Below, piece by piece: positions 1 through 64,000 of a stretch of 64,000 nt of DNA. Below the pieces are notes generated by a model. It saw only the letters and a program-made list of their open reading frames with translations. It was not told where the DNA came from and did no database searches. Source of the stretch: Psychromonas ossibalaenae ATCC BAA-1528. Lineage in GTDB: Bacteria > Pseudomonadota > Gammaproteobacteria > Enterobacterales > Psychromonadaceae. Within the stretch, counting starts at the first letter, position 1. The number at the start of each line of letters is the position of its first letter. Position numbers and translations under genes: made by a program. The stretch lies in the NCBI RefSeq assembly GCF_000381745.1, contig NZ_KB906967.1, positions 1 to 64,000 on the forward strand, read 5' to 3'.

Positions 1-279
1 CAAGGCGGCTACCCAGACTGGTGAAACAGTGCCTGGTAATGATAAGGAGGTATTTGAAAAATGCAGTTGAATCGAATTTTTTGAAATCGGAACAGGTGCT
101 GAAGCGGATTGAACTTTAACAAAAGACAGCGCTTCTGAAAGCGTGGTTATTTTGATCCGCCAGTTATAAAAAGACTTGCTGTTAAGGCTGTTATCACGAC
201 AAAATTGAGCAACGGTTAAGCCGCTTTCTTGCTGCTCTGTAATTAATTTTGTCCATTTATCTTTAGCTGTCAGTTTCAT
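1..279 (-). CDS. tnpA: IS66 family accessory protein TnpA, 3' end missing (partial)
   Basis: A reading frame opens with ATG at 279 after a strong Shine-Dalgarno (AGGAG, six bases before the start) and stays open for 93 codons to the window edge. The product begins MKLTAKDKWTKLITEQQ and contains the short helix-turn-helix typical of IS66 TnpA: a stretch like SGLTVAQFCRDNSLNSKSF followed by YNWR. It ends near a PVWVAAL motif that usually sits close to the C-terminus of this family. TnpA is an accessory protein needed for transposition together with TnpB and the DDE transposase TnpC; its biochemical role is poorly defined. No frameshift is visible in the part present. Confidence 0.8.
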   Translation of the reverse strand, partial: MKLTAKDKWTKLITEQQESGLTVAQFCRDNSLNSKSFYNWRIKITTLSEALSFVKVQSASAPVPISKNSIQLHFSNTSLSLPGTVSPVWVAAL

Positions 280-340
280 TCCAATCTCCTCAATATGTTT
301 TAGAGGACTGTAATCAAGTTGGATATGAAATTGAACGTGT

Positions 341-358
341 GGTTGGCCGGACGTTTAC
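341..358. repeat. IS66-type terminal inverted repeat
   Basis: Read inward from 358 the sequence is GTAAACGTCCGGCCAACC, which fits the GTAA start of IS66 ends. It lies 62 bp upstream of the tnpA start, as expected for the left end of such an element. The partner end is outside the window. Confidence 0.6.
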
Positions 359-868
359 CTTAGACTTATACTTCTCTATCGCTTCAGCTTTAGCATAAAT
401 AAAGAGTATAGAGTATAGAGTATAGGTAGAATAAACTGCCTTTTTGATTTGAGTAAGTAATACACTGTGTGGTGGCCAAGTAAAACAGGCCACAAGTTTA
501 TAGTTTTCTAACCAGCTTGGGTGGCGAAAGCGATTTAGCTATACCTAGGATAGAGGGACCTTTACGCTCGCTATTGGGAGAAAGCGAGCGTGAGCTATTA
601 GTGCTCGCAAACGGGAAAATGTATAAATAGGTTATCTCAACAGATAAATACTACAAAATTTCTAAGGCGGTATGTGTCCCATTGTGAATTAGAAACTTAC
701 AAAATCATGGCCAATTTACTCAGCCACAACAGTCCTGCGCAAGATTCACGTGCTGAAAAAACGGTACTATTGGCTTCTACTAACAATAAAACTTAATTGA
801 ACTATTTGTAATATTCTTGAGTAGAACCCATTTAGCCTAAATTAGGGAGTATTTTGCGATCGCTATTT
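359..868. other. Gene-free flank of the IS element
   Basis: No convincing gene is present. The stretch holds a three-copy AGAGTAT heptamer tandem repeat (403-423), an inverted pair GTGGCC/GGCCAC (472-493) that resembles an IS end, and a 9-bp-arm hairpin at 564-591. Stops are frequent in all frames. It looks like degraded accessory DNA next to the IS66 insertion. Confidence 0.6.
564..591. repeat. Perfect 9-bp inverted repeat (hairpin)
   Basis: ACGCTCGCT (564-572) and AGCGAGCGT (583-591) are exact reverse complements around a 10-base loop. There is no T-run on either side, so it is not a standard terminator. A related sequence (GATAG...TTTTACGCTCGC) occurs at about 2218-2241 without the second arm. 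Confidence 0.55.
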
Positions 869-1120
869 TCAATCAATTAATGTGTATTTATTTGAAAAAT
901 GGTGACAGAGCCATTTATATAAGTTGAAAGCGATCATACTCTTTGCTGTAGGTAGGCCATTTTCGTCTAAAAATGATTCGCCTTTAAAAGTAATAACACC
1001 ATGTTGTTCTGCAATACTTTGTACCTTAACACCTACGATAAAATCTTCATGCTCTGGTAACTGTGCATTTGCTAATACAATTAAGTCAGCACTTTTGATC
1101 GCTTGCTTGTCATTGCTCAT
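869..1120 (-). CDS. yciN: YciN family protein (DUF2498)
   Basis: The 83-residue product closely follows the Enterobacteriaceae YciN pattern: a LPEHEDFIVGV segment near residue 22, then GVITFKGESFLDENGLPTA around residues 41-59 and a C-terminal FNLYKWLCHHFSNKY-like helix. Length matches the family (about 83 aa). The start at 1120 is supported by an AAGGAA Shine-Dalgarno nine bases upstream. The family is a small cytosolic protein of unknown biochemical role. It stands alone between the IS66 remnant and a decayed MerR gene, with no operon partner. Family assignment is from remembered similarity to the E. coli protein. Confidence 0.85.
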   Translation of the reverse strand: MSNDKQAIKSADLIVLANAQLPEHEDFIVGVKVQSIAEQHGVITFKGESFLDENGLPTAKSMIAFNLYKWLCHHFSNKYTLID

Positions 1121-1641
1121 TTGTTAATTCCTTCTCATACTAATTGCGCAATATATTATCCAGAGTCACGGGTAAATCACAAGTTAAAGGGAATAAATAT
1201 TATGCAGAATTTTTCCGTTGTGTACTTATCGTAAAAATGTATCACAACGGCAACATTTTCTATCTCGCAATGTGCCCCAAAGCAAGTAAAATGGATGAGG
1301 CGCTAACGCCCCCATTGCGACTGACAAAACTAAAATCTGGACTCTCTCTTATGCTCAATTCCGGAAACAGCGAACGTGGGAGTTTTTTACCTGCGGTGGT
1401 GCTATCAACGATTTTCGAATGAACAAAGTGGCAGCAGCATTATCACTTGAACGCTGTCGCTGGCTCCTTTTTACAGAAATCGATAAACAAGTTAACCGGT
1501 GTTGTTTACAAACACTACTTGCGGGGCTCAATATGCAATGTTTACCATACCAAGTTCACTTCGACATTAACCGTATCCGGTTACTTATTTGTATATAAGT
1601 CATTGCGTCTATTCTATTAACAACTCGCGAATACGTTAAAT
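1121..1641. other. Stretch without a supported gene
   Basis: Two plus-strand frames are open here: one of 92 codons with a TTG start (1144-1422) and one of 59 codons starting ATG at about 1420. Neither has a ribosome binding site or a recognisable family, and their composition (many Cys, Arg, Leu) looks random. The segment is best read as non-coding or as the remains of a lost gene. Confidence 0.5.
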
Positions 1642-2074
1642 TTAGTCACTTTCAATTCCTAGTGATTCCAGAAACTTCTGATACCTCTCCGGCTCCATGT
1701 TTTCAAACTGATAATGCCGGTTCCTCATATCTTTTTCATCTAACCCCGATGCCTTCATAATTTGGATCCAACGTACTTTGTTTAGTAATTCTCCATTGAG
1801 TAAAGAAGGAGCTCTTAGCATAGCTACAATAGCTGTTTGTTGTTTTCTAAATTTCTGAATTTCCTGGCTCAGCAATGCAAACTGGTCACGTAAAATATGC
1901 TCAAGAGCTCGTTCATTTTGGTTATCCAGCAGCGGACTAATATCCTTTACCTAAACACCAAATGATCGATAAGAAATGATAGTTTCGAGCCTTGCTGCTT
2001 CTTTTTCCATACTGCCTGTAACCACTTTCAGTACGGCAAGCGGCTATGAAAGCAGCATCTATAGACGGCTCAAG
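1642..2074 (-). pseudogene. MerR-family transcriptional regulator, decayed
   Basis: Three pieces of one MerR-type regulator lie in order. The first, at about 2074-2005, includes RTESGYRQYGK, the end of the winged DNA-binding region. The second, about 2001-1954, reads EAARLETIISYRSFGV. The third, 1950-1642, runs from VKDISPLLDNQNERALEHIL to the C-terminal FEN.EPERYQKFLESLGI segment common in MerR relatives. The first and second pieces are in different frames because a run of five A's (2002-2006, minus-strand sense) has one base too many. A TAG at 1951-1953 separates the second and third. The first helix-turn-helix is not recognisable upstream. The gene is therefore broken; a 77-residue C-terminal piece could still be translated from a TTG at 1875 but would lack DNA binding. 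Confidence 0.75.
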
Positions 2075-2693
2075 CTGTTTATTCTATTAGTTTTACGTTA
2101 GCTAATACTCAATATATTTTGTATAGCGAATACAGCAGCTGGAATTTAATACTGGAAGCTGAATGGCATGCAGCTTAACAATGAACTTAATTTCGTTTTA
2201 ATACTAGCTAGCGGTAAAGATAGGAAGATCTTTTACGCTCGCGGTTAAGAGTTAACGATCCTCGATTTATCTATTTAAATTAAGCAGGAAACTTGATTTA
2301 TTGGCCCGAACAGCTAATGAAAAACTTGAAAAGTTTTTACCCTCAAATAATTTAAAACCTCAACAACACTAAATAAAGAACGGTAGCTTTCTTCATTAAC
2401 GCCCTCCCCCTGATCATTTTAGTTAATTCAGAAACACGTACACAGCGCCCTCTCAAGTAAGGCAATTAACAGCATCAAAAAACAACAAACAGAACATGAG
2501 GCCTTGTAATACAAGCTTAGAATGAACATACCCATTTTTATTTGCATTCCCTTCAATAACAAACATTTATTAAACAAATATCGTACTTTTCATTATTGCT
2601 ACACTGTATACCTATTTGCCAATACCGGCAGGTGTGAACAATTGCTCATCAACACAAGTTACTGAGCATCATTAAATATTTTAAGGAAAAAAA
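2075..2693. other. Intergenic region upstream of rpfF
   Basis: Mostly AT-rich DNA without a supported gene. It contains a partial copy of the 551-572 sequence (around 2218-2241) and a short frame reading KLDLLARTANEKLEKFLP (about 2280-2360) that may be the tail of a lost gene. The last 100 bp should contain the rpfF promoter, but no confident -35/-10 pair was picked out. Confidence 0.5.
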
Positions 2694-3578
2694 ATGACAG
2701 ATAACCTTGCAAGAATGATAAATGTTGACGACATTGAACAGAAAAATAATATTGATACTCAATACAGCCAGCTTAAAACACATTATGATAAAAAGTATAA
2801 AGCCGGCTGGTATTTTATGAACGCACAGCCGCGCTCATGTTTTACGTCAGTTTTATTAGATGAAATAAACGATTATCAGAAAAGTGTCAAATGTGAGATG
2901 GAAAACAGCCGACAAAAAAAATATGACTATCTGGTACTCGCTTCCGATGTCGATGATGTATTTAATTTAGGCGGGGATTTAGCCGTTTTCTTTGAATTGA
3001 TAAAAAAACAGGATAGGGACGGCCTGCTTACTTATGCGACAAAATGTATTAATGTCTTACATCAGAATATAACTCACCTTAGCTGTGAACTGACAACAAT
3101 AGCTCTGGTACAGGGCGATGCATTAGGCGGCGGATTTGAAGCAGCTCTATCAAGCAATGTATTAATTGCAGAGCGTGGTACTAAGTTAGGACTGCCTGAG
3201 GTTTTATTTAATTTATTTCCGGGCATGGGCGCTTATTCACTTCTCAGCAGAAAGGTGAATGCGGTGAAAGCGGAAGAAATCATTTTAAGCGGGAAATTAT
3301 ATTCCGCAGAAGAGCTGTATGAACTAGGAATCGTTGATATCCTGGCTGATAAAGGCCAGGGAGAAACCGAAGTTTACCGCTATATTGATGTCGCTAACCG
3401 TAAAGCAAACAGCTATCGGGCGATTAGAAAAGTACGGGACATTTGTAATCCCGTTCCGTACAAGGAACTCTTAGATATAACCAAAATATGGGTTGAATCT
3501 GCATGTGAATTAACTCACAAAGACCTTAGAATGATGGAAAGACTGGTTATGCGCCAGACAGCAAAGAATACTCAGTAA
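2694..3578 (+). CDS. rpfF: DSF synthase RpfF (crotonase-fold enoyl-CoA hydratase/thioesterase)
   Basis: RpfF makes diffusible signal factor, a cis-2-unsaturated fatty acid, by dehydrating a 3-hydroxyacyl-ACP and releasing the free acid. The 294-residue product has the crotonase fold. The oxyanion-hole segment is NLGGDLAVF (about residues 91-99), and GDALGGGFEAALS has Glu149. It is followed by GLPEVLFNLFPGMGAYS with Glu169. Glu149 and Glu169 correspond to the two catalytic glutamates of Xanthomonas RpfF and keep the same 20-residue spacing. The C-terminal NPVPYKELLDITKIWV segment is typical of RpfF and absent from ordinary enoyl-CoA hydratases. The start at 2694 follows AAGGAAAA. It converges on rpfC with only four bases between stops, as in Xanthomonas. 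RpfC is known to restrain RpfF by direct binding; this is plausible here too. Substrate chain length cannot be read from sequence. Confidence 0.9.
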   Translation: MTDNLARMINVDDIEQKNNIDTQYSQLKTHYDKKYKAGWYFMNAQPRSCFTSVLLDEINDYQKSVKCEMENSRQKKYDYLVLASDVDDVFNLGGDLAVFFELIKKQDRDGLLTYATKCINVLHQNITHLSCELTTIALVQGDALGGGFEAALSSNVLIAERGTKLGLPEVLFNLFPGMGAYSLLSRKVNAVKAEEIILSGKLYSAEELYELGIVDILADKGQGETEVYRYIDVANRKANSYRAIRKVRDICNPVPYKELLDITKIWVESACELTHKDLRMMERLVMRQTAKNTQ

Positions 3579-3582
3579 ACAG

Positions 3583-6129
3583 CTATTTCCCTGTAGAGGC
3601 CTGAGATAAGGCCTCATTTAAAGCTTCCACTGTATGCTTAAAGGCATATTCAATATCATTGATCAGCAGGTTTAGTTTTTTTGTTCCAATATCATAAGGT
3701 TTGTAAGCCTCACCCTGTCTGCATATTTCAGCGAGTTTATCGGCACCCAATTCTGATGACGCTCCTTTTAAGGCATGTAATGATTCACGAAGCTGCAGAT
3801 AATCATCTGACACGGCTTCTTGAATACGTTCAATATGCTTTTCACCGTCCTGCGTAAAACCTCTAACCAGGCGCGCCATAAAATCGAGATCGCTATCGAG
3901 TAAAAACAGCTCTTTAAGCACATCTTTATTGCACCAGGAGTCATCTGCTTCGGTTATATTCTGCGGGTTTGGTTTATAGCGCTCAGTTGTCGACAGCGCA
4001 GACTCCTGCTTAACCGCATTCTGTTTCGTGGTTTTCGATATAAGCGCAATTTTTTCTAATAAGCTGCGGGAGTCTAGCGGCTTGGTTAAAAACTCATTAA
4101 CACCTAGGCTCAGGCCTAACTCTCTTGCCTCGAGCGTGGCATCCGCCGTCAGCATAATAATGGGTAAATCACTGCTGCTATCCATAAAACGTACCGCTTT
4201 CACAACGTCATCTCCGGAACGCTCCGGCATGTTTTTATCTACAATTAACAGATCTATCTGTTCAAGCTCTCTTGCCAGTACGTCCAGAGCCTGCTCGCCA
4301 TTGTCGGTGAGAATAACGGAGTGACCTGCTTTTCTTAAAATACCGGAAAGGACCTGCTGGTTGACTTTGTTATCTTCTGCAACCAATATATTTAAGACTT
4401 TAGCCCCAGTTTGACTAGCGTAATATTCGGCGATAGAGACAACATTGTCGCTATTACTATAATTACTCTGCGCCGCATGAATTGCATTAAAGAGCGCGCG
4501 TTTATCGTTTAAATCTTCAATGATAGAAATGTAGTCTTGGTCGATTTGATCGTTATATAAACCATCTTGTGCATAATTTAGCAGCACTAAACAAACATCA
4601 TCCAGCAGTTGTTGTGACTTCAACAGGGTGGAAAATTCAGCAGGTGTCATATCCAGCAGGCTTAAATTATCGACAAGAATAATTTTATAAGCATTGTTTT
4701 GTCCAAGCGTCTTTTTCAGCATATTTAATGCGTGCATTGGTGATTTTACAAAATCCATCGGCAGATTCCATGCCGTTAAATAAGGTTGTATAACAGCTAA
4801 GGTTTGATCTGTTGATAAAACGAGTAAATGGTTGTCGCTGATATCTAAAGGTGCATTCGGCAGAATAGTAAAAGGTATTTCAAACCAGAAACTAGAACCA
4901 TGGTTTAGTCTGCTTTCAACGCCTATCCTGCCTCCCATCAGTCCGACCAGTTCTTTGGCAATTGTCGTACCGAGGCCGGTACCTCCAGTATGATGCTCAT
5001 CTGAGCTTCCTACCTGGGTGAAGTCATCAAATACGCTGTTCAATGACTGTGTATCTATACCAATGCCGGTATCATTTATATCAAAGCGTATGATAGTCGA
5101 AGACTCATTAGCAGCGACTTTAGAAACATGCAGATTAATTGAGCCGCGCTCGGTAAATTTTATTGCGTTGCCTATTAAATTTACCAGGATCTGACCAATA
5201 TACTTCTGATCACCTTCCAGTAGAAACGGCACGTCAGAGTCGATTCGAGATGTCATGCTCAACCCTTTTGCCTCAGCCATTACCTTTTGTATTGAAGTAA
5301 CAGAGTTGATTAACAGGTGTAAGTCGAACGATTCTTTTGCAATGACGATTTTTCCAGCTTCTATTTTCGAAATATCGAGTACTTTTTCAATAAGCCCAAG
5401 TAATGTTTTAGCAGAGCTGTGCATCGTGGTTACAAGGTTACGCTGCTCATGATCGAGTTTAGTTTCTCTGAGTAGGTCACCTAACCCTAGAACACCATTT
5501 AACGGTGTTCTGAGTTCATGCGACATATTAGCTAAAAATCGACTTTTAGCCTTAGTTGCATTTTCTGCCATTGCGACAGCAGCATATAGCTTGTTAATTA
5601 AAAAAATGGAGTATAGCGGTATTACCGTAATTAATATCAGCAGACTGGTAGCAATAGAACGGTGTATCTGCCAATAGTCTCCCCAGGTAGTCGCACCTAA
5701 AAAGCCAACAAGACCAACAACTAGAGAAATATAAAGATAATTAACACCAAATCTAAAACCGTTGCCTAAGATAATCCAGAGGTAGAACATAAACAGAGGA
5801 ACAGTCTCATCCGAAGCGATAAACATGATAATAGACAGCGATACAAGATCTAAAAAAATGCCGACTATTCTTCTAATCACACTTGGTTTTGGATTTCTTA
5901 TTATTGCAGCTACAATCGCCACTGAAAAAATAAAATAGTCTAATATTACCAGGTTTACCGTCGATAGTTGAACGACATAAAACCTATCTTGTGAATGCCA
6001 TGAAAAACAAAAAACAACAATCAATAACACACTTATAAATAAACGCACCAGCGCCTGTTCTGGTTCATTATCACCAGTTTTTTTTAAATGCTCTTTGACG
6101 GAACCTAATCTTTTTAAAATTGCTTTCAT
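3583..6129 (-). CDS. rpfC: DSF sensor hybrid histidine kinase RpfC
   Basis: The 848-residue inner-membrane hybrid kinase senses DSF and passes phosphate to RpfG. Domains in order: a short N-terminal input region and about five membrane helices (residues 28-185) with the LGNGFRFGVNYL segment typical of RpfC; a dimerisation domain with His204 in SHELRTPLNG; and an ATPase domain with NLIGNAIKFTERG, DTGIGID and GGTGLG (about 315-390). Next come a receiver-like stretch (about 432-548) lacking the acidic start of true receivers, a true receiver (579-695, Asp631 in VDKNMPERSG) and a C-terminal HPt domain (His785 in LHALKGASSELGA). Xanthomonas RpfC is shorter, with a single receiver, so the first receiver-like part is an addition. 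Its ATG overlaps the rpfG stop by one base, which implies translational coupling. Confidence 0.9.
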   Translation of the reverse strand: MKAILKRLGSVKEHLKKTGDNEPEQALVRLFISVLLIVVFCFSWHSQDRFYVVQLSTVNLVILDYFIFSVAIVAAIIRNPKPSVIRRIVGIFLDLVSLSIIMFIASDETVPLFMFYLWIILGNGFRFGVNYLYISLVVGLVGFLGATTWGDYWQIHRSIATSLLILITVIPLYSIFLINKLYAAVAMAENATKAKSRFLANMSHELRTPLNGVLGLGDLLRETKLDHEQRNLVTTMHSSAKTLLGLIEKVLDISKIEAGKIVIAKESFDLHLLINSVTSIQKVMAEAKGLSMTSRIDSDVPFLLEGDQKYIGQILVNLIGNAIKFTERGSINLHVSKVAANESSTIIRFDINDTGIGIDTQSLNSVFDDFTQVGSSDEHHTGGTGLGTTIAKELVGLMGGRIGVESRLNHGSSFWFEIPFTILPNAPLDISDNHLLVLSTDQTLAVIQPYLTAWNLPMDFVKSPMHALNMLKKTLGQNNAYKIILVDNLSLLDMTPAEFSTLLKSQQLLDDVCLVLLNYAQDGLYNDQIDQDYISIIEDLNDKRALFNAIHAAQSNYSNSDNVVSIAEYYASQTGAKVLNILVAEDNKVNQQVLSGILRKAGHSVILTDNGEQALDVLARELEQIDLLIVDKNMPERSGDDVVKAVRFMDSSSDLPIIMLTADATLEARELGLSLGVNEFLTKPLDSRSLLEKIALISKTTKQNAVKQESALSTTERYKPNPQNITEADDSWCNKDVLKELFLLDSDLDFMARLVRGFTQDGEKHIERIQEAVSDDYLQLRESLHALKGASSELGADKLAEICRQGEAYKPYDIGTKKLNLLINDIEYAFKHTVEALNEALSQASTGK
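3596..3615 (+). terminator. Possible rpfF terminator hairpin inside the rpfC 3' end
   Basis: GAGGCCT (3596-3602) and AGGCCTC (3609-3615) form a perfect 7-bp stem 18 bases after the rpfF stop, followed by ATTTAAAG. It lies within the last codons of the convergent rpfC. A weak tail makes termination uncertain. Confidence 0.35.
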
Positions 6130-7265
6130 TAAAAGAGTCTTTTGGGTCTTACATGATCAGGGTAATCAATCTGTATTTGTGTAATCTCAGCCAAGCGTTT
6201 ACAAAATGCATCAACACATTGCGGGTCAAACTGTGTACCGGCTTGTTTTTTTATAAAATCAATTGCATTTTCAACCGGCCAGGCTGCTTTATAGGGTCTC
6301 ACAGACAAAAGTGCATCAAATACATCAGCAACCGACACGATACGGGCGATTAAAGGTATCTCCTCTCCTTTCAGGCCGCTGGGATAACCTTGCCCATCAA
6401 AGCGTTCATGATGATTAAGCGCAATAACAGCGCCCAGCTGCATATATTTTGACTGGCTGTTTGAGAGAATTTCATAACCAATTGTGGTATGAGTTTTCAT
6501 AATTTCCCATTCGCTGTCATTTAATTTACCGGGCTTTAATAATACATAATCTGCTATGCCGATTTTTCCAATATCGTGCATCTGGGCGGCATGTTCAAGA
6601 TCAATACACTCCTGCTCGCTTAACCCGAGTTCTTCTGCAATTTTTCGAGAATATTTAGCCATTCTGATAACATGATTGCCGGTTTCTTCATCACGGTATT
6701 CCCCGGCTTTAGCAAGGCGTAAAATAGTTTCCTGTTCCCGCTGAATAATCTGCTCAGTCGCAACATGAACCTGCTGTGCTAACCAGTTGGCTCTATTTTG
6801 AATTATCACATGCTGCTTATGCAGCTTGAGTAAATTCCGGCAGCTGGTGCGGCACTCAATTTGATCGATAGGTCTGGTTAAAAAAGCGGTTGCCCCTGCT
6901 TCAAGTGCCTCATAACGCACGGCCTTCTCGCTGACCACGGTAATCATCATAATCGGAATATGTTCGCGGCTCTTTATCCGGCGTACTTCTTTTATAAATT
7001 CTATACCGTTTAAACCGGGCATTTTATAATCAGTGACAATGAGATCCACCGGATTGTTTCTCAGCCATTCAAGCGCCTTTTCCGGATCATCAAAATCGAC
7101 AACCTTAATATCATCAGCAATCTGCTGGATAATTTTTCCTAGGATCATTCTTCCCGTTGATTGATCATCAACAATAAGGACCTGTCTGTGGTTATTCAAA
7201 TCTGCTCTTCCATTTTGATTAAAAGAATTAGTACCGGCAATAGAAGGAACGACATTATGATGCAT
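6129..7265 (-). CDS. rpfG: Response regulator RpfG with HD-GYP c-di-GMP phosphodiesterase domain
   Basis: RpfG couples DSF sensing to cyclic-di-GMP degradation. The 378-residue length equals that recalled for the Xanthomonas protein. An N-terminal receiver (about residues 28-145) carries the acidic pair in LIVDDQ and phospho-acceptor Asp79 in VTDYKMPGLNG. A linker helix leads to the HD-GYP domain, with the ETGNH segment, HDIGKIG (His230-Asp231), KTHTTIGYEIL and NHHERFDGQGYP (285-295). All residues needed for the metal site and the GYP signature are present, so an active phosphodiesterase is expected. It is the first gene of an rpfG-rpfC pair. The start chosen (ATG at 7265) gives an unusually long N-terminal tail before the receiver, as in other RpfG proteins. 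Confidence 0.92.
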   Translation of the reverse strand: MHHNVVPSIAGTNSFNQNGRADLNNHRQVLIVDDQSTGRMILGKIIQQIADDIKVVDFDDPEKALEWLRNNPVDLIVTDYKMPGLNGIEFIKEVRRIKSREHIPIMMITVVSEKAVRYEALEAGATAFLTRPIDQIECRTSCRNLLKLHKQHVIIQNRANWLAQQVHVATEQIIQREQETILRLAKAGEYRDEETGNHVIRMAKYSRKIAEELGLSEQECIDLEHAAQMHDIGKIGIADYVLLKPGKLNDSEWEIMKTHTTIGYEILSNSQSKYMQLGAVIALNHHERFDGQGYPSGLKGEEIPLIARIVSVADVFDALLSVRPYKAAWPVENAIDFIKKQAGTQFDPQCVDAFCKRLAEITQIQIDYPDHVRPKRLF

Positions 7266-7914
7266 CTGCTTTTCTCAAAAATATACCTTGCTGACTATCA
7301 CGCATGATTAATAGATTTACAACCATCCTTAAAGGCGGCTGATTTTTGCTCTTTGTTCCTGCTCAAGCCTGTTCTCAAAAATAAACAGATCCTACTATAA
7401 AGGAATATTTTCAGGAAATGTTACGCATCTGTTAAAACGCAGTCAAAAAGCTCAACTATCTAGGTTAACTGATTGAAATTAAATCGCTAATCAAAAGTCG
7501 ATGATAAAACTGTCACTTCTGAATGCAGCTTTGATAAAAAGCAGCATATTTTACAACTTTCAATGATAGCGCGTATGTCTTTGAAAACAAACTAATTCAA
7601 TCTTTTTTCAGGTCTATTTGAACAGCTATAGAAAATTTGTGTGTTAGCTGGTGATTTTTAGGGCGAACGGGTAATTTACTTTTCATAATCCCTTGATATT
7701 GAGTATCGTTGTATAGACGTTATGAGCAAGGTGCAAAAATCAGCAAGTCGTGAGGTAAGCAGGCCTTAGGAGTGAAGGAAAATATCTAACGAATATAAGA
7801 AGGACAAGAATCGACGAATGCTTCTTGCGGCAACGGCATTAATCAGTGATGATTGATACCGCTTTATCTTGAGAGGGTCGATACCCTTTGGAGCACCTGA
7901 GTTTACCTAGCGCC
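7266..7914. other. Intergenic region between rpfG and a lipoprotein gene
   Basis: No gene is supported. The half next to rpfG should hold the rpfGC promoter. The left copy of a 22-bp direct repeat lies at 7683-7704. The remainder is AT-rich with stops in all frames. Confidence 0.5.
7683..7704 (+). repeat. 22-bp imperfect direct repeat, left copy
   Basis: TCATAATCCCTTGATATTGAGT matches the copy at 8906-8927 at 19 of 22 positions in the same orientation, 1223 bp away. Weaker similarity extends a little on both sides. The pair brackets the DUF3313 lipoprotein gene. Confidence 0.6.
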
Positions 7915-8628
7915 TTAATCAGGTTTTTCCCATTGGATTAAAGTAATACCTAAACGATCGACCCACCAATTGACGGCATCTTTTGCATCGTCTAAGGAAT
8001 CAATCATCGTACTCAGATCTTTATTGCCTGCCTGGCGATCAATAGTGGCAATAAGAGGTTTATCTGTCATAGAATCACTGACTAAAAGTTCGATAGTAGC
8101 ACTTCCTACATTAGTATGTTCACCAGTTGTAATTTTTGCGATGGTAGAAATTCCCAAACCGACAGGCAATATACTGCTGGTCACTGCAAGAATAGAATTA
8201 GGCGTTTCAACATTACTAATGGCAATACTTAATCGAAGTGTCGTATCACTCTGCTCACTGACAATCTTCTTCGCAGAAGAAATTTTATCTTTTAAACGAG
8301 TCACCATATATTCAGTAAGCTCATTGATTTCGTCATCATTTAATTCTGCTTCTGATTCATCAACCAATACATACACACGGTCAATAATGACGCTGTCGTA
8401 CTGATCAAATTTTGCCTTTAACCTTTGCGGATCCCTCAATCCAGTACGAGCCCATACCAAATCAACTCCATCTTCCGGCCCTACTTGAAAGTCCTCGTAA
8501 GAAGTGAATTTAGCTGCATGCTGCAGTTTTCCGCCCACACAACCAAATAAGAACAAAGCAGTAAACGAAATAATTACTAAACGTAGAAAATTAAAAGCCG
8601 TCAGATCAACCTGTCTGAGAAGTTGCAA
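7915..8628 (-). CDS. DUF3313 family lipoprotein
   Basis: The 237-residue product starts with a signal peptide ending in a lipobox (ALFLFGC, Cys near residue 30), so it should be lipid-anchored in the envelope. The mature part has features of DUF3313 proteins: GPEDGVDLVWARTG, then a DQYDSVIIDRVYVLVDE strand, a SDTTLRLSIAISN strand and a glycine-rich SSILPVGLGISTIAKIT segment. It ends with a conserved helix containing DAVNWWVDRL. The function of this family is unknown. The start is a TTG at 8628 with no clear Shine-Dalgarno; no in-frame ATG lies before the lipobox, so the start is tentative. It stands alone, bracketed by two direct repeats, which may indicate acquisition as a unit. Confidence 0.75.
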   Translation of the reverse strand: MQLLRQVDLTAFNFLRLVIISFTALFLFGCVGGKLQHAAKFTSYEDFQVGPEDGVDLVWARTGLRDPQRLKAKFDQYDSVIIDRVYVLVDESEAELNDDEINELTEYMVTRLKDKISSAKKIVSEQSDTTLRLSIAISNVETPNSILAVTSSILPVGLGISTIAKITTGEHTNVGSATIELLVSDSMTDKPLIATIDRQAGNKDLSTMIDSLDDAKDAVNWWVDRLGITLIQWEKPD

Positions 8629-9143
8629 TACAGTGTATTTTATATTGTATTAAGCAAAAATCAATACATTTAATTTCAATATCGACTTCAACGCGACCGC
8701 TTCCTGCCTTTTGACTCTAGACCTATAGCAGGAGCGCTGAGAGTCTTGAAAAACGTTTTAGAAAATATGAGATAAGCAGATATAACAATACGGTAGAGTT
8801 AACAGGCCGCCGTAAACCAAGGGAACGAATCCATAAACCTCACTAATATGACGGATAAAGCTTTATATCCTGCCCAAAAAGGGACAAAACCGAGCGGTTC
8901 AATTCTCATAACCCGTTGATGTTGAGTCTATTTTCAGAAAGGGTACGAATCAAAAAGACAGGTATATAAAGGAACAAAAAATAACTACATCTTGCCTTTT
9001 GCTTTTAACATGCAGCAAAGGCGAAAGTTACTTCGCAGTATTTAGAATACAGAAGTCTTTACACCCGTAGTCATTATAAACGAACATGCTTCTATAATAA
9101 GCCTATTCGCTTTACTGACATACATGTTAGCCGGCTTAAGCAC
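8629..9143. other. Intergenic region with the right copy of the direct repeat
   Basis: No gene is supported in either strand. The only structured element noticed is the repeat copy at 8906-8927. The rest looks like decayed accessory DNA. Confidence 0.5.
8906..8927 (+). repeat. 22-bp imperfect direct repeat, right copy
   Basis: TCATAACCCGTTGATGTTGAGT, 19 of 22 identical to 7683-7704. The CTCATAAcCCGTTGATGTTGAG run faintly recalls the anticodon/variable-loop part of a tRNA, a common attachment-site motif for tyrosine recombinases, but no tRNA gene is present here. Confidence 0.55.
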
Positions 9144-9326
9144 CTACTCTTCGCTGCTTATCTCATCACCGATATCATTAACAATATCTCTCGATGTATG
9201 ACCGATTGTTGTCGTGACTTCTTTTGTTGCATGGCCTATGTCCCGCCCTGCGCTTTTAAACTCTGCACAAGCGGTTAATCCCAGTGTCAGCATTAATGTC
9301 GTTAATATAAAAACAGGCTTTTTCAT
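9144..9326 (-). CDS. Small entericidin-like lipoprotein
   Basis: A 60-residue product with a short signal peptide and lipobox (LTLGLTAC, Cys20), so the mature lipoprotein is only about 41 residues. The mature part AEFKSAGRDIGHATKEVT is amphipathic and similar in style to entericidin-type lipoproteins (AGxDI...A pattern). The charged, acidic C-terminus ends in EISSEE. Its role is unknown; entericidins are linked to envelope stress and toxin/antidote behaviour, but that cannot be carried over. The ribosome binding site is weak. It is monocistronic. Confidence 0.65.
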   Translation of the reverse strand: MKKPVFILTTLMLTLGLTACAEFKSAGRDIGHATKEVTTTIGHTSRDIVNDIGDEISSEE

Positions 9327-9435
9327 AAAAAGTAAATCCGTATTAGGAGTAAAAATATAGGTTGAATTATATACTTATCCCTATGCTACTTCAAAGTACA
9401 AAACCAGCAGGTCATTTTTACTTAATCAGGATTCG

Positions 9436-9966
9436 ATGCGGGTAAACAACATGACAAAAAAACTTTTTCTGGGCATTGCGTTAGATAAACAGCAGAGACA
9501 TCAGCTGTACCGCCTGCAGAGCAGCTTTGATACAGATGTCAGGCTGGTGCCGACAACGAATTTACATATGACCTTAGCCTTTTTCGGCCCCCTTTCCAGC
9601 CCAGAGCAGCAGCGGCTGGAAAAACAGATAACAGCAATGAACAGATCCAGGTTCAATGTGAATCTTGATACTTTAGCGCACTGGAAAAAACCGAGAATAC
9701 TATGCCTTACCGGACAAACAAGTGATCCGGCACTGCTGCAGCTGGCACAGCAGAGTAACCAGCTGGCAAACGCCTTCAATAAATGTCCAAATGAACACCT
9801 TTTTCGTGCGCATATCACCCTGGCACGCAGGAGCAAAAGCCTGCCGGACAATCAGAAACCGTTCACACCTGTACGGATTGATGCACACAGCATTCACCTG
9901 TTTGAATCAAAGAGCACGGACTCGGGTGTCGAGTATCGCATCTTACGATCCTGGCCTCTGCACTAA
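9436..9966 (+). CDS. thpR: RNA 2',3'-cyclic phosphodiesterase (ThpR/LigT)
   Basis: A 2H-phosphoesterase of 176 residues, normal for the family. It carries both catalytic HxTL motifs: HMTLAFFG near residue 45 and HITLAR near residue 126. The KKLFLGIALDKQQRHQL start and PTTNLHMTLAFFG are characteristic. The enzyme opens 2',3'-cyclic phosphate RNA ends and can join 2'-5' links in vitro; its cellular role is unsettled. Translation can begin at 9436 (AGGA seven bases upstream) or at ATG 9451; the second gives the usual N-terminus. Its stop lies one base from the stop of the convergent helicase gene. Confidence 0.85.
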   Translation: MRVNNMTKKLFLGIALDKQQRHQLYRLQSSFDTDVRLVPTTNLHMTLAFFGPLSSPEQQRLEKQITAMNRSRFNVNLDTLAHWKKPRILCLTGQTSDPALLQLAQQSNQLANAFNKCPNEHLFRAHITLARRSKSLPDNQKPFTPVRIDAHSIHLFESKSTDSGVEYRILRSWPLH

Positions 9967-9967
9967 A

Positions 9968-12892
9968 TTAAACGGTCGGGAAAACAATATCTTCTATACT
10001 CACAACGTGCCGACAACTGGGCTGTTCACTGCCACGGTAGTTTTTACACCCCCAGAACTGACCATTTTTCCCGGTACGCAGGGTCATCTGTGCTCCGCAT
10101 TTTTCACAAAGCGGAAAAATAAAACCGCAGCGCTTATCCAGACAGACTTTAAAGCCCGGGTAACGCTCCCGCGTCATAGGACTTTTCCCGCATTCGCAGG
10201 CCCTTTCTTTATGATCACAACGAGGGAAAAAACTGCAGGCATAGAAACTACCGAAGCGGCTGGTACGCGCTTTTAATATACCGTCTGCACAGACTCTGCA
10301 TTTAATCTCTTTAACAGCGGCTCCACTGGACGGCGCCGCAAATTCATGCATTTCGACCTGATAATCACCGTCAATTAGCTCATTAACAAAAGGACTGACA
10401 TCAACCGGATCAGCAATAATATATACACGGTGTTTAGCGCGGGTTAATGCCACATAAAAAAGGCGGCGCTCCTCGGCATGCATAAACTCCTGCTCTTTAG
10501 CTAACAAAATATCCAGTAAAGGCACAGTTACTTTTTCACTGGGAAAACCATGCGCCCCTGCATTCATGCCAATGAGCACAGCATAATCCGCTTCTTTACC
10601 CTTAGAAGCATGAAAAGACTGGGTCTGAATATCTAAGTGACTGTATTTGATATTAAGCTGCTGCAGTACTCTTTTATCCGGCAGCTGGTACCAGAAACGC
10701 GCCATTAAATACACAGAGGCCACTTTTCCTCGCCCAGAAACCAATTCTGTCAGTTTGTCTAATACCTGTTCAATCGCACCACTGGCCAGCTCATTAATCT
10801 GTTTATCCTGTTGAGAGGTGTTCTGCACAGCACCTTTACGAAGAATAGAAACAGCTGGTTTATCTACCTGAATAAGTGACTTAATCTGCTTGTTTATCTG
10901 TGCCGGATTTTTTGATACAAAATCAGCAGCGACCTGCCCGATAGAATTATTAAAGCGAAAAGTCTGATCCAGTTCGTTTTGAGTAGTTTTGCCAAAAAAA
11001 TCGGCAAACTCAGTGGTTAAGGTGACATCCGCTCCGCTGAAGCGATAAATCGCCTGCCAGTCATCACCAACAGCAAACACTGATGTCCCCGGCAGACTGT
11101 CACGCAGCGCTTTAACTAAAGCCGCACGCGGTCTGGAAATATCCTGAAACTCGTCAACCATAATATAAGGCCAGGGAGAGATAAACTTACCTTGTTTAAT
11201 ATAGCTGAGCGCAGCAGCGATCATATCTTCAAAATCAATTTCTCCCGCATTTTTTAAGTGTGACTGATAAGCAGATAAAAGCGGTTTTAATAAAGCAAAA
11301 GCTTTACTGATCTGCGCAGCATCAGCGGATTCCGACAGAAGCTTATTTTCTGACAAGTCATCTAAACAAGCGCCTTTATACAATGCAATTAACTGTGTAA
11401 ACAAAACGGCAAGCTCTGTTATTCTGCCGCTGGCCCGCAGGCTCTTCAAAATAAGCGCATCAGCTAACGGACTTAACTGCACATTTAACTCTGTTAATGC
11501 TTCCTGCAAAACCTTAAGCAGTTCGCCGCTCTGCTGCTGGGCCTCGAACAGCTCAATAGATACCGTCTGGTATTTTTGATGGGCGGCGCGCTGCAGCTGC
11601 ATTGATGCCTGATATTGAGTGTCATCAATATAAGGCGCGGCGGCACCATTTTTATCCGTCGCGTAATAATCAATATAAATATCTAATCCACTCAGATAAA
11701 AGCTCGGCTTGTAATGAATAAATGCAGCATCTTTCACATTCTCCGGGTAAGCAGACTGATACTGATATTCAATACTGTGACTAAACAACCAGTCAGCAAT
11801 CTGCAGTTCTGCAAAGCTTTTTACCTTTTCGCCTTTAAGAGTACGGACATTATTACTGTTTAAATAACCCAGATAATCTCCCAGCGACTCAAAATCAAAG
11901 GGACTTTTTTCCGGATAATAATAGCGGCTGAGATACTGCAGTGCTGAAGAGCAGTAATTCGGCTGCTCTAATAACAGGTTAAAACAGTGTTCAACCCAGT
12001 TTAACTTAGCTTTGGCATCTTCCGCAAAAATTGACAGCTTAGGTTTAGCCCCTTCCACCTGCTCAATAATTTTTAAACCTAAACTATGAAAAGTACTGGT
12101 TTTAATCGTGTTGACAGCCAGCTTATCTTTAATGCGCAGATCCATTTCATCGGCGGCCTGCCGCCCGTAGGCTAATAATAAAATTTCCTGGGCTTGTGCC
12201 AAGCCGCTGTTAAGCAGATAACCGGATCTACCGACCATTACGCTGGTTTTACCCGTTCCGGCACCGGCTAATAACAGATTATTATCATCATCAGTTATAC
12301 AGGCTCGCCGCTGTCTTGCTGTTAAAGGATTACTTTCTATCTGATCAAAAAACGCCTGGTATTTCTGCAGCTGTTTATCTATATAAGTTTCTCGAAGCAG
12401 CTCTACATCCACGCCCTGCCAGGTCAGTATGGCTTTCATTTTCTCCAGTAAAAGACTCAGTTCCAGATCCAGCACTTCATTCTCCGGCCAGGTAAGCCAG
12501 CGTATCGACTCTTTATGCAGCGCATGCTGCACGGCTTTTATTAAACTTTGACGCAGATAAGAAGCTGTGATCAACTTTTCAATTTTAGTTATCAGAGCTG
12601 CAAGTCGAGGCTGATTATTTGTTATCCAGTACTGTATGCACCTTTTTTTAAACTGAGACTGAGCCCTATAAGCCAGTTGAATAATCTGATAGCTCTGTCC
12701 CGCAGCCTTTATTCTGATACTGCAGCCGAACCAGCCCAGCTTAAATTCCGGCGGTTCAGTTATCTCCTGCCAGGCAAAGAATAAAGATTCCTGATCTTGT
12801 GAAAATTGTAAGCCTTGATCAGAGATAACTAACCTAGCGGGTTGACCGACACAGCGGCCGACCCAGGAATGCGCAATAGTCTGTTGCTTCAA
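9968..12892 (-). CDS. helD: DNA helicase IV-like UvrD/Rep family helicase with nuclease-like insert and zinc fingers
   Basis: A 974-residue superfamily 1 helicase. The N-terminal region (1-190) has the character of the helicase IV leader domain. Walker A is GAGTGKTS (210-217), Walker B is MVDEFQD, and motif LDQTFRFN and a late ASKGKEADYAVLIG motif are present. Between helicase segments, residues about 348-455 (NVRTLKGEKVKSFAELQIAD onward) look like an inserted restriction-endonuclease-type fold. However, the expected PD is YKPSFYL and the following acidic motif is IYIDYY, so catalytic residues may be altered. The last 110 residues hold paired Cys ribbons (CRVC, CECG, CEKCGAQ...C) like those of topoisomerase I. 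E. coli HelD is about 684 aa; this longer form occurs in marine relatives. The start is a TTG at 12892 following AGAGAG. Confidence 0.8.
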   Translation of the reverse strand: MKQQTIAHSWVGRCVGQPARLVISDQGLQFSQDQESLFFAWQEITEPPEFKLGWFGCSIRIKAAGQSYQIIQLAYRAQSQFKKRCIQYWITNNQPRLAALITKIEKLITASYLRQSLIKAVQHALHKESIRWLTWPENEVLDLELSLLLEKMKAILTWQGVDVELLRETYIDKQLQKYQAFFDQIESNPLTARQRRACITDDDNNLLLAGAGTGKTSVMVGRSGYLLNSGLAQAQEILLLAYGRQAADEMDLRIKDKLAVNTIKTSTFHSLGLKIIEQVEGAKPKLSIFAEDAKAKLNWVEHCFNLLLEQPNYCSSALQYLSRYYYPEKSPFDFESLGDYLGYLNSNNVRTLKGEKVKSFAELQIADWLFSHSIEYQYQSAYPENVKDAAFIHYKPSFYLSGLDIYIDYYATDKNGAAAPYIDDTQYQASMQLQRAAHQKYQTVSIELFEAQQQSGELLKVLQEALTELNVQLSPLADALILKSLRASGRITELAVLFTQLIALYKGACLDDLSENKLLSESADAAQISKAFALLKPLLSAYQSHLKNAGEIDFEDMIAAALSYIKQGKFISPWPYIMVDEFQDISRPRAALVKALRDSLPGTSVFAVGDDWQAIYRFSGADVTLTTEFADFFGKTTQNELDQTFRFNNSIGQVAADFVSKNPAQINKQIKSLIQVDKPAVSILRKGAVQNTSQQDKQINELASGAIEQVLDKLTELVSGRGKVASVYLMARFWYQLPDKRVLQQLNIKYSHLDIQTQSFHASKGKEADYAVLIGMNAGAHGFPSEKVTVPLLDILLAKEQEFMHAEERRLFYVALTRAKHRVYIIADPVDVSPFVNELIDGDYQVEMHEFAAPSSGAAVKEIKCRVCADGILKARTSRFGSFYACSFFPRCDHKERACECGKSPMTRERYPGFKVCLDKRCGFIFPLCEKCGAQMTLRTGKNGQFWGCKNYRGSEQPSCRHVVSIEDIVFPTV

Positions 12893-13020
12893 TGGTGACT
12901 CTCTTTGAATTGATGTTGCTGGTACTGGAAAAAGGATCAGTGTAATGCTTCACACCCAACGGAGCAATCAGCTGTGAAGTAGTTTATCGGAAGGTGTTTT
13001 TCAGATGCAGTGAGAAAAGT

Positions 13021-13049
13021 CGGCACTAAGCTTTGGCTGCTTAGTGCCG
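13021..13049 (-). terminator. Rho-independent terminator after the HBM chemoreceptor gene
   Basis: CGGCACTAAG (13021-13030) and CTTAGTGCCG (13040-13049) form a perfect 10-bp stem with a 9-base loop. On the minus strand it is followed by ACTTTTCT, seven bases after the gene stop. Confidence 0.8.
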
Positions 13050-13055
13050 TGATCA

Positions 13056-14912
13056 TTAAATGGTGAAGCGTTTTATTTCATCAGCTAAGATTGTTGTCTG
13101 CTCGGATAACTGATCCCCCATCTGCTCATTCTGCTGTGCTGATTCACTGGCCGTTTCCGCTACATCACGAATAGAAACTACATGACGGTTTACTTCCGTA
13201 GCAACGGCACTTTGTTCCTGAATAGCAGTTGCGATAGCAGTGGTCATATCCATAATGCCGACCACATCGTTGTTTATCTCTTCCAGCATACGTCCTGCTT
13301 CACCGGCTTGAATACTGCTCTCTTTACCTTCGCTGCGGCACTCAGTAATTAAGGTTACTATGCTGGCAGTTCTTGACTGTAGAGAGCCGATAATGGCCTC
13401 AATCTCTTTGGTTGATTCCTGAGTACGACTGGCTAGTGTTCTTACTTCATCGGCCACAACCGCGAAACCTCTTCCCTGTTCACCGGCACGGGCAGCTTCA
13501 ATTGCCGCATTTAATGCTAGTAAATTAGTCTGTTCCGCAATACCGCGAATAACATCAAGTACCGAGCCGATGGTTTCACTGTCTTTAGCCAGCTCATTAA
13601 CCACAGCCTCCGATTCAATTAACTTCTCGGAAAGCATCTCGATCTGTTCAATCGTCGCATCCACGCCCTGCTTACCTTTGCCGGCGTTACGGTTTGTCTG
13701 TTCCGCCTTATCAGCAGTATCTGTGGTATTGCTGGCAATCTCTTCAATCGTCGCCACCATTTCAGTCACGGCTGTTGCCACCATATCTGTCTCCTGCATC
13801 TGCGCATCTACTCCGGCGTTTGCCTGATGAATATTACTGGACAGGGTTTCAGTGGCATTATTCACCGTAGCGACAGACTGGTTAACGGAGACAATCAGAT
13901 GCTGGAAGTTAGTTATCATAGCGTTAAAGGCATTTGCCATATCACCCAGCTCATCGTTACTTTTTGAACTGGCATGAATCGTTAAGTTGTTTGTTTCAGC
14001 CACTTCAATAATTGAGTTTTTAATGCGGGTAATCGCAGAAAGTATACTGCGGGCCAGCAGCCAGGTAATTAAAGTTGCACTGATAATAGCAATAAAGAAA
14101 ATGCTGTAGGTCAGAGTGTTAATTGCACTAACATAAGAAGCTGAAGCTACGGTTGCTTTCTCCGCTAGAGCTCCTAATAAACGGTTAAGTTTAGCGGCAC
14201 TCTCCCCCATACTTTTCTGCAGACCTTGATCGGCGCGGTAGCCTAAAACTTCTTTTTCTTTAGCTAGGGCTAAAAAGGCCGTTTTATATGCGCTCAGTCC
14301 GCTGGAAATCGATTTTTTCTGTAAACTGGTTAAATAGCTGCGACTGACCGTTGATTCTAACTCAGTGATAGTTTCCTGATAGCGTTTAACATATTTATTA
14401 TCCAGGTGCAGCAGAAAATCTTTTTCTTCACCACGGATCTTTAACATCATCAGTAAAAATGCCGTTGAATCACCGATAGCGGCTTGAGCTTCATTAACTG
14501 CTTTACCCAGTTTTCCGTAAATACCGCTTTTCTGATCCAGACCGATACGCTTCTGGGCATCTACAACAGAGGAAAAATACTGCTGGTACTCAGCGGCACT
14601 ACTTTCAAGCTGTTCAACTTCGGCACTGGAAATATCTACAGAGAGCAGGTTTTCAGACAAGGTTTTAAAGCTTTCCTGCAGCGCTGCGATATTAATATTA
14701 AAGTCATCAACAAATTTGCTGTCAGTACGGGCAATAAAGTCTTTTTCATTCTGCCGTAATTGAAGAACGATAGTTTCGATATCACTGATGTTTTTTGATA
14801 CCTTCATATCCTTCTGCAATGAGGACGTCGCAAAATTAATCAATAACAGCATGACCAGCATACTTACGACAAATACCACTGAATTGACGATTAACTTCTG
14901 TTTAATAAGCAT
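13056..14912 (-). CDS. Methyl-accepting chemotaxis protein with HBM-type sensor
   Basis: A 618-residue inner-membrane chemoreceptor. A transmembrane helix near residues 10-32 and another near 275-297 enclose a periplasmic domain of about 240 residues. That domain is built of two helical bundles, each carrying the RxxEKDFxxR/L signature ([11 protein letters not shown] and [11 protein letters not shown]), diagnostic of the helical bimodular (HBM) sensor. HAMP follows (about 298-350). The signalling domain has the invariant hairpin [20 protein letters not shown] and [18 protein letters not shown] receptors of known function bind small organic acids such as TCA intermediates; the ligand here is unknown. 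It has its own terminator and no operon partner. No C-terminal CheR-binding pentapeptide is present. Confidence 0.9.
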
Positions 14913-15488
14913 TTTTTAGCCCTACCGGTTTTAAGTTTTATAAATTACGGAGTAAGGTTTCAATCTGCCCGGAGCAGCTCTCAGCCCTATCTATTTTTCT
15001 CGCTAACAACTTCTGCTACAGCGAAAAAATCTCCACACTCTTTATTAACAATCTTAATTTATTGATATTTAAGAGAAAAAAACTTATCCCAGAAAAGCCT
15101 GTGCAGTCCTTGGCTAATAGAAATAGAAATTATTCCCTTAATTTCATATAAATTTTGCATATCAGGCACGCAGGCCGAACAGCACACAAAAAGTCAGTTT
15201 ATTCTTTCATGAATTCACATGATGTCAATTTCACAATATAATTGCTAAGAGACCGACCTGAGCGTTACAAAAAGTTACATTTCTAACCTGTTCTGATATA
15301 GCAATTTCTAGCATTAAGTTGTACGGACATTCCATTCGATGACATAATCAACAGCTTAGGTCAGCATTTATTTAAATTGGCTGTCAAAAGGCAGCTGCAG
15401 TGTAAACTTTCGTGCTCAGTCACAAAAAACCAGCTGAATGCTGGCTGTGTTTAATAGCTCTCTTTCCTGCTGCTGAAAATAAGCCGCA
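14913..15488. other. Intergenic region between chemoreceptor gene and nasA
   Basis: No gene is supported. The right end holds the nasA terminator. The left end should contain the chemoreceptor promoter; no sigma-28 consensus was found there. Confidence 0.5.
15424..15444 (-). terminator. Likely terminator after nasA
   Basis: On the minus strand the sequence reads CCAGC-ATTCA-GCTGG followed directly by six T's, about 45 bases after the nasA stop. The stem is short but the T-run is good. Confidence 0.6.
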
Positions 15489-18182
15489 TTAAACATTAAT
15501 TAACTCCGGCACATGTTCTGCCAGAATCTGTTCAATCTCATTGATACAGCTGCCGCAGCCGGTGCCGGCTTTTGTACTGCGCCCGACCGCATCTGCCGAG
15601 TTTAACTGCTGCTCATGAATTGCATTACGAATCGTATTTTCCCCCACCTGTTTACAGGCACACACCATTTTTCCGCAGGCCAGCCTGCCCTCAACCTGAC
15701 CGGAAATAAGCGCACGTTCAACAGCCGTATCGATATTTTCATCGAATAATCCCTGTAACCACTGCAGATCCTGATCCTGCAGATTCGCAGCCGCAATACA
15801 AGCACTGTACATTTTATGCCCGCTGATATTAGCTAAGCGATACACCGGCTTGGGCTGCAGACTACCCGGCAGGTAACTCAGTTCTCTGGCACCTTTTAAT
15901 GAAATCAAGGCAGACAGCTTTGTCAGCAGCTCCTCAGGAGACGCTTTGTCTGCGATGCGGTACAGATATCCTTGTGTCACCTTTTGTTTTACCCAGTAAG
16001 CAAACTCTTCAACTCTCAACGGTGCGCGGCTTAATATCCAGGCTTCACTGTGATACTGCCACTTTGTAATATTTACCGGCGTATATTTAAACTCCGGCTG
16101 ACCGGAATTTGGATCTGAATTAGCTTTAATTAAACGGCATATATTCGCCTGACTGGCAGTGCTTTTATTCCAGTGGATGGGCATAAACAACTGCCCTTCA
16201 GACACTTCACTGGAAACAGACAGGCGCACTAAGACCGATCCGCTGATACTGCTGACTTTGACTACCCCCCCGTTTATCAGTTTCATATTTTGCGCATCAA
16301 CAGGATTAACAGTAACAAAAGGCTCTGGGATATGTGCGCTTAAACGGCTGGAAATCCCGGTACGGGTCATGGTATGCCATTGATCACGTATACGCCCGCT
16401 GTTAAGACTGAAGGGATATGCAGAGCTGCATTCACTGAGCGGCTTATGATGTTTAACCGCAATCAAGCGCGCTTTTTTATCTGCAGTAAAAAACCGCTTA
16501 TCGGCAAACAGGCGCTGCTCAACTGTTTCATCCTGGTACTCTAGCACCGGCCACTGCTGCGGTTTCATATTAGAATATTCCTGCGCAGTTAACCCCGCCA
16601 AACCGCTTAAATTAAGCGCCCTGCTTTCCCCGCCCGGATTATCAAGTGCGGTCATTTTTACATATTCATCAAAAATCTGCCCTTCATGTAGATAATTAAA
16701 CTCTCGCCTGAATCCAAGGCGCTTTGCAACTTCGCTGATAATCCACCAGTCAGGCTTCCCTTCTCCGGGGGTCGGTAAAATTCGGCGCTGCCGTGAAATA
16801 CGCCGCTCAGAATTGGTCACTGTACCGGATTTTTCCGACCAGCCCTGTGCTGGTAATAAAACATCTGCCAGTCGAGTCGTATCGGTATCTTTAATGCAGT
16901 CAGAGACCACCACTAACGGGCATTTTTTTAAAGCGGCGGTTATTTTGGCACTATCCGGCAGGCTCACCACAGGATTGGTGGCCATTATCCAGAGCGCTTT
17001 TATTTTTCCTTGATAAACGGCATCAAATAACTCAATCGCTTTCAGGCCGGGCTTAGAGGCTAAGCAGCCCGTCTGCCAGAAATCACTGACCAGCTTATGA
17101 TGGTGCTGATTAGCAAAATCCATATGAGCTGCCAGTGTATTAGCCAGTCCGCCAACTTCCCGCCCGCCCATAGCATTAGGCTGACCGGTTACCGAAAAAG
17201 GTCCCATACCTTCTTTACCTATACGCCCGGAGGCCAGATGACAGTTAATAATACTGTTCACTTTATCAGTGCCCTGTGAAGACTGGTTTACACCCTGCGA
17301 ATAAATAGTCAGTACTTTCTCTGTGTCGGCAAACTTCTGATAAAAATCATTTATTTGAGTTTTATCAAGACCCGTACGCTGTATAAAGTCCTCTCGCTCA
17401 GCACACTCCTGCTGCGCACTTTTCAGCGTTTTCTCAAATCCCTGCGTATAATTTTTGATATAAGCGGTGTCGTTTTTTTTATGAGCATGCAGATAAGCAA
17501 GTAATCCGTTAAACAACGCAACATCCGCACCGGGATTCACTGCTAAGTGCAGATCAGCGATACTGCAGGTATCGGTTCTGCGCGGATCTATCACCACAAT
17601 AAACAGATCCGGACGCTGCTGTTTTGCCGCTTTTAAACGCTGAAATAATACCGGATGGCACCAGGCCAGGTTAGATCCGGTGATCACCACCATATCGCTT
17701 TTTTCAAGGTCGCTGTAACAAACAGGGACACAGTCGGAGCCGAAAGCACGTTTATGCCCGGCGACTGTTGATGACATACATAAACGTGAATTAGTATCGA
17801 TATTGCCGCTGCCGATAAAACCTTTCATCAGTTTGTTAGCTGCATAATAGTCTTCTGTCAGCAGCTGTCCGGAAACATAAAAAGCAACTGCATCTGGTCC
17901 ATGCTCTTCTATTACAGCTGAGAACTGCTCACTTACATGAGCTAAAGCACTATCCCAGTCTGTATTCAGGCCGTTAAGCATCGGATGCAGGAGACGCTCC
18001 TGATGCGTTACCGTTTCTCCAAGTGCTAAACCTTTTGAGCATAAACGTCCGTAGTTTGCAGGATGCTCCTGATCGCCGCGGATATCTAATAAGCCCTGGG
18101 CATTCGGCTTTGCTTCGACTCCGCACCCCACCCCGCAATATGCACAGGTAGTTTTTGTCCATAAATTCGTTTTTGTCTGCAT
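15489..18182 (-). CDS. nasA: Assimilatory nitrate reductase, large (catalytic) subunit NasA
   Basis: A cytoplasmic molybdopterin oxidoreductase that reduces nitrate to nitrite for assimilation. The 897-residue protein begins with a [4Fe-4S] site (CAYCGVGCGVEA ... GRLCSKG, Cys near residues 14, 17, 21 and 48). The bis-MGD-binding body follows, with SRLCMSSTVAGHKRAFGSD, VVITGSNLAWCHPV and SERRISRQRR, and the molydopterin dinucleotide-binding domain lies at about 580-720. The C-terminal 60 residues are a BFD-type [2Fe-2S] domain (MVCACKQVGENTI ... GTGCGSCINEI), as in Klebsiella-type NasA. No separate electron-transfer subunit (nasB/nasC) is next to it, so electrons may reach this domain from another donor. 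It is divergent from cobA-nirBD with a 448-bp shared regulatory region. AGAGGTC precedes the ATG. Confidence 0.93.
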   Translation of the reverse strand: MQTKTNLWTKTTCAYCGVGCGVEAKPNAQGLLDIRGDQEHPANYGRLCSKGLALGETVTHQERLLHPMLNGLNTDWDSALAHVSEQFSAVIEEHGPDAVAFYVSGQLLTEDYYAANKLMKGFIGSGNIDTNSRLCMSSTVAGHKRAFGSDCVPVCYSDLEKSDMVVITGSNLAWCHPVLFQRLKAAKQQRPDLFIVVIDPRRTDTCSIADLHLAVNPGADVALFNGLLAYLHAHKKNDTAYIKNYTQGFEKTLKSAQQECAEREDFIQRTGLDKTQINDFYQKFADTEKVLTIYSQGVNQSSQGTDKVNSIINCHLASGRIGKEGMGPFSVTGQPNAMGGREVGGLANTLAAHMDFANQHHHKLVSDFWQTGCLASKPGLKAIELFDAVYQGKIKALWIMATNPVVSLPDSAKITAALKKCPLVVVSDCIKDTDTTRLADVLLPAQGWSEKSGTVTNSERRISRQRRILPTPGEGKPDWWIISEVAKRLGFRREFNYLHEGQIFDEYVKMTALDNPGGESRALNLSGLAGLTAQEYSNMKPQQWPVLEYQDETVEQRLFADKRFFTADKKARLIAVKHHKPLSECSSAYPFSLNSGRIRDQWHTMTRTGISSRLSAHIPEPFVTVNPVDAQNMKLINGGVVKVSSISGSVLVRLSVSSEVSEGQLFMPIHWNKSTASQANICRLIKANSDPNSGQPEFKYTPVNITKWQYHSEAWILSRAPLRVEEFAYWVKQKVTQGYLYRIADKASPEELLTKLSALISLKGARELSYLPGSLQPKPVYRLANISGHKMYSACIAAANLQDQDLQWLQGLFDENIDTAVERALISGQVEGRLACGKMVCACKQVGENTIRNAIHEQQLNSADAVGRSTKAGTGCGSCINEIEQILAEHVPELINV

Positions 18183-18393
18183 ATGACCTCTTTAGCACTA
18201 CGAGTTTTTTTATTCATAAAGCTGATAGAGCAAAGAGCGCACCAAGTTCGAGTATTTTTAATAACCTGCAAGGTTTACGATCTTTTTATTAACAAATACA
18301 ATCACTTAAATTAACAATTTTTGTAGAAAAGGGTTTTCATATAACAGCTATGAGCAGAATACAAAGTACAGATGCGCTTTTTACGCTTCATTT

Positions 18394-18410
18394 TGGTGGG
18401 TCATGCACCA
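18394..18410. promoter_or_regulatory. Inverted repeat, candidate activator site upstream of the sigma-54 promoter
   Basis: TGGTG (18394-18398) and CACCA (18406-18410) form an inverted pair about 130 bp upstream of the sigma-54 site, a normal distance for an enhancer. The half-sites resemble NtrC half-sites but are in the opposite order to the NtrC consensus (GCACC...GGTGC), so assignment to NtrC is doubtful. Confidence 0.3.
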
Positions 18411-18540
18411 GCGCAGTTCATTTATAACTCAAATTCACTACTTCTAAGTGCCTGAAAATTTAGATTGATTCTCACAAGTGAAATATAACCATTTGAAATT
18501 ACAGTGTTTATAAAACAAATAATTAGCGATTTTATATTTA

Positions 18541-18556
18541 TGGCATCACCTTTGCA
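18541..18556 (+). promoter_or_regulatory. Sigma-54 (RpoN) promoter for cobA-nirBD
   Basis: TGGCATCACCTTTGCA matches the RpoN consensus TGGCAC-N5-TTGCA with exact spacing between the -24 GG and -12 GC; one mismatch (T for C) is present. It lies 75 bp before the cobA start and points towards it. It implies nitrogen-limited expression of the nitrite reductase arm. Confidence 0.75.
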
Positions 18557-18630
18557 GTCTCCAGTTCACAACTAGTTAACAAACCAGCTGCTGACTAGCA
18601 ACAAAAAACAGGCATTAAAGAGGTAAGAAT

Positions 18631-19512
18631 ATGGGCTTTAAAAAAACAACCAGCGCACTGAGCTCTTCCATTACAGCTGACACTGAGACAACAAATATCG
18701 CACCTATCCATGCGGCTCAAAAGAGAGCACCGGGAACAGTTTATCTGGTGGGCGCAGGACCCGGTGATGCTGACCTTCTTACCATTAAAGCACTGTCTCT
18801 TATCCAGCAGTGTGACGTGATTGTCTTCGATAATCTGGTCAGTAAAGAGATACGTTCGCTTTTTCCTGAGCAGGCTTTATCTGTTTATGCCGGTAAAAGC
18901 AAAAGCGCTCATCATTTTACCCAGACGCAAATCAATCAGCTGTTAGCAGGTAAAGCCCGACAGGGACTAACTGTATGCCGCTTAAAAGGCGGCGATGCAT
19001 TTGTCTTCGGACGCGGCGGCGAAGAGATGACTGCGCTAAAAAAACAGGGCATACAAGTTGAAATTGTTCCGGGAATAACAGCGGCTGCCGGATGCAGCAG
19101 TTACGCCGGTATCCCCCTCACTCACCGCGGGCTTTCCCAAGGCTGTACTTTTGTTACTGCGCATGCAGAAAAACAGCTAGATATAAACTGGTCTGCTTTA
19201 GCTGCGCTGGATCACACACTGGTGTTTTACATGGGACTAAGCAAAGCCGGGCTGATTGAAAAACAGTTAACCGCAGCCGGACTCAGCAAAGATACACCGA
19301 TTGCTTTAATTGAAAACGGCTGCTGCCCGGAGCAGCGCCTGATCACCGGTACCCTCACTCAGTTAGCTTCGCTGGTAACAAAAGAACAGGTGAAGTCTCC
19401 AGCACTGATCATGGTCGGCAAAGTCGTTTCACTAGCGCAGCGGCTGCAGTGGTTTAACGGCCAAAGTCACATCGATAATGTAGTTAATGAATTAAGACGA
19501 TTATCAGCTTAA
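18631..19512 (+). CDS. cobA: Uroporphyrinogen-III C-methyltransferase (SUMT)
   Basis: The enzyme methylates uroporphyrinogen III at C2 and C7 to give precorrin-2, the first step to siroheme, which is the cofactor of the NirB nitrite reductase downstream. The 293-residue product has the SUMT core from about residue 36: VYLVGAGPGDADLLTIKAL, then VCRLKGGDAFVFGRGGEE, VPGITAAAGCSSYAGIPLTHR and the LVFYMGLSKAG segment. A roughly 35-residue N-terminal extension is present. There is no CysG-type dehydrogenase/ferrochelatase domain, so those steps must be done elsewhere. AGAGGT precedes the ATG. It is the first gene of the nirB operon, behind a sigma-54 promoter. Confidence 0.92.
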   Translation: MGFKKTTSALSSSITADTETTNIAPIHAAQKRAPGTVYLVGAGPGDADLLTIKALSLIQQCDVIVFDNLVSKEIRSLFPEQALSVYAGKSKSAHHFTQTQINQLLAGKARQGLTVCRLKGGDAFVFGRGGEEMTALKKQGIQVEIVPGITAAAGCSSYAGIPLTHRGLSQGCTFVTAHAEKQLDINWSALAALDHTLVFYMGLSKAGLIEKQLTAAGLSKDTPIALIENGCCPEQRLITGTLTQLASLVTKEQVKSPALIMVGKVVSLAQRLQWFNGQSHIDNVVNELRRLSA

Positions 19513-19546
19513 AAACAAAAAACATTGTCAGCAAAGGGAAATAATA

Positions 19547-19587
19547 ATTATGACTAAACAGCGCATAGTAGTGGTCGGCAACGGTAT
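19547..19587 (+). repeat. 41-bp duplicate of the nirB start, upstream copy
   Basis: Positions 19547-19587 are identical to 19683-19723, which contain the nirB ATG and first 12 codons. The copies are 136 bp apart in direct orientation. Confidence 0.95.
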
Positions 19588-19609
19588 AGACCTGGCGGCA
19601 CATAAATAA
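19550..19609 (+). CDS. 19-codon ORF upstream of nirB made from a duplicated nirB start
   Basis: This short ORF begins with the same codons as nirB (MTKQRIVVVGNG), then diverges (IDLAAHK) and stops at 19607-19609. It has its own Shine-Dalgarno (AAAGGGAA), so it is likely to be translated. The stop lies 76 bases before the nirB ATG. It is probably a by-product of a local duplication, but it could act as a leader peptide affecting nirB translation. No function is claimed. Confidence 0.45.
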   Translation: MTKQRIVVVGNGIDLAAHK

Positions 19610-19682
19610 CAGTAAAGCATCGCACAAATTAACCCGTAAAAAATTCACAACAAAGCATAAGTACTATTTAAAGGAAATTGGG

Positions 19683-19723
19683 ATTATGACTAAACAGCGC
19701 ATAGTAGTGGTCGGCAACGGTAT
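19683..19723 (+). repeat. 41-bp duplicate of the nirB start, in-gene copy
   Basis: Second copy of the direct repeat, containing the real nirB start codon and identical base for base to 19547-19587. Confidence 0.95.
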
Positions 19724-22223
19724 GGTTGGTCACAAGTTTATAGATACCTTAATCACGGACGACAGCGTTGATTATGATGTTATTACTTTTTCGGAAGAAC
19801 CTCGTCTTGCTTATGATCGTGTACAGTTGAGCGGATTTTTCTCCGGTAAAACAGCAGATGATCTAGCACTCACCGATGCCGGTTATTATCAGGAGCACGG
19901 TATTAACTTTGTGCTGAACGACAAAGTTGTAGAGCTTGATACTAATAATAATCAGGTGGTTACCAGCAGCGGCCGTATTGAAAGCTACGATAAACTAGTT
20001 TTAGCAACGGGCTCTTATCCGTTTGTACCGCCTATTCCCGGCAGCGATCAAGAGCATTGTCACGTTTACCGCACCATTGATGATCTCGAAGCCATCACTG
20101 CATCCGGAAAAGTCAGTAAAAGCGGTGTAGTTATCGGCGGCGGCCTGCTGGGCCTTGAAGCAGCCAACGCACTGACCAACCTTGGTTTAGAAACACATGT
20201 TGTCGAATTTGCACCGCGCTTAATGGCAGTTCAGTTAGATAACGGCGGCGGTGCACTGCTGCGCCGTAAAATAGAAGACTTAGGTGTAAAAGTTCATACC
20301 GAAAAAGCAACCAGTGAAATAACAACCGGTGAATTCTGCCGCTACCGTATGAATTTCGCCGACGGCAGTTTTTTAGAAACAGATACTATTATTTTTTCTG
20401 CCGGTATTCGTCCCCAGGATGAGCTTGCCCGCCAGTTTGGATTGGAAGTCGGTCAACGCGGCGGCATTGTTATCAATGATCACTGCCAAACCAGTGCCGC
20501 TAATGTGTATGCTATTGGTGAATGCGCACTTTGGCAGGGAAAAATATTTGGTTTAGTGGCTCCCGGTTATCAAATGGCTAAAGTCGCAGCATCACATATT
20601 AAAGGTCAGCAGCTGTCTTTCAGCGGTGCTGATATGAGCACCAAACTCAAACTGCTCGGTATTGATGTGGCCAGTATTGGCGAGGTACACGGTAATACAC
20701 CGGGTGCCCAGTCGTATACTTACAATGACGAAATTGAGCAGGTCTATAAACGCCTAATTGTTTCTGCCGACGGCAAAAAACTAGTCGGCGCAGTGCTGGT
20801 TGGTGATGCACAGGCCTACGGGACATTACTGCAGCTGCTGCTTAACGATATGACTTTACCTGAAAACCCTTCTGTGCTTATTCTGCCGAACACAGGTGAA
20901 GAAAGCAGCGCCGGTTTAGGCATCGAAGCACTGCCTGACAGCGCCTCAATTTGTTCATGTTTTGATGTCACTAAAGGCGATATTAAACAAGCGGTCGCTG
21001 CCGGCTGCAGCAGCATGTCTGCTTTAAAAGAGTCCACTAAAGCCTCTACGGGCTGCGGCGGCTGCTCGGCCTTAACCAAACAGGTCTTAGATGTCGAACT
21101 GGCTAATTTAGGCTTTGAAGTTAATAACAATTTTTGTGAGCATTTCGCCTATTCCCGTCAGGAGCTTACTGACATTATCCGGATCAAAAAAATCAGCACC
21201 TTTGATCAGCTTCTTAATACCTGCGGTACCGGTTTAGGCTGTGAAATATGTAAACCAGCCGTAGGATCTATTCTCGCCTCTTACTGGAATGATTATGTGC
21301 TTGAAGATGCACACATTGAGCTCCAGGACAGTAATGATCTGTACCTGGGTAATATCCAGAAAGACGGCACCTACTCAGTTGTTCCCAGAATTGCCGGCGG
21401 CGAAATCACCCCGGATAAACTGATCACATTAGGTCAGGTGGCCAATGAATTTGATCTATATACCAAGATCACCGGCGGACAACGTGTGGATCTGTTCGGC
21501 GCACAGCTGCATGAACTACCGGCTATCTGGAAGAAGCTGGTTGATGCGGGTTTTGAAACCGGCCACGCTTACGGAAAATCGGTACGTACGGTGAAATCCT
21601 GTGTCGGCAGCACCTGGTGCCGTTACGGCGTTGATGACAGCATGGCGCTGGCCATCAACATTGAAAATCGATATAAAGGCCTGCGTTCCCCTCATAAAAT
21701 CAAGTTTGCGGTTTCCGGCTGTACGCGGGAATGCGCAGAAGCACAAACCAAAGATATCGGCATTATCGCCACCGATAAAGGCTGGAACATGTATGTCTGC
21801 GGTAACGGCGGCATGCGCCCGCGTCACGGTGACCTGTTTGCCTCTGACCTTGATCAGCAGACCCTTCAAGCTTACATCGACCGTTTATTAATGTTTTATA
21901 TCCGCACCGCCGACCGCCTGCAGCGTACCTCTGTGTGGCTGGAAAATCTCGAAGGCGGACTGGATTATTTAAAAGAGGTGGTTATTGAAGACAAACTGAA
22001 CCTGGCCGCCGAGCTTGAACAAGAGATGCAGGTCAATATTAATAACTATCAGTGCGAGTGGAAAACAACGCTGCAGAATCCTGAAAAACTCAAACGTTTC
22101 AAACACTTTGTTAACAGTGATGCAACAGACAGCCACCTTGCTTTTGAACTGGATCGAGAGCAGCGTATCCCCGCTAAAAAAGAAAAAATACAGAGCATCA
22201 AAATTCTACAGCTGACGGAATAA
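19686..22223 (+). CDS. nirB: Assimilatory nitrite reductase [NAD(P)H], large subunit NirB
   Basis: NirB reduces nitrite to ammonium with NAD(P)H through FAD, Fe-S centres and siroheme in the cytoplasm. The 845-residue length is typical. Domains in order: FAD/NAD(P)-binding oxidoreductase (1-400: VVVGNGMVGHKFID, LVLATGSYPFVPPIPG, VVIGGGLLGLEAANAL, YAIGECA); BFD-type [2Fe-2S] domain (about 418-470: CSCFDVTKGDIKQA ... TGCGGCS) with a second Cys-rich part (NTCGTGLGCEICKP); and the nitrite/sulfite reductase halves. The siroheme-[4Fe-4S] ligands are CVGSTWCRYGVDDS and SGCTRECAEAQTKD. All cofactor motifs are intact. It starts at 19686 after AAGGAAAT; a decoy copy of its start lies 136 bp upstream. 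Confidence 0.95.
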   Translation: MTKQRIVVVGNGMVGHKFIDTLITDDSVDYDVITFSEEPRLAYDRVQLSGFFSGKTADDLALTDAGYYQEHGINFVLNDKVVELDTNNNQVVTSSGRIESYDKLVLATGSYPFVPPIPGSDQEHCHVYRTIDDLEAITASGKVSKSGVVIGGGLLGLEAANALTNLGLETHVVEFAPRLMAVQLDNGGGALLRRKIEDLGVKVHTEKATSEITTGEFCRYRMNFADGSFLETDTIIFSAGIRPQDELARQFGLEVGQRGGIVINDHCQTSAANVYAIGECALWQGKIFGLVAPGYQMAKVAASHIKGQQLSFSGADMSTKLKLLGIDVASIGEVHGNTPGAQSYTYNDEIEQVYKRLIVSADGKKLVGAVLVGDAQAYGTLLQLLLNDMTLPENPSVLILPNTGEESSAGLGIEALPDSASICSCFDVTKGDIKQAVAAGCSSMSALKESTKASTGCGGCSALTKQVLDVELANLGFEVNNNFCEHFAYSRQELTDIIRIKKISTFDQLLNTCGTGLGCEICKPAVGSILASYWNDYVLEDAHIELQDSNDLYLGNIQKDGTYSVVPRIAGGEITPDKLITLGQVANEFDLYTKITGGQRVDLFGAQLHELPAIWKKLVDAGFETGHAYGKSVRTVKSCVGSTWCRYGVDDSMALAINIENRYKGLRSPHKIKFAVSGCTRECAEAQTKDIGIIATDKGWNMYVCGNGGMRPRHGDLFASDLDQQTLQAYIDRLLMFYIRTADRLQRTSVWLENLEGGLDYLKEVVIEDKLNLAAELEQEMQVNINNYQCEWKTTLQNPEKLKRFKHFVNSDATDSHLAFELDREQRIPAKKEKIQSIKILQLTE

Positions 22224-22291
22224 AGGTATCGGCAATGAGGTTATGGAAGACCGTTTTTAAGAGATTAATGAAAAACCCTATATTTGCCTGA

Positions 22292-22320
22292 TGATAAAGA
22301 CAGTAACTTGTCTTTTATCA
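22292..22320 (+). terminator. Hairpin between nirB and nirD
   Basis: TGATAAAGACA (22292-22302) pairs with TGTCTTTTATCA (22309-22320) with one bulged base. No U-tract follows, so it is more likely an mRNA processing or stability element than a strong terminator. Confidence 0.4.
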
Positions 22321-22396
22321 GCGTTCAGCATCAGGACTTTATGCATAGCAAACTGCACAATAAAAAGCTTGAATCAAACAATAAGAGGACAACAAA

Positions 22397-22729
22397 ATGA
22401 GTCAATGGATAACTATCTGCAAGCATCAGGAGCTTAGTGAAAACAGCGGAGTATGTGCTTTGTTTGAAGGTCAGCAGGTTGCAGTTTTTTACTGTAAACG
22501 TAATGCCGATCTGTACGCAGTATCTAACTTTGATCCGATTGCTCAGGCTAATGTCATCTCTCGAGGCATTATGGGATCAGTTCAGGAACAGGCTTATGTT
22601 GCATCACCTTTATATAAACAGCGTTTTGATTTAAATACCGGAATCTGTATAGATTCACCAGAGTTTGCACTCAAAACCTATCTGGTACGTATTGAAGCGG
22701 ATCAGGTGCAGCTTAAAAAAGCCGGCTAA
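22397..22729 (+). CDS. nirD: Nitrite reductase small subunit NirD
   Basis: A 110-residue Rieske-fold protein that partners NirB in cytoplasmic nitrite reduction. It shows the NirD pattern WITICKHQELSENSGVCALF and then QVAVFYCKR, DLYAVSNFDPIAQANVISRGI and a late VASPLYKQRFDLNTGICID segment. As in other NirD proteins, the Rieske cysteine/histidine cluster ligands are absent, so it binds no iron-sulfur centre. It follows nirB after a 173-bp gap that contains a hairpin. AGAGGACAAC precedes the ATG. Confidence 0.93.
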   Translation: MSQWITICKHQELSENSGVCALFEGQQVAVFYCKRNADLYAVSNFDPIAQANVISRGIMGSVQEQAYVASPLYKQRFDLNTGICIDSPEFALKTYLVRIEADQVQLKKAG

Positions 22730-22743
22730 AGGCATTAGGTGCA

Positions 22744-22778
22744 ATTAAACGTCACCTCTGGACGTTTAATAATATTTT
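22744..22778 (+). terminator. Attenuating terminator between nirD and narK
   Basis: ATTAAACGTC (22744-22753) and GACGTTTAAT (22761-22770) form a perfect 10-bp stem around a 7-base loop, followed by AATATTTTTG. The stem is AU-rich, so it may only partly terminate and set a lower level for the transporter gene. Confidence 0.55.
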
Positions 22779-22802
22779 TGTAATTAACAAAAGGACTAAA
22801 TC

Positions 22803-24269
22803 GTGGATAAAACGGCATTTAACATATTCTCTTTCTCCGGGAAGATGAAAACACTGCATTTAAGCTGGATGGCATTTTTTATTACTTTTGCAGTGTGGTT
22901 TAACTTCGCGCCGCTGCTGCAGGCGGTCAAAGAAAGCTTAGGATTAAGTACCGAACAGATAAAAACACTGCTGATATTAAATGTTGCTCTAACTATTCCT
23001 GCCCGGGTTATTGTTGGTTCATTAACCGATAAATATGGCCCTCGAGTGGTGTATTCTGCACTATTAGCGCTTTGTTCCATTCCCTGTTTTGTGTTTGCTT
23101 TATCGGAGACATTTTTACAGGCGGCCATTGCCCGTTTCGCATTAGGTTTTATCGGTGCGGGTTTTGTAATCGGTATTCGTCTGGTATCTGAGTGGTTTCC
23201 ACATAACGAACTGGGCACAGCTGAAGGCATTTACGGCGGCTGGGGAAACTTCGGTTCAGCGGCGGCTGCATTTACGCTGCCGACTATTGCACTGCTGTTC
23301 GGCGGTGAGGACGGCTGGCGTTATGCGATGGGACTTACCGGCCTGATCAGCCTGTTATTTGCATTTGTGTTTTATGCCAACATCAGTGATACACCTAAAG
23401 GAGCAACCTACTTCAAACCGGCTAACTTAACAGCAATGGAAGTAACCTCTAAGGGTGACTTCTTCCTGTTATTAATAATGAAAATCCCGATGTATGCTGC
23501 TTTAGCATTATTAACATGGAAGTTATCCCCTGCAGGTATCGCGATGATTTCCACTACAGCTACTTATACTGTATACGCAGCCTTAGCCGCTGTGTATGCA
23601 TATGAATGGTCACAGGTATGGAAAGTGAATAAATCAATTTTCAGTGCCCCCGTACCGGAAGTACACCAGTATAAATTCAAACAGGTGGCGGTGTTAAATA
23701 TCCTTTATTTTGCTACCTTTGGTTCAGAATTGGCGGTTGTTTCCATGCTGCCTTTATTCTTCTCTGAAACCTTTGAGCTGACACCGGTTGTTGCTGGCAT
23801 GGTGGCATCTGCCTATGCATTTATGAATCTGGTTTCCCGTCCCGGCGGCGGCTGGATTTCAGATAAATTCGGACGTAAATCAACGCTGGTTATCCTTACC
23901 GCAGGCCTGGTTTTAGGTTATCTGCTGATGGCACAGATTACTGCTGAATGGACGCTTTGGGTGGCAGTTGCCGCAGCTATGTTATGCTCATTCTTTGTGC
24001 AGGCCGGTGAAGGCGCCGTTTTTGCAACCGTACCATTAATTAAACGCCGGATGACCGGGCAGATAGCCGGCATGACCGGCGCTTATGGCAATGTCGGCGC
24101 GGTTGTCTATTTAACTGTATTGTCATTTGTTGATTACCAGACATTTTTCTACGTGATTGCAGTGACCGCCTTTCTCGGCCTGCTTACATTAACTCTGATG
24201 ACCGAACCAAAAGGACAGATGGCAGAAGTTAACCAGGACGGCAGTGTGACCATGATTGATGTCAGCTAG
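22803..24269 (+). CDS. narK: NarK/NasA-type nitrate/nitrite MFS transporter
   Basis: An inner-membrane transporter of the NNP family of the major facilitator superfamily, 488 residues with about 12 membrane helices. The two glycine-rich nitrate signatures are present: GIYGGWGNFGSAAAAF (about residue 140) and GMTGAYGNVGAVVYL (about residue 420). The MFS A-motif is GSLTDKYGPR. The lineup with cobA-nirBD makes nitrate uptake for assimilation the likely job; nitrite export cannot be excluded. The start is GTG at 22803 behind AAGGAC. An extended loop between helices 6 and 7 (about 265-295) is a little longer than usual. Confidence 0.9.
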   Translation: MDKTAFNIFSFSGKMKTLHLSWMAFFITFAVWFNFAPLLQAVKESLGLSTEQIKTLLILNVALTIPARVIVGSLTDKYGPRVVYSALLALCSIPCFVFALSETFLQAAIARFALGFIGAGFVIGIRLVSEWFPHNELGTAEGIYGGWGNFGSAAAAFTLPTIALLFGGEDGWRYAMGLTGLISLLFAFVFYANISDTPKGATYFKPANLTAMEVTSKGDFFLLLIMKIPMYAALALLTWKLSPAGIAMISTTATYTVYAALAAVYAYEWSQVWKVNKSIFSAPVPEVHQYKFKQVAVLNILYFATFGSELAVVSMLPLFFSETFELTPVVAGMVASAYAFMNLVSRPGGGWISDKFGRKSTLVILTAGLVLGYLLMAQITAEWTLWVAVAAAMLCSFFVQAGEGAVFATVPLIKRRMTGQIAGMTGAYGNVGAVVYLTVLSFVDYQTFFYVIAVTAFLGLLTLTLMTEPKGQMAEVNQDGSVTMIDVS

Positions 24270-24280
24270 AGGTATTAAAA

Positions 24281-26056
24281 ATGAAAAGCAATGAGAGTCG
24301 GAAAAAACAGCATAAGACAGAGCTTGAACTGTGTTTCGGCGGTTATTCCGATCCGGGTAGACGCCAGGTTAATCAAGATGCCTTTGCGGTAAAAAAACCG
24401 GCTCTCGCATCAGAAAAGAAATACAAAGGTTTTACCGCCTGTATCGCTGACGGGGTCAGCTGCAGCAGCAATGCGCAGCAGGCCAGTCAAACCAGCGTGA
24501 CACAGTTTATTGCCGATTATTACAGCACCCCGCAAAGCTGGAGTGTACAAAAGTCCGCAGGAAAAGTATTAAACTCGCTTAACTCATGGCTTTTTCAACA
24601 AAGCCGCGCTAGTGATTTACGCCATAACGGATTGATTACAACATTCAGTGCGGTTATTTTTAAAGCAGCTAACGCTTACCTGTTTCATGCCGGTGATACG
24701 CGCATTTATCGTTACCGCTCCGGCAGTCTGACACAGTTAACCAGGGATCACAGCCGCACTCAGTACGGTAAAAAAGATTTTCTAATCCGCGCCCTGGGTA
24801 TGGACTGTCACCTGGATGTTGACGTTCAGACAGTCAAACTGCAGGTCGATGATATTTTCTTATTAACCAGTGACGGTATACACGACACTCTAACCGAGCG
24901 TTTCCTGCAGGAACGTATCGCATCGGTAAATAACAACAGCAGCAGCTCGGCCTCATTTGAACAGTTAGCCGAAAACATCAGTCTGCAGGCATTAAATAAC
25001 GGCAGTAAAGATAATTTAAGCTGTTTAATCATCGCTGTTAAACATGTTCCCCTGGAGGATGCCGTCGAGCTCTACCAAAGCCTGAAACAGTTAACCATTC
25101 CGCCGGCACTGCACAGCGGCAATAAAATTGACCGCTTTATAATAGAAAAAGTACTTCATCAGGGAGCACGCAGTCATATTTATCTGGCCAGTGATCCGTC
25201 TGATAAAAAACACTATGTATTAAAAATGCCCTCTTTAAATTTTGCCGATGATCTTATTTACCTCGACGGCTTCAGCCGCGAACAGTGGGCTGGAATAAAA
25301 TTAAAGGATCCGCGGGTGATGAACATTTTACCCAGAATAGACAACTCGCCTTTTCTCTATCATATTTGTCAGTTTGTCCCGGGTATCACCCTGCGCCAGT
25401 GGATTTACGATAACCCCAAACCTGCTCTGCAGGAAACTCGGGAAATCATCCGTAATATAGTCAGTGCAGTGCGTGTAATGCAGCGGGCCGGTTTAGTCCA
25501 TCGGGATTTAAAACCAGAAAACATCATGATTGCCCCGGACAATACGGTCACCTTAATAGATTTCGGTACTGTAAAAATTGACGGGTTAGATGAAATATCC
25601 CCCGCTTTGAGCGATAACCTGCCGCTTGGGGATCTCAATTACATGGCGCCGGAATATCTACTGCAAGGCCGGGCGGACAGCCAGTCAGATCTGTTTTCTG
25701 TCGCCGTTATTGCCTATGAACTGCTATGTACAGAACTTCCCTATAAGATAGTAAATACACAGTCACTGCAGCAGGCAAAAAAATCACACTGGAAATATCA
25801 GAGCATCAGCCGCTTTCGCGAAGATCTGCCAGTCTGGCTAGACTATGCACTGCACAAGGCCCTGCAGCCGGAAACAAGCAGACGTTATCAGGCAATGACT
25901 GAGTTTATTGATGATCTCTATAGACCGAATCCAGAACTGCTTAAAGCCCGCGAAAATGTTCCGTTAATTGAGCGGGATCCGGTACGCTTCTGGCAGTTAT
26001 TATCGGCAGCCCTGCTCCTGACTGCGTTCACTGAATTTATATTACTCCTGACCTGA
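24281..26056 (+). CDS. Bifunctional PP2C phosphatase / Ser-Thr protein kinase
   Basis: A single 591-residue chain joins a PP2C-type phosphatase (about 15-255) to a Hanks-type kinase (about 280-545) and ends in one membrane helix (about 570-590). Phosphatase motifs: NQDAFAV, CIADGVS, HAGDTRIYR, LLTSDGIHD and KDNLSCLIIAV, which supply the metal-binding aspartates. Kinase motifs: the ATP loop LHQGARSHIYLA, lysine in YVLKMPS, HRDLKPENIMI, IDFGTVKI and APEYLLQGRADSQSD. Both halves look active. Similar fusions follow nitrate transporter genes in marine gammaproteobacteria (recalled), suggesting control of nitrate uptake or reduction by phosphorylation; no target is proven. It begins 11 bases after narK with AGAGGT upstream, so it is probably co-transcribed. 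Confidence 0.9.
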   Translation: MKSNESRKKQHKTELELCFGGYSDPGRRQVNQDAFAVKKPALASEKKYKGFTACIADGVSCSSNAQQASQTSVTQFIADYYSTPQSWSVQKSAGKVLNSLNSWLFQQSRASDLRHNGLITTFSAVIFKAANAYLFHAGDTRIYRYRSGSLTQLTRDHSRTQYGKKDFLIRALGMDCHLDVDVQTVKLQVDDIFLLTSDGIHDTLTERFLQERIASVNNNSSSSASFEQLAENISLQALNNGSKDNLSCLIIAVKHVPLEDAVELYQSLKQLTIPPALHSGNKIDRFIIEKVLHQGARSHIYLASDPSDKKHYVLKMPSLNFADDLIYLDGFSREQWAGIKLKDPRVMNILPRIDNSPFLYHICQFVPGITLRQWIYDNPKPALQETREIIRNIVSAVRVMQRAGLVHRDLKPENIMIAPDNTVTLIDFGTVKIDGLDEISPALSDNLPLGDLNYMAPEYLLQGRADSQSDLFSVAVIAYELLCTELPYKIVNTQSLQQAKKSHWKYQSISRFREDLPVWLDYALHKALQPETSRRYQAMTEFIDDLYRPNPELLKARENVPLIERDPVRFWQLLSAALLLTAFTEFILLLT

Positions 26057-26280
26057 GCACTTTTTCCTTCCATTAATGCACCTTCGGAAAACTCAGGCGC
26101 ACACTATGCTAAAAAAAGACCTAAAATTGACTTCTGTTGCAGACATGTCCTGAACCAAGACTCAGTAATAGCCTACTATTATTGTAAATTATATTTTTAC
26201 GATATTTTTCAATAGCTAAGATTCACGCTGAGTAAGGTCTACAGGACAGAAACAGCTTCAACATAAAGGATAAACACACT

Positions 26281-27945
26281 ATGAAATTAACGATTAAGGC
26301 CCGACTTATTCTTCTGGCACTGCTGCCGGTAGTGGTTATTTCATCGATAATTATGACCTTCACTTATATTGAAACACATAAGTTAAGCAGTGCGCAGATG
26401 AAAACAACACAAGCGCAGATGATGGAAATGAAACGCGCGGAGTTAAAGTCTTATATTAGTATTGCCGAAACAGCAGTCACTCAGCTAAAACAGGATAATT
26501 CTCCAATAGAAGAAGTGGTTAACACACTGCGTAATATAAAATTCGGCAAAAGCGGTTATATATTCGGTTACACATCCGACGGCGTACGTGTTTTTCTCGG
26601 TTCAAGCGATAAAGGCATCGGTGATAACTATTACTCTCTGCAGGATAAAGAAGGTAATTACTTAATTCAGGATATAATCAAAACCGCACGCAGCGGCGAT
26701 GGTTATTCCGTATATTATTTTCCAAAACCTAATGGAAGCGTTGCTCTGCCTAAACTGGCTTACAGCATCTACTTATCACAATGGGATTTAAATATCGGAA
26801 CAGGTTTTTATACCGATGATATTGATGCGGTACTGGCGCAGATGCAGCAGCATGCTGATCAAAATATGCTCGGCAGCATGCGCACCATAGGACTGATAAC
26901 CATTGTTGTAGCGCTGATCGTTGCCGCACTGGGTATTGCCATCAACAAAAGTATTACCATTCCGCTGGCGCAGTTTGATGACTCAATCCGCAGTTTTGCC
27001 AGCGGCGATGCAGATTTAACAGCCCGCCTTCCGAGCTTTAACATCCCTGAATTTAATGACTTAAGCCGTAACTTTAATAAGTTTGTGGTTAAGCTGCATG
27101 AAATCATCGGTCATGTATCCCATGTCAGTGACCAGGTTGTTAGTGAAACCTCACAAATGACTGAGCGTTCCTCACAGGTAAATACCCTGGTAACCAGTCA
27201 GCGTTCAGAAACGGAGCTGATTTCCACGGCAATGACTGAGATGACCACTTCCGCACATGAAATATCTCAAAATGCATCGCAGGCGGCCCATTCAGCACAG
27301 GATGCCGACTCTAATGCACAAGTTGCCATGAGTACTGTCAATGAAGCATCGGAATCAGTGAAAACACTGGCGGCAGAACTCGATGAAGCAAGCGCAGTGA
27401 TCACCAAGCTCGAAGGCGATGTACAGAATATTGCCGGCACCTTAACCATTATTCAGGAGATAGCCGAACAGACTAACCTGCTGGCATTAAATGCGGCCAT
27501 TGAAGCCGCCCGTGCTGGTGAACAGGGGCGTGGTTTTGCAGTTGTTGCCGATGAAGTACGTAAACTGGCAAGCCGCACTCAAGAGAGTACTGCGCAGATT
27601 CATGATCGTATCAGCGCACTAAAATCAGGCTCAGACTCTGCGGTTCAGGTAATGGAATCGAGTAAAAACTTCAGTACACTCACCGTTAATAAGGCCGTAG
27701 CTGCGGCTGAATCTTTAGTGCTAATTATTGATTCGATAAATAATATTAACGACATGAATACGCTGATTGCCACCGCAACTCAGGAGCAGAGTGTTGTCGG
27801 CCAGGATATCTCTGAGCGTATTGTATTAGTGTCGGATCAGAGTGCTGAGTCAGCTGGACTTGCTAATGAGAACCGCGACGGCAGCCTGGTATTAACAGAA
27901 AAAGCGAATGAGCTGTCCGATCTGGTGGAAAGGTTTAAAATTTAA
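26281..27945 (+). CDS. Methyl-accepting chemotaxis protein with single Cache sensor
   Basis: A 554-residue membrane chemoreceptor. The first membrane helix is at residues 9-29 and the second at about 203-223. The periplasmic part carries a single-Cache-type domain ([15 protein letters not shown] ... [18 protein letters not shown]). HAMP follows (about 224-275), then the signalling domain with [20 protein letters not shown] and the [15 protein letters not shown] hairpin. The ligand is unknown; domains of this type often bind small carboxylates. AAAGGA lies upstream of the ATG. It is transcribed alone, 224 bp after the nitrate locus. Confidence 0.9.
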
Positions 27946-28031
27946 CCTTCTCCGGGCTTAACTGTTAACTAAGGTGCACATTGAATATATAAAACGCCCC
28001 GCTTCTGCACCTCGTTTTATTCAGACGGTTA

Positions 28032-29420
28032 TTACCACCAGGCTGCCGGATGACTGCCGAGGGGAAAAGTCGGCTGCAGCCAGCGCGGCTGGGTTACCGA
28101 CATTTTCACCACAGGTCCGAGATAATCTAGTCTGCCGAACCCTGATTCGCAGCACTGCATATACGGCGCGATATCCGGGACAGCAGGGGTATAAGCGGTA
28201 GTGACCAGTCCCTGCTCCTGCAGCCACATTGCGCTGCGCGACAGTGATACACGCACTTCATAGCTTCCGCCCTCTACAGCTCGTCGAATCAAGGCGGCTA
28301 AGGTTCCAAGCGCAGCAAGATAACCACTGATATAATCACAGGCAGCCGCCGGCTGCAGCGCAGGCAGGCCGTCTTTGCCCTGTGTATCAGCAATGCCAGT
28401 TACACTCTGCGCCAGCTGCTCCCAGCCGGGACGGCCAGCCCAGGGCCCCCGATGCCCGTAACAGTTTATTGAGACATACACTAACCCTTTATGCTTTTCT
28501 GTCAGATCCGCCGCGCTGAAACCGCGTTTACTGAGACTACCGCTACGGTATCCCTGCGAAAACACATCTGCATCAGCGGCTAGTTCACGCAGTTTCTGAG
28601 CCTGTTCAGGTATATCTAAATTAAGATGTGTACTGCGTTTCCCATGTCCTGTGTCCATTACAAAGGAGTCGACACTCGGCAGCTCAGGGCTGGTGATTTT
28701 TAATACTTTTGCACCGAACCCTGCAAGGGTACGCGCACAGGTGGGACCGGCTAGGACCCTAGTGACATCTAATACCTTAACAGCGTTTAAAGGGCGATCA
28801 TTTACATTACATGCGCCTGTAAACGGGATCGGCTCACCGTCACTTATTTTGATAATTTCAAATAACGGGGTCTTACTTAATATTCTGCCCTGCTCAGTGT
28901 TTAACCACTCTTCTTGTGAACGGATAAACGCACCGCATAAACCAGCTTCCGCTAAGGCATCTTCTAACTCCTGAGCTTTCCAGCCTTTCACCGCTGCCTC
29001 AATCGATTCTTTTCTTTTTTCGCAATTTAAAACAGCCAGCGTGCCTTCGGCAAGTTTAGGGAAGTAACCATGCAGATGAAACCAGCGTTGATCAGCCGTG
29101 CGGTACATCTGTATTAAAGGGTTATGCATATCAAATAGAGGAGCTGCTTCACCGTTTATTTTCTGCCAGAAAAAGCCGACTAAGCTTGCGGCGGCTCCCG
29201 TAACGTTAACTTCTATATCCTGCTCACTTCCTCCTTTCATATGCCATATCTGCGCTGACAACCGGGCACAGGCAGCCAAAACGGCGGCAGCTGACTCCCC
29301 TAGAAAGAAACGGCTGTCCAGCTGCGGATCCTGGCCCTTTATAGACACTGACTGAGTACATAACTGAGGTAAGCCGCAGCCTGTTAGTAATTCTTCTAAC
29401 TGGTTTATTTTTCTCATCAT
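28032..29420 (-). CDS. Family III CoA-transferase (CaiB/BaiF-like)
   Basis: The core carries the class III signature: VKVLDVTRVLAGPTCARTLAGFGAKVLKI followed by a GKRSTHLNLDIPEQ segment, VFSQGYRSGSLSKRG and GLVYVSINCYGHRGPWA. The usual catalytic aspartate region of formyl-CoA transferases (here SVDSFVMDTGHGKRS) is recognisable. There is an N-terminal segment of about 200 residues with weaker similarity, making the protein long (about 462 aa from this start). ATG at 29420 is preferred over the 24-bp longer start because GGGAAG sits just before it. No CoA-ligase, dehydrogenase or decarboxylase neighbour indicates the substrate. Confidence 0.75.
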   Translation of the reverse strand: MMRKINQLEELLTGCGLPQLCTQSVSIKGQDPQLDSRFFLGESAAAVLAACARLSAQIWHMKGGSEQDIEVNVTGAAASLVGFFWQKINGEAAPLFDMHNPLIQMYRTADQRWFHLHGYFPKLAEGTLAVLNCEKRKESIEAAVKGWKAQELEDALAEAGLCGAFIRSQEEWLNTEQGRILSKTPLFEIIKISDGEPIPFTGACNVNDRPLNAVKVLDVTRVLAGPTCARTLAGFGAKVLKITSPELPSVDSFVMDTGHGKRSTHLNLDIPEQAQKLRELAADADVFSQGYRSGSLSKRGFSAADLTEKHKGLVYVSINCYGHRGPWAGRPGWEQLAQSVTGIADTQGKDGLPALQPAAACDYISGYLAALGTLAALIRRAVEGGSYEVRVSLSRSAMWLQEQGLVTTAYTPAVPDIAPYMQCCESGFGRLDYLGPVVKMSVTQPRWLQPTFPLGSHPAAWW

Positions 29421-29727
29421 TACTTCCCGTTTGAAAATTAACATATGTACAGCTCAACGATACTGACGATTATCTGTTAACTGCTGATATACGATAGAAT
29501 TGCTTTTCATCTTTGCGGTGATTAAAAACGCAGATAATGTAATAAAAATATTTGAGATGAACTCTGCCTAAACATCACAACTAAAGCAATATATTATACA
29601 GCATTGAGTAATTCATTTGATAACAAGCACAATACGGCTCGTAGTTTGAATTAACCAGGAAGTAAAAAGTACATAATAGTTGGAGTAAAAAACAACTGCC
29701 GGCAAGACCAGCCGATACTGAAAGGTA
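29421..29727. other. Intergenic region without a recognised element
   Basis: About 300 AT-rich bases between the CoA-transferase start and the end of the next minus-strand gene. It should contain the CoA-transferase promoter. Nothing else was recognised. Confidence 0.5.
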
Positions 29728-30087
29728 TCAGCAGATTAACCGCGCGTGCACAATTAAACTGTCAGTATAACTAAATCCGTAACCAAAACCGCCGTCTAAA
29801 ACAGTACTTGCATGATGTGATCCGGAGGTGACTGCCACTATCGACACAACTTCAAAACCATCACTGTTAAGCTGCGCAACTACATCAGAAAGATCCTGGC
29901 TAAGGCGTTTAGAATCAACCTGACAGTCGGACTGATACTTTGTCTCCAGCCAGATAGTTTCTTCAATGGTACTGCTCTGCTCTCCATCCTTTACATTATC
30001 AGCATGCAGCGGTCCGGTGGGGATTTTCAGCGTTTTTGATTTTAATTCGTGGCCAAGGTAGGCGGGTACCAGCACTATCTTATCCAT
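29728..30087 (-). CDS. Conserved hypothetical protein, 119 aa
   Basis: Not recognised. The product is soluble with no signal peptide, moderately acidic, and has a C-terminal half with strand-like segments: GFEVVSIVAVTSGSH, then a glycine/tyrosine-rich GGFGYGFSYTDSLIVHARL stretch. The start at 30087 is well supported by GGGAAG eight bases upstream, so it is likely real. It lies downstream of ppiD on the same strand but beyond a strong terminator, so it is probably transcribed separately. The late FGYGFSYTDSLIVHA pattern suggests a small alpha/beta fold; no function is assigned. Confidence 0.6.
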   Translation of the reverse strand: MDKIVLVPAYLGHELKSKTLKIPTGPLHADNVKDGEQSSTIEETIWLETKYQSDCQVDSKRLSQDLSDVVAQLNSDGFEVVSIVAVTSGSHHASTVLDGGFGYGFSYTDSLIVHARLIC

Positions 30088-30163
30088 AAGCTTATCTTCC
30101 CTAAGTATTTAAGATAAGTTTAGCCGCTAATTGAATTTTTATTCCGGTGAATTTTATTCATAA

Positions 30164-30191
30164 AAAAAGGCGCCTGAAAAGGCGCCTTTTT
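30164..30191. terminator. Bidirectional-looking terminator after ppiD
   Basis: AAGGCGCC and GGCGCCTT form a GC-rich 8-bp stem with A-runs on the left and T-runs on the right, so it can act on both strands. It sits 21 bases after the ppiD stop on the minus strand. Confidence 0.85.
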
Positions 30192-30211
30192 AGATTTAGC
30201 AGTGAATTACA

Positions 30212-32104
30212 TTAACCGGCAGCCGGGTAGGTAATTTCAGCTTCAGCCATTAGTTGTGTTACTAACGCCTGGTAGGTTGCTTCTGATGTTGAACGCTCAA
30301 GCAGCTGCGTGATCTGCTCTTTTGCCTGGTTGTCAGCAGTTGCAGGTTCGATAACCTGAGACAGTTCGATAACTGCAAAATCACCGTTAGCCGTTGTTAC
30401 CCAGTCACGAGAAACTTGCTCTGCTGCTGGTTTAGCTAATTTAAACAGCTTCTGTACTACCTGGTAATCGTAGCTGCGGTTGTCACGAGCAAATGTCAGG
30501 TTAGAGCTGAATTCAAGACCTTTAGCCGCTAAGTCATCTGTAATAGATTCCTGCGCATTTAATTTAGCCATTAACGACTCAACAAATTCCTGCGCCTGCG
30601 CCTGCGATTTTTCACCTTTCAGCTGCGCCTGAATCTGTTCAGACACTTCCGCCAGCGGCTGCTTCGAAGCATCTTTATAATCACTTACCCGCACTACAAT
30701 CGCTTTATTATCACCAAGCTCAATCAGATCAGAGTTCATTCCCTCTTCACGGAAGTTCAGATCAAATACAATCTGCTGTACTGATTTTTCTGCTAATTCA
30801 GCCGGAGCCTGATCAGCGGAGAAAAATTCACTGATCTGCACATCTGAATTAAGTACACCGGCAGCTTCATCTAAATTGTCTGGAGATTCAAAAGCAACTT
30901 CACTTAAACGCTGCTGTAGTTCGTAATAAAGCTCGCTGGTTTTATCTTTCTGCAGCGCGGCTTTAACCTGAACTTCTACATCAGCCAGCGGCAGTGTTTC
31001 GCTTTCCTGGACATCTACCAGTTTAATAATATGGTAACCAAACTGAGACTTAACCACTTCAGACAATGGTGCTTCTTTAGTTAATAAAAAAGCGGCTTGA
31101 TCAAATGATTCATCCATTACACCACGTTCAAACCAGTCCAGCTCGCCGTTATTTTTAGCAGAATAACTATCATCTGATTTCTCTGAAGCAAGCACGCCAA
31201 AATCAGCACCACTATTAATTTCCGTTAGGATAGCAGCTGCTTTCTCTTTAGCTTCTTCACTGTCACCCTGTACTAAAATATGAGCAACTTTACGACGTTC
31301 CGTACGCTGGTAATCAGACTGATGAGTCTCGTAATAATTTTCGACATCCGCCTGGTTAACAGTTATCTGATCCGTTAATGCTGCACCGTCTAGTAATACA
31401 TATTCAACACGTACCTGTTCAGGGTTCTGGAAGAACTGGCTGTTATTATCGTAATAAGTCTGCACTTCCTGCTCGCTTATCTGACCGATATCGGTAAATT
31501 TATCCGCACTGACTGTTAGTACTTTTGCAACACGTTTTTGTGCCTGCAGTTCATTGACCAGATCAACTTCAGCCGGCAGAACAAACTCACTGCCCACCAG
31601 CATCTGTAATAACTGACGACGTGCTAAATCTTGTTTTAAACTGGCACTGAAATTGGCTGGTGTATAACTTGCGCGGCGTAACAGAGCTAAATACTGCTCA
31701 TTGTTGAATTTACCGTCAACCTGGAATTCAGGCATATTACGGATTTCATTTTTAACCTGCTCATCACCAACACGTAAACCCATGTCGTCAATTGCCTGTG
31801 CAATTAAACGCTCTGAAATAAGCCCCTGCGTAGCCTGTGCTCGAACCTGCTGAGCAAAATCCGGACTGGAAGCAATAAGATCAAACTGTTCGCCGTACTG
31901 CTCCTGTAAACGCGCTCTTTCGTTATTATAAGCTTGTTCAACACTTGCCTCGCTGATCTCTTCACCATTAACCTTTACAGCAACAGCGGTACTTCCACCG
32001 CCTAAATAACTGCTTACCCCAGCTAAAGCAAAAGATAAGATGATCACTATTAATACAACTTTTGCAGCAACCCCTTGTGAGCCTTCGCGCATTTTATCTA
32101 ACAT
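30212..32104 (-). CDS. ppiD: Periplasmic folding chaperone / peptidyl-prolyl isomerase PpiD
   Basis: PpiD is anchored in the inner membrane by one helix (residues about 12-36 after MLDKMREGSQGVAAK) and helps proteins leaving the Sec translocon to fold. An N-terminal SurA-like region (40-200, including NEERAR-like and EQVKNEIRNMPEFQ) is followed by a parvulin domain (about 265-360: RKVAHILVQGDSEEA ... FGYHIIKLVDV) and a long C-terminal chaperone part. Length from the chosen start is about 630 aa, near the E. coli 623. ATG at 32104 is preferred over a 14-codon-longer start because MLDKMREG is the family's standard N-terminus. It follows hupB as in many gammaproteobacteria. Confidence 0.95.
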   Translation of the reverse strand: MLDKMREGSQGVAAKVVLIVIILSFALAGVSSYLGGGSTAVAVKVNGEEISEASVEQAYNNERARLQEQYGEQFDLIASSPDFAQQVRAQATQGLISERLIAQAIDDMGLRVGDEQVKNEIRNMPEFQVDGKFNNEQYLALLRRASYTPANFSASLKQDLARRQLLQMLVGSEFVLPAEVDLVNELQAQKRVAKVLTVSADKFTDIGQISEQEVQTYYDNNSQFFQNPEQVRVEYVLLDGAALTDQITVNQADVENYYETHQSDYQRTERRKVAHILVQGDSEEAKEKAAAILTEINSGADFGVLASEKSDDSYSAKNNGELDWFERGVMDESFDQAAFLLTKEAPLSEVVKSQFGYHIIKLVDVQESETLPLADVEVQVKAALQKDKTSELYYELQQRLSEVAFESPDNLDEAAGVLNSDVQISEFFSADQAPAELAEKSVQQIVFDLNFREEGMNSDLIELGDNKAIVVRVSDYKDASKQPLAEVSEQIQAQLKGEKSQAQAQEFVESLMAKLNAQESITDDLAAKGLEFSSNLTFARDNRSYDYQVVQKLFKLAKPAAEQVSRDWVTTANGDFAVIELSQVIEPATADNQAKEQITQLLERSTSEATYQALVTQLMAEAEITYPAAG

Positions 32105-32144
32105 AAATACTCTTCTCTGAAAACTTATAGCAAAATAATTAAAC

Positions 32145-32169
32145 AAAAAAGCGCATCATATGACGCGCT
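32145..32169 (-). terminator. Terminator after hupB
   Basis: On the minus strand AGCGC-GTCATATGAT-GCGCT is followed by six T's, 27 bases after the hupB stop. An inner TCATATGA palindrome extends the stem. Confidence 0.75.
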
Positions 32170-32195
32170 CAATTCATCATTCAACAAACAAGCAG

Positions 32196-32471
32196 TTAAG
32201 CGTTGATTGCATCTTTTAATGATTTACCAGCTTTGAATGCAGGTACCTTAGCAGCGGCAATCTGGATCGGCTCATTTGTCTGTGGATTACGACCAGTACG
32301 TGCAGCACGCTCTTTTACAGAGAAAGCACCGAAACCGATAAGAGAAACGTTGTCACCTTCAACTAATGCATTTGTTACGCTGTCAATAAACGCGTCAAGT
32401 GCACGGCCGGCAGCTGCTTTAGAAATATCAGCACTTTCAGCGATGTTGTCGATTAGTTGTCCTTTGTTCAT
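32196..32471 (-). CDS. hupB: DNA-binding protein HU-beta
   Basis: A 91-residue nucleoid protein with the full HU pattern: [21 protein letters not shown], the [20 protein letters not shown] arm region with the DNA-intercalating proline in RNPQT, and the C-terminal [17 protein letters not shown] dimers bend and wrap DNA. It lies between lon and ppiD, the usual place for hupB in this class. GGGGAT precedes the ATG, and a strong terminator follows. Confidence 0.97.
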
Positions 32472-32485
32472 TTTAATATCCCCAT

Positions 32486-32513
32486 ATTATATATTGTTGT
32501 GTTCACCTTTAAC
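32486..32513 (-). promoter_or_regulatory. Candidate hupB promoter
   Basis: Minus-strand GTTAAA and TATAAT are separated by 16 bases just before hupB. The -10 is perfect but only 14 bases from the start codon, leaving almost no leader, so another promoter may be used. Confidence 0.35.
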
Positions 32514-32629
32514 CAGGTGTTAAACACGAGTTGAAATGTAGTGGCGTTAGGCTACGTTGCTATTTAAACTGGTGCAAGTAAATTCATAAAAAACTCTGCA
32601 ACTAGCCCATATTTTATGCGGTTTATCAC

Positions 32630-34987
32630 CTATTTTGGTGCTTTCTCCAGAGAAAACCCTTTCAGACTGTCCTGCAGGGCAATTTCCAGCACTTCGTCTA
32701 TCCAGCGAACCGGTTTAATTTCCAGCTGTTCTTTAATGTTATCAGGGATGTCTTCCAGGTCCCGCGTGTTCTCAAAAGGAATTAAAACGGTTTTTATGCC
32801 GCCGCGGCGGGCCGCTAATAACTTCTCTTTTAAGCCGCCGATGGGTAATACTTCACCCCGTAAAGTGATTTCACCGGTCATCGCAACATCCGCGCGAACA
32901 GGAATACCTGTCAGACTTGAAATCAGCACAGTACACATTGCTGCACCGGCACTTGGGCCGTCTTTTGGTGTTGCCCCTTCCGGTACGTGTACATGTATAT
33001 CGCGTTTTTCATGGAAATCTGCATTAATGCGCCATTGTTCTGATTTAGCACGTACAACTGTCATTGCAGCCTGGATTGATTCTTTCATCACATCACCAAG
33101 CGAGCCGGTATAAGTTAACTTGCCTTTACCTGGTACCGAGGTTGCTTCGATAGTCAGCAGATCACCACCGACTTCTGTCCAGGCAAGACCCGTTACCTGA
33201 CCAACCTGGTTGCTTGAATCCGCTTTACCAAAGTCAAAACGACGCACGCCCAGATAGTCTTTTAAGTTATCGATAGTGACATTTACTTTTTTAAGTTTCT
33301 TGTCTAATAAAATCTCTTTTACTACCTTACGACAGATTTTAGAGATTTCACGTTCCAAAGCACGCACACCGGCTTCACGTGTGTAATAACGCACAATACC
33401 GATAATCGCACTGTCATCAATATTAATTTCACTGTCTTTCAACCCGTTACGCTTAACCTGTTTACTGGTTAAATGCTCCTTGGCGATATTCATTTTTTCA
33501 TCTTCGGTATAACCCGATAAACGGATCACTTCCATACGGTCAAGTAACGGCCCCGGAATATTCATTGAATTTGAAGTCGCCACAAACATCACATCTGACA
33601 AATCATAATCAACTTCTAAATAATGATCATTAAAGGTATTGTTCTGTTCAGGATCTAAAACTTCCAGCAGAGCTGATGCCGGATCGCCACGCATATCCGA
33701 TGCCATCTTATCGATTTCATCCAGTAAAAACAGCGGGTTCTTAACGCCGACCTTGCTCATTTTCTGAATTATTTTACCCGGCAGTGAGCCGATATAAGTA
33801 CGACGATGACCGCGTATTTCAGCTTCATCACGTACGCCGCCCAGCGCCATACGTACATATTTACGACCGGTTGAACGGGCGATAGACTGCCCTAACGAGG
33901 TTTTACCTACACCAGGAGGTCCCACTAAACATAAAATAGGCCCTTTAAGTTTGTTAATTCGCGTCTGTACCGCAAGGTATTCTAAAATACGCTCTTTAAC
34001 TTTTTCTAAGCCGTAGTGGTCGGCATCTAACACTTCCTGTGCTTTTGCAATATTCTTTTTAACCGGAGAACGTTTTTTCCACGGCACATTTACTAAGCTT
34101 TCAATGTAAGTTCGGATAACACTGGCTTCCGACGACATTGGTGACATCATTTTTAATTTTTTAAGCTCAGAGACCGCTTTTTCATGCGCTTCTTCAGACA
34201 TACCTGCCTGTTCAATTTTTTCAGCAAGCAGCTCATGATCATTAGGGCCGTCTTCAGACTCACCTAACTCTTTCTGAATCGCTTTCATCTGCTCGTTAAG
34301 GTAATACTCGCGCTGGCTGCGTTCCATCTGTTTTTTAACACGACTGCGGATGCGTTTTTCAACTTTTAGAATATCTTCTTCGCTTTCCATCATCGCCATT
34401 AGATATTCAAAACGTTCCGTTATTGAAGTCAGCTCTAAAGCTGTCTGTTTATCTTCCAGATTCAGCGGCATATGTGCGGCAATCGTATCGGCTAAACGTT
34501 CAGCTTCATCGATGCCGTTAACAGACGCTAATACTTCAGGCGGGATTTTTTTATTCAGTTTGATATAGGATTCAAACTGCCCCATTACGCTTCGCAGTAA
34601 AGCTTCTTCTTCCTGTGCATCAATTGCTTCACTTTCCAGCAGCTCAACTTCAGCAAAAAAGTAATCATCATTTTCAATATTATTGATTAACTGTGCACGC
34701 TGCACACCTTCAACTAAGACTTTAACCGTACCGTCAGGCAGCTTCAGAAGCTGCAGAATATTTGCCACTGTACCTATGGTGTACAGATCTTCCAGTTTAG
34801 GATCATCTAATGAGGCTTCAGTCTGCGCGACTAATAATACTTTCTTTCCCTGCTCCATGGCAGCTTCTAAACAGCTGATAGATTTCTTTCTACCAACAAA
34901 CAGCGGAATAACCATATGCGGATATACCACTACATCGCGTAAGGGTAACACTGGCAGCGTTAACTGCAGGTCTGATTCAGTTTTCAT
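32630..34987 (-). CDS. lon: ATP-dependent protease Lon
   Basis: Lon is the cytosolic AAA+ serine protease that degrades damaged and regulatory proteins. From ATG 34987 the protein is 785 residues, almost the E. coli length. Order: N-terminal substrate domain (TLPVLPLRDVVVYPHMVIPLFVGR), AAA+ module with Walker A GPPGVGKTS and Walker B PLFLLDEIDKM, and the C-terminal protease domain with the catalytic Ser in PKDGPSAG and Lys in GEVLPIGGLKEKLLAA. The shorter start is chosen because GGGGAT precedes it and a longer one adds a non-family N-terminus. A sigma-32 promoter match lies about 80-100 bp upstream. It sits between clpX and hupB in the standard block. Confidence 0.97.
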   Translation of the reverse strand: MKTESDLQLTLPVLPLRDVVVYPHMVIPLFVGRKKSISCLEAAMEQGKKVLLVAQTEASLDDPKLEDLYTIGTVANILQLLKLPDGTVKVLVEGVQRAQLINNIENDDYFFAEVELLESEAIDAQEEEALLRSVMGQFESYIKLNKKIPPEVLASVNGIDEAERLADTIAAHMPLNLEDKQTALELTSITERFEYLMAMMESEEDILKVEKRIRSRVKKQMERSQREYYLNEQMKAIQKELGESEDGPNDHELLAEKIEQAGMSEEAHEKAVSELKKLKMMSPMSSEASVIRTYIESLVNVPWKKRSPVKKNIAKAQEVLDADHYGLEKVKERILEYLAVQTRINKLKGPILCLVGPPGVGKTSLGQSIARSTGRKYVRMALGGVRDEAEIRGHRRTYIGSLPGKIIQKMSKVGVKNPLFLLDEIDKMASDMRGDPASALLEVLDPEQNNTFNDHYLEVDYDLSDVMFVATSNSMNIPGPLLDRMEVIRLSGYTEDEKMNIAKEHLTSKQVKRNGLKDSEINIDDSAIIGIVRYYTREAGVRALEREISKICRKVVKEILLDKKLKKVNVTIDNLKDYLGVRRFDFGKADSSNQVGQVTGLAWTEVGGDLLTIEATSVPGKGKLTYTGSLGDVMKESIQAAMTVVRAKSEQWRINADFHEKRDIHVHVPEGATPKDGPSAGAAMCTVLISSLTGIPVRADVAMTGEITLRGEVLPIGGLKEKLLAARRGGIKTVLIPFENTRDLEDIPDNIKEQLEIKPVRWIDEVLEIALQDSLKGFSLEKAPK

Positions 34988-35065
34988 AATATCCCCAGAA
35001 AAATATTCATTTGTTATATAAGATTTTAAAAACAAACAAACTTTAGAAAATCGTAGGGATTAATA

Positions 35066-35091
35066 CTGGGGATTATGTGAAATTTTTCAAG
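35066..35091 (-). promoter_or_regulatory. Sigma-32 (heat-shock) promoter of lon
   Basis: On the minus strand CTTGAA, 14 bases, then CCCCAG(TAT) closely fits the RpoH consensus CTTGAAA-N11-14-CCCCATNT. It is 79 bases upstream of the lon start. lon is a classical heat-shock gene. Confidence 0.75.
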
Positions 35092-35101
35092 GCTATAAAT
35101 G

Positions 35102-35127
35102 AAAAAAGGGAGCATAAAGCTCCCTTT
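35102..35127 (-). terminator. Terminator after clpX
   Basis: AAAGGGAGC and GCTCCCTTT form a perfect 9-bp stem with a 5-base loop, with a T-run on the minus strand. It lies 25 bases after the clpX stop and just upstream of the lon promoter. Confidence 0.85.
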
Positions 35128-35151
35128 CTTAACAATTAAATGATTAACTGC

Positions 35152-36447
35152 TTATTTATCAGACGATACCAGCTTAGCCTGCTCTTCTGAATAGATCATT
35201 ATCGGCTTTGATTCGCCTTTAATAACATTTTCATCAACCACAACTTTAGTCACATTTTCAACTGACGGTAAGTCATACATTGTATCCAGCAGTACTGATT
35301 CAACAATTGAGCGTAAACCACGTGCACCGGTTTTACGGCTCATCGCTTTTTTCGCCATGGCGATCAGTGCTTCTTCTCTAAACTCAAGTTCTACATTTTC
35401 TAAACCGAATAGTGCGGCATACTGTTTAGTAATTGCATTTTTAGGAGCCGTTAGAATTTCAACTAATGCAGCTTCATCTAATTCAGTTAATGTTGCCAGA
35501 ACAGGTAAACGCCCGATAAACTCAGGAATTAAACCATATTTAGTCAGATCCTGCGGTTCAACTTTTTTGAATGTTTCACTCAAAGAGTCTTTTGAATCAC
35601 TGTCACGTACTGTCGCACCGAAACCAATACCGGCACCGGTATCAACACGCTGCTCGATAATGCTGTCTAAACCGGAGAAAGCACCACCACAGATAAACAG
35701 GATCTTAGAAGTATCAACCTGGATAAATTCCTGATTCGGATGTTTACGTCCACCCTGCGGCGGAATCGAAGCAACCGTTCCTTCAATCAGTTTAAGCAGC
35801 GCCTGCTGAACACCTTCACCAGATACATCACGAGTAATAGACGGATTCTCTGATTTACGGGTAATCTTATCGATTTCATCAATATAGATAATACCGCGCT
35901 GCGCTTTCTCTGGATCGTAATCACATTTCTGCAGTAACTTCTGAATGATGTTTTCTACATCTTCACCAACATAACCGGCTTCGGTTAGTGTTGTTGCATC
36001 AGCCATAGTAAACGGCACATCCAATAAACGCGCCATGGTTTCAGCCAGTAATGTTTTACCGCTGCCCGTTGGACCGATTAATAAAATATTACTTTTACTC
36101 AGCTCAACACCATCAGCAACATCACCATGTTTTAAACGTTTGTAGTGATTGTATACGGCAACAGCTAATACTTTTTTTGCTGTATCCTGCCCAATCACAT
36201 AGTCGTCTAAATTGGCACGAATTTCATGTGGTGTCGGTAATTTTTTACTTTTATTGTCAGATTCGGCTGCACTTGTTATTTCAGCAATCTCTTCTTTGAT
36301 AATATCATCACAAAGATCAACACATTCATTACAAATATAAACAGAAGGGCCGGCAATCAGTTTTTTCACTTCATGCTGACTCTTACCACAAAAAGAACAA
36401 TAAAGAAGGCTGTTATTATCACCTTTATCGCCATGTTTATCTGTCAT
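35152..36447 (-). CDS. clpX: ATP-dependent Clp protease ATPase subunit ClpX
   Basis: ClpX is the hexameric AAA+ unfoldase that feeds substrates to ClpP. The 431-residue protein has an N-terminal zinc domain ([11 protein letters not shown] ... [10 protein letters not shown]), Walker A GPTGSGKT, Walker [11 protein letters not shown], the [19 protein letters not shown] pore-region segment, the GFGA ClpP-docking loop and the sensor-2 GARGLRS segment. It begins 16 bases after the clpP stop, an operon. AAAGGGT precedes the ATG. Confidence 0.97.
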
Positions 36448-36462
36448 TTGGTACCCTTTTAA

Positions 36463-37086
36463 TTATTTTCTTTGCGTCAGCACTGAATCAACAATGCCGT
36501 ATTCAACCGCTTCATCTGCGCGCATGAAGTTATCGCGATCGGTATCCTGCGCAATGATGTCAATATCTTTACCAGTATGAAATGCAAGTAACTCATTCAT
36601 ACGGTGTTTAGTTGCCAGAATTTCTTTAGCATGAATCTCGAAATCTGACGCCTGTCCCTGGAATCCGCCTAACGGCTGATGGATCATAACTTTGGCATTC
36701 GGCAGACAGTGACGTTTACCTTCCGCACCACTTGCTAGAAGGAACGCGCCCATGCTGGCCGCCATGCCCATACACACAGTGCTTACATCCGGCTTGATAA
36801 ACTGCATAGTATCGTAAATCGCCATACCTGCACTAATTGAACCGCCTGGAGAATTGATATAAATATAAATATCTTTTTCCGGGCTTTCAGATTCTAAAAA
36901 CAGAAGCTGTGCGGCAATAACGTTAGCCATATGATCTTCAACCGGGCCTGTTAAAAAGATAACACGCTCTTTCAATAAACGAGAATAAATATCATAAGAA
37001 CGCTCACCTTTTGCTGTTTGTTCCACAACCATAGGAATAAGCGCGTTACTAATTGGATCGGTGTTTCCAGCAAATGGGTTTGACAT
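36463..37086 (-). CDS. clpP: ATP-dependent Clp protease proteolytic subunit ClpP
   Basis: ClpP is the serine protease chamber used by ClpX. From the ATG at 37086 (AGGAAAG upstream) it has 207 residues, the standard length. Catalytic triad: Ser in [11 protein letters not shown], His in [10 protein letters not shown] and Asp in DTDRDNFM. It includes the short N-terminal propeptide region found in gammaproteobacterial ClpP. A longer in-frame start (37131) adds 15 non-conserved residues and lacks a ribosome binding site. Order tig-clpP-clpX-lon is conserved. Confidence 0.97.
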
Positions 37087-37173
37087 GTTCTTTCCTAGTA
37101 TATGTATATAATTTTTAATATTAGTCGGCATTATACCCGAAAACTTTAATGGCAGGGGCAGCCTGGGTATATA

Positions 37174-37209
37174 AATAAAAATGGCCCGAGTGAAATCACC
37201 CGAGCCATT
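37174..37209 (-). terminator. Terminator after tig
   Basis: On the minus strand a 14-bp stem (AATGGCTCGGGTGA pairing with TCACTCGGGCCATT, including G-U pairs) is followed by TTTATTT. It lies between tig and clpP, separating them transcriptionally at least in part. Confidence 0.8.
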
Positions 37210-37247
37210 GAAATGCCTAACTAGTTGTATTAATAGTAATTAAACTA

Positions 37248-38555
37248 TTAAGCAACCGTTTTGTTCATAACTTCATCGAACGATTTGTTCACTTCGGTTA
37301 CTTTAGCTTTTTCAATGATAAAATCAACTGCTTGCTCTTCTAATGCTACATTTTCCATGTTCTGCATCATTTCTTTGTTGTTTTTGTAGTATTCAATTAC
37401 TTCAGTCGGGTTTTCGTAAGCAGATGCAGCTGACTCGATAAGAGCCGTTACTTTATCCTGGTCAACTTTTAATTCGTTAACTTTGATTACTTCACCTAGT
37501 AACAGACCTACTTTAACACGTTTCTCAGCTTGTTCTGTAAACAGTTCAGCAGGAAGTTCAGGAAGGTTGTTAGGATCCATCTGCTTGCCGTAACGCTCCA
37601 TTGCCTGTTTGCGTAAAACATCAACTTCACCAGAAACAAGTGCTTTAGGCACTTCAATTTCGTTACCTTCAACTAACGCAGTTAATACTTTGTCTTTTGC
37701 AGTGTTTTTAAGTACCTGATCAAGTTCACGAACCATGTTTTGTTTAACATCAGTTTTCAGTGCATCCAGCTCGCCGCTTTCTACACCGAATTTTTGTACA
37801 AATTCAGGCGTAATTTCAGGAAGAATCTGCTCTTCAACTTTGTTTAAAGTAATAGCAAACTGAGCTGCTTTACCTTTAAGCTGTTCTGCATGGTACTCTT
37901 CAGGGAAAGTTACGTCGATAGTAAACTCTTCACCGGCTTTTTTACCTACGATACCTGATTCAAAACCAGGAATCATGCGGTTGCTGCCCAGTACGATCTG
38001 GAATGCTTCTGCTTTACCGCCTTCAAATACTTCACCGTCAATTGAACCTTCGAAATCAAGTGTTACTTGATCATCGTTTGCCGCTTCACGTTCAACACTG
38101 TTCCATTCAGCGTGCTGCTTACGCAGTGTTTCAATCATTTTATCAAGATCAGCTTCAGTTACTTCAGCAGACTCTTTTTCAACTGCTAACTCTTCAAGAG
38201 CGGCTAGTTTAACTTCAGGGTAAACTTCAAACGTTGCAGTGAATACGAAGTCATCACCTTTTTTACGTTCTTTTGGTGTTACCTGCGGGCCGCCGGCAGG
38301 GTTTAGTTTCTCAGCCATTACAGCTTCGAAGAAGTTACGCTGCATAAGTTCACCGGCAACTTCCTGCTGTACAGCAGCACCAAAACGTTTAGTAATTACA
38401 GATGCAGGAACTTTACCCGGACGGAAACCGTCAACACGCTGAGTTTTTGCTAGATGACGGATACGACCGTCAAACTCTTTATCAAATAAGTCTCCAGCAA
38501 CAGTGATTGTTAATGTGCGTTCTAGACCTTGTGTAGATTCAACAGAAACTTGCAT
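37248..38555 (-). CDS. tig: Trigger factor (ribosome-bound chaperone)
   Basis: Trigger factor binds ribosomal protein L23 and meets nascent chains first. The 435-residue protein has the ribosome-binding signature GFRPGKVP (about 44-51) in the N-terminal domain, an FKBP-type domain (about 150-245, with [17 protein letters not shown]), and a helical C-terminal chaperone domain. The length is as in E. coli (432). AAGGAAAT precedes the ATG. It heads the tig-clpP-clpX-lon-hupB-ppiD series. Confidence 0.97.
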
Positions 38556-39023
38556 TTTATTTCCTTTATCTTGTACGTTAAAAATTTAAATTAGCTAATT
38601 AAGAACATTATTTTCGACATTCTTAACTTCTAAGGTGTATTAGCTTTAGTAAGCCAGATAAAAAAATAACACCTCAGAGAAATTCTTGAGTTTAATTTCT
38701 ATGGTGAAATTTAAGACGCGCCATTATAGACACTGTTTTATCGATAGTCGAGTTTTACAAATCAGCAAATTTTACGTATCAAGCACAGTTTTGATAAAAA
38801 TTTCCGCACAACAGGCGCTTGTTAAGCTTATAACTCCCTTAGGTAAGGCATTTATTTTTGAGTAAAAACCGCAATAGGATATAAAAAAAGTCAACACTGA
38901 GGCGCTTATTTCCACTTCACTCCCCTTTTAATCCACTTTATCGCAAAGCGGTTGCCTCTGACTAAGCCTTCTACCTACACTAATGTTATCCACATAAATA
39001 GTAGATATTAAAAGGAACTTAAA
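38556..39023. other. Divergent intergenic region between tig and the ABC operon
   Basis: This 468-bp gap separates tig from the plus-strand ABC/LytTR operon and must contain promoters for both. The tig promoter is visible at 38723-38751. No clear promoter or LytTR-type direct repeat was identified for the ABC operon. Confidence 0.5.
38723..38751 (-). promoter_or_regulatory. Sigma-70 promoter of tig
   Basis: On the minus strand TCGACT, exactly 17 bases, then a perfect TATAAT. It lies about 170 bp before the tig start, implying a long leader. Confidence 0.55.
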
Positions 39024-39551
39024 ATGAATACGACAACACTTAAAATACTGCTTGCAAGCATGACATTTTCATTATTAATCAGCGTGCCGGCTTCTGCTGC
39101 GTCCAGCCAACAAACCTGGTCTACGCTGATGGAACAGTACACACAAACCCAGAATGAACAGTTTAATGCGCAGGATAATGTCGACAGTTTCGAAACGTAT
39201 CTAGCAGAGCATCCGGATAACGCTTTAGCTGAGTTATATACCGCCAGCAGTTACTGCTTTATCGGCCGTGATGCCTGGATGCCCTGGAACAAGTTAGATG
39301 CAGCGAATACCTGTATCGATAAAATGGAAACCGCTTTAACTCATATAGAACAGCAGTACCCGGATAACAGCGAGCAGCGTTTACGCAGCTATTTAACCTT
39401 TGGATTAACCGGCGCAGCCCTGCCGGATCGTTTTCAGATGTACCAGGTCAGCCAGGACATATTAAATAAGGCGAAAAATCACCCGGCATTCAGCCGCCTT
39501 CCCGAAAAGCTGCAGTTACAAGTATTCAATATATTATCAGGCAAACAGTAA
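39024..39551 (+). CDS. Secreted helical (TPR-like) protein, first gene of the ABC operon
   Basis: Not recognised as a named family. The 175-residue product has a signal peptide (MNTTTLKILLASMTFSLLIS ... SAASS, cleavage about residue 26) and no lipobox, so it should be periplasmic. The mature part is helical with a TPR-like unit (YLAEHPDNALAELYTASSYCFIGRD, about 60-85) and a second helix pair near AANTCIDKMETALTHIEQQ. AAGGAA precedes the ATG. It is 37 bases ahead of the ABC ATPase and probably belongs to the same transcript, suggesting a periplasmic helper of the exporter. Confidence 0.7.
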   Translation: MNTTTLKILLASMTFSLLISVPASAASSQQTWSTLMEQYTQTQNEQFNAQDNVDSFETYLAEHPDNALAELYTASSYCFIGRDAWMPWNKLDAANTCIDKMETALTHIEQQYPDNSEQRLRSYLTFGLTGAALPDRFQMYQVSQDILNKAKNHPAFSRLPEKLQLQVFNILSGKQ

Positions 39552-39588
39552 GCGCAATATTCATTGAATAATAGATAAGGAAAAATTT

Positions 39589-40278
39589 ATGCAGGCCGTT
39601 ATCAATGTTAAACAGATCGGCAGACAGTTTCTGCAGGGCACGCAGACCATCAACGCCTTAACTGCGGTCAGTTTAAGCATCTGCAAAGGTGAGTTTGTCG
39701 CCATTAATGGTTATTCCGGCAGCGGTAAAAGTACCCTGCTTAATATTATCGGCACGCTGGATAAACCCAGCAGTGGTGAGCTTGAACTGTTCGGTGATGC
39801 GGTTAACTTTAATGATGAGTCTTCATTACAACAATTTCGCGCACAGAAAATGGGTTTTATATTTCAAAATTTTAATTTGAATCCGGTATTAACCGCATTA
39901 GAAAACGTGCAGATGCCGCTGCTGCTGACCGATATGAACAGCAGGCAGCGGCGCAAAAAGAGTATTGCCGTGCTGACAAAAGTAGGCCTTGCCGATCGAA
40001 TCAACCACAAACCCGCGCAGCTTTCCGGTGGTCAGCAGCAGCGGGTGGCAGCTGCACGGGCATTAGTTTCCGATCCGCTTATTCTTTTAGCCGACGAACC
40101 TACAGCGAATCTTGACAGCGAATCGACCGAACAGCTGATGCTGGTGCTCAAAGAGATGAATGAGCAGTCGGGACTGACCGTCCTGTTTTCATCTCACGAT
40201 GAGCGCCTGTTAAAACATATCAGGCGTACCATTACCTTAAATGACGGGGTATTAATCACTTCGGGGAGTCAGCTATGA
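39589..40278 (+). CDS. ABC transporter ATP-binding protein (MacB/LolD class)
   Basis: The 229-residue ATPase has Walker A GYSGSGKST (about 42-50), the Q-loop FIFQNFNLNPVLTALENV, signature LSGGQQQRVAAARAL, Walker B LLADEPTANLD and a late SSHDERLL. The GTLDKPSSGELELFGDAV and FNLNPVLTALENV segments are typical of the MacB/LolD/FtsE branch, which works with FtsX-like permeases by moving substrates within the envelope rather than across the inner membrane. It overlaps the permease gene by four bases (ATGA). Confidence 0.9.
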   Translation: MQAVINVKQIGRQFLQGTQTINALTAVSLSICKGEFVAINGYSGSGKSTLLNIIGTLDKPSSGELELFGDAVNFNDESSLQQFRAQKMGFIFQNFNLNPVLTALENVQMPLLLTDMNSRQRRKKSIAVLTKVGLADRINHKPAQLSGGQQQRVAAARALVSDPLILLADEPTANLDSESTEQLMLVLKEMNEQSGLTVLFSSHDERLLKHIRRTITLNDGVLITSGSQL

Positions 40279-41513
40279 AATGGCTAAAATTAAGCTGGTT
40301 AAATGTACTGCGTAATACCAGGCGTTCAATCATTGCGGTTTCGATTATTGCTCTCGGCAGTTTTTCACTGATTATCGCATCGGGTTATGTGCTTGCCAGC
40401 TTTGAAGGGTTACGTGAAAGCACCATTCAGGGCGGACTTGGTCATATTCAGCTTGCACTGCCCGATGCATTTACCGATAAAGAGATTGATCAGGGTGGTT
40501 TTACCCCGCAGAAAAAACAGCAGCTGCAGCGCGATATTGAAGCCATGCCGGAAGTTCGCCTGACCACTGAGCGAGTACTGTTCGAAGGTTTAGCTTCCAC
40601 TGGCGATATTACCATCGCAGTGATCGGTAAAGGCGTCAATATCAATAAGGAACGCAAAATAACCCTGTTTACCCCGATTATCGAAGGCCGTAATCTGCCG
40701 AATGTAGACCTGCATAAACAAACTGAAACAGCAGAGCAGATCTATAGCGCGGTGATTGGCGAAATACTTGCCCGCGACTTAAAAGTTAAAGTAGGTGAGT
40801 CAATTACACTATTAGCAAGTACCAGTTATCAGGGAATTAACGCCATTGATGTTACGGTTGTTGGTATCAACCGCTCAGGTATTCCAGAATATGATCAGCG
40901 CAGTGTGATGATTCCCGTTTCGGCAGCTAAAATACTGCGTGACTCGGATACGGTTAACCGTTTAGTGGTATCACTGCGTTCAACTGCTGATACAGACTTA
41001 ATCAACAGCAGAATTCACTCTTCATTTAGCGATATTGAACAAAAAACCTGGCTGGAGCTGTTTCCTTTTTACACTAATGTGGTCTCTCTTTATAACAACA
41101 TCTTCGGAGTGATGGGATCGGTTATTTTACTGGTGGTGTTAATGTCAGTAAACAATACCATGGTAATGGCGATTATGGAGCGAGTTGCTGAATCCGGCAC
41201 CCTGCGCGCCTATGGATTCAGCAGCACCAGGATCGCTAAACTGTTTGCCACCGAGGGCATGATTATGGGCTTGTGCGGTGCGCTGCTGGGCATGCTGCTG
41301 GCAACACTGGTGATACTGTTTATTAATATCAGTCTGTTTGAAATGCCGCCGCCGCCGGGAAGAAGTGTTGGTTATCCGCTGATTTTAAACTGGAATATTA
41401 CTGCCGTCACAGTGATCTGTGTGACCATGATTTTCAGCTGTACAGCCGCCGCCTGGCTGCCGGCCAGAAAAATGCTTAAAAAGAGCATTATCGATGCAAT
41501 AAATCATCATTAA
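40275..41513 (+). CDS. FtsX/MacB-like ABC transporter permease
   Basis: A 412-residue inner-membrane protein with the MacB-type plan: a first helix at about 18-40, a large periplasmic domain (about 42-270), and three closely placed helices (about 275-300, 322-350, 370-395). The core FtsX segment includes VMSVNNTMVMAIMERVAESGTLRAYGFS. This class powers lipoprotein or small-molecule movement and tolerates one permease type working as a dimer. The overlap with the ATPase gene indicates a dedicated pair; the LolA-like gene behind it hints at a lipid-linked cargo. Confidence 0.88.
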   Translation: MKWLKLSWLNVLRNTRRSIIAVSIIALGSFSLIIASGYVLASFEGLRESTIQGGLGHIQLALPDAFTDKEIDQGGFTPQKKQQLQRDIEAMPEVRLTTERVLFEGLASTGDITIAVIGKGVNINKERKITLFTPIIEGRNLPNVDLHKQTETAEQIYSAVIGEILARDLKVKVGESITLLASTSYQGINAIDVTVVGINRSGIPEYDQRSVMIPVSAAKILRDSDTVNRLVVSLRSTADTDLINSRIHSSFSDIEQKTWLELFPFYTNVVSLYNNIFGVMGSVILLVVLMSVNNTMVMAIMERVAESGTLRAYGFSSTRIAKLFATEGMIMGLCGALLGMLLATLVILFINISLFEMPPPPGRSVGYPLILNWNITAVTVICVTMIFSCTAAAWLPARKMLKKSIIDAINHH

Positions 41514-41533
41514 AAAATTGAAAGGAAGCAGCT

Positions 41534-42286
41534 ATGCACTACTTAGCATATTTATGGTTAGCGTTGTTTACTGCGCAGGCCGGCGCACAAGAGCCCCCGG
41601 CCCCGGCAGAGTATTCGCAGCAGCAGATTAAAAACTGGCTTATTAAAGCAGACACTTATCGTCAGCCCTTTAAAAGCGGTGAACTTAAGACAACACTGAC
41701 TCTCTTTAAGGATAATAAACAAGCAGAAAGCAGCAGTTTCTTTGTACAGTTGAATGAATCCGGCGATTCACGTGTCACCATGTTAGATACGCGCAGCAAA
41801 GGTCAGAAAGTCCTGCTTACTGAAAGCGCCATGTGGCTGTATATACCACGCACCCGAAAAGCGATTCGTATTACGCCGATGCAGCGTCTGATGGGCCAGG
41901 CAAGTTACGGGGATGTATCATCACTAAGCTGGCAGCATGAATATCAGTGGGATAACAGCCCGGTGATAGAGAAGCTGAGTAATAACACCGCAAGTGTCTG
42001 CTTCAAAGTTCAGGCCACGCGTAAATCTGCAACTTACCGCTCTATCAATCTGTGTTTAGAAAAAGACTCATTACGTCCGGTTAATGCGGACTTTTATCTA
42101 GCCAGCGGTAAGTTAATGAAACAGGCCGTCTATCTTAGTTCCAGTAATTCTTCCGGCCTGATTGATCAGACTAAGTTTATACAGCCTGGTAAAAACAATC
42201 AGCATACCATGATGAAAAATACAGATTACTTAGAAAAGCAGCATAAGCAGACCATTTTCACTCGTCAGGGTTTTATTAAAAAATAA
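41534..42286 (+). CDS. LolA-like outer-membrane lipoprotein-sorting protein
   Basis: A 250-residue periplasmic protein with a signal peptide (cleavage after about AGA, residue 17-18). The mature protein follows the LolA-like fold family often annotated as outer membrane lipoprotein-sorting protein: the RQPFKSGELKTTLTLFKDNK strand pair, MLDTRSKGQKVLLTESAMWLYIP, RKAIRITPMQRLMGQASYGDV and the DSLRPVNADFYLASGKLMKQA end. This family shares an open barrel able to hold lipid. It is separate from housekeeping LolA. AAGGAAG precedes the ATG. Position between an ABC permease and a barrel protein suggests it ferries the exporter's cargo. Confidence 0.82.
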   Translation: MHYLAYLWLALFTAQAGAQEPPAPAEYSQQQIKNWLIKADTYRQPFKSGELKTTLTLFKDNKQAESSSFFVQLNESGDSRVTMLDTRSKGQKVLLTESAMWLYIPRTRKAIRITPMQRLMGQASYGDVSSLSWQHEYQWDNSPVIEKLSNNTASVCFKVQATRKSATYRSINLCLEKDSLRPVNADFYLASGKLMKQAVYLSSSNSSGLIDQTKFIQPGKNNQHTMMKNTDYLEKQHKQTIFTRQGFIKK

Positions 42287-42302
42287 CGGATCACAGACAG
42301 CT

Positions 42303-43511
42303 ATGCCTATTCATCAGCAGTTATTGTTTTTAATATTATCTTTTTTCACGGTGCTCAGTAGTGCGGAGCCGGCCTTTTGGGATGAACTGGATAACCGCTA
42401 TACGCTTGCCAGCCGCTTATTCACATACGATCACAGCCAGCCCAGAGGTGATTATGTAAATGAAAATGCTTTTCTCGCTTATCACAGTTATCAGCAGTGG
42501 GTATTAGCATGGCGTGCCGATAATCAGATTTACCAGGCGCCCGCTGAGGATCATTTAAGCGCTGAGGCACAGTTTGAATTAACTGAACTCTCCTGGTCGC
42601 ACAGCTTTTTAGACAGTGAGGGTGATCTCTGGCAGGCAGGTAAATTCAATCTGCCGCTGGATCCCGGTTATGCTTTTCAAAGCACTGCTTTCTTTGAATC
42701 AACGGCGAATCCTTTTGATGACTTTGCTTCCAGTGAAGGTATTAATATGCTCAGCGCCTCGTTATGGATAAAGAATTATTATTTAACTGCCGTAGTCGCT
42801 TTAGCTGGACAAGATAAAACTTACCAGGATAAAAAACAATGGGCTGTGATAGTGCAGCGCGATTTTGACGCCCTGTCCAGCAGCTTTATTGTGCAGCAGT
42901 ACCAGGGTACTAATCCGGGAGCCGGTACAACATTTACCTATGTTAACGGCGAAAGCTTGGAACTGCACGGCAGTGCTTTTATACGTAAAGGCAGTTTATG
43001 GTTAAACGGGTTTCATCAGGCTGTACCAGCAGGCTCCAATATTGAAGATAGTTTTGCAGAGAGAGACAATCAGTGGCTTACGGAAATTGTTCTAGGCAGT
43101 GTCTGGTCCGGTCTGTCACACCAGTTTTTAGCTGAATGGACTTATCAGCAGGAGAAACTTGCAGCGGCAGAGGTAAACAGCCTTTATCAGCTCAGTAATG
43201 GTCCAAGGCCGGATACAGATAATAACAATTCTCCTTTTAGTGAAGAGATCATCGCCCTGTACCAGCAGCGCTATCAGCAGCAGTATCTGTTCCTGCAGTA
43301 CCAGTACAGCATGACAGATCACACTATCACGGCAAACTCGTTGATAGGACAGGATCAAAGTGCATTATCACAAGTGAAATATGAATATCTGCCGAATCTG
43401 GATATAAGCCTATGGTTAGCTGTTGAACTGACTTCCGGCAGCGGGCAGACGGAATTTACTCAAATTCCCTGGCAGAAACGTTTACAGGCAGGTGTGCTAT
43501 GGAAAATATAA
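42303..43511 (+). CDS. Predicted outer-membrane beta-barrel protein of the ABC operon
   Basis: No named family was recognised. The 402-residue product has a signal peptide (cleavage about residue 21) and no lipobox. The rest is a series of alternating aromatic/polar strands (for example NAFLAYHSYQQWVLAWRA, LELHGSAFIRKGSLWLNGFH, QFLAEWTYQQEKL) ending in an amphipathic strand QKRLQAGVLWKI, which resembles a barrel closing strand although the last residue is Ile rather than Phe. These are features of outer-membrane barrels such as the DUF1302-like group. It lies in the ABC/LolA/two-component operon and overlaps the kinase gene by 13 bases, so it is probably the outer-membrane end of that system. 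Confidence 0.65.
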   Translation: MPIHQQLLFLILSFFTVLSSAEPAFWDELDNRYTLASRLFTYDHSQPRGDYVNENAFLAYHSYQQWVLAWRADNQIYQAPAEDHLSAEAQFELTELSWSHSFLDSEGDLWQAGKFNLPLDPGYAFQSTAFFESTANPFDDFASSEGINMLSASLWIKNYYLTAVVALAGQDKTYQDKKQWAVIVQRDFDALSSSFIVQQYQGTNPGAGTTFTYVNGESLELHGSAFIRKGSLWLNGFHQAVPAGSNIEDSFAERDNQWLTEIVLGSVWSGLSHQFLAEWTYQQEKLAAAEVNSLYQLSNGPRPDTDNNNSPFSEEIIALYQQRYQQQYLFLQYQYSMTDHTITANSLIGQDQSALSQVKYEYLPNLDISLWLAVELTSGSGQTEFTQIPWQKRLQAGVLWKI

Positions 43512-44509
43512 TCGTCAGCAGAGAGGATCTGCAGGAAGTTGTACAGTCAATCAAGATAACCTTTATTATCAGCAGTCTGATTGCGGCTTTTAACAGCCTG
43601 CTTATTACCGAAACGACTTTTATTACCCAGTTTTTAGCGGCTCAAAGCATCGGTTTAACCATGGTCAGCATCTACAGTATCACTAATATTCTTTATCCGC
43701 CTCTGATGAAAAAATTTATATACCAGTATTATTTCCTGCCCTTTCCGGTGTTAATTGCGGCATTAATTGGTATGAATTTTCTCCATGAGTACAGCACTTT
43801 TCTGCAGCTGTATGTCCTGATTCTGATCGTCAGTTTACCCGCTCTGCTGGTTTTTCAATATCGCAACAGCAATAAAAGCGCAGCGGCTTCGCTTAAGGCG
43901 GAAAAACAAAAAAGAGATATTAGTGAGAAGCAGCTGCTGGAAAGCAAATTACTGTTATTACAGGCACAGATAAACCCGCATTTTCTGTTTAATACCCTGG
44001 CTAATATCGATGCATATATTGATTATTCACCTGCGCAGGCAAAGCAGCTGCTGCAGAATTACACCAACTTTTTACGCCACAGCCTAAGAACAACACAAAG
44101 CATGCAGGGCACACTAGGCGATGAAATCGACCTGATTAATGCTTATATGAGTATTCAGCAGACCCGTTTTCCGCAGATTAAGTTTACTACAGATATAGAA
44201 CAGAACCTGTTAAGCAGCCCTGTTCCGCCTCTGCTTATCCAGCCGCTGATTGAAAATGCCATTATTCACGGCCTGGCTCCTAAAGGTAATCAGGGCTTGA
44301 TCACTTTAGAGATTAAAAAGCTTAATCAGCACCTTATTATCAGCGTCAGTGATAACGGTGTCGGCCTGAATGCAGATAAATGCGGCAATAACGGTATTGC
44401 ATTAGAAAATATCAAAGAGCGCCTGCAGCTCTATCAGGGGAAAGCGGGCTTTACACTTACACAGGCCCTGTCAGGAGGTGTTAATGCACAACTTAAACTG
44501 CCGCAATGA
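43499..44509 (+). CDS. LytS/YehU-type sensor histidine kinase
   Basis: A 336-residue membrane kinase of the His_kinase (PF06580) class. About four membrane helices occupy residues 20-125. A short coiled linker leads to the phosphorylation site QAQINPHFLFNTLANIDAYI (about 158-177) and the ATPase domain with PPLLIQPLIENAIIHGL and DNGVGLNADKCGNNGIALENI. It has no PAS, GAF or periplasmic sensor, so the membrane helices are the likely sensor, perhaps by contact with the ABC permease. It overlaps both neighbours and pairs with the LytTR regulator. Confidence 0.88.
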   Translation: MENIIVSREDLQEVVQSIKITFIISSLIAAFNSLLITETTFITQFLAAQSIGLTMVSIYSITNILYPPLMKKFIYQYYFLPFPVLIAALIGMNFLHEYSTFLQLYVLILIVSLPALLVFQYRNSNKSAAASLKAEKQKRDISEKQLLESKLLLLQAQINPHFLFNTLANIDAYIDYSPAQAKQLLQNYTNFLRHSLRTTQSMQGTLGDEIDLINAYMSIQQTRFPQIKFTTDIEQNLLSSPVPPLLIQPLIENAIIHGLAPKGNQGLITLEIKKLNQHLIISVSDNGVGLNADKCGNNGIALENIKERLQLYQGKAGFTLTQALSGGVNAQLKLPQ

Positions 44510-45239
44510 CAGCGGCAGAAAATACCGCGCAATTATTGCCGAAGATGAAGCACCGCTGGCACACGTCTTAGCCAAAGCGTTAAATGAATTATGGCCGGAT
44601 CTGGAGCTGGTCAAGATATGCAGTGACGGCAATGAAGCCTTGAGTCTGCTGCAGACAGAGTCCTTAGACATCGCGTTTTTAGATATCTCCATGCCCTATA
44701 AAACCGGAATAGAAGTTGCACGGCAATGTCTTGCAGAAAAAATTCCGACCTTGCTGGTATTAGTTACCGCCTACCCCGATTATGCACTGCAGGCATTTGA
44801 GTTTAATGTCTGTGATTACCTGGTAAAACCGCTCTGCCGGGAACGTTTAGCTGAAACTATCAAGCGCCTGCAGGAGCGTTTACAAAGTCCTTCAACAGAC
44901 ACAGATCTTAAGCAGCATCTACAGTTTCTGGCGGTACAAAAAGGGGCTGTTAACCGCTTAATTTCTGTTGATGATGTCTGCTATTTTGCCAGTGATCAAA
45001 AATACGTACAGGTAGTCACCAAAGATGATTCATATTTAATCAGCAAAACTCTGGCTGAATTAGAAAAAGAGCTGGATGATAAGCAGTTCTGGCGGGTACA
45101 CCGCAGCAGTATCGTTAATATCAGGCAAATAGAGCAGAGCAGGAAAACCCTCACCGGACGCTTAGAGTTAACCATGAAAGAGTGTCAGGATCACCTCACC
45201 GTCAGCCGTAAGTATCTGCATCTGTTTAAAGCAATGTAA
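44484..45239 (+). CDS. LytTR-family response regulator
   Basis: Partner of the preceding kinase. A receiver domain (AIIAEDEAPLAHVLAKAL; phospho-acceptor Asp in FLDISMPYKTG; Lys in CDYLVKPLCRERL) is followed by a C-terminal LytTR DNA-binding domain (ISVDDVCYFASDQKYVQVV ... FWRVHRSSIVNIRQIEQ). ATG 44484 is chosen over a GTG two codons earlier because AGGAGGT is correctly spaced for it. The gene overlaps the kinase by 26 bases. It probably activates its own operon; no binding repeats were located. Confidence 0.9.
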   Translation: MHNLNCRNDSGRKYRAIIAEDEAPLAHVLAKALNELWPDLELVKICSDGNEALSLLQTESLDIAFLDISMPYKTGIEVARQCLAEKIPTLLVLVTAYPDYALQAFEFNVCDYLVKPLCRERLAETIKRLQERLQSPSTDTDLKQHLQFLAVQKGAVNRLISVDDVCYFASDQKYVQVVTKDDSYLISKTLAELEKELDDKQFWRVHRSSIVNIRQIEQSRKTLTGRLELTMKECQDHLTVSRKYLHLFKAM

Positions 45240-45370
45240 TCCTGCTAATTCAACAGAGCACATATCAAACTCTTCAAAAAAACATAAACAAAACATTTTA
45301 ACACTGATAGAATAACCTTGTTATTCAGTAAGTTATTTTGTTCAACTAACAAATATAATAAAGGTAGAAT

Positions 45371-46819
45371 ATGAAAATAAAAAACATGTTCAGCAGGGGA
45401 TCTGCGGCGGCCGCCCTGCTGCTTAGTTTAACAGCCTGCTCCAGTAATACAGAACAGGCTAGTGATAACTGTGCACAAGCTGCAGGAACCTGGATAGTGC
45501 AGGAAGTCGTTGATGACACTCAATGTGGCGGTCAAATAAAAACAGAAAAGTATCGTTATACGGTTAGTCAAGATCACTGCCGGATATCTATAGCTGAAAA
45601 CGGGGCTGTCGGTCAGATGATAGGCTCAGAAATTCACTGGCCTGCTTACTCTTTTTTCAATAACGGAGGCACCGTTGAGATGTCCGAATCAACAACCAAA
45701 CTTCAAAACGGTAAGTTAACCGGACTGACCAGTTGGGATTGGAGTAATAGTGATATGGAGTGTTCAGGCACGATCAGCAGAACTGGCTACATAGCCGCCG
45801 ATAATCCACTGCTCTCTCCAGCAGAAGGAACTTTTGAGCACATTTTTTCAGTAAATGCACCAAATGCTAAGCAGGTCTATCTTGCCGGAGAGATGACCGA
45901 CTGGCAGCCTAATGTACTTAAAATGAAAAAAGGCTCCGACGGTGTATGGTTTTTACCTGTGTATCTGGAGCAGGGAGCCTGGCAGTACAAATTTGTCATT
46001 GACGGAGAGTGGACCTATGACAAAACCAATCCAGTTACCACGGATGACGGGTTTGAGGGGTACAACTCAATTATTGTATTAGGTGAAGAAAATCCTGACG
46101 CTAAGGTTAATGCCGCGATCCCTCACGGCACAGTAGAAAAAATAAATATACAAAGTACAGCCTTAGGTACAAACAGCCCGTTTATGGTTTATCTTCCACC
46201 GGGGTACTCGCAGAACAGTGAACAAAACTACCCGGTGTTATTTCTATTGCACGGTTACGGAAATAATGAAGGACAGTGGACCCGCGACGGTAAAATCCAC
46301 AACTTTATGGACAACTTTCTTAATCAAGGCTGGATCCAGCCGTTTATCGTGGTTATGCCCTTCGGTGATACCAGCATGTACGTGGGAGATTATGAAACCC
46401 ATATCATAAATGAAGTGAGGGCTTATGTGAACGAACATTACCGGGTGAAAACAGGCAAAGCTTCTACAGCAATTTCCGGTACGTCGATGGGCGGATTCGG
46501 CGCATTTTATTTAGCATATCGTCATCAGGATGTGTTCGGTTTATCGGTTCCTCTTAGCGGCTTTTTTGATATGAGTTATTATCCTGAGCTGGGCAGAGAT
46601 GGAAAAATAAGCATGGACTCTGAACTGCATTTCTACTGCGGCACAGACGACAGCACAAGCTTTGCCTCCAATGAAGCCCTGATAAAAAGATTACAAGAAA
46701 ACGATGTTAACTTTACTTATCAAACAGCCGCCGGTGGACACACCTGGCGCTACTGGAACGGCATCAGCAAAGACTTTCTAAAGGTGGTTTCTGACTACTT
46801 TAATAAATCCGCAATATAA
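45371..46819 (+). CDS. CBM48-esterase lipoprotein (alpha/beta hydrolase)
   Basis: A 482-residue lipoprotein: signal peptide with lipobox ALLLSLTACSS (Cys about 22). An N-terminal small domain (30-145) is unassigned. Residues about 155-240 form an immunoglobulin-like CBM48/AMPK-type glycogen-binding domain (FSVNAPNAKQVYLAGEMTDW ... YKFVIDGEWTYDKTNPVTTD). The C-terminal 220 residues are an esterase-D-type alpha/beta hydrolase: PVLFLLHGYGNNEGQW, nucleophile Ser372 in GTSMGGFG, and His457 in AGGHTWRYW. Similar CBM48-esterases act on acetyl or feruloyl groups of plant or algal polysaccharides; the substrate here is unknown. AAAGGT precedes the ATG. It is monocistronic. Confidence 0.85.
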   Translation: MKIKNMFSRGSAAAALLLSLTACSSNTEQASDNCAQAAGTWIVQEVVDDTQCGGQIKTEKYRYTVSQDHCRISIAENGAVGQMIGSEIHWPAYSFFNNGGTVEMSESTTKLQNGKLTGLTSWDWSNSDMECSGTISRTGYIAADNPLLSPAEGTFEHIFSVNAPNAKQVYLAGEMTDWQPNVLKMKKGSDGVWFLPVYLEQGAWQYKFVIDGEWTYDKTNPVTTDDGFEGYNSIIVLGEENPDAKVNAAIPHGTVEKINIQSTALGTNSPFMVYLPPGYSQNSEQNYPVLFLLHGYGNNEGQWTRDGKIHNFMDNFLNQGWIQPFIVVMPFGDTSMYVGDYETHIINEVRAYVNEHYRVKTGKASTAISGTSMGGFGAFYLAYRHQDVFGLSVPLSGFFDMSYYPELGRDGKISMDSELHFYCGTDDSTSFASNEALIKRLQENDVNFTYQTAAGGHTWRYWNGISKDFLKVVSDYFNKSAI

Positions 46820-46841
46820 GCGCCGATAAATAAGCAGACTA

Positions 46842-46871
46842 CCTCAGAATACAATAATCAGTATTCTGAGG
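46842..46871. terminator. Terminator hairpin between convergent esterase and phosphoesterase genes
   Basis: CCTCAGAATAC (46842-46852) and GTATTCTGAGG (46861-46871) form a perfect 11-bp stem with an 8-base loop between two convergent stops. No long T-run follows, but the position fits a shared terminator. Confidence 0.6.
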
Positions 46872-46895
46872 CGGTTCAACATTACGCCGAAGCTG

Positions 46896-49022
46896 TTACT
46901 GCAGAACATCCCGCTCCGCTGTACCAATAAGATCGGTGATGGTGTTTTTTTCGGTATCAATTAAAAAGTTGTCACTCGCCTGCCCCGTGGCAAATTTTTC
47001 CATAATCAAAAACATAGCATCAAAACGAGTTTTAAATACTTCTCCGACACTCAGCTCATTCGGATCCTGGCCGTTATTCATAAAGACCGCAGGCTCAAAA
47101 CTGCGCAGTTCATCACTCAGGAGCTGATAATGCGGCAGGCGCTCCGGATCGATGTCGCGGAAAGCTAATTCATCGGCATTACGCAGACGATAAAAGTCTA
47201 CCGCCAGCTCTTCACCGCTCCACTCACGGAAATCACTGAGCAGCAGGCCGTTATCCAGCGCCAGCTGTTCAGCCTGAATACGGGCGGCGCGCCAGTCTTT
47301 AATAAACTGTTTTAAATCACCGTTATTAGACTCAAGCTCACAGCCCTGCAGCGGCTTGTCTAACACATCAGCCAGCTGACAGACTGTGAAGTCAGTTTCA
47401 ATCTGCGACATAATCAGCATCTGCTCACCATCCATATTCAGCAGCATAAGACGCATATCCAGCGGCCAGTCATCGGGAAGAAAACGCAGACGAGTCAGCT
47501 CTTTCAAATGCCAGTCGGTAAACTGGTAATAACTTTCCGACTCAAGTACCTCTTTAGTCCAGATACCCGGATCATCAATTTCAGTGAGGTGTCGATGCTC
47601 TTCCTGATAGTGCTCAAATAACTCGTCAAACCGCGCTACCTCTTCAATAATGACAGTTTCTACTTCAACCTGGTTATGCGGGCGCAGTGTCAGCAGTTTG
47701 TAAGCCGGAATATAGCCCGCCAGAGAGGGAGCCTGAATATTAAACAAAGTATGGTTTTTGCCGTCAATCTGGTAACTTTTCACTCCGGTGTCATTGAAAT
47801 GCATATGCCCGCCGACGTGAATACTTAACCCCGTCGCAGCTAATGCTTTGCTTGTTCCGTCCTCCGGCATGCGCTCCAGCTGAAAAGCCCCTTCACCAAA
47901 GAGATCTTCAATATCTTCCGACGCACCGTTATAAAAATCAGTCATGGGAAAGTGACTAAAGGAAATCAAGGTTTTATTGTGCTTTTCAGCCGCCGTTACC
48001 ACATCACCAATCCAGTCGATCACCTGCTGTTTATGGCTAAGCATCACATTATAACCTGCACTGGATGACCCCTCGTAACCGCCGGGATCAGCAGGGCCGC
48101 CTTCAGAGCCGGGCTTAGGGCGGTATACATTAGCATCAATAGCCAGTAACCATAGACCTTCAACGGGCTCAACTAAATAGCTGGAATCCGGCACCATGGA
48201 GCAGTGGCTGTAGTCCTGCCCTGCCGTTTTATATTCGCCGCCAGTCCCCTCATAGCAGATTTCATACTGACGCTGTTCGTAACCCGCCTCCTGCAGAGCT
48301 TTCTCATAGCGGTAATGACTACGTGCTTCAGCACTGCTGTAGGGGGTTTCAAAATATAAGTATTCAGGCTGCGGGGTAAAACCATGCCCGCCCAAGATGT
48401 CCATAATATCCCGATAACCCCACTCTTGAACCTCCTCGGTACAAATCGGCGTTAATTCTTGTCCGCTGTTATCACTGCCGGGTACACACTGGCCTGCCCC
48501 CTCACTCCAGATCCCCTGCTGTTTACCGGACAGCCCTAAGTAATCACTTTTACCGGCAGGTTGAGTGAAAGGACGTACCGGATCATGATTACCCGGCGCG
48601 GCAAAAAACTGTATGCCGTGCTCCCTGCTGTACTGGTCAAAGATTTCAACCAGACCGCGCATATGTACCGGCTGTCCGTCATCACTAAAATCTCCCGGCA
48701 GAGCGACATATTTGATCCCCCGTGCCGCGATGTCATCAAGCGCGGCAATCATGGCAAAATAATTTTCATTAAATAAACGGGTAGAATTGAGCTGCGACTT
48801 CATGGTGCGAATGGTCGCCCCCTGACCGCTGATACTGTTTTCCAGACCGTCAAAAGAGCCGTCTTGAAAATCACCATAAACATCGTGGAAATGAATATCC
48901 GGCATAAAAGCAATCTGTAAATCCTGCGTTTCCGGCGGTGGTTCACTCGATGACTCCGAATTACATCCTGCCAGTATGGCGCCTGCAAGCAAAGAAAATA
49001 CTAATTTTGTTTGAAGTTTCAT
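46896..49022 (-). CDS. Metallophosphoesterase-domain lipoprotein
   Basis: A 708-residue lipoprotein (lipobox ILAGCNSE, Cys19). The calcineurin-like metallophosphoesterase core spans about 35-440 with the five metal motifs: MPDIHFHD, LPGDFSDDG, APGNHDPV, FSHFPMTD and VGGHMHFND. A C-terminal part of about 250 residues is not recognised. The long insert between the third and fourth motifs includes several Cys and aromatic residues. Such secreted lipoproteins occur in marine bacteria and may release phosphate from organic esters, but the substrate cannot be read. It is convergent with the esterase gene. Confidence 0.82.
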   Translation of the reverse strand: MKLQTKLVFSLLAGAILAGCNSESSSEPPPETQDLQIAFMPDIHFHDVYGDFQDGSFDGLENSISGQGATIRTMKSQLNSTRLFNENYFAMIAALDDIAARGIKYVALPGDFSDDGQPVHMRGLVEIFDQYSREHGIQFFAAPGNHDPVRPFTQPAGKSDYLGLSGKQQGIWSEGAGQCVPGSDNSGQELTPICTEEVQEWGYRDIMDILGGHGFTPQPEYLYFETPYSSAEARSHYRYEKALQEAGYEQRQYEICYEGTGGEYKTAGQDYSHCSMVPDSSYLVEPVEGLWLLAIDANVYRPKPGSEGGPADPGGYEGSSSAGYNVMLSHKQQVIDWIGDVVTAAEKHNKTLISFSHFPMTDFYNGASEDIEDLFGEGAFQLERMPEDGTSKALAATGLSIHVGGHMHFNDTGVKSYQIDGKNHTLFNIQAPSLAGYIPAYKLLTLRPHNQVEVETVIIEEVARFDELFEHYQEEHRHLTEIDDPGIWTKEVLESESYYQFTDWHLKELTRLRFLPDDWPLDMRLMLLNMDGEQMLIMSQIETDFTVCQLADVLDKPLQGCELESNNGDLKQFIKDWRAARIQAEQLALDNGLLLSDFREWSGEELAVDFYRLRNADELAFRDIDPERLPHYQLLSDELRSFEPAVFMNNGQDPNELSVGEVFKTRFDAMFLIMEKFATGQASDNFLIDTEKNTITDLIGTAERDVLQ

Positions 49023-49181
49023 TTGTCGTCAGTCCCAGTAATAATTAGAGAGAAAGAATACTAGGCGCTGCGCATGACAAACCGGCTGCATTTCTGTTAA
49101 CAGAAAATAAAAGATATGTAACTTACATTAAAGGCTGATTCAAGGCGTATCTCAGATACAAAAAAAGCTTCTGAAACACCT

Positions 49182-50024
49182 TCAGCCCAGCTCAAAGGTG
49201 GTAATACCATAGATCTTGTCATGATCAATGTCCGGCAGCCCCTTCTGGTACATGCGCATGGTGGCAAACACCTTCTGCATAGAATTATCACGGGCCAGAA
49301 GCATAGCGGCAGGATTGTTTTCCGGAACATCCAGAATCACAATTTCTCCATGAATATCATCCTGTAGAGCCTTAAAAAGTTCACGGGCGACTTCAATATT
49401 ATCAGCAAACAGCGGGCCTACCTTGTATCCCTGCAGACACTTTCTGCGCACAGCAAAACCTTGTATTTTTCCCTCACAGCTAAAAAGCAAAGACCTGCCT
49501 TCAGCCTGCTGGATCCACTGCCGTAAAAAAGTCTCGCGCTTTGCCGGAAAACACTGGCGGTCATAGTTAATAATTTCAGCAATGTGCCCTTCTTCAATAG
49601 GCTTAATAGATTTGTGGTCAAAGCCCTGCGCAGAGGCTTCAGTCTGAAAACGATGATTCATATAGAAAGGCTTGTAACCCACCCGCTGATAAATATCAAC
49701 GTTTTCCAGCACCCCGTCGATTCCAGTATTGCGCTTCCCGCAATACTCTAAACGTGCCTTGGTCAAAGCAAACCCTAGGCCGCGCCCTCTGAACTCCGGA
49801 TCAACGATGTAAAGGCCGCAAAAAGCATAACTGTCGTCATAACATACGGCACTGCCCACCGCGACAATACGCCCGTTTATCTCACCGGCAAAAAATCCCT
49901 GCTCATCCCCGTTAAAAAAATGCTCTGCGTCATGCAGACCTGGATTCCAGCCCTCTGCAGCAGCCCAGTCAACGGCCAGCTGCAGTTCACTTTTATTCAT
50001 CTTCCTGATGCGGTAATTATCCAT
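49182..50024 (-). CDS. GNAT-family N-acetyltransferase with C-terminal second domain
   Basis: A 280-residue protein. The first 140 residues are a GNAT domain with the acetyl-CoA loop in FCGLYIVDPEFRGRGLGFAL. The second half (about 150-275) has the look of the GNAT-like C-terminal domain seen in this group (KPIEEGHIAEIINYDRQCFPAKRETFLRQW ... GYKVGPLFADNIEVARELF). The substrate is unknown. The spacing of 43 bases to the next minus-strand gene leaves it possibly co-transcribed with the ABM gene. Confidence 0.82.
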   Translation of the reverse strand: MDNYRIRKMNKSELQLAVDWAAAEGWNPGLHDAEHFFNGDEQGFFAGEINGRIVAVGSAVCYDDSYAFCGLYIVDPEFRGRGLGFALTKARLEYCGKRNTGIDGVLENVDIYQRVGYKPFYMNHRFQTEASAQGFDHKSIKPIEEGHIAEIINYDRQCFPAKRETFLRQWIQQAEGRSLLFSCEGKIQGFAVRRKCLQGYKVGPLFADNIEVARELFKALQDDIHGEIVILDVPENNPAAMLLARDNSMQKVFATMRMYQKGLPDIDHDKIYGITTFELG

Positions 50025-50067
50025 GCTTAACCCTTAACTGTGTTTGCTGTCAGTGCCTCTGGATAAG

Positions 50068-50313
50068 TTAAATGCCGTAATCATGCTCAACATTAGCTTT
50101 CCAATGTTTGATAGATTCAATATCTGACCAGTAAGAGACGGTAATGCCCAGCTCTTCTCTAGCCGATTCGACTCCCAGAAATCCAGGCTGATCTTCGGCT
50201 AATTCAACCATTCTATCTGCCGTTTTTTTATAGCCCTTGTCACCTTCGGTGCGCAAAGATGTAAAAATAGCGGCATAGTATGGAGGTTTAGGGGTACTGA
50301 CAACTTGCGGCAT
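50068..50313 (-). CDS. ABM-superfamily (antibiotic biosynthesis monooxygenase-like) protein, shortened
   Basis: An 81-residue dimeric ferredoxin-like fold protein. PPYYAAIFTSLRTEGDKGYK, MVELAEDQPGFLGVESARE and ISYW-type ITVSYWSDIESIKHWKANVEH match a group usually about 100 aa long. Relatives continue from KANxEH through about 20-25 residues with WY and YK motifs to a final ERDYxF/I (recalled). Here VEH runs directly into DYGI and stops. An in-frame internal deletion that joined similar VE[R/H] codons would explain this. The last beta strand would then be missing, so activity is doubtful. AAGGAAT precedes the ATG. Confidence 0.7.
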   Translation of the reverse strand: MPQVVSTPKPPYYAAIFTSLRTEGDKGYKKTADRMVELAEDQPGFLGVESAREELGITVSYWSDIESIKHWKANVEHDYGI

Positions 50314-50406
50314 TTTATTCCTTCCTAAGCAGCCCTTGAATCATGAACACTTCCGCCAGTGTAGAACGGGATAACCCCCTCAAGGCCACCGGCGGCATTA
50401 CATGGA

Positions 50407-51405
50407 TTACAGTTCAGATAACGCCTGCTTCACTTTTTTGGCAGTTTCAGGACTAACCCACTTTAACCAGAGATCTTCATTATTAAGCAGAAACTCTTCC
50501 GCGGCTATGTCACCATCGGCCTGATTATCCTCCATCCAGGCCAGCAGCTCATTCATCTGCGCATTAGTAAAAGAACGTGCTGTGACATAAGCAAGTGCTT
50601 CCGGCGCTCGTTTAGCAAAGCTTTCTGTCACAATCGTACTTACTTTTGAAGGCGGAAACATGGTTGGTTTTGGATCAAGACAGTCAACCTTGGTGATACA
50701 AGCGCGATAATGAGCTTCATCAGTACCAGAGCCAAAATCAACCTTGACCATTTTATATTTTCCAAGCACTCCTGTCGGCGCCCAGTAATACCCCAGCCAT
50801 GCCTGTTTACGCTCATAAGCTTTAGCAATTGAGCCGGCAAGACCTGCACCTGAGCCCGGATCAATTAATTCAAAACCAGAATCTTCTAATTTCATCGCAT
50901 CGAATAGATGACCTGTGGTTATCTGGCAGGTCCAACCGGCCGGACAGCCCATAACTGCCGATTTATCAGGATCTTCTGGATGTGTAAATAGTTTTGCCTG
51001 CGCTTTTATACCTTTAATGGTTGCCAGTGACGGGTCTTTTTCAACCATATAGGCTGGTATCCAGAAGCCTTCTTCGCCGCCGTCAGACAAGCTTGTGCCC
51101 GCGTAACGGATTCGTCCCTCTTTCACACCGGCATCAAGTGATTTTTTAGCCGAATTACTCCACAACTCCGGTGCAATATCAGGCTCTCCTTTTTCAACCA
51201 TTGAAGTCCCCGTCGGCATGGTGTCACCCGGTACGAGTTCTGCTTCACAGCCATAACCATGTTCAAGAATAAATCTATCAACATTAGCAATCAGAGTAGC
51301 AGAGTTCCAGTTCATATCGGCAATAGTCACTTTACCGCATTCGCTGCCTGATGCAGAAAATGAGGCAGAAGCAAGTACCAGCGACGCTGCCAGTATTTTT
51401 CGCAT
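50407..51405 (-). CDS. Glycine betaine/proline-type ABC substrate-binding protein (OpuAC family)
   Basis: A 332-residue secreted binding protein: signal peptide ending ASG (about residue 20), then an OpuAC/ProX-type fold with KVTIADMNWNSATLIANV at the start, PDIAPELWSNSAKKSLD, and WLGYYWAPTGVLGKYKMVKV. Tryptophans in SLSDGGEEGFWIPAYM and WLGYYWAPTG are placed as in quaternary-ammonium-binding members. No cognate permease or ATPase gene is adjacent, so it must serve a transporter encoded elsewhere. AGGGA precedes the ATG. It is a single gene. Confidence 0.85.
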   Translation of the reverse strand: MRKILAASLVLASASFSASGSECGKVTIADMNWNSATLIANVDRFILEHGYGCEAELVPGDTMPTGTSMVEKGEPDIAPELWSNSAKKSLDAGVKEGRIRYAGTSLSDGGEEGFWIPAYMVEKDPSLATIKGIKAQAKLFTHPEDPDKSAVMGCPAGWTCQITTGHLFDAMKLEDSGFELIDPGSGAGLAGSIAKAYERKQAWLGYYWAPTGVLGKYKMVKVDFGSGTDEAHYRACITKVDCLDPKPTMFPPSKVSTIVTESFAKRAPEALAYVTARSFTNAQMNELLAWMEDNQADGDIAAEEFLLNNEDLWLKWVSPETAKKVKQALSEL

Positions 51406-51794
51406 ATTTATATCCCTATTAGTTTTGTTTCCATTAACAGTTGAGTCAACACAGCTTCGGATAAGCTGCCGTTAACAATCTTGTTCTTTGTATACTAAGT
51501 AATTATTTCCATAGTGCAAAATGAGCAGTACAAAATCAATAAGTTGTCTTATTTAATCGAGTAATATTGTTTAATGCTCTCATTTTTGCCGGTTATTTTT
51601 CATCGCCAAACAGTACATTGAGTTCACTAAGCACCTAAATAACGATCAACGTCGTCCGCTATAATTTTTAGTAGAACTGTCGGCTAAAGTGACTGGCGAG
51701 TTATTCAGTGATTGATGTGAAGTGGCGTAGCTGCCTTTAATTATTCAAAGTTATTAAGATCAACTTTCATATTAGTAGTCCGTATTATCAATGC
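51406..51794. other. Intergenic region upstream of the OpuAC-type gene
   Basis: A 389-bp AT-rich gap. It should contain the promoter of the binding-protein gene on the minus strand. No gene, hairpin or repeat was recognised. Confidence 0.5.
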
Positions 51795-54700
51795 TTAAGA
51801 ACGGTATTTAGCCAGGTACTGTCTAAATTCGTGTTCAGGCATCGGCTTAGCATGCAGAAACCCTTGGATAACGTGACAACCAGCTTCCTGTAAATACGCT
51901 AACTGAATTTCAGTTTCTACCCCATTAGCAATAACCTCTAAATTGATCCGATTAGAGAGGTCCAGCAAGGCACAAATGATTGCCTCAGACTTTTTGTCAC
52001 CAATATTTTTCACAAAACAGCGGTCAATTTTTATTATGTCCACAGGACATTTTATAAATTGTTTCAGTGATGAGTATTCAGCCCCTAAGTCATGAATCAC
52101 AATACTGATGCCTAACTCTCTTAACTGCTTTATATTTGCAAGAACAACATCGAAATGTTCAATAAGAGAGCTTTCGGTTAATTCTACCTCAATAAACTTA
52201 GGATCCAGCCCTGTTGACTCCAGGGCTGATATGATAACTTTCGGAAAACTTTTCTTCTGAAGCTCTACAGCGCACACATTAAAAGCTATCTTTCCAAATT
52301 CTAAACCATCTTCTAACCAGTGAACGGCCTGGCGGCAAACCTCATTGACTACCCACTGATCTAACTGAGGAAATAAAGCGGCACGCTGCGCAACAGCGAA
52401 AAACTTATCGGGCTCTATCACCCCTTGCTCAGGGTGCTGCCAGCGAATCAGCGACTCAACTCCGACAACGGCTTGTTTACCATAGTCAAACTGAGGCTGG
52501 TAATACAAACAGAATTCATTCTGCTCAAAAGCTCTGGACAGTGCATTTCCAAACTGCGTTTTTTCAATATGAAGCACCTGCATGCTTGGATGAAAATACT
52601 GGTAACATAATCCTCCCTGAGATTTAGCCTCATATAAGGCTAAATCCGCCTGCAGCATTAACTGTTCAGGACTCACTTTATTTTCGGGGTAAATAGTGAT
52701 GCCGACACTAAGACCAGTATCAATTGCGTTTCCGTCAATACTGACAGGCTTAGATAATACTTCAATAATTCTTCTTGATGTGATTGACACACTTTCATGA
52801 GAATCTATGTTGGTCATCACAATTGCAAACTCATCTCCTCCTAAACGTGCGACAAGATCATCCTCGCGGACACTTTCTTTCAGCAGTTTAGCAATATAAC
52901 AAAGCAGTAAGTCTCCTATCGCGTGACCCAAAGTGTCATTTACCTCCTTAAAACGGTCAAGGTCAATAAACAGCAATGCGACCTGTTTTTGACTGGCGTC
53001 CGCACGCGCCAAAGAAAGGGCTAACTTTTCAGTAAAATCACGACGGTTGGGCAGTCCGGTCAATGCATCATGATCAGCTAAATAACGAACTTTTAACTCA
53101 GCCATTTCCCGCTGCTTAATTTGAAAAGTGAGTTCTCGAGTTCTTTCTTCAACTTTGTCTTCGAGAGTCTCCTGCGATTCCCGTAATTCCTGCTCTGTCT
53201 TTTTCCGCTGCTGAATTTCACTCTTGAGCAAATACAAGTTCTGATCAACCTGATCTGCCATACCGTCGAGTGCTGCTGCAAGTTCCCCCATTTCATCCTG
53301 TTTTTCCGACGCAAAACGAAATTCCCCCTCCTGCTTAAATGATGAGATCCCCTGAATAAGCTGCAGAATTCGCCCGGTAAAATAAGACGCCATCCATACT
53401 GCAATAATAATCACAAGCGTGATCATAAATAAAGTAGACCAGAACAAACTGCTCGCTGTATCGTGCAAATTTGCCGTTACCGCACGTTTCCAGTTTATTG
53501 TTTGATTGACTATTTGGGCTTCATTCTGCGCAATTCTCTGGTCAATTTTCTGCTTTGACATGACGGCTGGCTCATGAAAATCATCAACGTTCGCACCAAT
53601 GGTCACAAAACCAAAGCCGCGCTTACTGTCAGCATACAGACCAGTGTAATAAGGAATAGGTGCCGCTGTAGTTAATTTCCACAGGTTACTCCAAAAAATA
53701 ACAAAGGAACCAGATCCTCCTTCACTCGTTAAATCGAACCAGCCTTTACACTGGGGAGCAAAATTTAAAAAACGACAGTCCAATGCACGCATCCCTGTCG
53801 GACCTAACTCGGAGGCCGGTTTATGACTCAGATTTTGGTCTCTAAACTGATCTGCCTGTTCGACAAACTGGGCGTAAGGTAACCCACCAGCCTGCCAGTC
53901 ATCGTAAATACTCTGCTCCAGCCAGGGCACTGCAGGCGCGCCTGTCTGCGCATCATAACCGGCTATAAAATAATGCCGCGGATGCGCAATATTACGGCCT
54001 TTGTAATCCCACATGAAAGCATAATTCCCGTCACTGGCATCGGCAATCGCGCTATATCGTTTTTCTGTCGGACTAATAGAGTCTGTAAAAGCCATAATAT
54101 TGCTATGATCTAGCGCTAAAGTAACGTAACCCAGCAGTTTTCCATTTTTCATAACGGGTGTAGCCCAGCGAACCAGTCCTTGAAACTTCCGGCCAACAGG
54201 GTTTTCCTTGCCTGCATAAGCACTCTTTTCCGGCTCAAACTCAATACCGGCCTTGCGAGCAGAAGCAGGGGTATAAGAGCCTATCACTCGAGAAGGCACA
54301 TAAGCGCCAATCACATCTGATACATAAATTTCTCCGTCACTTAAGTTCACTAAATGATGAAAATAATCTTCCGAATTAACAAAAGTATTCTCTGCTTTAG
54401 AAATATCTTTTAATTCTGCTGACATTAACTTGGAAGTCGTTACTTTATACAATTCCATCCCCGTTGGGGCGATAAAAGTCGCTTCAAGATACAAAGGCTG
54501 AGAACGCAGGGGTTTATTCACTTCTGTAGCCCTGGAGTGAAAAGCTTTATCATTTTCCTGCAGCGTTGACACAACAGAAATTCCAGTCTCGGGGTTTTTC
54601 AAAGGTTCCCAGCGGCTTGAGTCTTCAGCCAGACGCCATTCTTCCTGTTCATATTGAAGAGTATTCCTGTGCTGAAGAAAATCAGTGTAAATAGAGTGGC

Positions 54701-55052
54701 TTGGAGTCAGGCTGGCGAGCAGCTGTATATCATCATCGCGGGCATATAAAAACTGCGCGATATTTTTTGCAGTATCTGTGGTGATACGTTCTATTTCATT
54801 CCTGGCCCGCTCATCAAGAGCGTTAACAGAATCATTAATCGCTAATGCACCTGTCTCCGATAAAGCTGCGCTTGAAGATTCAGAAAGCATTTCATAATAT
54901 TGCCCTAGGATATCAACCAGCTTAGTCGACTGGGTCCAGGCCAGCCAAGCCAGAAGAATTAACGGCAATACTTTAATAAGTATAAAGATCAGCACCAGTT
55001 TTCCCCGCATCCGCAACAGCGGGGAGCTGGACTGCTTATCAGATACAGCCAT
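51795..55052 (-). CDS. Cache-HAMP-GGDEF-EAL cyclic-di-GMP enzyme with altered EAL motif
   Basis: A 1085-residue inner-membrane protein. Membrane helices near 17-38 and 535-560 enclose a large periplasmic dCache-like sensor. HAMP and a coiled coil follow (560-650). The GGDEF domain (about 660-820) has an intact ARLGGDEFAIV active site. In the EAL domain (about 830-1080) the EAL triad is ESL (GVESLIRW, catalytic Glu kept) and ELTESSL and IIKIDRCFV are present. But the usual DDFGTG loop reads HDLGAE, so one of two metal-binding aspartates is His. Phosphodiesterase activity is therefore likely weak or lost, leaving a diguanylate cyclase with a possible c-di-GMP-sensing EAL. GGAGA precedes the ATG. 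Confidence 0.85.
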   Translation of the reverse strand: MAVSDKQSSSPLLRMRGKLVLIFILIKVLPLILLAWLAWTQSTKLVDILGQYYEMLSESSSAALSETGALAINDSVNALDERARNEIERITTDTAKNIAQFLYARDDDIQLLASLTPSHSIYTDFLQHRNTLQYEQEEWRLAEDSSRWEPLKNPETGISVVSTLQENDKAFHSRATEVNKPLRSQPLYLEATFIAPTGMELYKVTTSKLMSAELKDISKAENTFVNSEDYFHHLVNLSDGEIYVSDVIGAYVPSRVIGSYTPASARKAGIEFEPEKSAYAGKENPVGRKFQGLVRWATPVMKNGKLLGYVTLALDHSNIMAFTDSISPTEKRYSAIADASDGNYAFMWDYKGRNIAHPRHYFIAGYDAQTGAPAVPWLEQSIYDDWQAGGLPYAQFVEQADQFRDQNLSHKPASELGPTGMRALDCRFLNFAPQCKGWFDLTSEGGSGSFVIFWSNLWKLTTAAPIPYYTGLYADSKRGFGFVTIGANVDDFHEPAVMSKQKIDQRIAQNEAQIVNQTINWKRAVTANLHDTASSLFWSTLFMITLVIIIAVWMASYFTGRILQLIQGISSFKQEGEFRFASEKQDEMGELAAALDGMADQVDQNLYLLKSEIQQRKKTEQELRESQETLEDKVEERTRELTFQIKQREMAELKVRYLADHDALTGLPNRRDFTEKLALSLARADASQKQVALLFIDLDRFKEVNDTLGHAIGDLLLCYIAKLLKESVREDDLVARLGGDEFAIVMTNIDSHESVSITSRRIIEVLSKPVSIDGNAIDTGLSVGITIYPENKVSPEQLMLQADLALYEAKSQGGLCYQYFHPSMQVLHIEKTQFGNALSRAFEQNEFCLYYQPQFDYGKQAVVGVESLIRWQHPEQGVIEPDKFFAVAQRAALFPQLDQWVVNEVCRQAVHWLEDGLEFGKIAFNVCAVELQKKSFPKVIISALESTGLDPKFIEVELTESSLIEHFDVVLANIKQLRELGISIVIHDLGAEYSSLKQFIKCPVDIIKIDRCFVKNIGDKKSEAIICALLDLSNRINLEVIANGVETEIQLAYLQEAGCHVIQGFLHAKPMPEHEFRQYLAKYRS

Positions 55053-55928
55053 AGTGATCTCCGTATTTATAGATAAACTGGTGAAACAGTTCCTCTAGTA
55101 AAACCCCAAACAACAGCTAATTATAAAGCTCTTACAAGTACTGTAATCATAGAAGCAGTAGAAAGAACTCAAGCAGATCCTCACTCTGCACCTGGATTCT
55201 TTTAGCGTGATTTTTATAAAAAAACAGATTATTAACCAGCTACTATTAAATGGTAGCAAAATTAACACCATGCGCGACTTTAAAGCGCAAGAACAGGTTC
55301 AATCTGTAAGTCAGAGGCTGCCGGTGATGGTTTGGATAAGATAATTACGCTCAAACAACTTCGCTCTCCCAGTTTCGTTCTAATAATCAGAACAGCAGAG
55401 TTTCGGTTAATATTTACGCGAATTACATTACGGTACTCACTGCCTGATAAATATAACAAGACAGAAACAGAATCATAAATGCACCATATTTATACAAACC
55501 CCACGGGTTAAATGATCTCTTTAGGCATAGAGAAATGCATGAAAGCGAAGCATTGATTACGGTAATCAGCTGCTCTAACTGAAAATTAATAAACTTACCG
55601 TACATCTCCATTAAATTTTTGCGTTGGAAATAGAGCCAAAAAACAGTTAAAGCGCCAACTAATTACTCCATAATATATCAACAACTTACAACTCCACTCC
55701 CAAACAGAGTGTTATCCGCCCTTAGCTCAATCACTATTTCTCACTTTTATTCACTACATTTCACTGCCTAAGTGATTAGATTTACTGTTAGTTTCCCTCA
55801 GTGGCACTAACAGCATTTATACAAGATGAAATTATATGAGTAAAATCACATGAATTATCCCGCTGTAAGGTGAATCACCGGCATTATTCTTTATTACGTC
55901 TAACCATTAAGGCAGCAAAACATTTATT
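55053..55928. other. Large gene-free gap between the GGDEF-EAL gene and the 1066-aa gene
   Basis: An 876-bp gap without a supported gene. One 62-codon minus-strand frame (55423-55611) has a hydrophobic C-terminus but no ribosome binding site or known family. The gap must hold promoters for the two divergent flanking genes. An 8-bp-arm inverted repeat lies at 55785-55813. Confidence 0.5.
55785..55813. repeat. Inverted repeat upstream of the 1066-aa gene
   Basis: CTGTTAGT (55785-55792) and ACTAACAG (55806-55813) are perfect arms around 13 bases, about 115 bp upstream of the start at 55929. A regulator-binding site is possible, but no factor is suggested. Confidence 0.35.
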
Positions 55929-58900
55929 ATGGCAAAATTTATTTTACTTTTTTTTTCATTTATCAGCTGGCAAAGTTATGCAGCTAACATCTCATCACAA
56001 CAGCTTGGTTATCAGGAATGGCCTTTCAGTCAGCATGAGCCTACGGTAACAGCTGCGTCACGATATACAGGCCTGTACGCATTTGCAGACCGTAATACCA
56101 ACACCATAGAAGTATTTAATATCCACCAAGAACTCATTATCCGCATTGATAATGAGCAACTGACGGCAAAACTCCCCACAGGCTTTAATATAAGCAGTGA
56201 AAATCACGGGCCGTCCGGGTTAGCTTTTTCTTCTTCAGGGCGACTATTATTTATCGCCCTAAAAGGCGCTAAGCACGAGACTATATTACGTCTGAATACC
56301 GGCACATTTGAACTGCATAATTTTATTGAAGTTGTTGAGGCTCAGCCGTCAAAGAGTAGTAATACTGGACTTGCACACTTCAACGGAGAGCTTTGGGTCG
56401 GTACCCAAACCGGCAGTTTACAGCGTTATCGCGCAGAGAAAAATGACATCAATGGTGTTTATCTAGCGAATATTATTTTAAGCGACACTCCGATAAAAGG
56501 TATGGCAATTGATAGTGCCAATAAAACCTTATACGCATCTACTGAGCACGAGCTGTTTAAACTGTCTGAAGAAGGCAGCCCCGAAAAAATTGCCTCACAT
56601 GAAGATATACAGGGATTAACATACGGGCGTAATTACGGCGGAGAGCAGCAAGGCGGTCTATACATTCTGTCTGATTCTTACAATGATGATACAGCCCCGA
56701 CCTCTACACTGCATTTTATCAGCCAAGCAATGCTCAATGAACAGCAGAGTATTACCCCTAATGAATATACTCAACTGCCTTATACAAGCAGCATTGCGGC
56801 CACGGCAGATGGACGAATGCTTCTCGCTTCACAAAATTCACTGGTAATCGAAGATTTAAGTGACCTACGTCTGGGCTACGAAGAATGGCTGCTCGATGAA
56901 TATCAGCAGTATATGACGCTAGTACGCAGCCTGCTGTGGCCTTCACCTATGCCTGAAGGCTGGGTTATGGGAACAGAAGCATCACAACAAGCCGGACAAC
57001 ATAAAAACACTGGTGTTTCAGCCTCGGCTGGATGGGCCGTTCTGGTTCTTATTGCTCACGAAGAACTGTTTAATGAATCCGGTCAGGAACAGGTCAGATT
57101 AATACTTGAACGCCACGCAGGTACTGCTGCAGACGGCATTATTCCCGAGTTGACTTCTGACGGACTATTCTTCGCAAATTACGATACTATTGATGGTCGT
57201 GGGTTTGCCCATGGCGGTAAGGGTGAGGGGTCAATTTATCCGACAGCAAAACTGATACATGCGGCATTACGTGCCAAAGAGTATTATGCCGATGATACGG
57301 TTATTGAAGAAGCAGCGAACCTTATTATCAGCAAACAAAAAAATTATTCAGACTACCTGCGCGAGTTCGGCAATGTAGTTATGTCTGGTACCGATTTTGG
57401 ACCCCTACCAGGTTATTCACTGCGAGAACATCCCGGTTATCAAGAATCTTACCTCTTTGCCGAATTGGCTGGAGCCATGGATCCTATGTCTACAACAGCT
57501 TATCAGGACTGGTGGCAAGACCATGACAGCTTTCATCCACTAACTTCTTATTTAGATACAGAGCCTGTCATTAAATGGAATATTTCCGCCTTTGTGGAAC
57601 AATACGGCCATATTGTTTTTAAAAATTACCGAGAAAGCGCAGGCTGGCAGAGTAACTTTAACAATCTCTACGCACACTACGCAGCTTGGACGGATGATAA
57701 TGCTACTGATTATTTAACTGTGTTTTCTGCAGGCGCAGGCAACAGCCTGGGTTATAATGCTGACAAAATCAACTACCATCCGGATACCATCACCCATTTC
57801 CCTGCAATTCTTGGTTTCGGCATGTATGGCGACAGCCGCTCTACAGTAGGCGGGTATTTTGCCTACCGTGATAACCTCAGACAGAAAATGAAAGGGGTAG
57901 ATGGAGTAACAAGTCCGAATGGAACCATAGGAGCAAACTTGCTGACCCGCTACTCTAATGATGATCCTCAATGGAATGTTGTCAGAATTGCTCTAGCAGA
58001 TCTTGTTTATGGTTACTTTGGCCTAGCAGAGCAAATTCAGGGGCATACAGGACGTAAAGGCGTAATAGACAGCGTAATAGCACGAAACAGTCACCCTGAA
58101 GACTTTCAGCTAAAGCCGCTTTCTGATATTCCAGCCATTCCCTCTGAAACACAAGGTGAATTAATGCCTGTCGAAAATGCTGACTTTGCTGACCGATTAG
58201 AGCACTGGACAACACGCGGTGATTTCCAGTTTTTTACGCCGGATACTGAAGGTATAGCTATTGATGGTCGAAGTGCTGAAATAAGAAATAATAAAGAAGT
58301 AACATCAGAGTTTGCCAGCCTGAATCAGGTCATAGACCTAACGAATAAAGCAAGCATGACGCCGTTTGTAATACGTGCTCAAGGCAGGATTCAAAATGCA
58401 CATGCAGACGATAACGCATACCTTAAAGTAACCTGGTATAACAAAGACAACAGAGATAGCCTCTACCCGGCTCAATATAGTAATATATTAAATGCACAGT
58501 CCTACCCCTATCAAGGCGCAAAACAAGCCGATATTGATTTTGAATTACTGACCTATAAACCTGTGGATGCAACCCATGCACTGATCAGTTTTGAAGTTGA
58601 GCGAAATATCGATGTTGAACCCAAATATATCCGCTACTTGGTTGATAACATCTCAATGCGTCAGATCAGCCAGCCGCTCACCACACTAGATGATACCTGG
58701 ACAGTAGAAAATGGTGAATCAGCACAAGCTGCAGTGCAGGAAGATAAAATATTTATGTTAATACCCAATGGAACAATAGGCGGAGATTATGTCGATGTGT
58801 ATCGTGACTTTGCCTTAGACAGTAACGATCCGCTGGGAACACGCTATATTGTATCAGCCATGCTAAATTCCGATCGTATTAGCGATTCTGAGCTGCGGGT

Positions 58901-59129
58901 TTACGGGCAGATAATCAATAGCGGCGATCCATCACAAACCCGGACAGAAGGTGGAGATGTATTGAGTAAAACAGTGAAAAATATGGATATTTTCTACTCC
59001 AGTCGGCGTCTCACCGCCGAAGAAGATACCTTGCGGGTATTTTTCAAATTCAAGCGCAAAGGCAGTCGAGCGAAGCAAGATGAAAGTGCAGTCATCACCA
59101 ATATCAATGTCAGGAAACAAAATCCCTGA
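55929..59129 (+). CDS. Large secreted protein: beta-propeller, alpha/alpha-toroid-like core and C-terminal carbohydrate-binding-like modules
   Basis: No named family was recognised. The 1066-residue product has a signal peptide (cleavage after about SYA, residue 18). Residues about 30-310 show repeated propeller-blade strands (GPSGLAFSSSGRLLFIALKG, TGLAHFNGELWVGTQTGSLQ, IKGMAIDSANKTLYASTEH). Residues about 320-735 are helix-rich with aromatic/acid clusters (SAGWAVLVLIAHEELF, LAGAMDPMSTTAYQDWW, NAISAFVEQYGHI-type segment, LGFGMYGDSRSTVGGYFAYRD), like (alpha/alpha)6 glycoside hydrolases or polysaccharide lyases. Residues about 740-905 begin NADFADRLEHWTTRGDF, typical of a carbohydrate-binding sandwich, and a second such module ends the protein. 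A role in breaking down a marine glycan is inferred only from architecture. No other carbohydrate genes are adjacent. Confidence 0.55.
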   Translation: MAKFILLFFSFISWQSYAANISSQQLGYQEWPFSQHEPTVTAASRYTGLYAFADRNTNTIEVFNIHQELIIRIDNEQLTAKLPTGFNISSENHGPSGLAFSSSGRLLFIALKGAKHETILRLNTGTFELHNFIEVVEAQPSKSSNTGLAHFNGELWVGTQTGSLQRYRAEKNDINGVYLANIILSDTPIKGMAIDSANKTLYASTEHELFKLSEEGSPEKIASHEDIQGLTYGRNYGGEQQGGLYILSDSYNDDTAPTSTLHFISQAMLNEQQSITPNEYTQLPYTSSIAATADGRMLLASQNSLVIEDLSDLRLGYEEWLLDEYQQYMTLVRSLLWPSPMPEGWVMGTEASQQAGQHKNTGVSASAGWAVLVLIAHEELFNESGQEQVRLILERHAGTAADGIIPELTSDGLFFANYDTIDGRGFAHGGKGEGSIYPTAKLIHAALRAKEYYADDTVIEEAANLIISKQKNYSDYLREFGNVVMSGTDFGPLPGYSLREHPGYQESYLFAELAGAMDPMSTTAYQDWWQDHDSFHPLTSYLDTEPVIKWNISAFVEQYGHIVFKNYRESAGWQSNFNNLYAHYAAWTDDNATDYLTVFSAGAGNSLGYNADKINYHPDTITHFPAILGFGMYGDSRSTVGGYFAYRDNLRQKMKGVDGVTSPNGTIGANLLTRYSNDDPQWNVVRIALADLVYGYFGLAEQIQGHTGRKGVIDSVIARNSHPEDFQLKPLSDIPAIPSETQGELMPVENADFADRLEHWTTRGDFQFFTPDTEGIAIDGRSAEIRNNKEVTSEFASLNQVIDLTNKASMTPFVIRAQGRIQNAHADDNAYLKVTWYNKDNRDSLYPAQYSNILNAQSYPYQGAKQADIDFELLTYKPVDATHALISFEVERNIDVEPKYIRYLVDNISMRQISQPLTTLDDTWTVENGESAQAAVQEDKIFMLIPNGTIGGDYVDVYRDFALDSNDPLGTRYIVSAMLNSDRISDSELRVYGQIINSGDPSQTRTEGGDVLSKTVKNMDIFYSSRRLTAEEDTLRVFFKFKRKGSRAKQDESAVITNINVRKQNP

Positions 59130-59171
59130 CATTCAAAACAACGGTATCTTAAATTTTATTTAAAAGAGACT

Positions 59172-59215
59172 CAAACCGCCTCAAGGTGCATACATCTGCA
59201 TCCTGAAGCGGTTTG
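59172..59215. terminator. Imperfect hairpin after the 1066-aa gene
   Basis: A 19-base arm (CAAACCGCCTCAAGGTGCA) pairs at 16 positions with the arm at 59197-59215 around a 6-base loop, 43 bases after the gene stop. A T-run is missing, so the call is moderate. Confidence 0.5.
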
Positions 59216-59405
59216 GCCAATGGTTACATATGATGTGATGCAAAAATGTACTGGTTTACAATACACAATGAAACTTTGCTGCCGTATTCAACATAAAAAT
59301 TTTTCAGCCTAATTAGATAATCCACTTTAAAAGTGAAGCGACTCAAAAATAATTCATCTCAGAAAATATACAATCCCCCTCTCAATTCATTAAAAAGGAA
59401 CACTT

Positions 59406-59765
59406 ATGTCTGCCGATAAAAAAATAAACTATTTAGAATTTCCAAGCAGAGATCTGCGTAAAAGCAAATCGTTTTTCACTACAGTTTTTAACTGGCAGTT
59501 TGAGGATTACGGGCCTGAATACTGTGCTTTTTCCAGCGAGGAAGCGGGTATCAACGGTGGTTTTTATTTGTCGGAGTTGAGTTCCACGACAAAAAACGGC
59601 AGTGTACTGGCGGTAATTTACAGCAGTGACATTAATCATACAGAGCAGAAAATAAAACAGGCCGGCGGCTTAATTATTAAACCTGTTTTCAGTTTTCCCG
59701 GTGGTGTACGTTTTCATTTTGCAGATCCAAATGGAAATGAATACGCAGTATGGTCAGAGCAGTAA
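59406..59765 (+). CDS. VOC-family (glyoxalase/bleomycin-resistance fold) protein
   Basis: A 119-residue single VOC domain: KKINYLEFPSRDLRKSKSFFT at the start, TVFNWQFEDYGPEYCAFS, and a final GVRFHFADPNGNEYAVWSE. The conserved PSRDLRKSKSFF start and FHFADPNGNEYAVW end are diagnostic for the fold. VOC proteins cover many metal-dependent reactions and binding roles, so the function is unknown. AAGGAAC precedes the ATG. It is convergent with the EamA gene. Confidence 0.85.
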   Translation: MSADKKINYLEFPSRDLRKSKSFFTTVFNWQFEDYGPEYCAFSSEEAGINGGFYLSELSSTTKNGSVLAVIYSSDINHTEQKIKQAGGLIIKPVFSFPGGVRFHFADPNGNEYAVWSEQ

Positions 59766-59815
59766 TAATATAGCGAAGGACAATCATCAGCTGCTTTTTA
59801 CAAGAAAAAGTATCC

Positions 59816-59841
59816 AGCCGTCCACGCTAACCGGAACGGCT
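59816..59841. terminator. Possible shared terminator between VOC and EamA genes
   Basis: AGCCGT (59816-59821) and ACGGCT (59836-59841) form a 6-bp stem between two convergent genes. The stem is short and the loop is long. Confidence 0.35.
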
Positions 59842-59857
59842 TTACAAACATTTCAGC

Positions 59858-60757
59858 TTAAGCTTCGGCAGCTTTAATGCCAGGAAACCAGCGCCTTTTG
59901 ATCAGCTCAATAATCTGCGGCATCAGCGAAGTCAAAATCATCGCGCTCATTAACAGATACTGAACAGGACTATACGACTCGCCTAATAACAACATACCGG
60001 CAGAAATACCTGCAACAGGATTGGCAATGCCGCCGAAGGTAAAATCAACCACGCTCATTCTCTGAAGCAGCCACACATACAATGCGTAACCCAGAGCGGT
60101 ATTAAGTATGATTATCCAGGTAAGGCCCAGCCCGTTACTTAATTGAAACTGCTCCGCAGCCTGCAGATAATCCGCCGGAGCCACAAGTGCATGGACAGCA
60201 GCAGCGGCTGTTAATATTACCCCTCCGATAATCAGCTGCCAGGTTAAAACACTCCACCAGTGGATACGACTGCCCAGAGATTTAGTCATACTGCTGCCGC
60301 TGACAATACACAATATAGCCGCCAGCATCGCCAGCAGTCCGACAGGATCCAGACGAATAGTTCCAGGGTCAAATAACAACCAAGCTAAAATAATTAATAA
60401 AAAACCAAAGAATGCCTGTAATGCCTTAGGCCGACGCTTATTTACCAGCCAGTGATACAGCATCGCAAAAACAGGGACGGAAATCATACCTACACCAGAA
60501 ATAGCAGAAGGCAGGGTTAAAGCCATTACAAAAATCAAACTGAAGAACAAGGCAATATTAATCAAACCCAGGCCGAATAATATGCCCCAGTCAGATTTTT
60601 TCGGCAGACTGGGTTTAATCAGCAGCAGTATTAAACCTGCGGGTAAAGCCCGTAAAGCGCCGAGCAGCAGCGGCGGCCAGTCCGGCAGAGTGAACTGCGT
60701 CACTGCATAGGTGGTTCCCCAGAAAAAAGCCGGGATCATGGCCAGTAATATATTCAT
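59858..60757 (-). CDS. EamA/DMT-family transporter
   Basis: A 299-residue drug/metabolite transporter with ten predicted membrane helices in two EamA repeats: MIPAFFWGTTYAVTQFTLP ... and VGLLAMLAAILCIVSGSSM .... The second repeat shows NTALGYALYVWLLQRMSVV and ANPVAGISAGMLLLGESYSP. It is divergent from a MarR regulator, with twin operators in the gap, so its export role is probably controlled by that regulator. The substrate is unknown. Confidence 0.88.
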   Translation of the reverse strand: MNILLAMIPAFFWGTTYAVTQFTLPDWPPLLLGALRALPAGLILLLIKPSLPKKSDWGILFGLGLINIALFFSLIFVMALTLPSAISGVGMISVPVFAMLYHWLVNKRRPKALQAFFGFLLIILAWLLFDPGTIRLDPVGLLAMLAAILCIVSGSSMTKSLGSRIHWWSVLTWQLIIGGVILTAAAAVHALVAPADYLQAAEQFQLSNGLGLTWIIILNTALGYALYVWLLQRMSVVDFTFGGIANPVAGISAGMLLLGESYSPVQYLLMSAMILTSLMPQIIELIKRRWFPGIKAAEA

Positions 60758-60778
60758 ACAAAGTGTCTCTATATTAAG

Positions 60779-60796
60779 TATCTTTACATTAAGATA
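60779..60796. promoter_or_regulatory. MarR operator candidate 1
   Basis: TATCTTTACATTAAGATA is a 6-bp-arm inverted repeat (TATCTT/AAGATA) in the eamA-marR gap, 22 bases before the eamA start. Its near copy lies at 60832-60849. Confidence 0.6.
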
Positions 60797-60831
60797 AGTG
60801 CAGTTTGCGCTTCATAGTGCTTTTTGTAAAG

Positions 60832-60849
60832 TATCTTTATGTTAAGATT
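60832..60849. promoter_or_regulatory. MarR operator candidate 2
   Basis: TATCTTTATGTTAAGATT matches operator 1 at 15 of 18 positions in the same orientation. It lies 43 bases before the marR start, so binding could repress both divergent genes. Confidence 0.6.
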
Positions 60850-60891
60850 CTCTGTGTCAAGGTTAATGCAATTAATAATGAGGAATACAGT

Positions 60892-61377
60892 ATGGATGGA
60901 TTAGAGCGGGTCACAGCCCAATGGGCAAAAGAAAAGCCTCATTTAGACACCTCTGCAATGCAGCTAATAGGCCGAGTGATGCGCCTGAATAAGCACTTTG
61001 AAAGTAAAATTGCATTATGTCATAAGTCTTATGATCTAAAACTTGGCGAATTTGATGTACTGGCCACCCTGCTGCGTTCTGGTAACGATTACTACTTAAC
61101 ACCGTCACAGTTAATCAGCTCCATGATGCTGACATCCGGTGCAATGACTAACCGCCTGGATAAACTTGAAGCTAAGGGGTTAATAATACGTGTACATAAT
61201 AAACAAGACCGGCGCAGTATTTCAGTAGCCTTAAGCGAAGCAGGTATAAAGCTTACTAATGAAGTAATTGAACAACATGTAAAAGTGCAGCAGGAATTGG
61301 TTTCATCACTTTCTGAAACAGACCAACCTGTTCTTAATCAGCTATTAAAAACCTGGATAGGACAATTTGAATCATAG
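60892..61377 (+). CDS. MarR-family transcriptional regulator
   Basis: A 161-residue winged-helix regulator. The DNA-binding core reads LGEFDVLATLLRSGNDYYLTPSQLIS and MLTSGAMTNRLDKLEAKGLIIR, followed by the wing NKQDRRSISVALSEAG. ATG 60892 (GAGGAA upstream) is chosen over a start 87 bases earlier, which would add a Cys/Val-rich non-family tail lying across the operator. It probably represses itself and the divergent EamA gene through the two 18-bp operators. The last 51 codons are duplicated in tandem downstream. Confidence 0.85.
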   Translation: MDGLERVTAQWAKEKPHLDTSAMQLIGRVMRLNKHFESKIALCHKSYDLKLGEFDVLATLLRSGNDYYLTPSQLISSMMLTSGAMTNRLDKLEAKGLIIRVHNKQDRRSISVALSEAGIKLTNEVIEQHVKVQQELVSSLSETDQPVLNQLLKTWIGQFES

Positions 61378-61407
61378 CAGGCGACGGGCTTTGAAAAAGA
61401 TAAAAAA

Positions 61408-61426
61408 CAGACCGGACACCGGTCTG
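61408..61426 (+). terminator. marR terminator, first copy
   Basis: CAGACCGG-ACA-CCGGTCTG is a perfect 8-bp stem, preceded by an A-run; the downstream sequence is TCTCAG rather than a strong T-run. Confidence 0.65.
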
Positions 61427-61428
61427 TC

Positions 61429-61584
61429 TCAGTCGCTTTAAGCGAAGCTGGTATAAAGCTTACTAATGAAGTAATTGAACAACATGTAAAAGTGCAGCAG
61501 GAATTAGTTTCATCACTTTCTGAAACAGACCAACCTGTTCTTAATCAGCTATTAAAAACCTGGATAGGACAATTTGAATCATAA
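61429..61584 (+). pseudogene. Duplicated C-terminal fragment of the MarR gene
   Basis: Codes for the last 51 residues of the MarR protein (VALSEAGIKLTNEV ... WIGQFES) and ends in TAA instead of TAG. It has no start or ribosome binding site and lies after a terminator, so it is a non-functional gene fragment. Confidence 0.85.
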
Positions 61585-61614
61585 CAGACGCTGGGGTTTA
61601 AAAAAGATAAAAAA

Positions 61615-61633
61615 CAGACCGGACACCGGTCTG
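61615..61633 (+). terminator. marR terminator, second copy
   Basis: Same CAGACCGG/CCGGTCTG hairpin as at 61408-61426, exactly 207 bp downstream, followed by CTTAAATT. On the minus strand the A-run before it supplies T's, so it may also end the marC transcript. Confidence 0.65.
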
Positions 61634-61689
61634 CTTAAATTATCTAAATGGATGCCGTTCAGGAGCATAACTTTTCGGGTTTTATCCGC

Positions 61690-62289
61690 TTAAAACAGAA
61701 AACCTTTAATCCCGGAAAATATAATCTGCGCGCCGATAGCCGAGACAAATAAACCGGTTATTTTAGGTAATACCGCTAATCCCTGCTTGCCGATAAAATC
61801 CTGTAGTTTATTAGAAAGCAGAAGCACACCAGCCAGTGAGATAACTGCAGCTAATAGCGACAGAACAACTAACAGGGTTCCCATAATGGTATTCACCTCA
61901 GCACCGATGACCATCAGAATACCTATCATACCCGGGCCGACCGTTATCGGTATCGCCAGCGGCACAATCGCAAAATCACTGCCTGACTCGAGTTTCTCTG
62001 CAGGCACTTCACGGCCCCCGCGGATCATATCTAATGCACTTAGAAACAGCACGGTTCCCGCACCAATTTTAAACGCATCTAAGGTAATGCCGAACAGGTT
62101 GAATATATATTTACCAAACAGTAAAAAGATCAGACTTGAGATAACAACAGCAATTGACAGCTTAAAAATAACGCTCTTTTTTTCTGGTTTGGTGAGGTTT
62201 TTACTCAAACTAAGAAACACAGACAGCACAAAGAACGGAACCATCATAAAAAATAGTTTTAAATACAGGGTAAAAAACTCTTCCAACAT
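61690..62289 (-). CDS. MarC-family integral membrane protein
   Basis: A 199-residue protein with about six membrane helices. Family marks: PFFVLSVFLSLSKNLT near the start, FGITLDAFKIGAGTVLFLSALDMIRGG, and the conserved IVPLAIPITVGPGMIGILMV segment. Length and motifs match the MarC/UPF0056 group. Despite the name it is not tied to antibiotic resistance, and its transported substrate is unknown. Confidence 0.9.
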   Translation of the reverse strand: MLEEFFTLYLKLFFMMVPFFVLSVFLSLSKNLTKPEKKSVIFKLSIAVVISSLIFLLFGKYIFNLFGITLDAFKIGAGTVLFLSALDMIRGGREVPAEKLESGSDFAIVPLAIPITVGPGMIGILMVIGAEVNTIMGTLLVVLSLLAAVISLAGVLLLSNKLQDFIGKQGLAVLPKITGLFVSAIGAQIIFSGIKGFLF

Positions 62290-62405
62290 CTCAGCATCAC
62301 TCTCAGGTTAATTAAAAACGTGATGCTAACATACTTATTTAAGGTTTAAACAGTAAAAAATCATTAACTTTTAATGCTTTCTAACAAGCGTAAAAATAAA
62401 GCCGG

Positions 62406-62873
62406 TCAGAGGCAGAGTTCAACAGCAGATGCATTTAATACACGTATTAAATCCTGCGGATTTAACTGAATATCCAGTCCTCTTTTACCGGCGCTGACAT
62501 AAATACTCGGCAGTTCAACAGCGCTAATATCCACCAGCGTGGTCAGACGTTTTTTCTGTCCTAGCGGGCTCACGCCGCCTAGCACATATCCGGTAGAACG
62601 CAGGACATCATTTTTATCTGCCATCTGTGCTTTTTTGGCGCCGGCGGCTTTCGCAGCCAGTTTCATATTGAGTTTTTTATCCACAGGTAATAACGCCACA
62701 ACCAGCTGCTTGCTGTCTAAACACACCACTAATGTTTTAAATACTACTGAAGCCGGTAAACCGAGCTTTTCAGAAGCCTCTAAACCATATGATTCACTGC
62801 TTTTCTGGTGCTCATACTCATGTACCTGATAAGGGATTTTTTGTTTTTTGACAAAATTAACTGCCGGGGTCAT
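62406..62873 (-). CDS. ybaK: Cys-tRNA(Pro)/Cys-tRNA(Cys) deacylase YbaK-type
   Basis: A 155-residue member of the YbaK/EbsC editing family: MTPAVNFVKKQKIPYQVHEY, then ASVVFKTLVVCLDSKQLVVALLPVDKKLNMKLA, the GYVLGGVSPLGQKKRL loop and a VSAGKRGLDIQLNPQDL end. The lysine in VFKTL, important for Cys-tRNA(Pro) hydrolysis in YbaK, is present. It removes Cys wrongly loaded on tRNA(Pro). AAAGG precedes the ATG. Confidence 0.92.
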   Translation of the reverse strand: MTPAVNFVKKQKIPYQVHEYEHQKSSESYGLEASEKLGLPASVVFKTLVVCLDSKQLVVALLPVDKKLNMKLAAKAAGAKKAQMADKNDVLRSTGYVLGGVSPLGQKKRLTTLVDISAVELPSIYVSAGKRGLDIQLNPQDLIRVLNASAVELCL

Positions 62874-63000
62874 AGAAACTAAACCTTTTAATGGGTATTG
62901 AACGATGTATTTAAGTCTGCTGAGAATAACAGACTAAACACCATGAATGAACAGCCTGACCAGTGCAGATACTGGCGGCGTGAATAGTAACTCCCCCGTA

Positions 63001-64000
63001 TTATCCGACAACACAGTTGCGCCCTTTCTGTTTTGCTTTATACAGCAGTTTATCCGCACGCTTAACCAGTTCATTAATACTTTCATGAGCCGTTAACTGC
63101 GCGACACCAATACTGATGGTAATACTGTCTCCTTCAACATTCAGGTTTGACTGAATATGGCCCCTGATACGATCACAGACAAGCAGAGCGGTGGGTAAAT
63201 CTGTTTCAGGTAACAATATAATAAATTCTTCCCCTCCCCAACGATAAATCATATCAATATTACGTGTAATATCTGTAAAAAGGCTGACTAGTGATTTTAA
63301 AACCTGATCCCCTACGTCGTGTCCGAATTTATCATTAACGGCTTTAAAAAGATCGATATCAACAAAAGCAAGACACAGTTTCCGCTGATGGCGAAGGTGA
63401 CGTTCTCGTTCTAAATCTGCATTAGTTTCAAACTTGCGGCGGTTTCCCGCTAGCGTTAAGGGATCATGCAGCGCGGCATCCTCGGCCTCCTGACGTAATA
63501 ACTCAGTTAATGAATTTGCAGCCTGCAGTGCATTAGCCCGCTGCTCAATTTCACTTTCAAAACGACGCTGTAACAACCATAAATATGCAAGAACAAAAGA
63601 AAGTGAATAGGCTAGTAAAATCAGCATAGAGAACTGCTGTAAAAAACCAGTGTAGGCAAAATCAGCACTCACCATACCGGCGGCTGTCACTATTGAGCGA
63701 AGAACCATAAAACCAGTAAACAGCATAATCAAGCCGGCTGTACATCTATTTTCAATCGAGACCGAATTACTGTGTACGGGTTTAACCAGATCATTAACGC
63801 TGAGAATAGAGAAAAATGCAAAATTCAGGGAAATAATAATAATGCGTATATCGGTATCAAAATCGACATAGGTGAAGTAAAGAAATAGACACGCAAACAG
63901 CAGCAGAGCCCCTAAAACTTTCCAGACTGGAAAAACTAACTTCTGAAAGTCACGTATCGCCCGCCACAAAAAAATCACCCATAATATAAATGCACTGTTG
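63001..64000 (-). CDS. Membrane-bound diguanylate cyclase (GGDEF), 5' end cut by window edge
   Basis: A GTG at 63978 would give 325 residues, but the frame stays open to base 64000 and the extra codons read NSAFILWVIFLWRAIR, a natural membrane helix. The real start is therefore probably outside the window. About six membrane helices fill the first 165 residues. A short helix leads to the GGDEF domain (DPLTLAGNRRKFETN, FKAVNDKFGHDVGDQ) with active site RWGGEEFIILLPE and a C-terminal SIGVAQ motif. GGEEF is catalytically competent. The allosteric RxxD site is not clearly present upstream of GGEEF. It makes cyclic-di-GMP, opposite to RpfG. Confidence 0.88.
   Translation of the reverse strand, partial: NSAFILWVIFLWRAIRDFQKLVFPVWKVLGALLLFACLFLYFTYVDFDTDIRIIIISLNFAFFSILSVNDLVKPVHSNSVSIENRCTAGLIMLFTGFMVLRSIVTAAGMVSADFAYTGFLQQFSMLILLAYSLSFVLAYLWLLQRRFESEIEQRANALQAANSLTELLRQEAEDAALHDPLTLAGNRRKFETNADLERERHLRHQRKLCLAFVDIDLFKAVNDKFGHDVGDQVLKSLVSLFTDITRNIDMIYRWGGEEFIILLPETDLPTALLVCDRIRGHIQSNLNVEGDSITISIGVAQLTAHESINELVKRADKLLYKAKQKGRNCVVG

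Follow-up and report, generated by a model that had tools for sequence, protein, structure and literature searches.

The closest described system to the operon reported here is the BBJ23–BBJ29 cluster of Borrelia (PMC13078400, 2026), in which TPR proteins, a MacB/LolE-like ABC ATPase and permease, a LolA-like carrier and an outer-membrane barrel are encoded together. The LolCDE–LolA sorting pathway shares its permease fold, ATPase family and LolA-superfamily carrier with the operon, and the AmeABCD apolar monoterpene efflux system shares the layout of an inner-membrane pump, a LolA-superfamily periplasmic protein (DUF1329) and a DUF1302 outer-membrane protein (PMC6394551). On the regulatory side, the pyruvate-responsive BtsS/BtsR and YpdA/YpdB systems likewise pair a PF06580 kinase with a LytTR regulator, and the survey of gammaproteobacterial LytS/LytTR systems treats the BtsS and YpdA types only (PMC5552118). 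Experimental work on the present module was not found in the literature searched, where a single paper touches the operon: VPA0015, VPA0018 and VPA0021 of Vibrio parahaemolyticus appear there only as STRING-predicted partners with expression data (PMC10469919). These are an ATPase, a LolA-domain protein and a LytTR regulator whose numbering fits an operon of the Psychromonas type, and from annotation and numbering we infer that they belong to the same operon.

The window analysed is a stretch of 64,000 nucleotides (positions 1 to 64,000 of contig NZ_KB906967.1) from Psychromonas ossibalaenae ATCC BAA-1528, a genome whose closest relatives in the named collection are P. aquimarina and other Psychromonas. 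Within it, a TPR-like protein, a type VII ABC transporter and a LolA-like carrier are encoded in one operon, as in BBJ23–BBJ29. The features of the locus are:

Predicted LytTR operator, 38911..38940, + strand: direct repeat TCCACTTCA-N12-TCCACTTTA, 113 bp before gene 1
Gene 1, 39024..39551, + strand: 175-aa exported alpha-helical TPR-like protein of a family without a name; signal peptide visible
Gene 2, 39589..40278, + strand: ABC ATPase of LolD/MacB type with intact Walker A, LSGGQ and Walker B motifs
Gene 3, 40275..41513, + strand: 4-TM type VII permease, LolE/LolF-like; MacB_PCD and FtsX domains
Gene 4, 41534..42286, + strand: predicted LolA-like periplasmic lipid carrier, PF17131; signal peptide
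Gene 5, 42303..43511, + strand: predicted outer-membrane beta-barrel of Occ/OprD/AlgE fold, family without a name, 402 aa
Gene 6, 43499..44509, + strand: PF06580 (LytS-class) membrane histidine kinase without a named sensor domain
Gene 7, 44478..45239, + strand: response regulator with LytTR DNA-binding domain; alternative ATG start at 44484

The seven plus-strand ORFs at 39024–45239 are present as the first-pass annotation described them, including the 4 bp overlap of the ABC genes (40275–40278) and the 13 bp overlap of barrel and kinase (43499–43511). The 26 bp overlap given for kinase and regulator holds with the regulator start at ATG 44484 and is 32 bp from the GTG at 44478.

Predicted gene products

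The product of gene 1 matches no Pfam family, and its AlphaFold model is helical and confident (pLDDT 86.9). The best fold match is the TPR domain of Sgt1 (5an3; Z 12.9), which ties with 14-3-3 proteins, so 'TPR-like' is a description of the modelled fold only. A LolB-like identity was considered for this protein and rejected, as it is helical and carries no lipobox; a lipobox is also absent from genes 4 and 5. Pfam scans assign ABC_tran to gene 2 and MacB_PCD plus FtsX to gene 3, a protein of 412 aa with four hydrophobic segments. Its best solved relatives are LolE and LolF, so the earlier label 'MacB-type' is better replaced by LolE/LolF-like. LolF is reported to be homodimeric (PMC13078400), and the gene 3 product may be so too. 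Gene 4 matches PF17131 (LolA_like, E 4.8e-21) and not PF03548, and its solved relative is the LolA-superfamily protein NE2245 (3buu; E 2.5e-43).

The same genome encodes two true LolCE genes on contig C5 and LolA itself at C5:77349, whereas gene 3 scores 93.9 bits against the LolCE equivalog TIGR02212, below the cut-off of 362.45. Because housekeeping LolCE and LolA lie elsewhere in the genome, the Psychromonas module is a paralogous system. Contig C21 has a second ABC cassette (about 36375–39532), in which two LolCE-like permeases come after a LolA-like match.

No Pfam family is matched by gene 5, and among 47 of its homologues a single one matches DUF1302 (E 1.3e-4). Structure prediction supports the barrel proposed in the first-pass annotation: the AlphaFold model is an outer-membrane barrel of moderate confidence (pLDDT 69, pTM 0.69) that aligns with OccK7 (VIA-align Z 21.1, rmsd 3.4 A over 292 residues), with other Occ/OprD porins and with the alginate exporter AlgE (Z about 19). 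These Occ/OprD/AlgE folds, at Z about 19–21, are the best; Omp85 is not among the matches listed, although the barrel may still be related to it. A C-terminal Phe, the usual outer-membrane assembly signal, is present in 69 of 74 homologues. As modelled, the fold resembles small-solute uptake porins as much as exporters.

Gene 6 contains the PF06580 His_kinase and HATPase_c domains and gene 7 the Response_reg and LytTR domains. The PHFLFN, N and G boxes of the kinase are invariant in the kinase alignment. N-terminal to the catalytic part there are hydrophobic segments only, and the Pfam scan finds no 5TMR-LYT, GAF or other named sensor domain, in agreement with the kinase with membrane helices only that had been described from the sequence. 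Close relatives of this kinase occur in other settings, either alone or with a LytTR regulator, and at one such locus the neighbours are a regulator and a protein resembling gene 1, the ABC genes being absent. Psychromonas sp. Urea-02u-13 seems to have a frameshift in the kinase gene, and downstream of its regulator there is another kinase copy that is likewise broken, reflecting either decay or an assembly error.

Conservation of the module and its relatives

The order gene 1–ATPase–permease–LolA–barrel–kinase–regulator is found in most of 80 loci anchored on the permease, from Vibrio, Photobacterium, Aliivibrio, Ferrimonas, Moritella and others, with operon-like spacing between the genes. 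Where these loci have enough flanking sequence, kinase and regulator are present in 66 of 68, the barrel in 66 of 68 and gene 1 in 65 of 68, although the loci are mostly Vibrionaceae and not independent; order-wide and class-wide draws were used as checks for this reason. In the order-wide draw, an independent one of 295 genomes, match coordinates were compared at cut-offs of >190 bits for the LolA-like protein and >230 bits for the kinase. A strong LolA-like match occurs in 34 genomes from seven families; every one of them encodes a full-length kinase no more than 16 kb away on the same strand, and in 26 the distance is at most 4 kb. The LolA-like and kinase alignments were used since the barrel sequence diverges fast and a barrel query by itself undercounts the module. 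In the class-wide draw, 6 of the 9 strong LolA-like loci that are not truncated by contig ends carry a kinase or regulator, so the two-component pair is not universal outside the host's order. The module is present in only 5 of 24 Psychromonas genomes searched.

Gene order varies by blocks. In Aliagarivorans and Oceanospirillum the block barrel–kinase–regulator stands ahead of gene 1–ATPase–permease–LolA, and in one family of the host's order the two blocks are 5–15 kb apart and both are retained, with several unrelated genes between them. The blocks share one neighbourhood even when separated. The first-pass annotation had tied its reading to conserved linkage of the two-component genes with the ABC and LolA-like genes, and that linkage is kept in other genomes, in both the 80 loci and the order-wide draw. 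It is far beyond chance and supports the seven genes, the two-component genes included, as one conserved unit. A phage origin was also considered and rejected, with a single weak match in 50,697 phage records.

An ABC–permease–LolA–barrel core lacking the two-component pair sits in fatty-acid or polyketide-type clusters on plasmids of E. coli, Enterobacter, Rahnella, Aliiroseovarius and Paraburkholderia. On the E. coli IncK2/Z plasmid NZ_CP060058 (11878–23074), a fatty-acid-like cluster has its own TPR/ABC/LolA-like/barrel exporter, surrounded by an SDR, an ACP, a FabZ-type dehydratase, a ketosynthase, an enoyl-CoA hydratase and a protein with the FeeM domain of N-acyl amino acid synthases. 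Similar FAS-type clusters are found on Enterobacter and Rahnella megaplasmids, the former with FabZ, ACP, two ketosynthases and a malonyltransferase and the latter with a similar set, and in Aliiroseovarius and Paraburkholderia the core is surrounded by other ketosynthase or acyltransferase clusters. Because these relatives lie in such clusters, the gene content speaks for a core that handles a lipophilic acyl cargo; for the form with the two-component pair, this kind of cargo is extrapolated from relatives that are about 25–35% identical. No recurrent flanking gene beyond the seven, and no cargo or biosynthetic gene, was found beside the Psychromonas/Vibrio form, whose cargo may be synthesised at another locus or be taken from the surroundings. 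Downstream of the operon, the window encodes a secreted esterase that has a CBM48-like, glycogen-binding domain (45371–46819) and a predicted secreted metallophosphatase (46896–49022); apart from close relatives within Psychromonas, neither gene is found again next to the operon.

A predicted operator ahead of gene 1

In 57 of 76 loci the region ahead of the operon holds a predicted tandem LytTR-type site, ACCATTCAC-N11-ACCATTCGT. The iterated matrix, ACC(A/G)TTCAC-N11-ACC(A/G)TTC(G/A)T, reaches a score of at least 14 in these loci, typically about 100 bp before gene 1, and gives no match in shuffles, none on the reverse strand and 1 of 80 in coding sequence; it was fitted to the upstream regions that it scores and many loci are related, so these counts are not independent. 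Near-exact 9-bp direct repeats at a spacing of 20–23 bp number 132 in the upstream regions and 14 in shuffles. A strong matrix site is absent from 19 of the 76 regions, including those of Psychromonas, which have a repeat of different spacing. Operator-like sites are weak in some of the split families, and in the family with separated blocks the genomes differ in whether such a site precedes the barrel or gene 1.

The Psychromonas repeat is followed by TCGCA, and both its layout and this tail are common to the Vibrio sites. A further module-bearing Psychromonas genome has a Vibrio-type site. Judged in the window alone the repeat is not significant, as about 0.2 pairs of this kind are to be expected in 350 bp. 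Across four Psychromonas genomes it is perfect only at the operon promoter and no other site has one mismatch or fewer; other regulon members were not found in these genomes, as every further match differs at two positions and such matches are not more frequent than those to the reversed pattern. None was found in 20 mostly Vibrio genomes either, where the extra strict matches inspected are all inside ORFs. Since none of the four Psychromonas genomes has a second site within one mismatch of the repeat, the simplest inference is that the regulator is dedicated to its own operon, and it probably controls these seven genes alone. The 57 predicted operators and the single target support dedicated autoregulation, more strongly than the first-pass annotation was able to; sensing of the transporter by the kinase, as suggested there, is a possibility.

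Candidate functions and comparison with known systems

The best explanation of the module, and its most likely function, is a self-regulated Lol-like relay that exports a lipophilic cargo, a reading held with moderate confidence. The inner-membrane ATPase and permease would pass the cargo to the LolA-like carrier, which would cross the periplasm and deliver it to or through the Occ/AlgE-fold barrel, with the TPR-like protein as a putative periplasmic adaptor. The membrane kinase would detect the cargo or a membrane state that it causes, and the LytTR regulator would bind the tandem repeat ahead of gene 1 and switch the operon, probably nothing else. The LolE/LolF and LolA-family relatives, the fold of the barrel and the lipid-cluster relatives all favour the envelope-spanning route for lipid-like cargo that had been proposed from the sequence. 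More tentatively, the arrangement might amount to flux sensing, in which the LytS-class kinase, though devoid of a sensor domain, would monitor either the Lol-like transporter's state or the lipid cargo while this is in the inner membrane, and through a private operator would tune only the transporter that clears it.

Other functions are compatible with parts of these data. The module could serve in a stress response, detecting amphiphiles or antimicrobial peptides of exogenous origin and pumping them out much as Bce modules do; its dedicated and apparently self-only control, a kinase without a sensor domain and the failure to find a biosynthetic gene recurring beside the operon are in keeping with this, as is the monoterpene tolerance conferred by AmeABCD with its LolA-superfamily protein and DUF1302 barrel (PMC6394551). 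However, the relatives lacking the pair are tied to endogenous acyl or polyketide synthesis and neither permease nor kinase is of Bce type, making this unlikely. That it is a second Lol pathway sorting a special set of lipoproteins is suggested by the closeness of LolE and LolF among solved permeases and by the superfamily of the carrier, but is quite unlikely given that housekeeping LolCE and LolA are encoded elsewhere, that the permease falls far short of the LolCE cut-off and the carrier belongs to PF17131, that the operon includes no LolB-like lipoprotein and that the relatives lie in small-molecule lipid clusters. Finally, a few genomes encode related kinases but no such transporter, as would be expected if the two-component genes were co-transcribed passengers regulating something else. 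This is highly improbable: kinase and carrier co-occur in 34 of 34 genomes, their linkage survives rearrangement, and the Psychromonas operator lies only before the operon, with the other strict Vibrio matches inspected falling inside ORFs.

The module, which is widespread in species of Vibrio, Photobacterium and Aliivibrio and is present in other marine bacteria, is a clean and apparently single-target system for studying how lipids might travel to the outer membrane by a Lol-like route besides the sorting of lipoproteins. With it one could ask which signal a LytS-class kinase lacking a sensor domain detects, and the operon promoter could serve as a reporter for finding the cargo.

The parallel with peptide-sensing modules of Gram-positive bacteria drawn in the first-pass annotation is weak and holds only loosely. 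BceB-type permeases have about 10 TM segments, and Bce modules use a BceRS-type kinase with an OmpR-type regulator, whereas the Psychromonas permease has four hydrophobic segments and the PF06580 kinase is paired with a LytTR regulator. Compared with LolCDE–LolA, the operon has a single permease gene, a PF17131 carrier, an outer-membrane barrel, a TPR-like protein and a dedicated two-component system. The Borrelia cluster, from a spirochaete, has a barrel of the Omp85 family, the Psychromonas barrel being modelled with an Occ/AlgE fold, and a two-component pair or operator is not described there (PMC13078400). AmeABCD is driven by an RND pump rather than an ABC transporter (PMC6394551). With other LytS/LytTR systems the module shares the kinase/regulator pair and the paired direct repeats at the target promoter, here as a predicted site. 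LytS and BtsS carry a 5TMR-LYT or GAF sensor domain, GAF in the case of BtsS (PMC5552118), whereas the Psychromonas kinase has neither in the Pfam scan and is linked to a lipid-type transporter. New in the present analysis are the tandem LytTR-type sites predicted upstream of the operon, with probable control of a single target.
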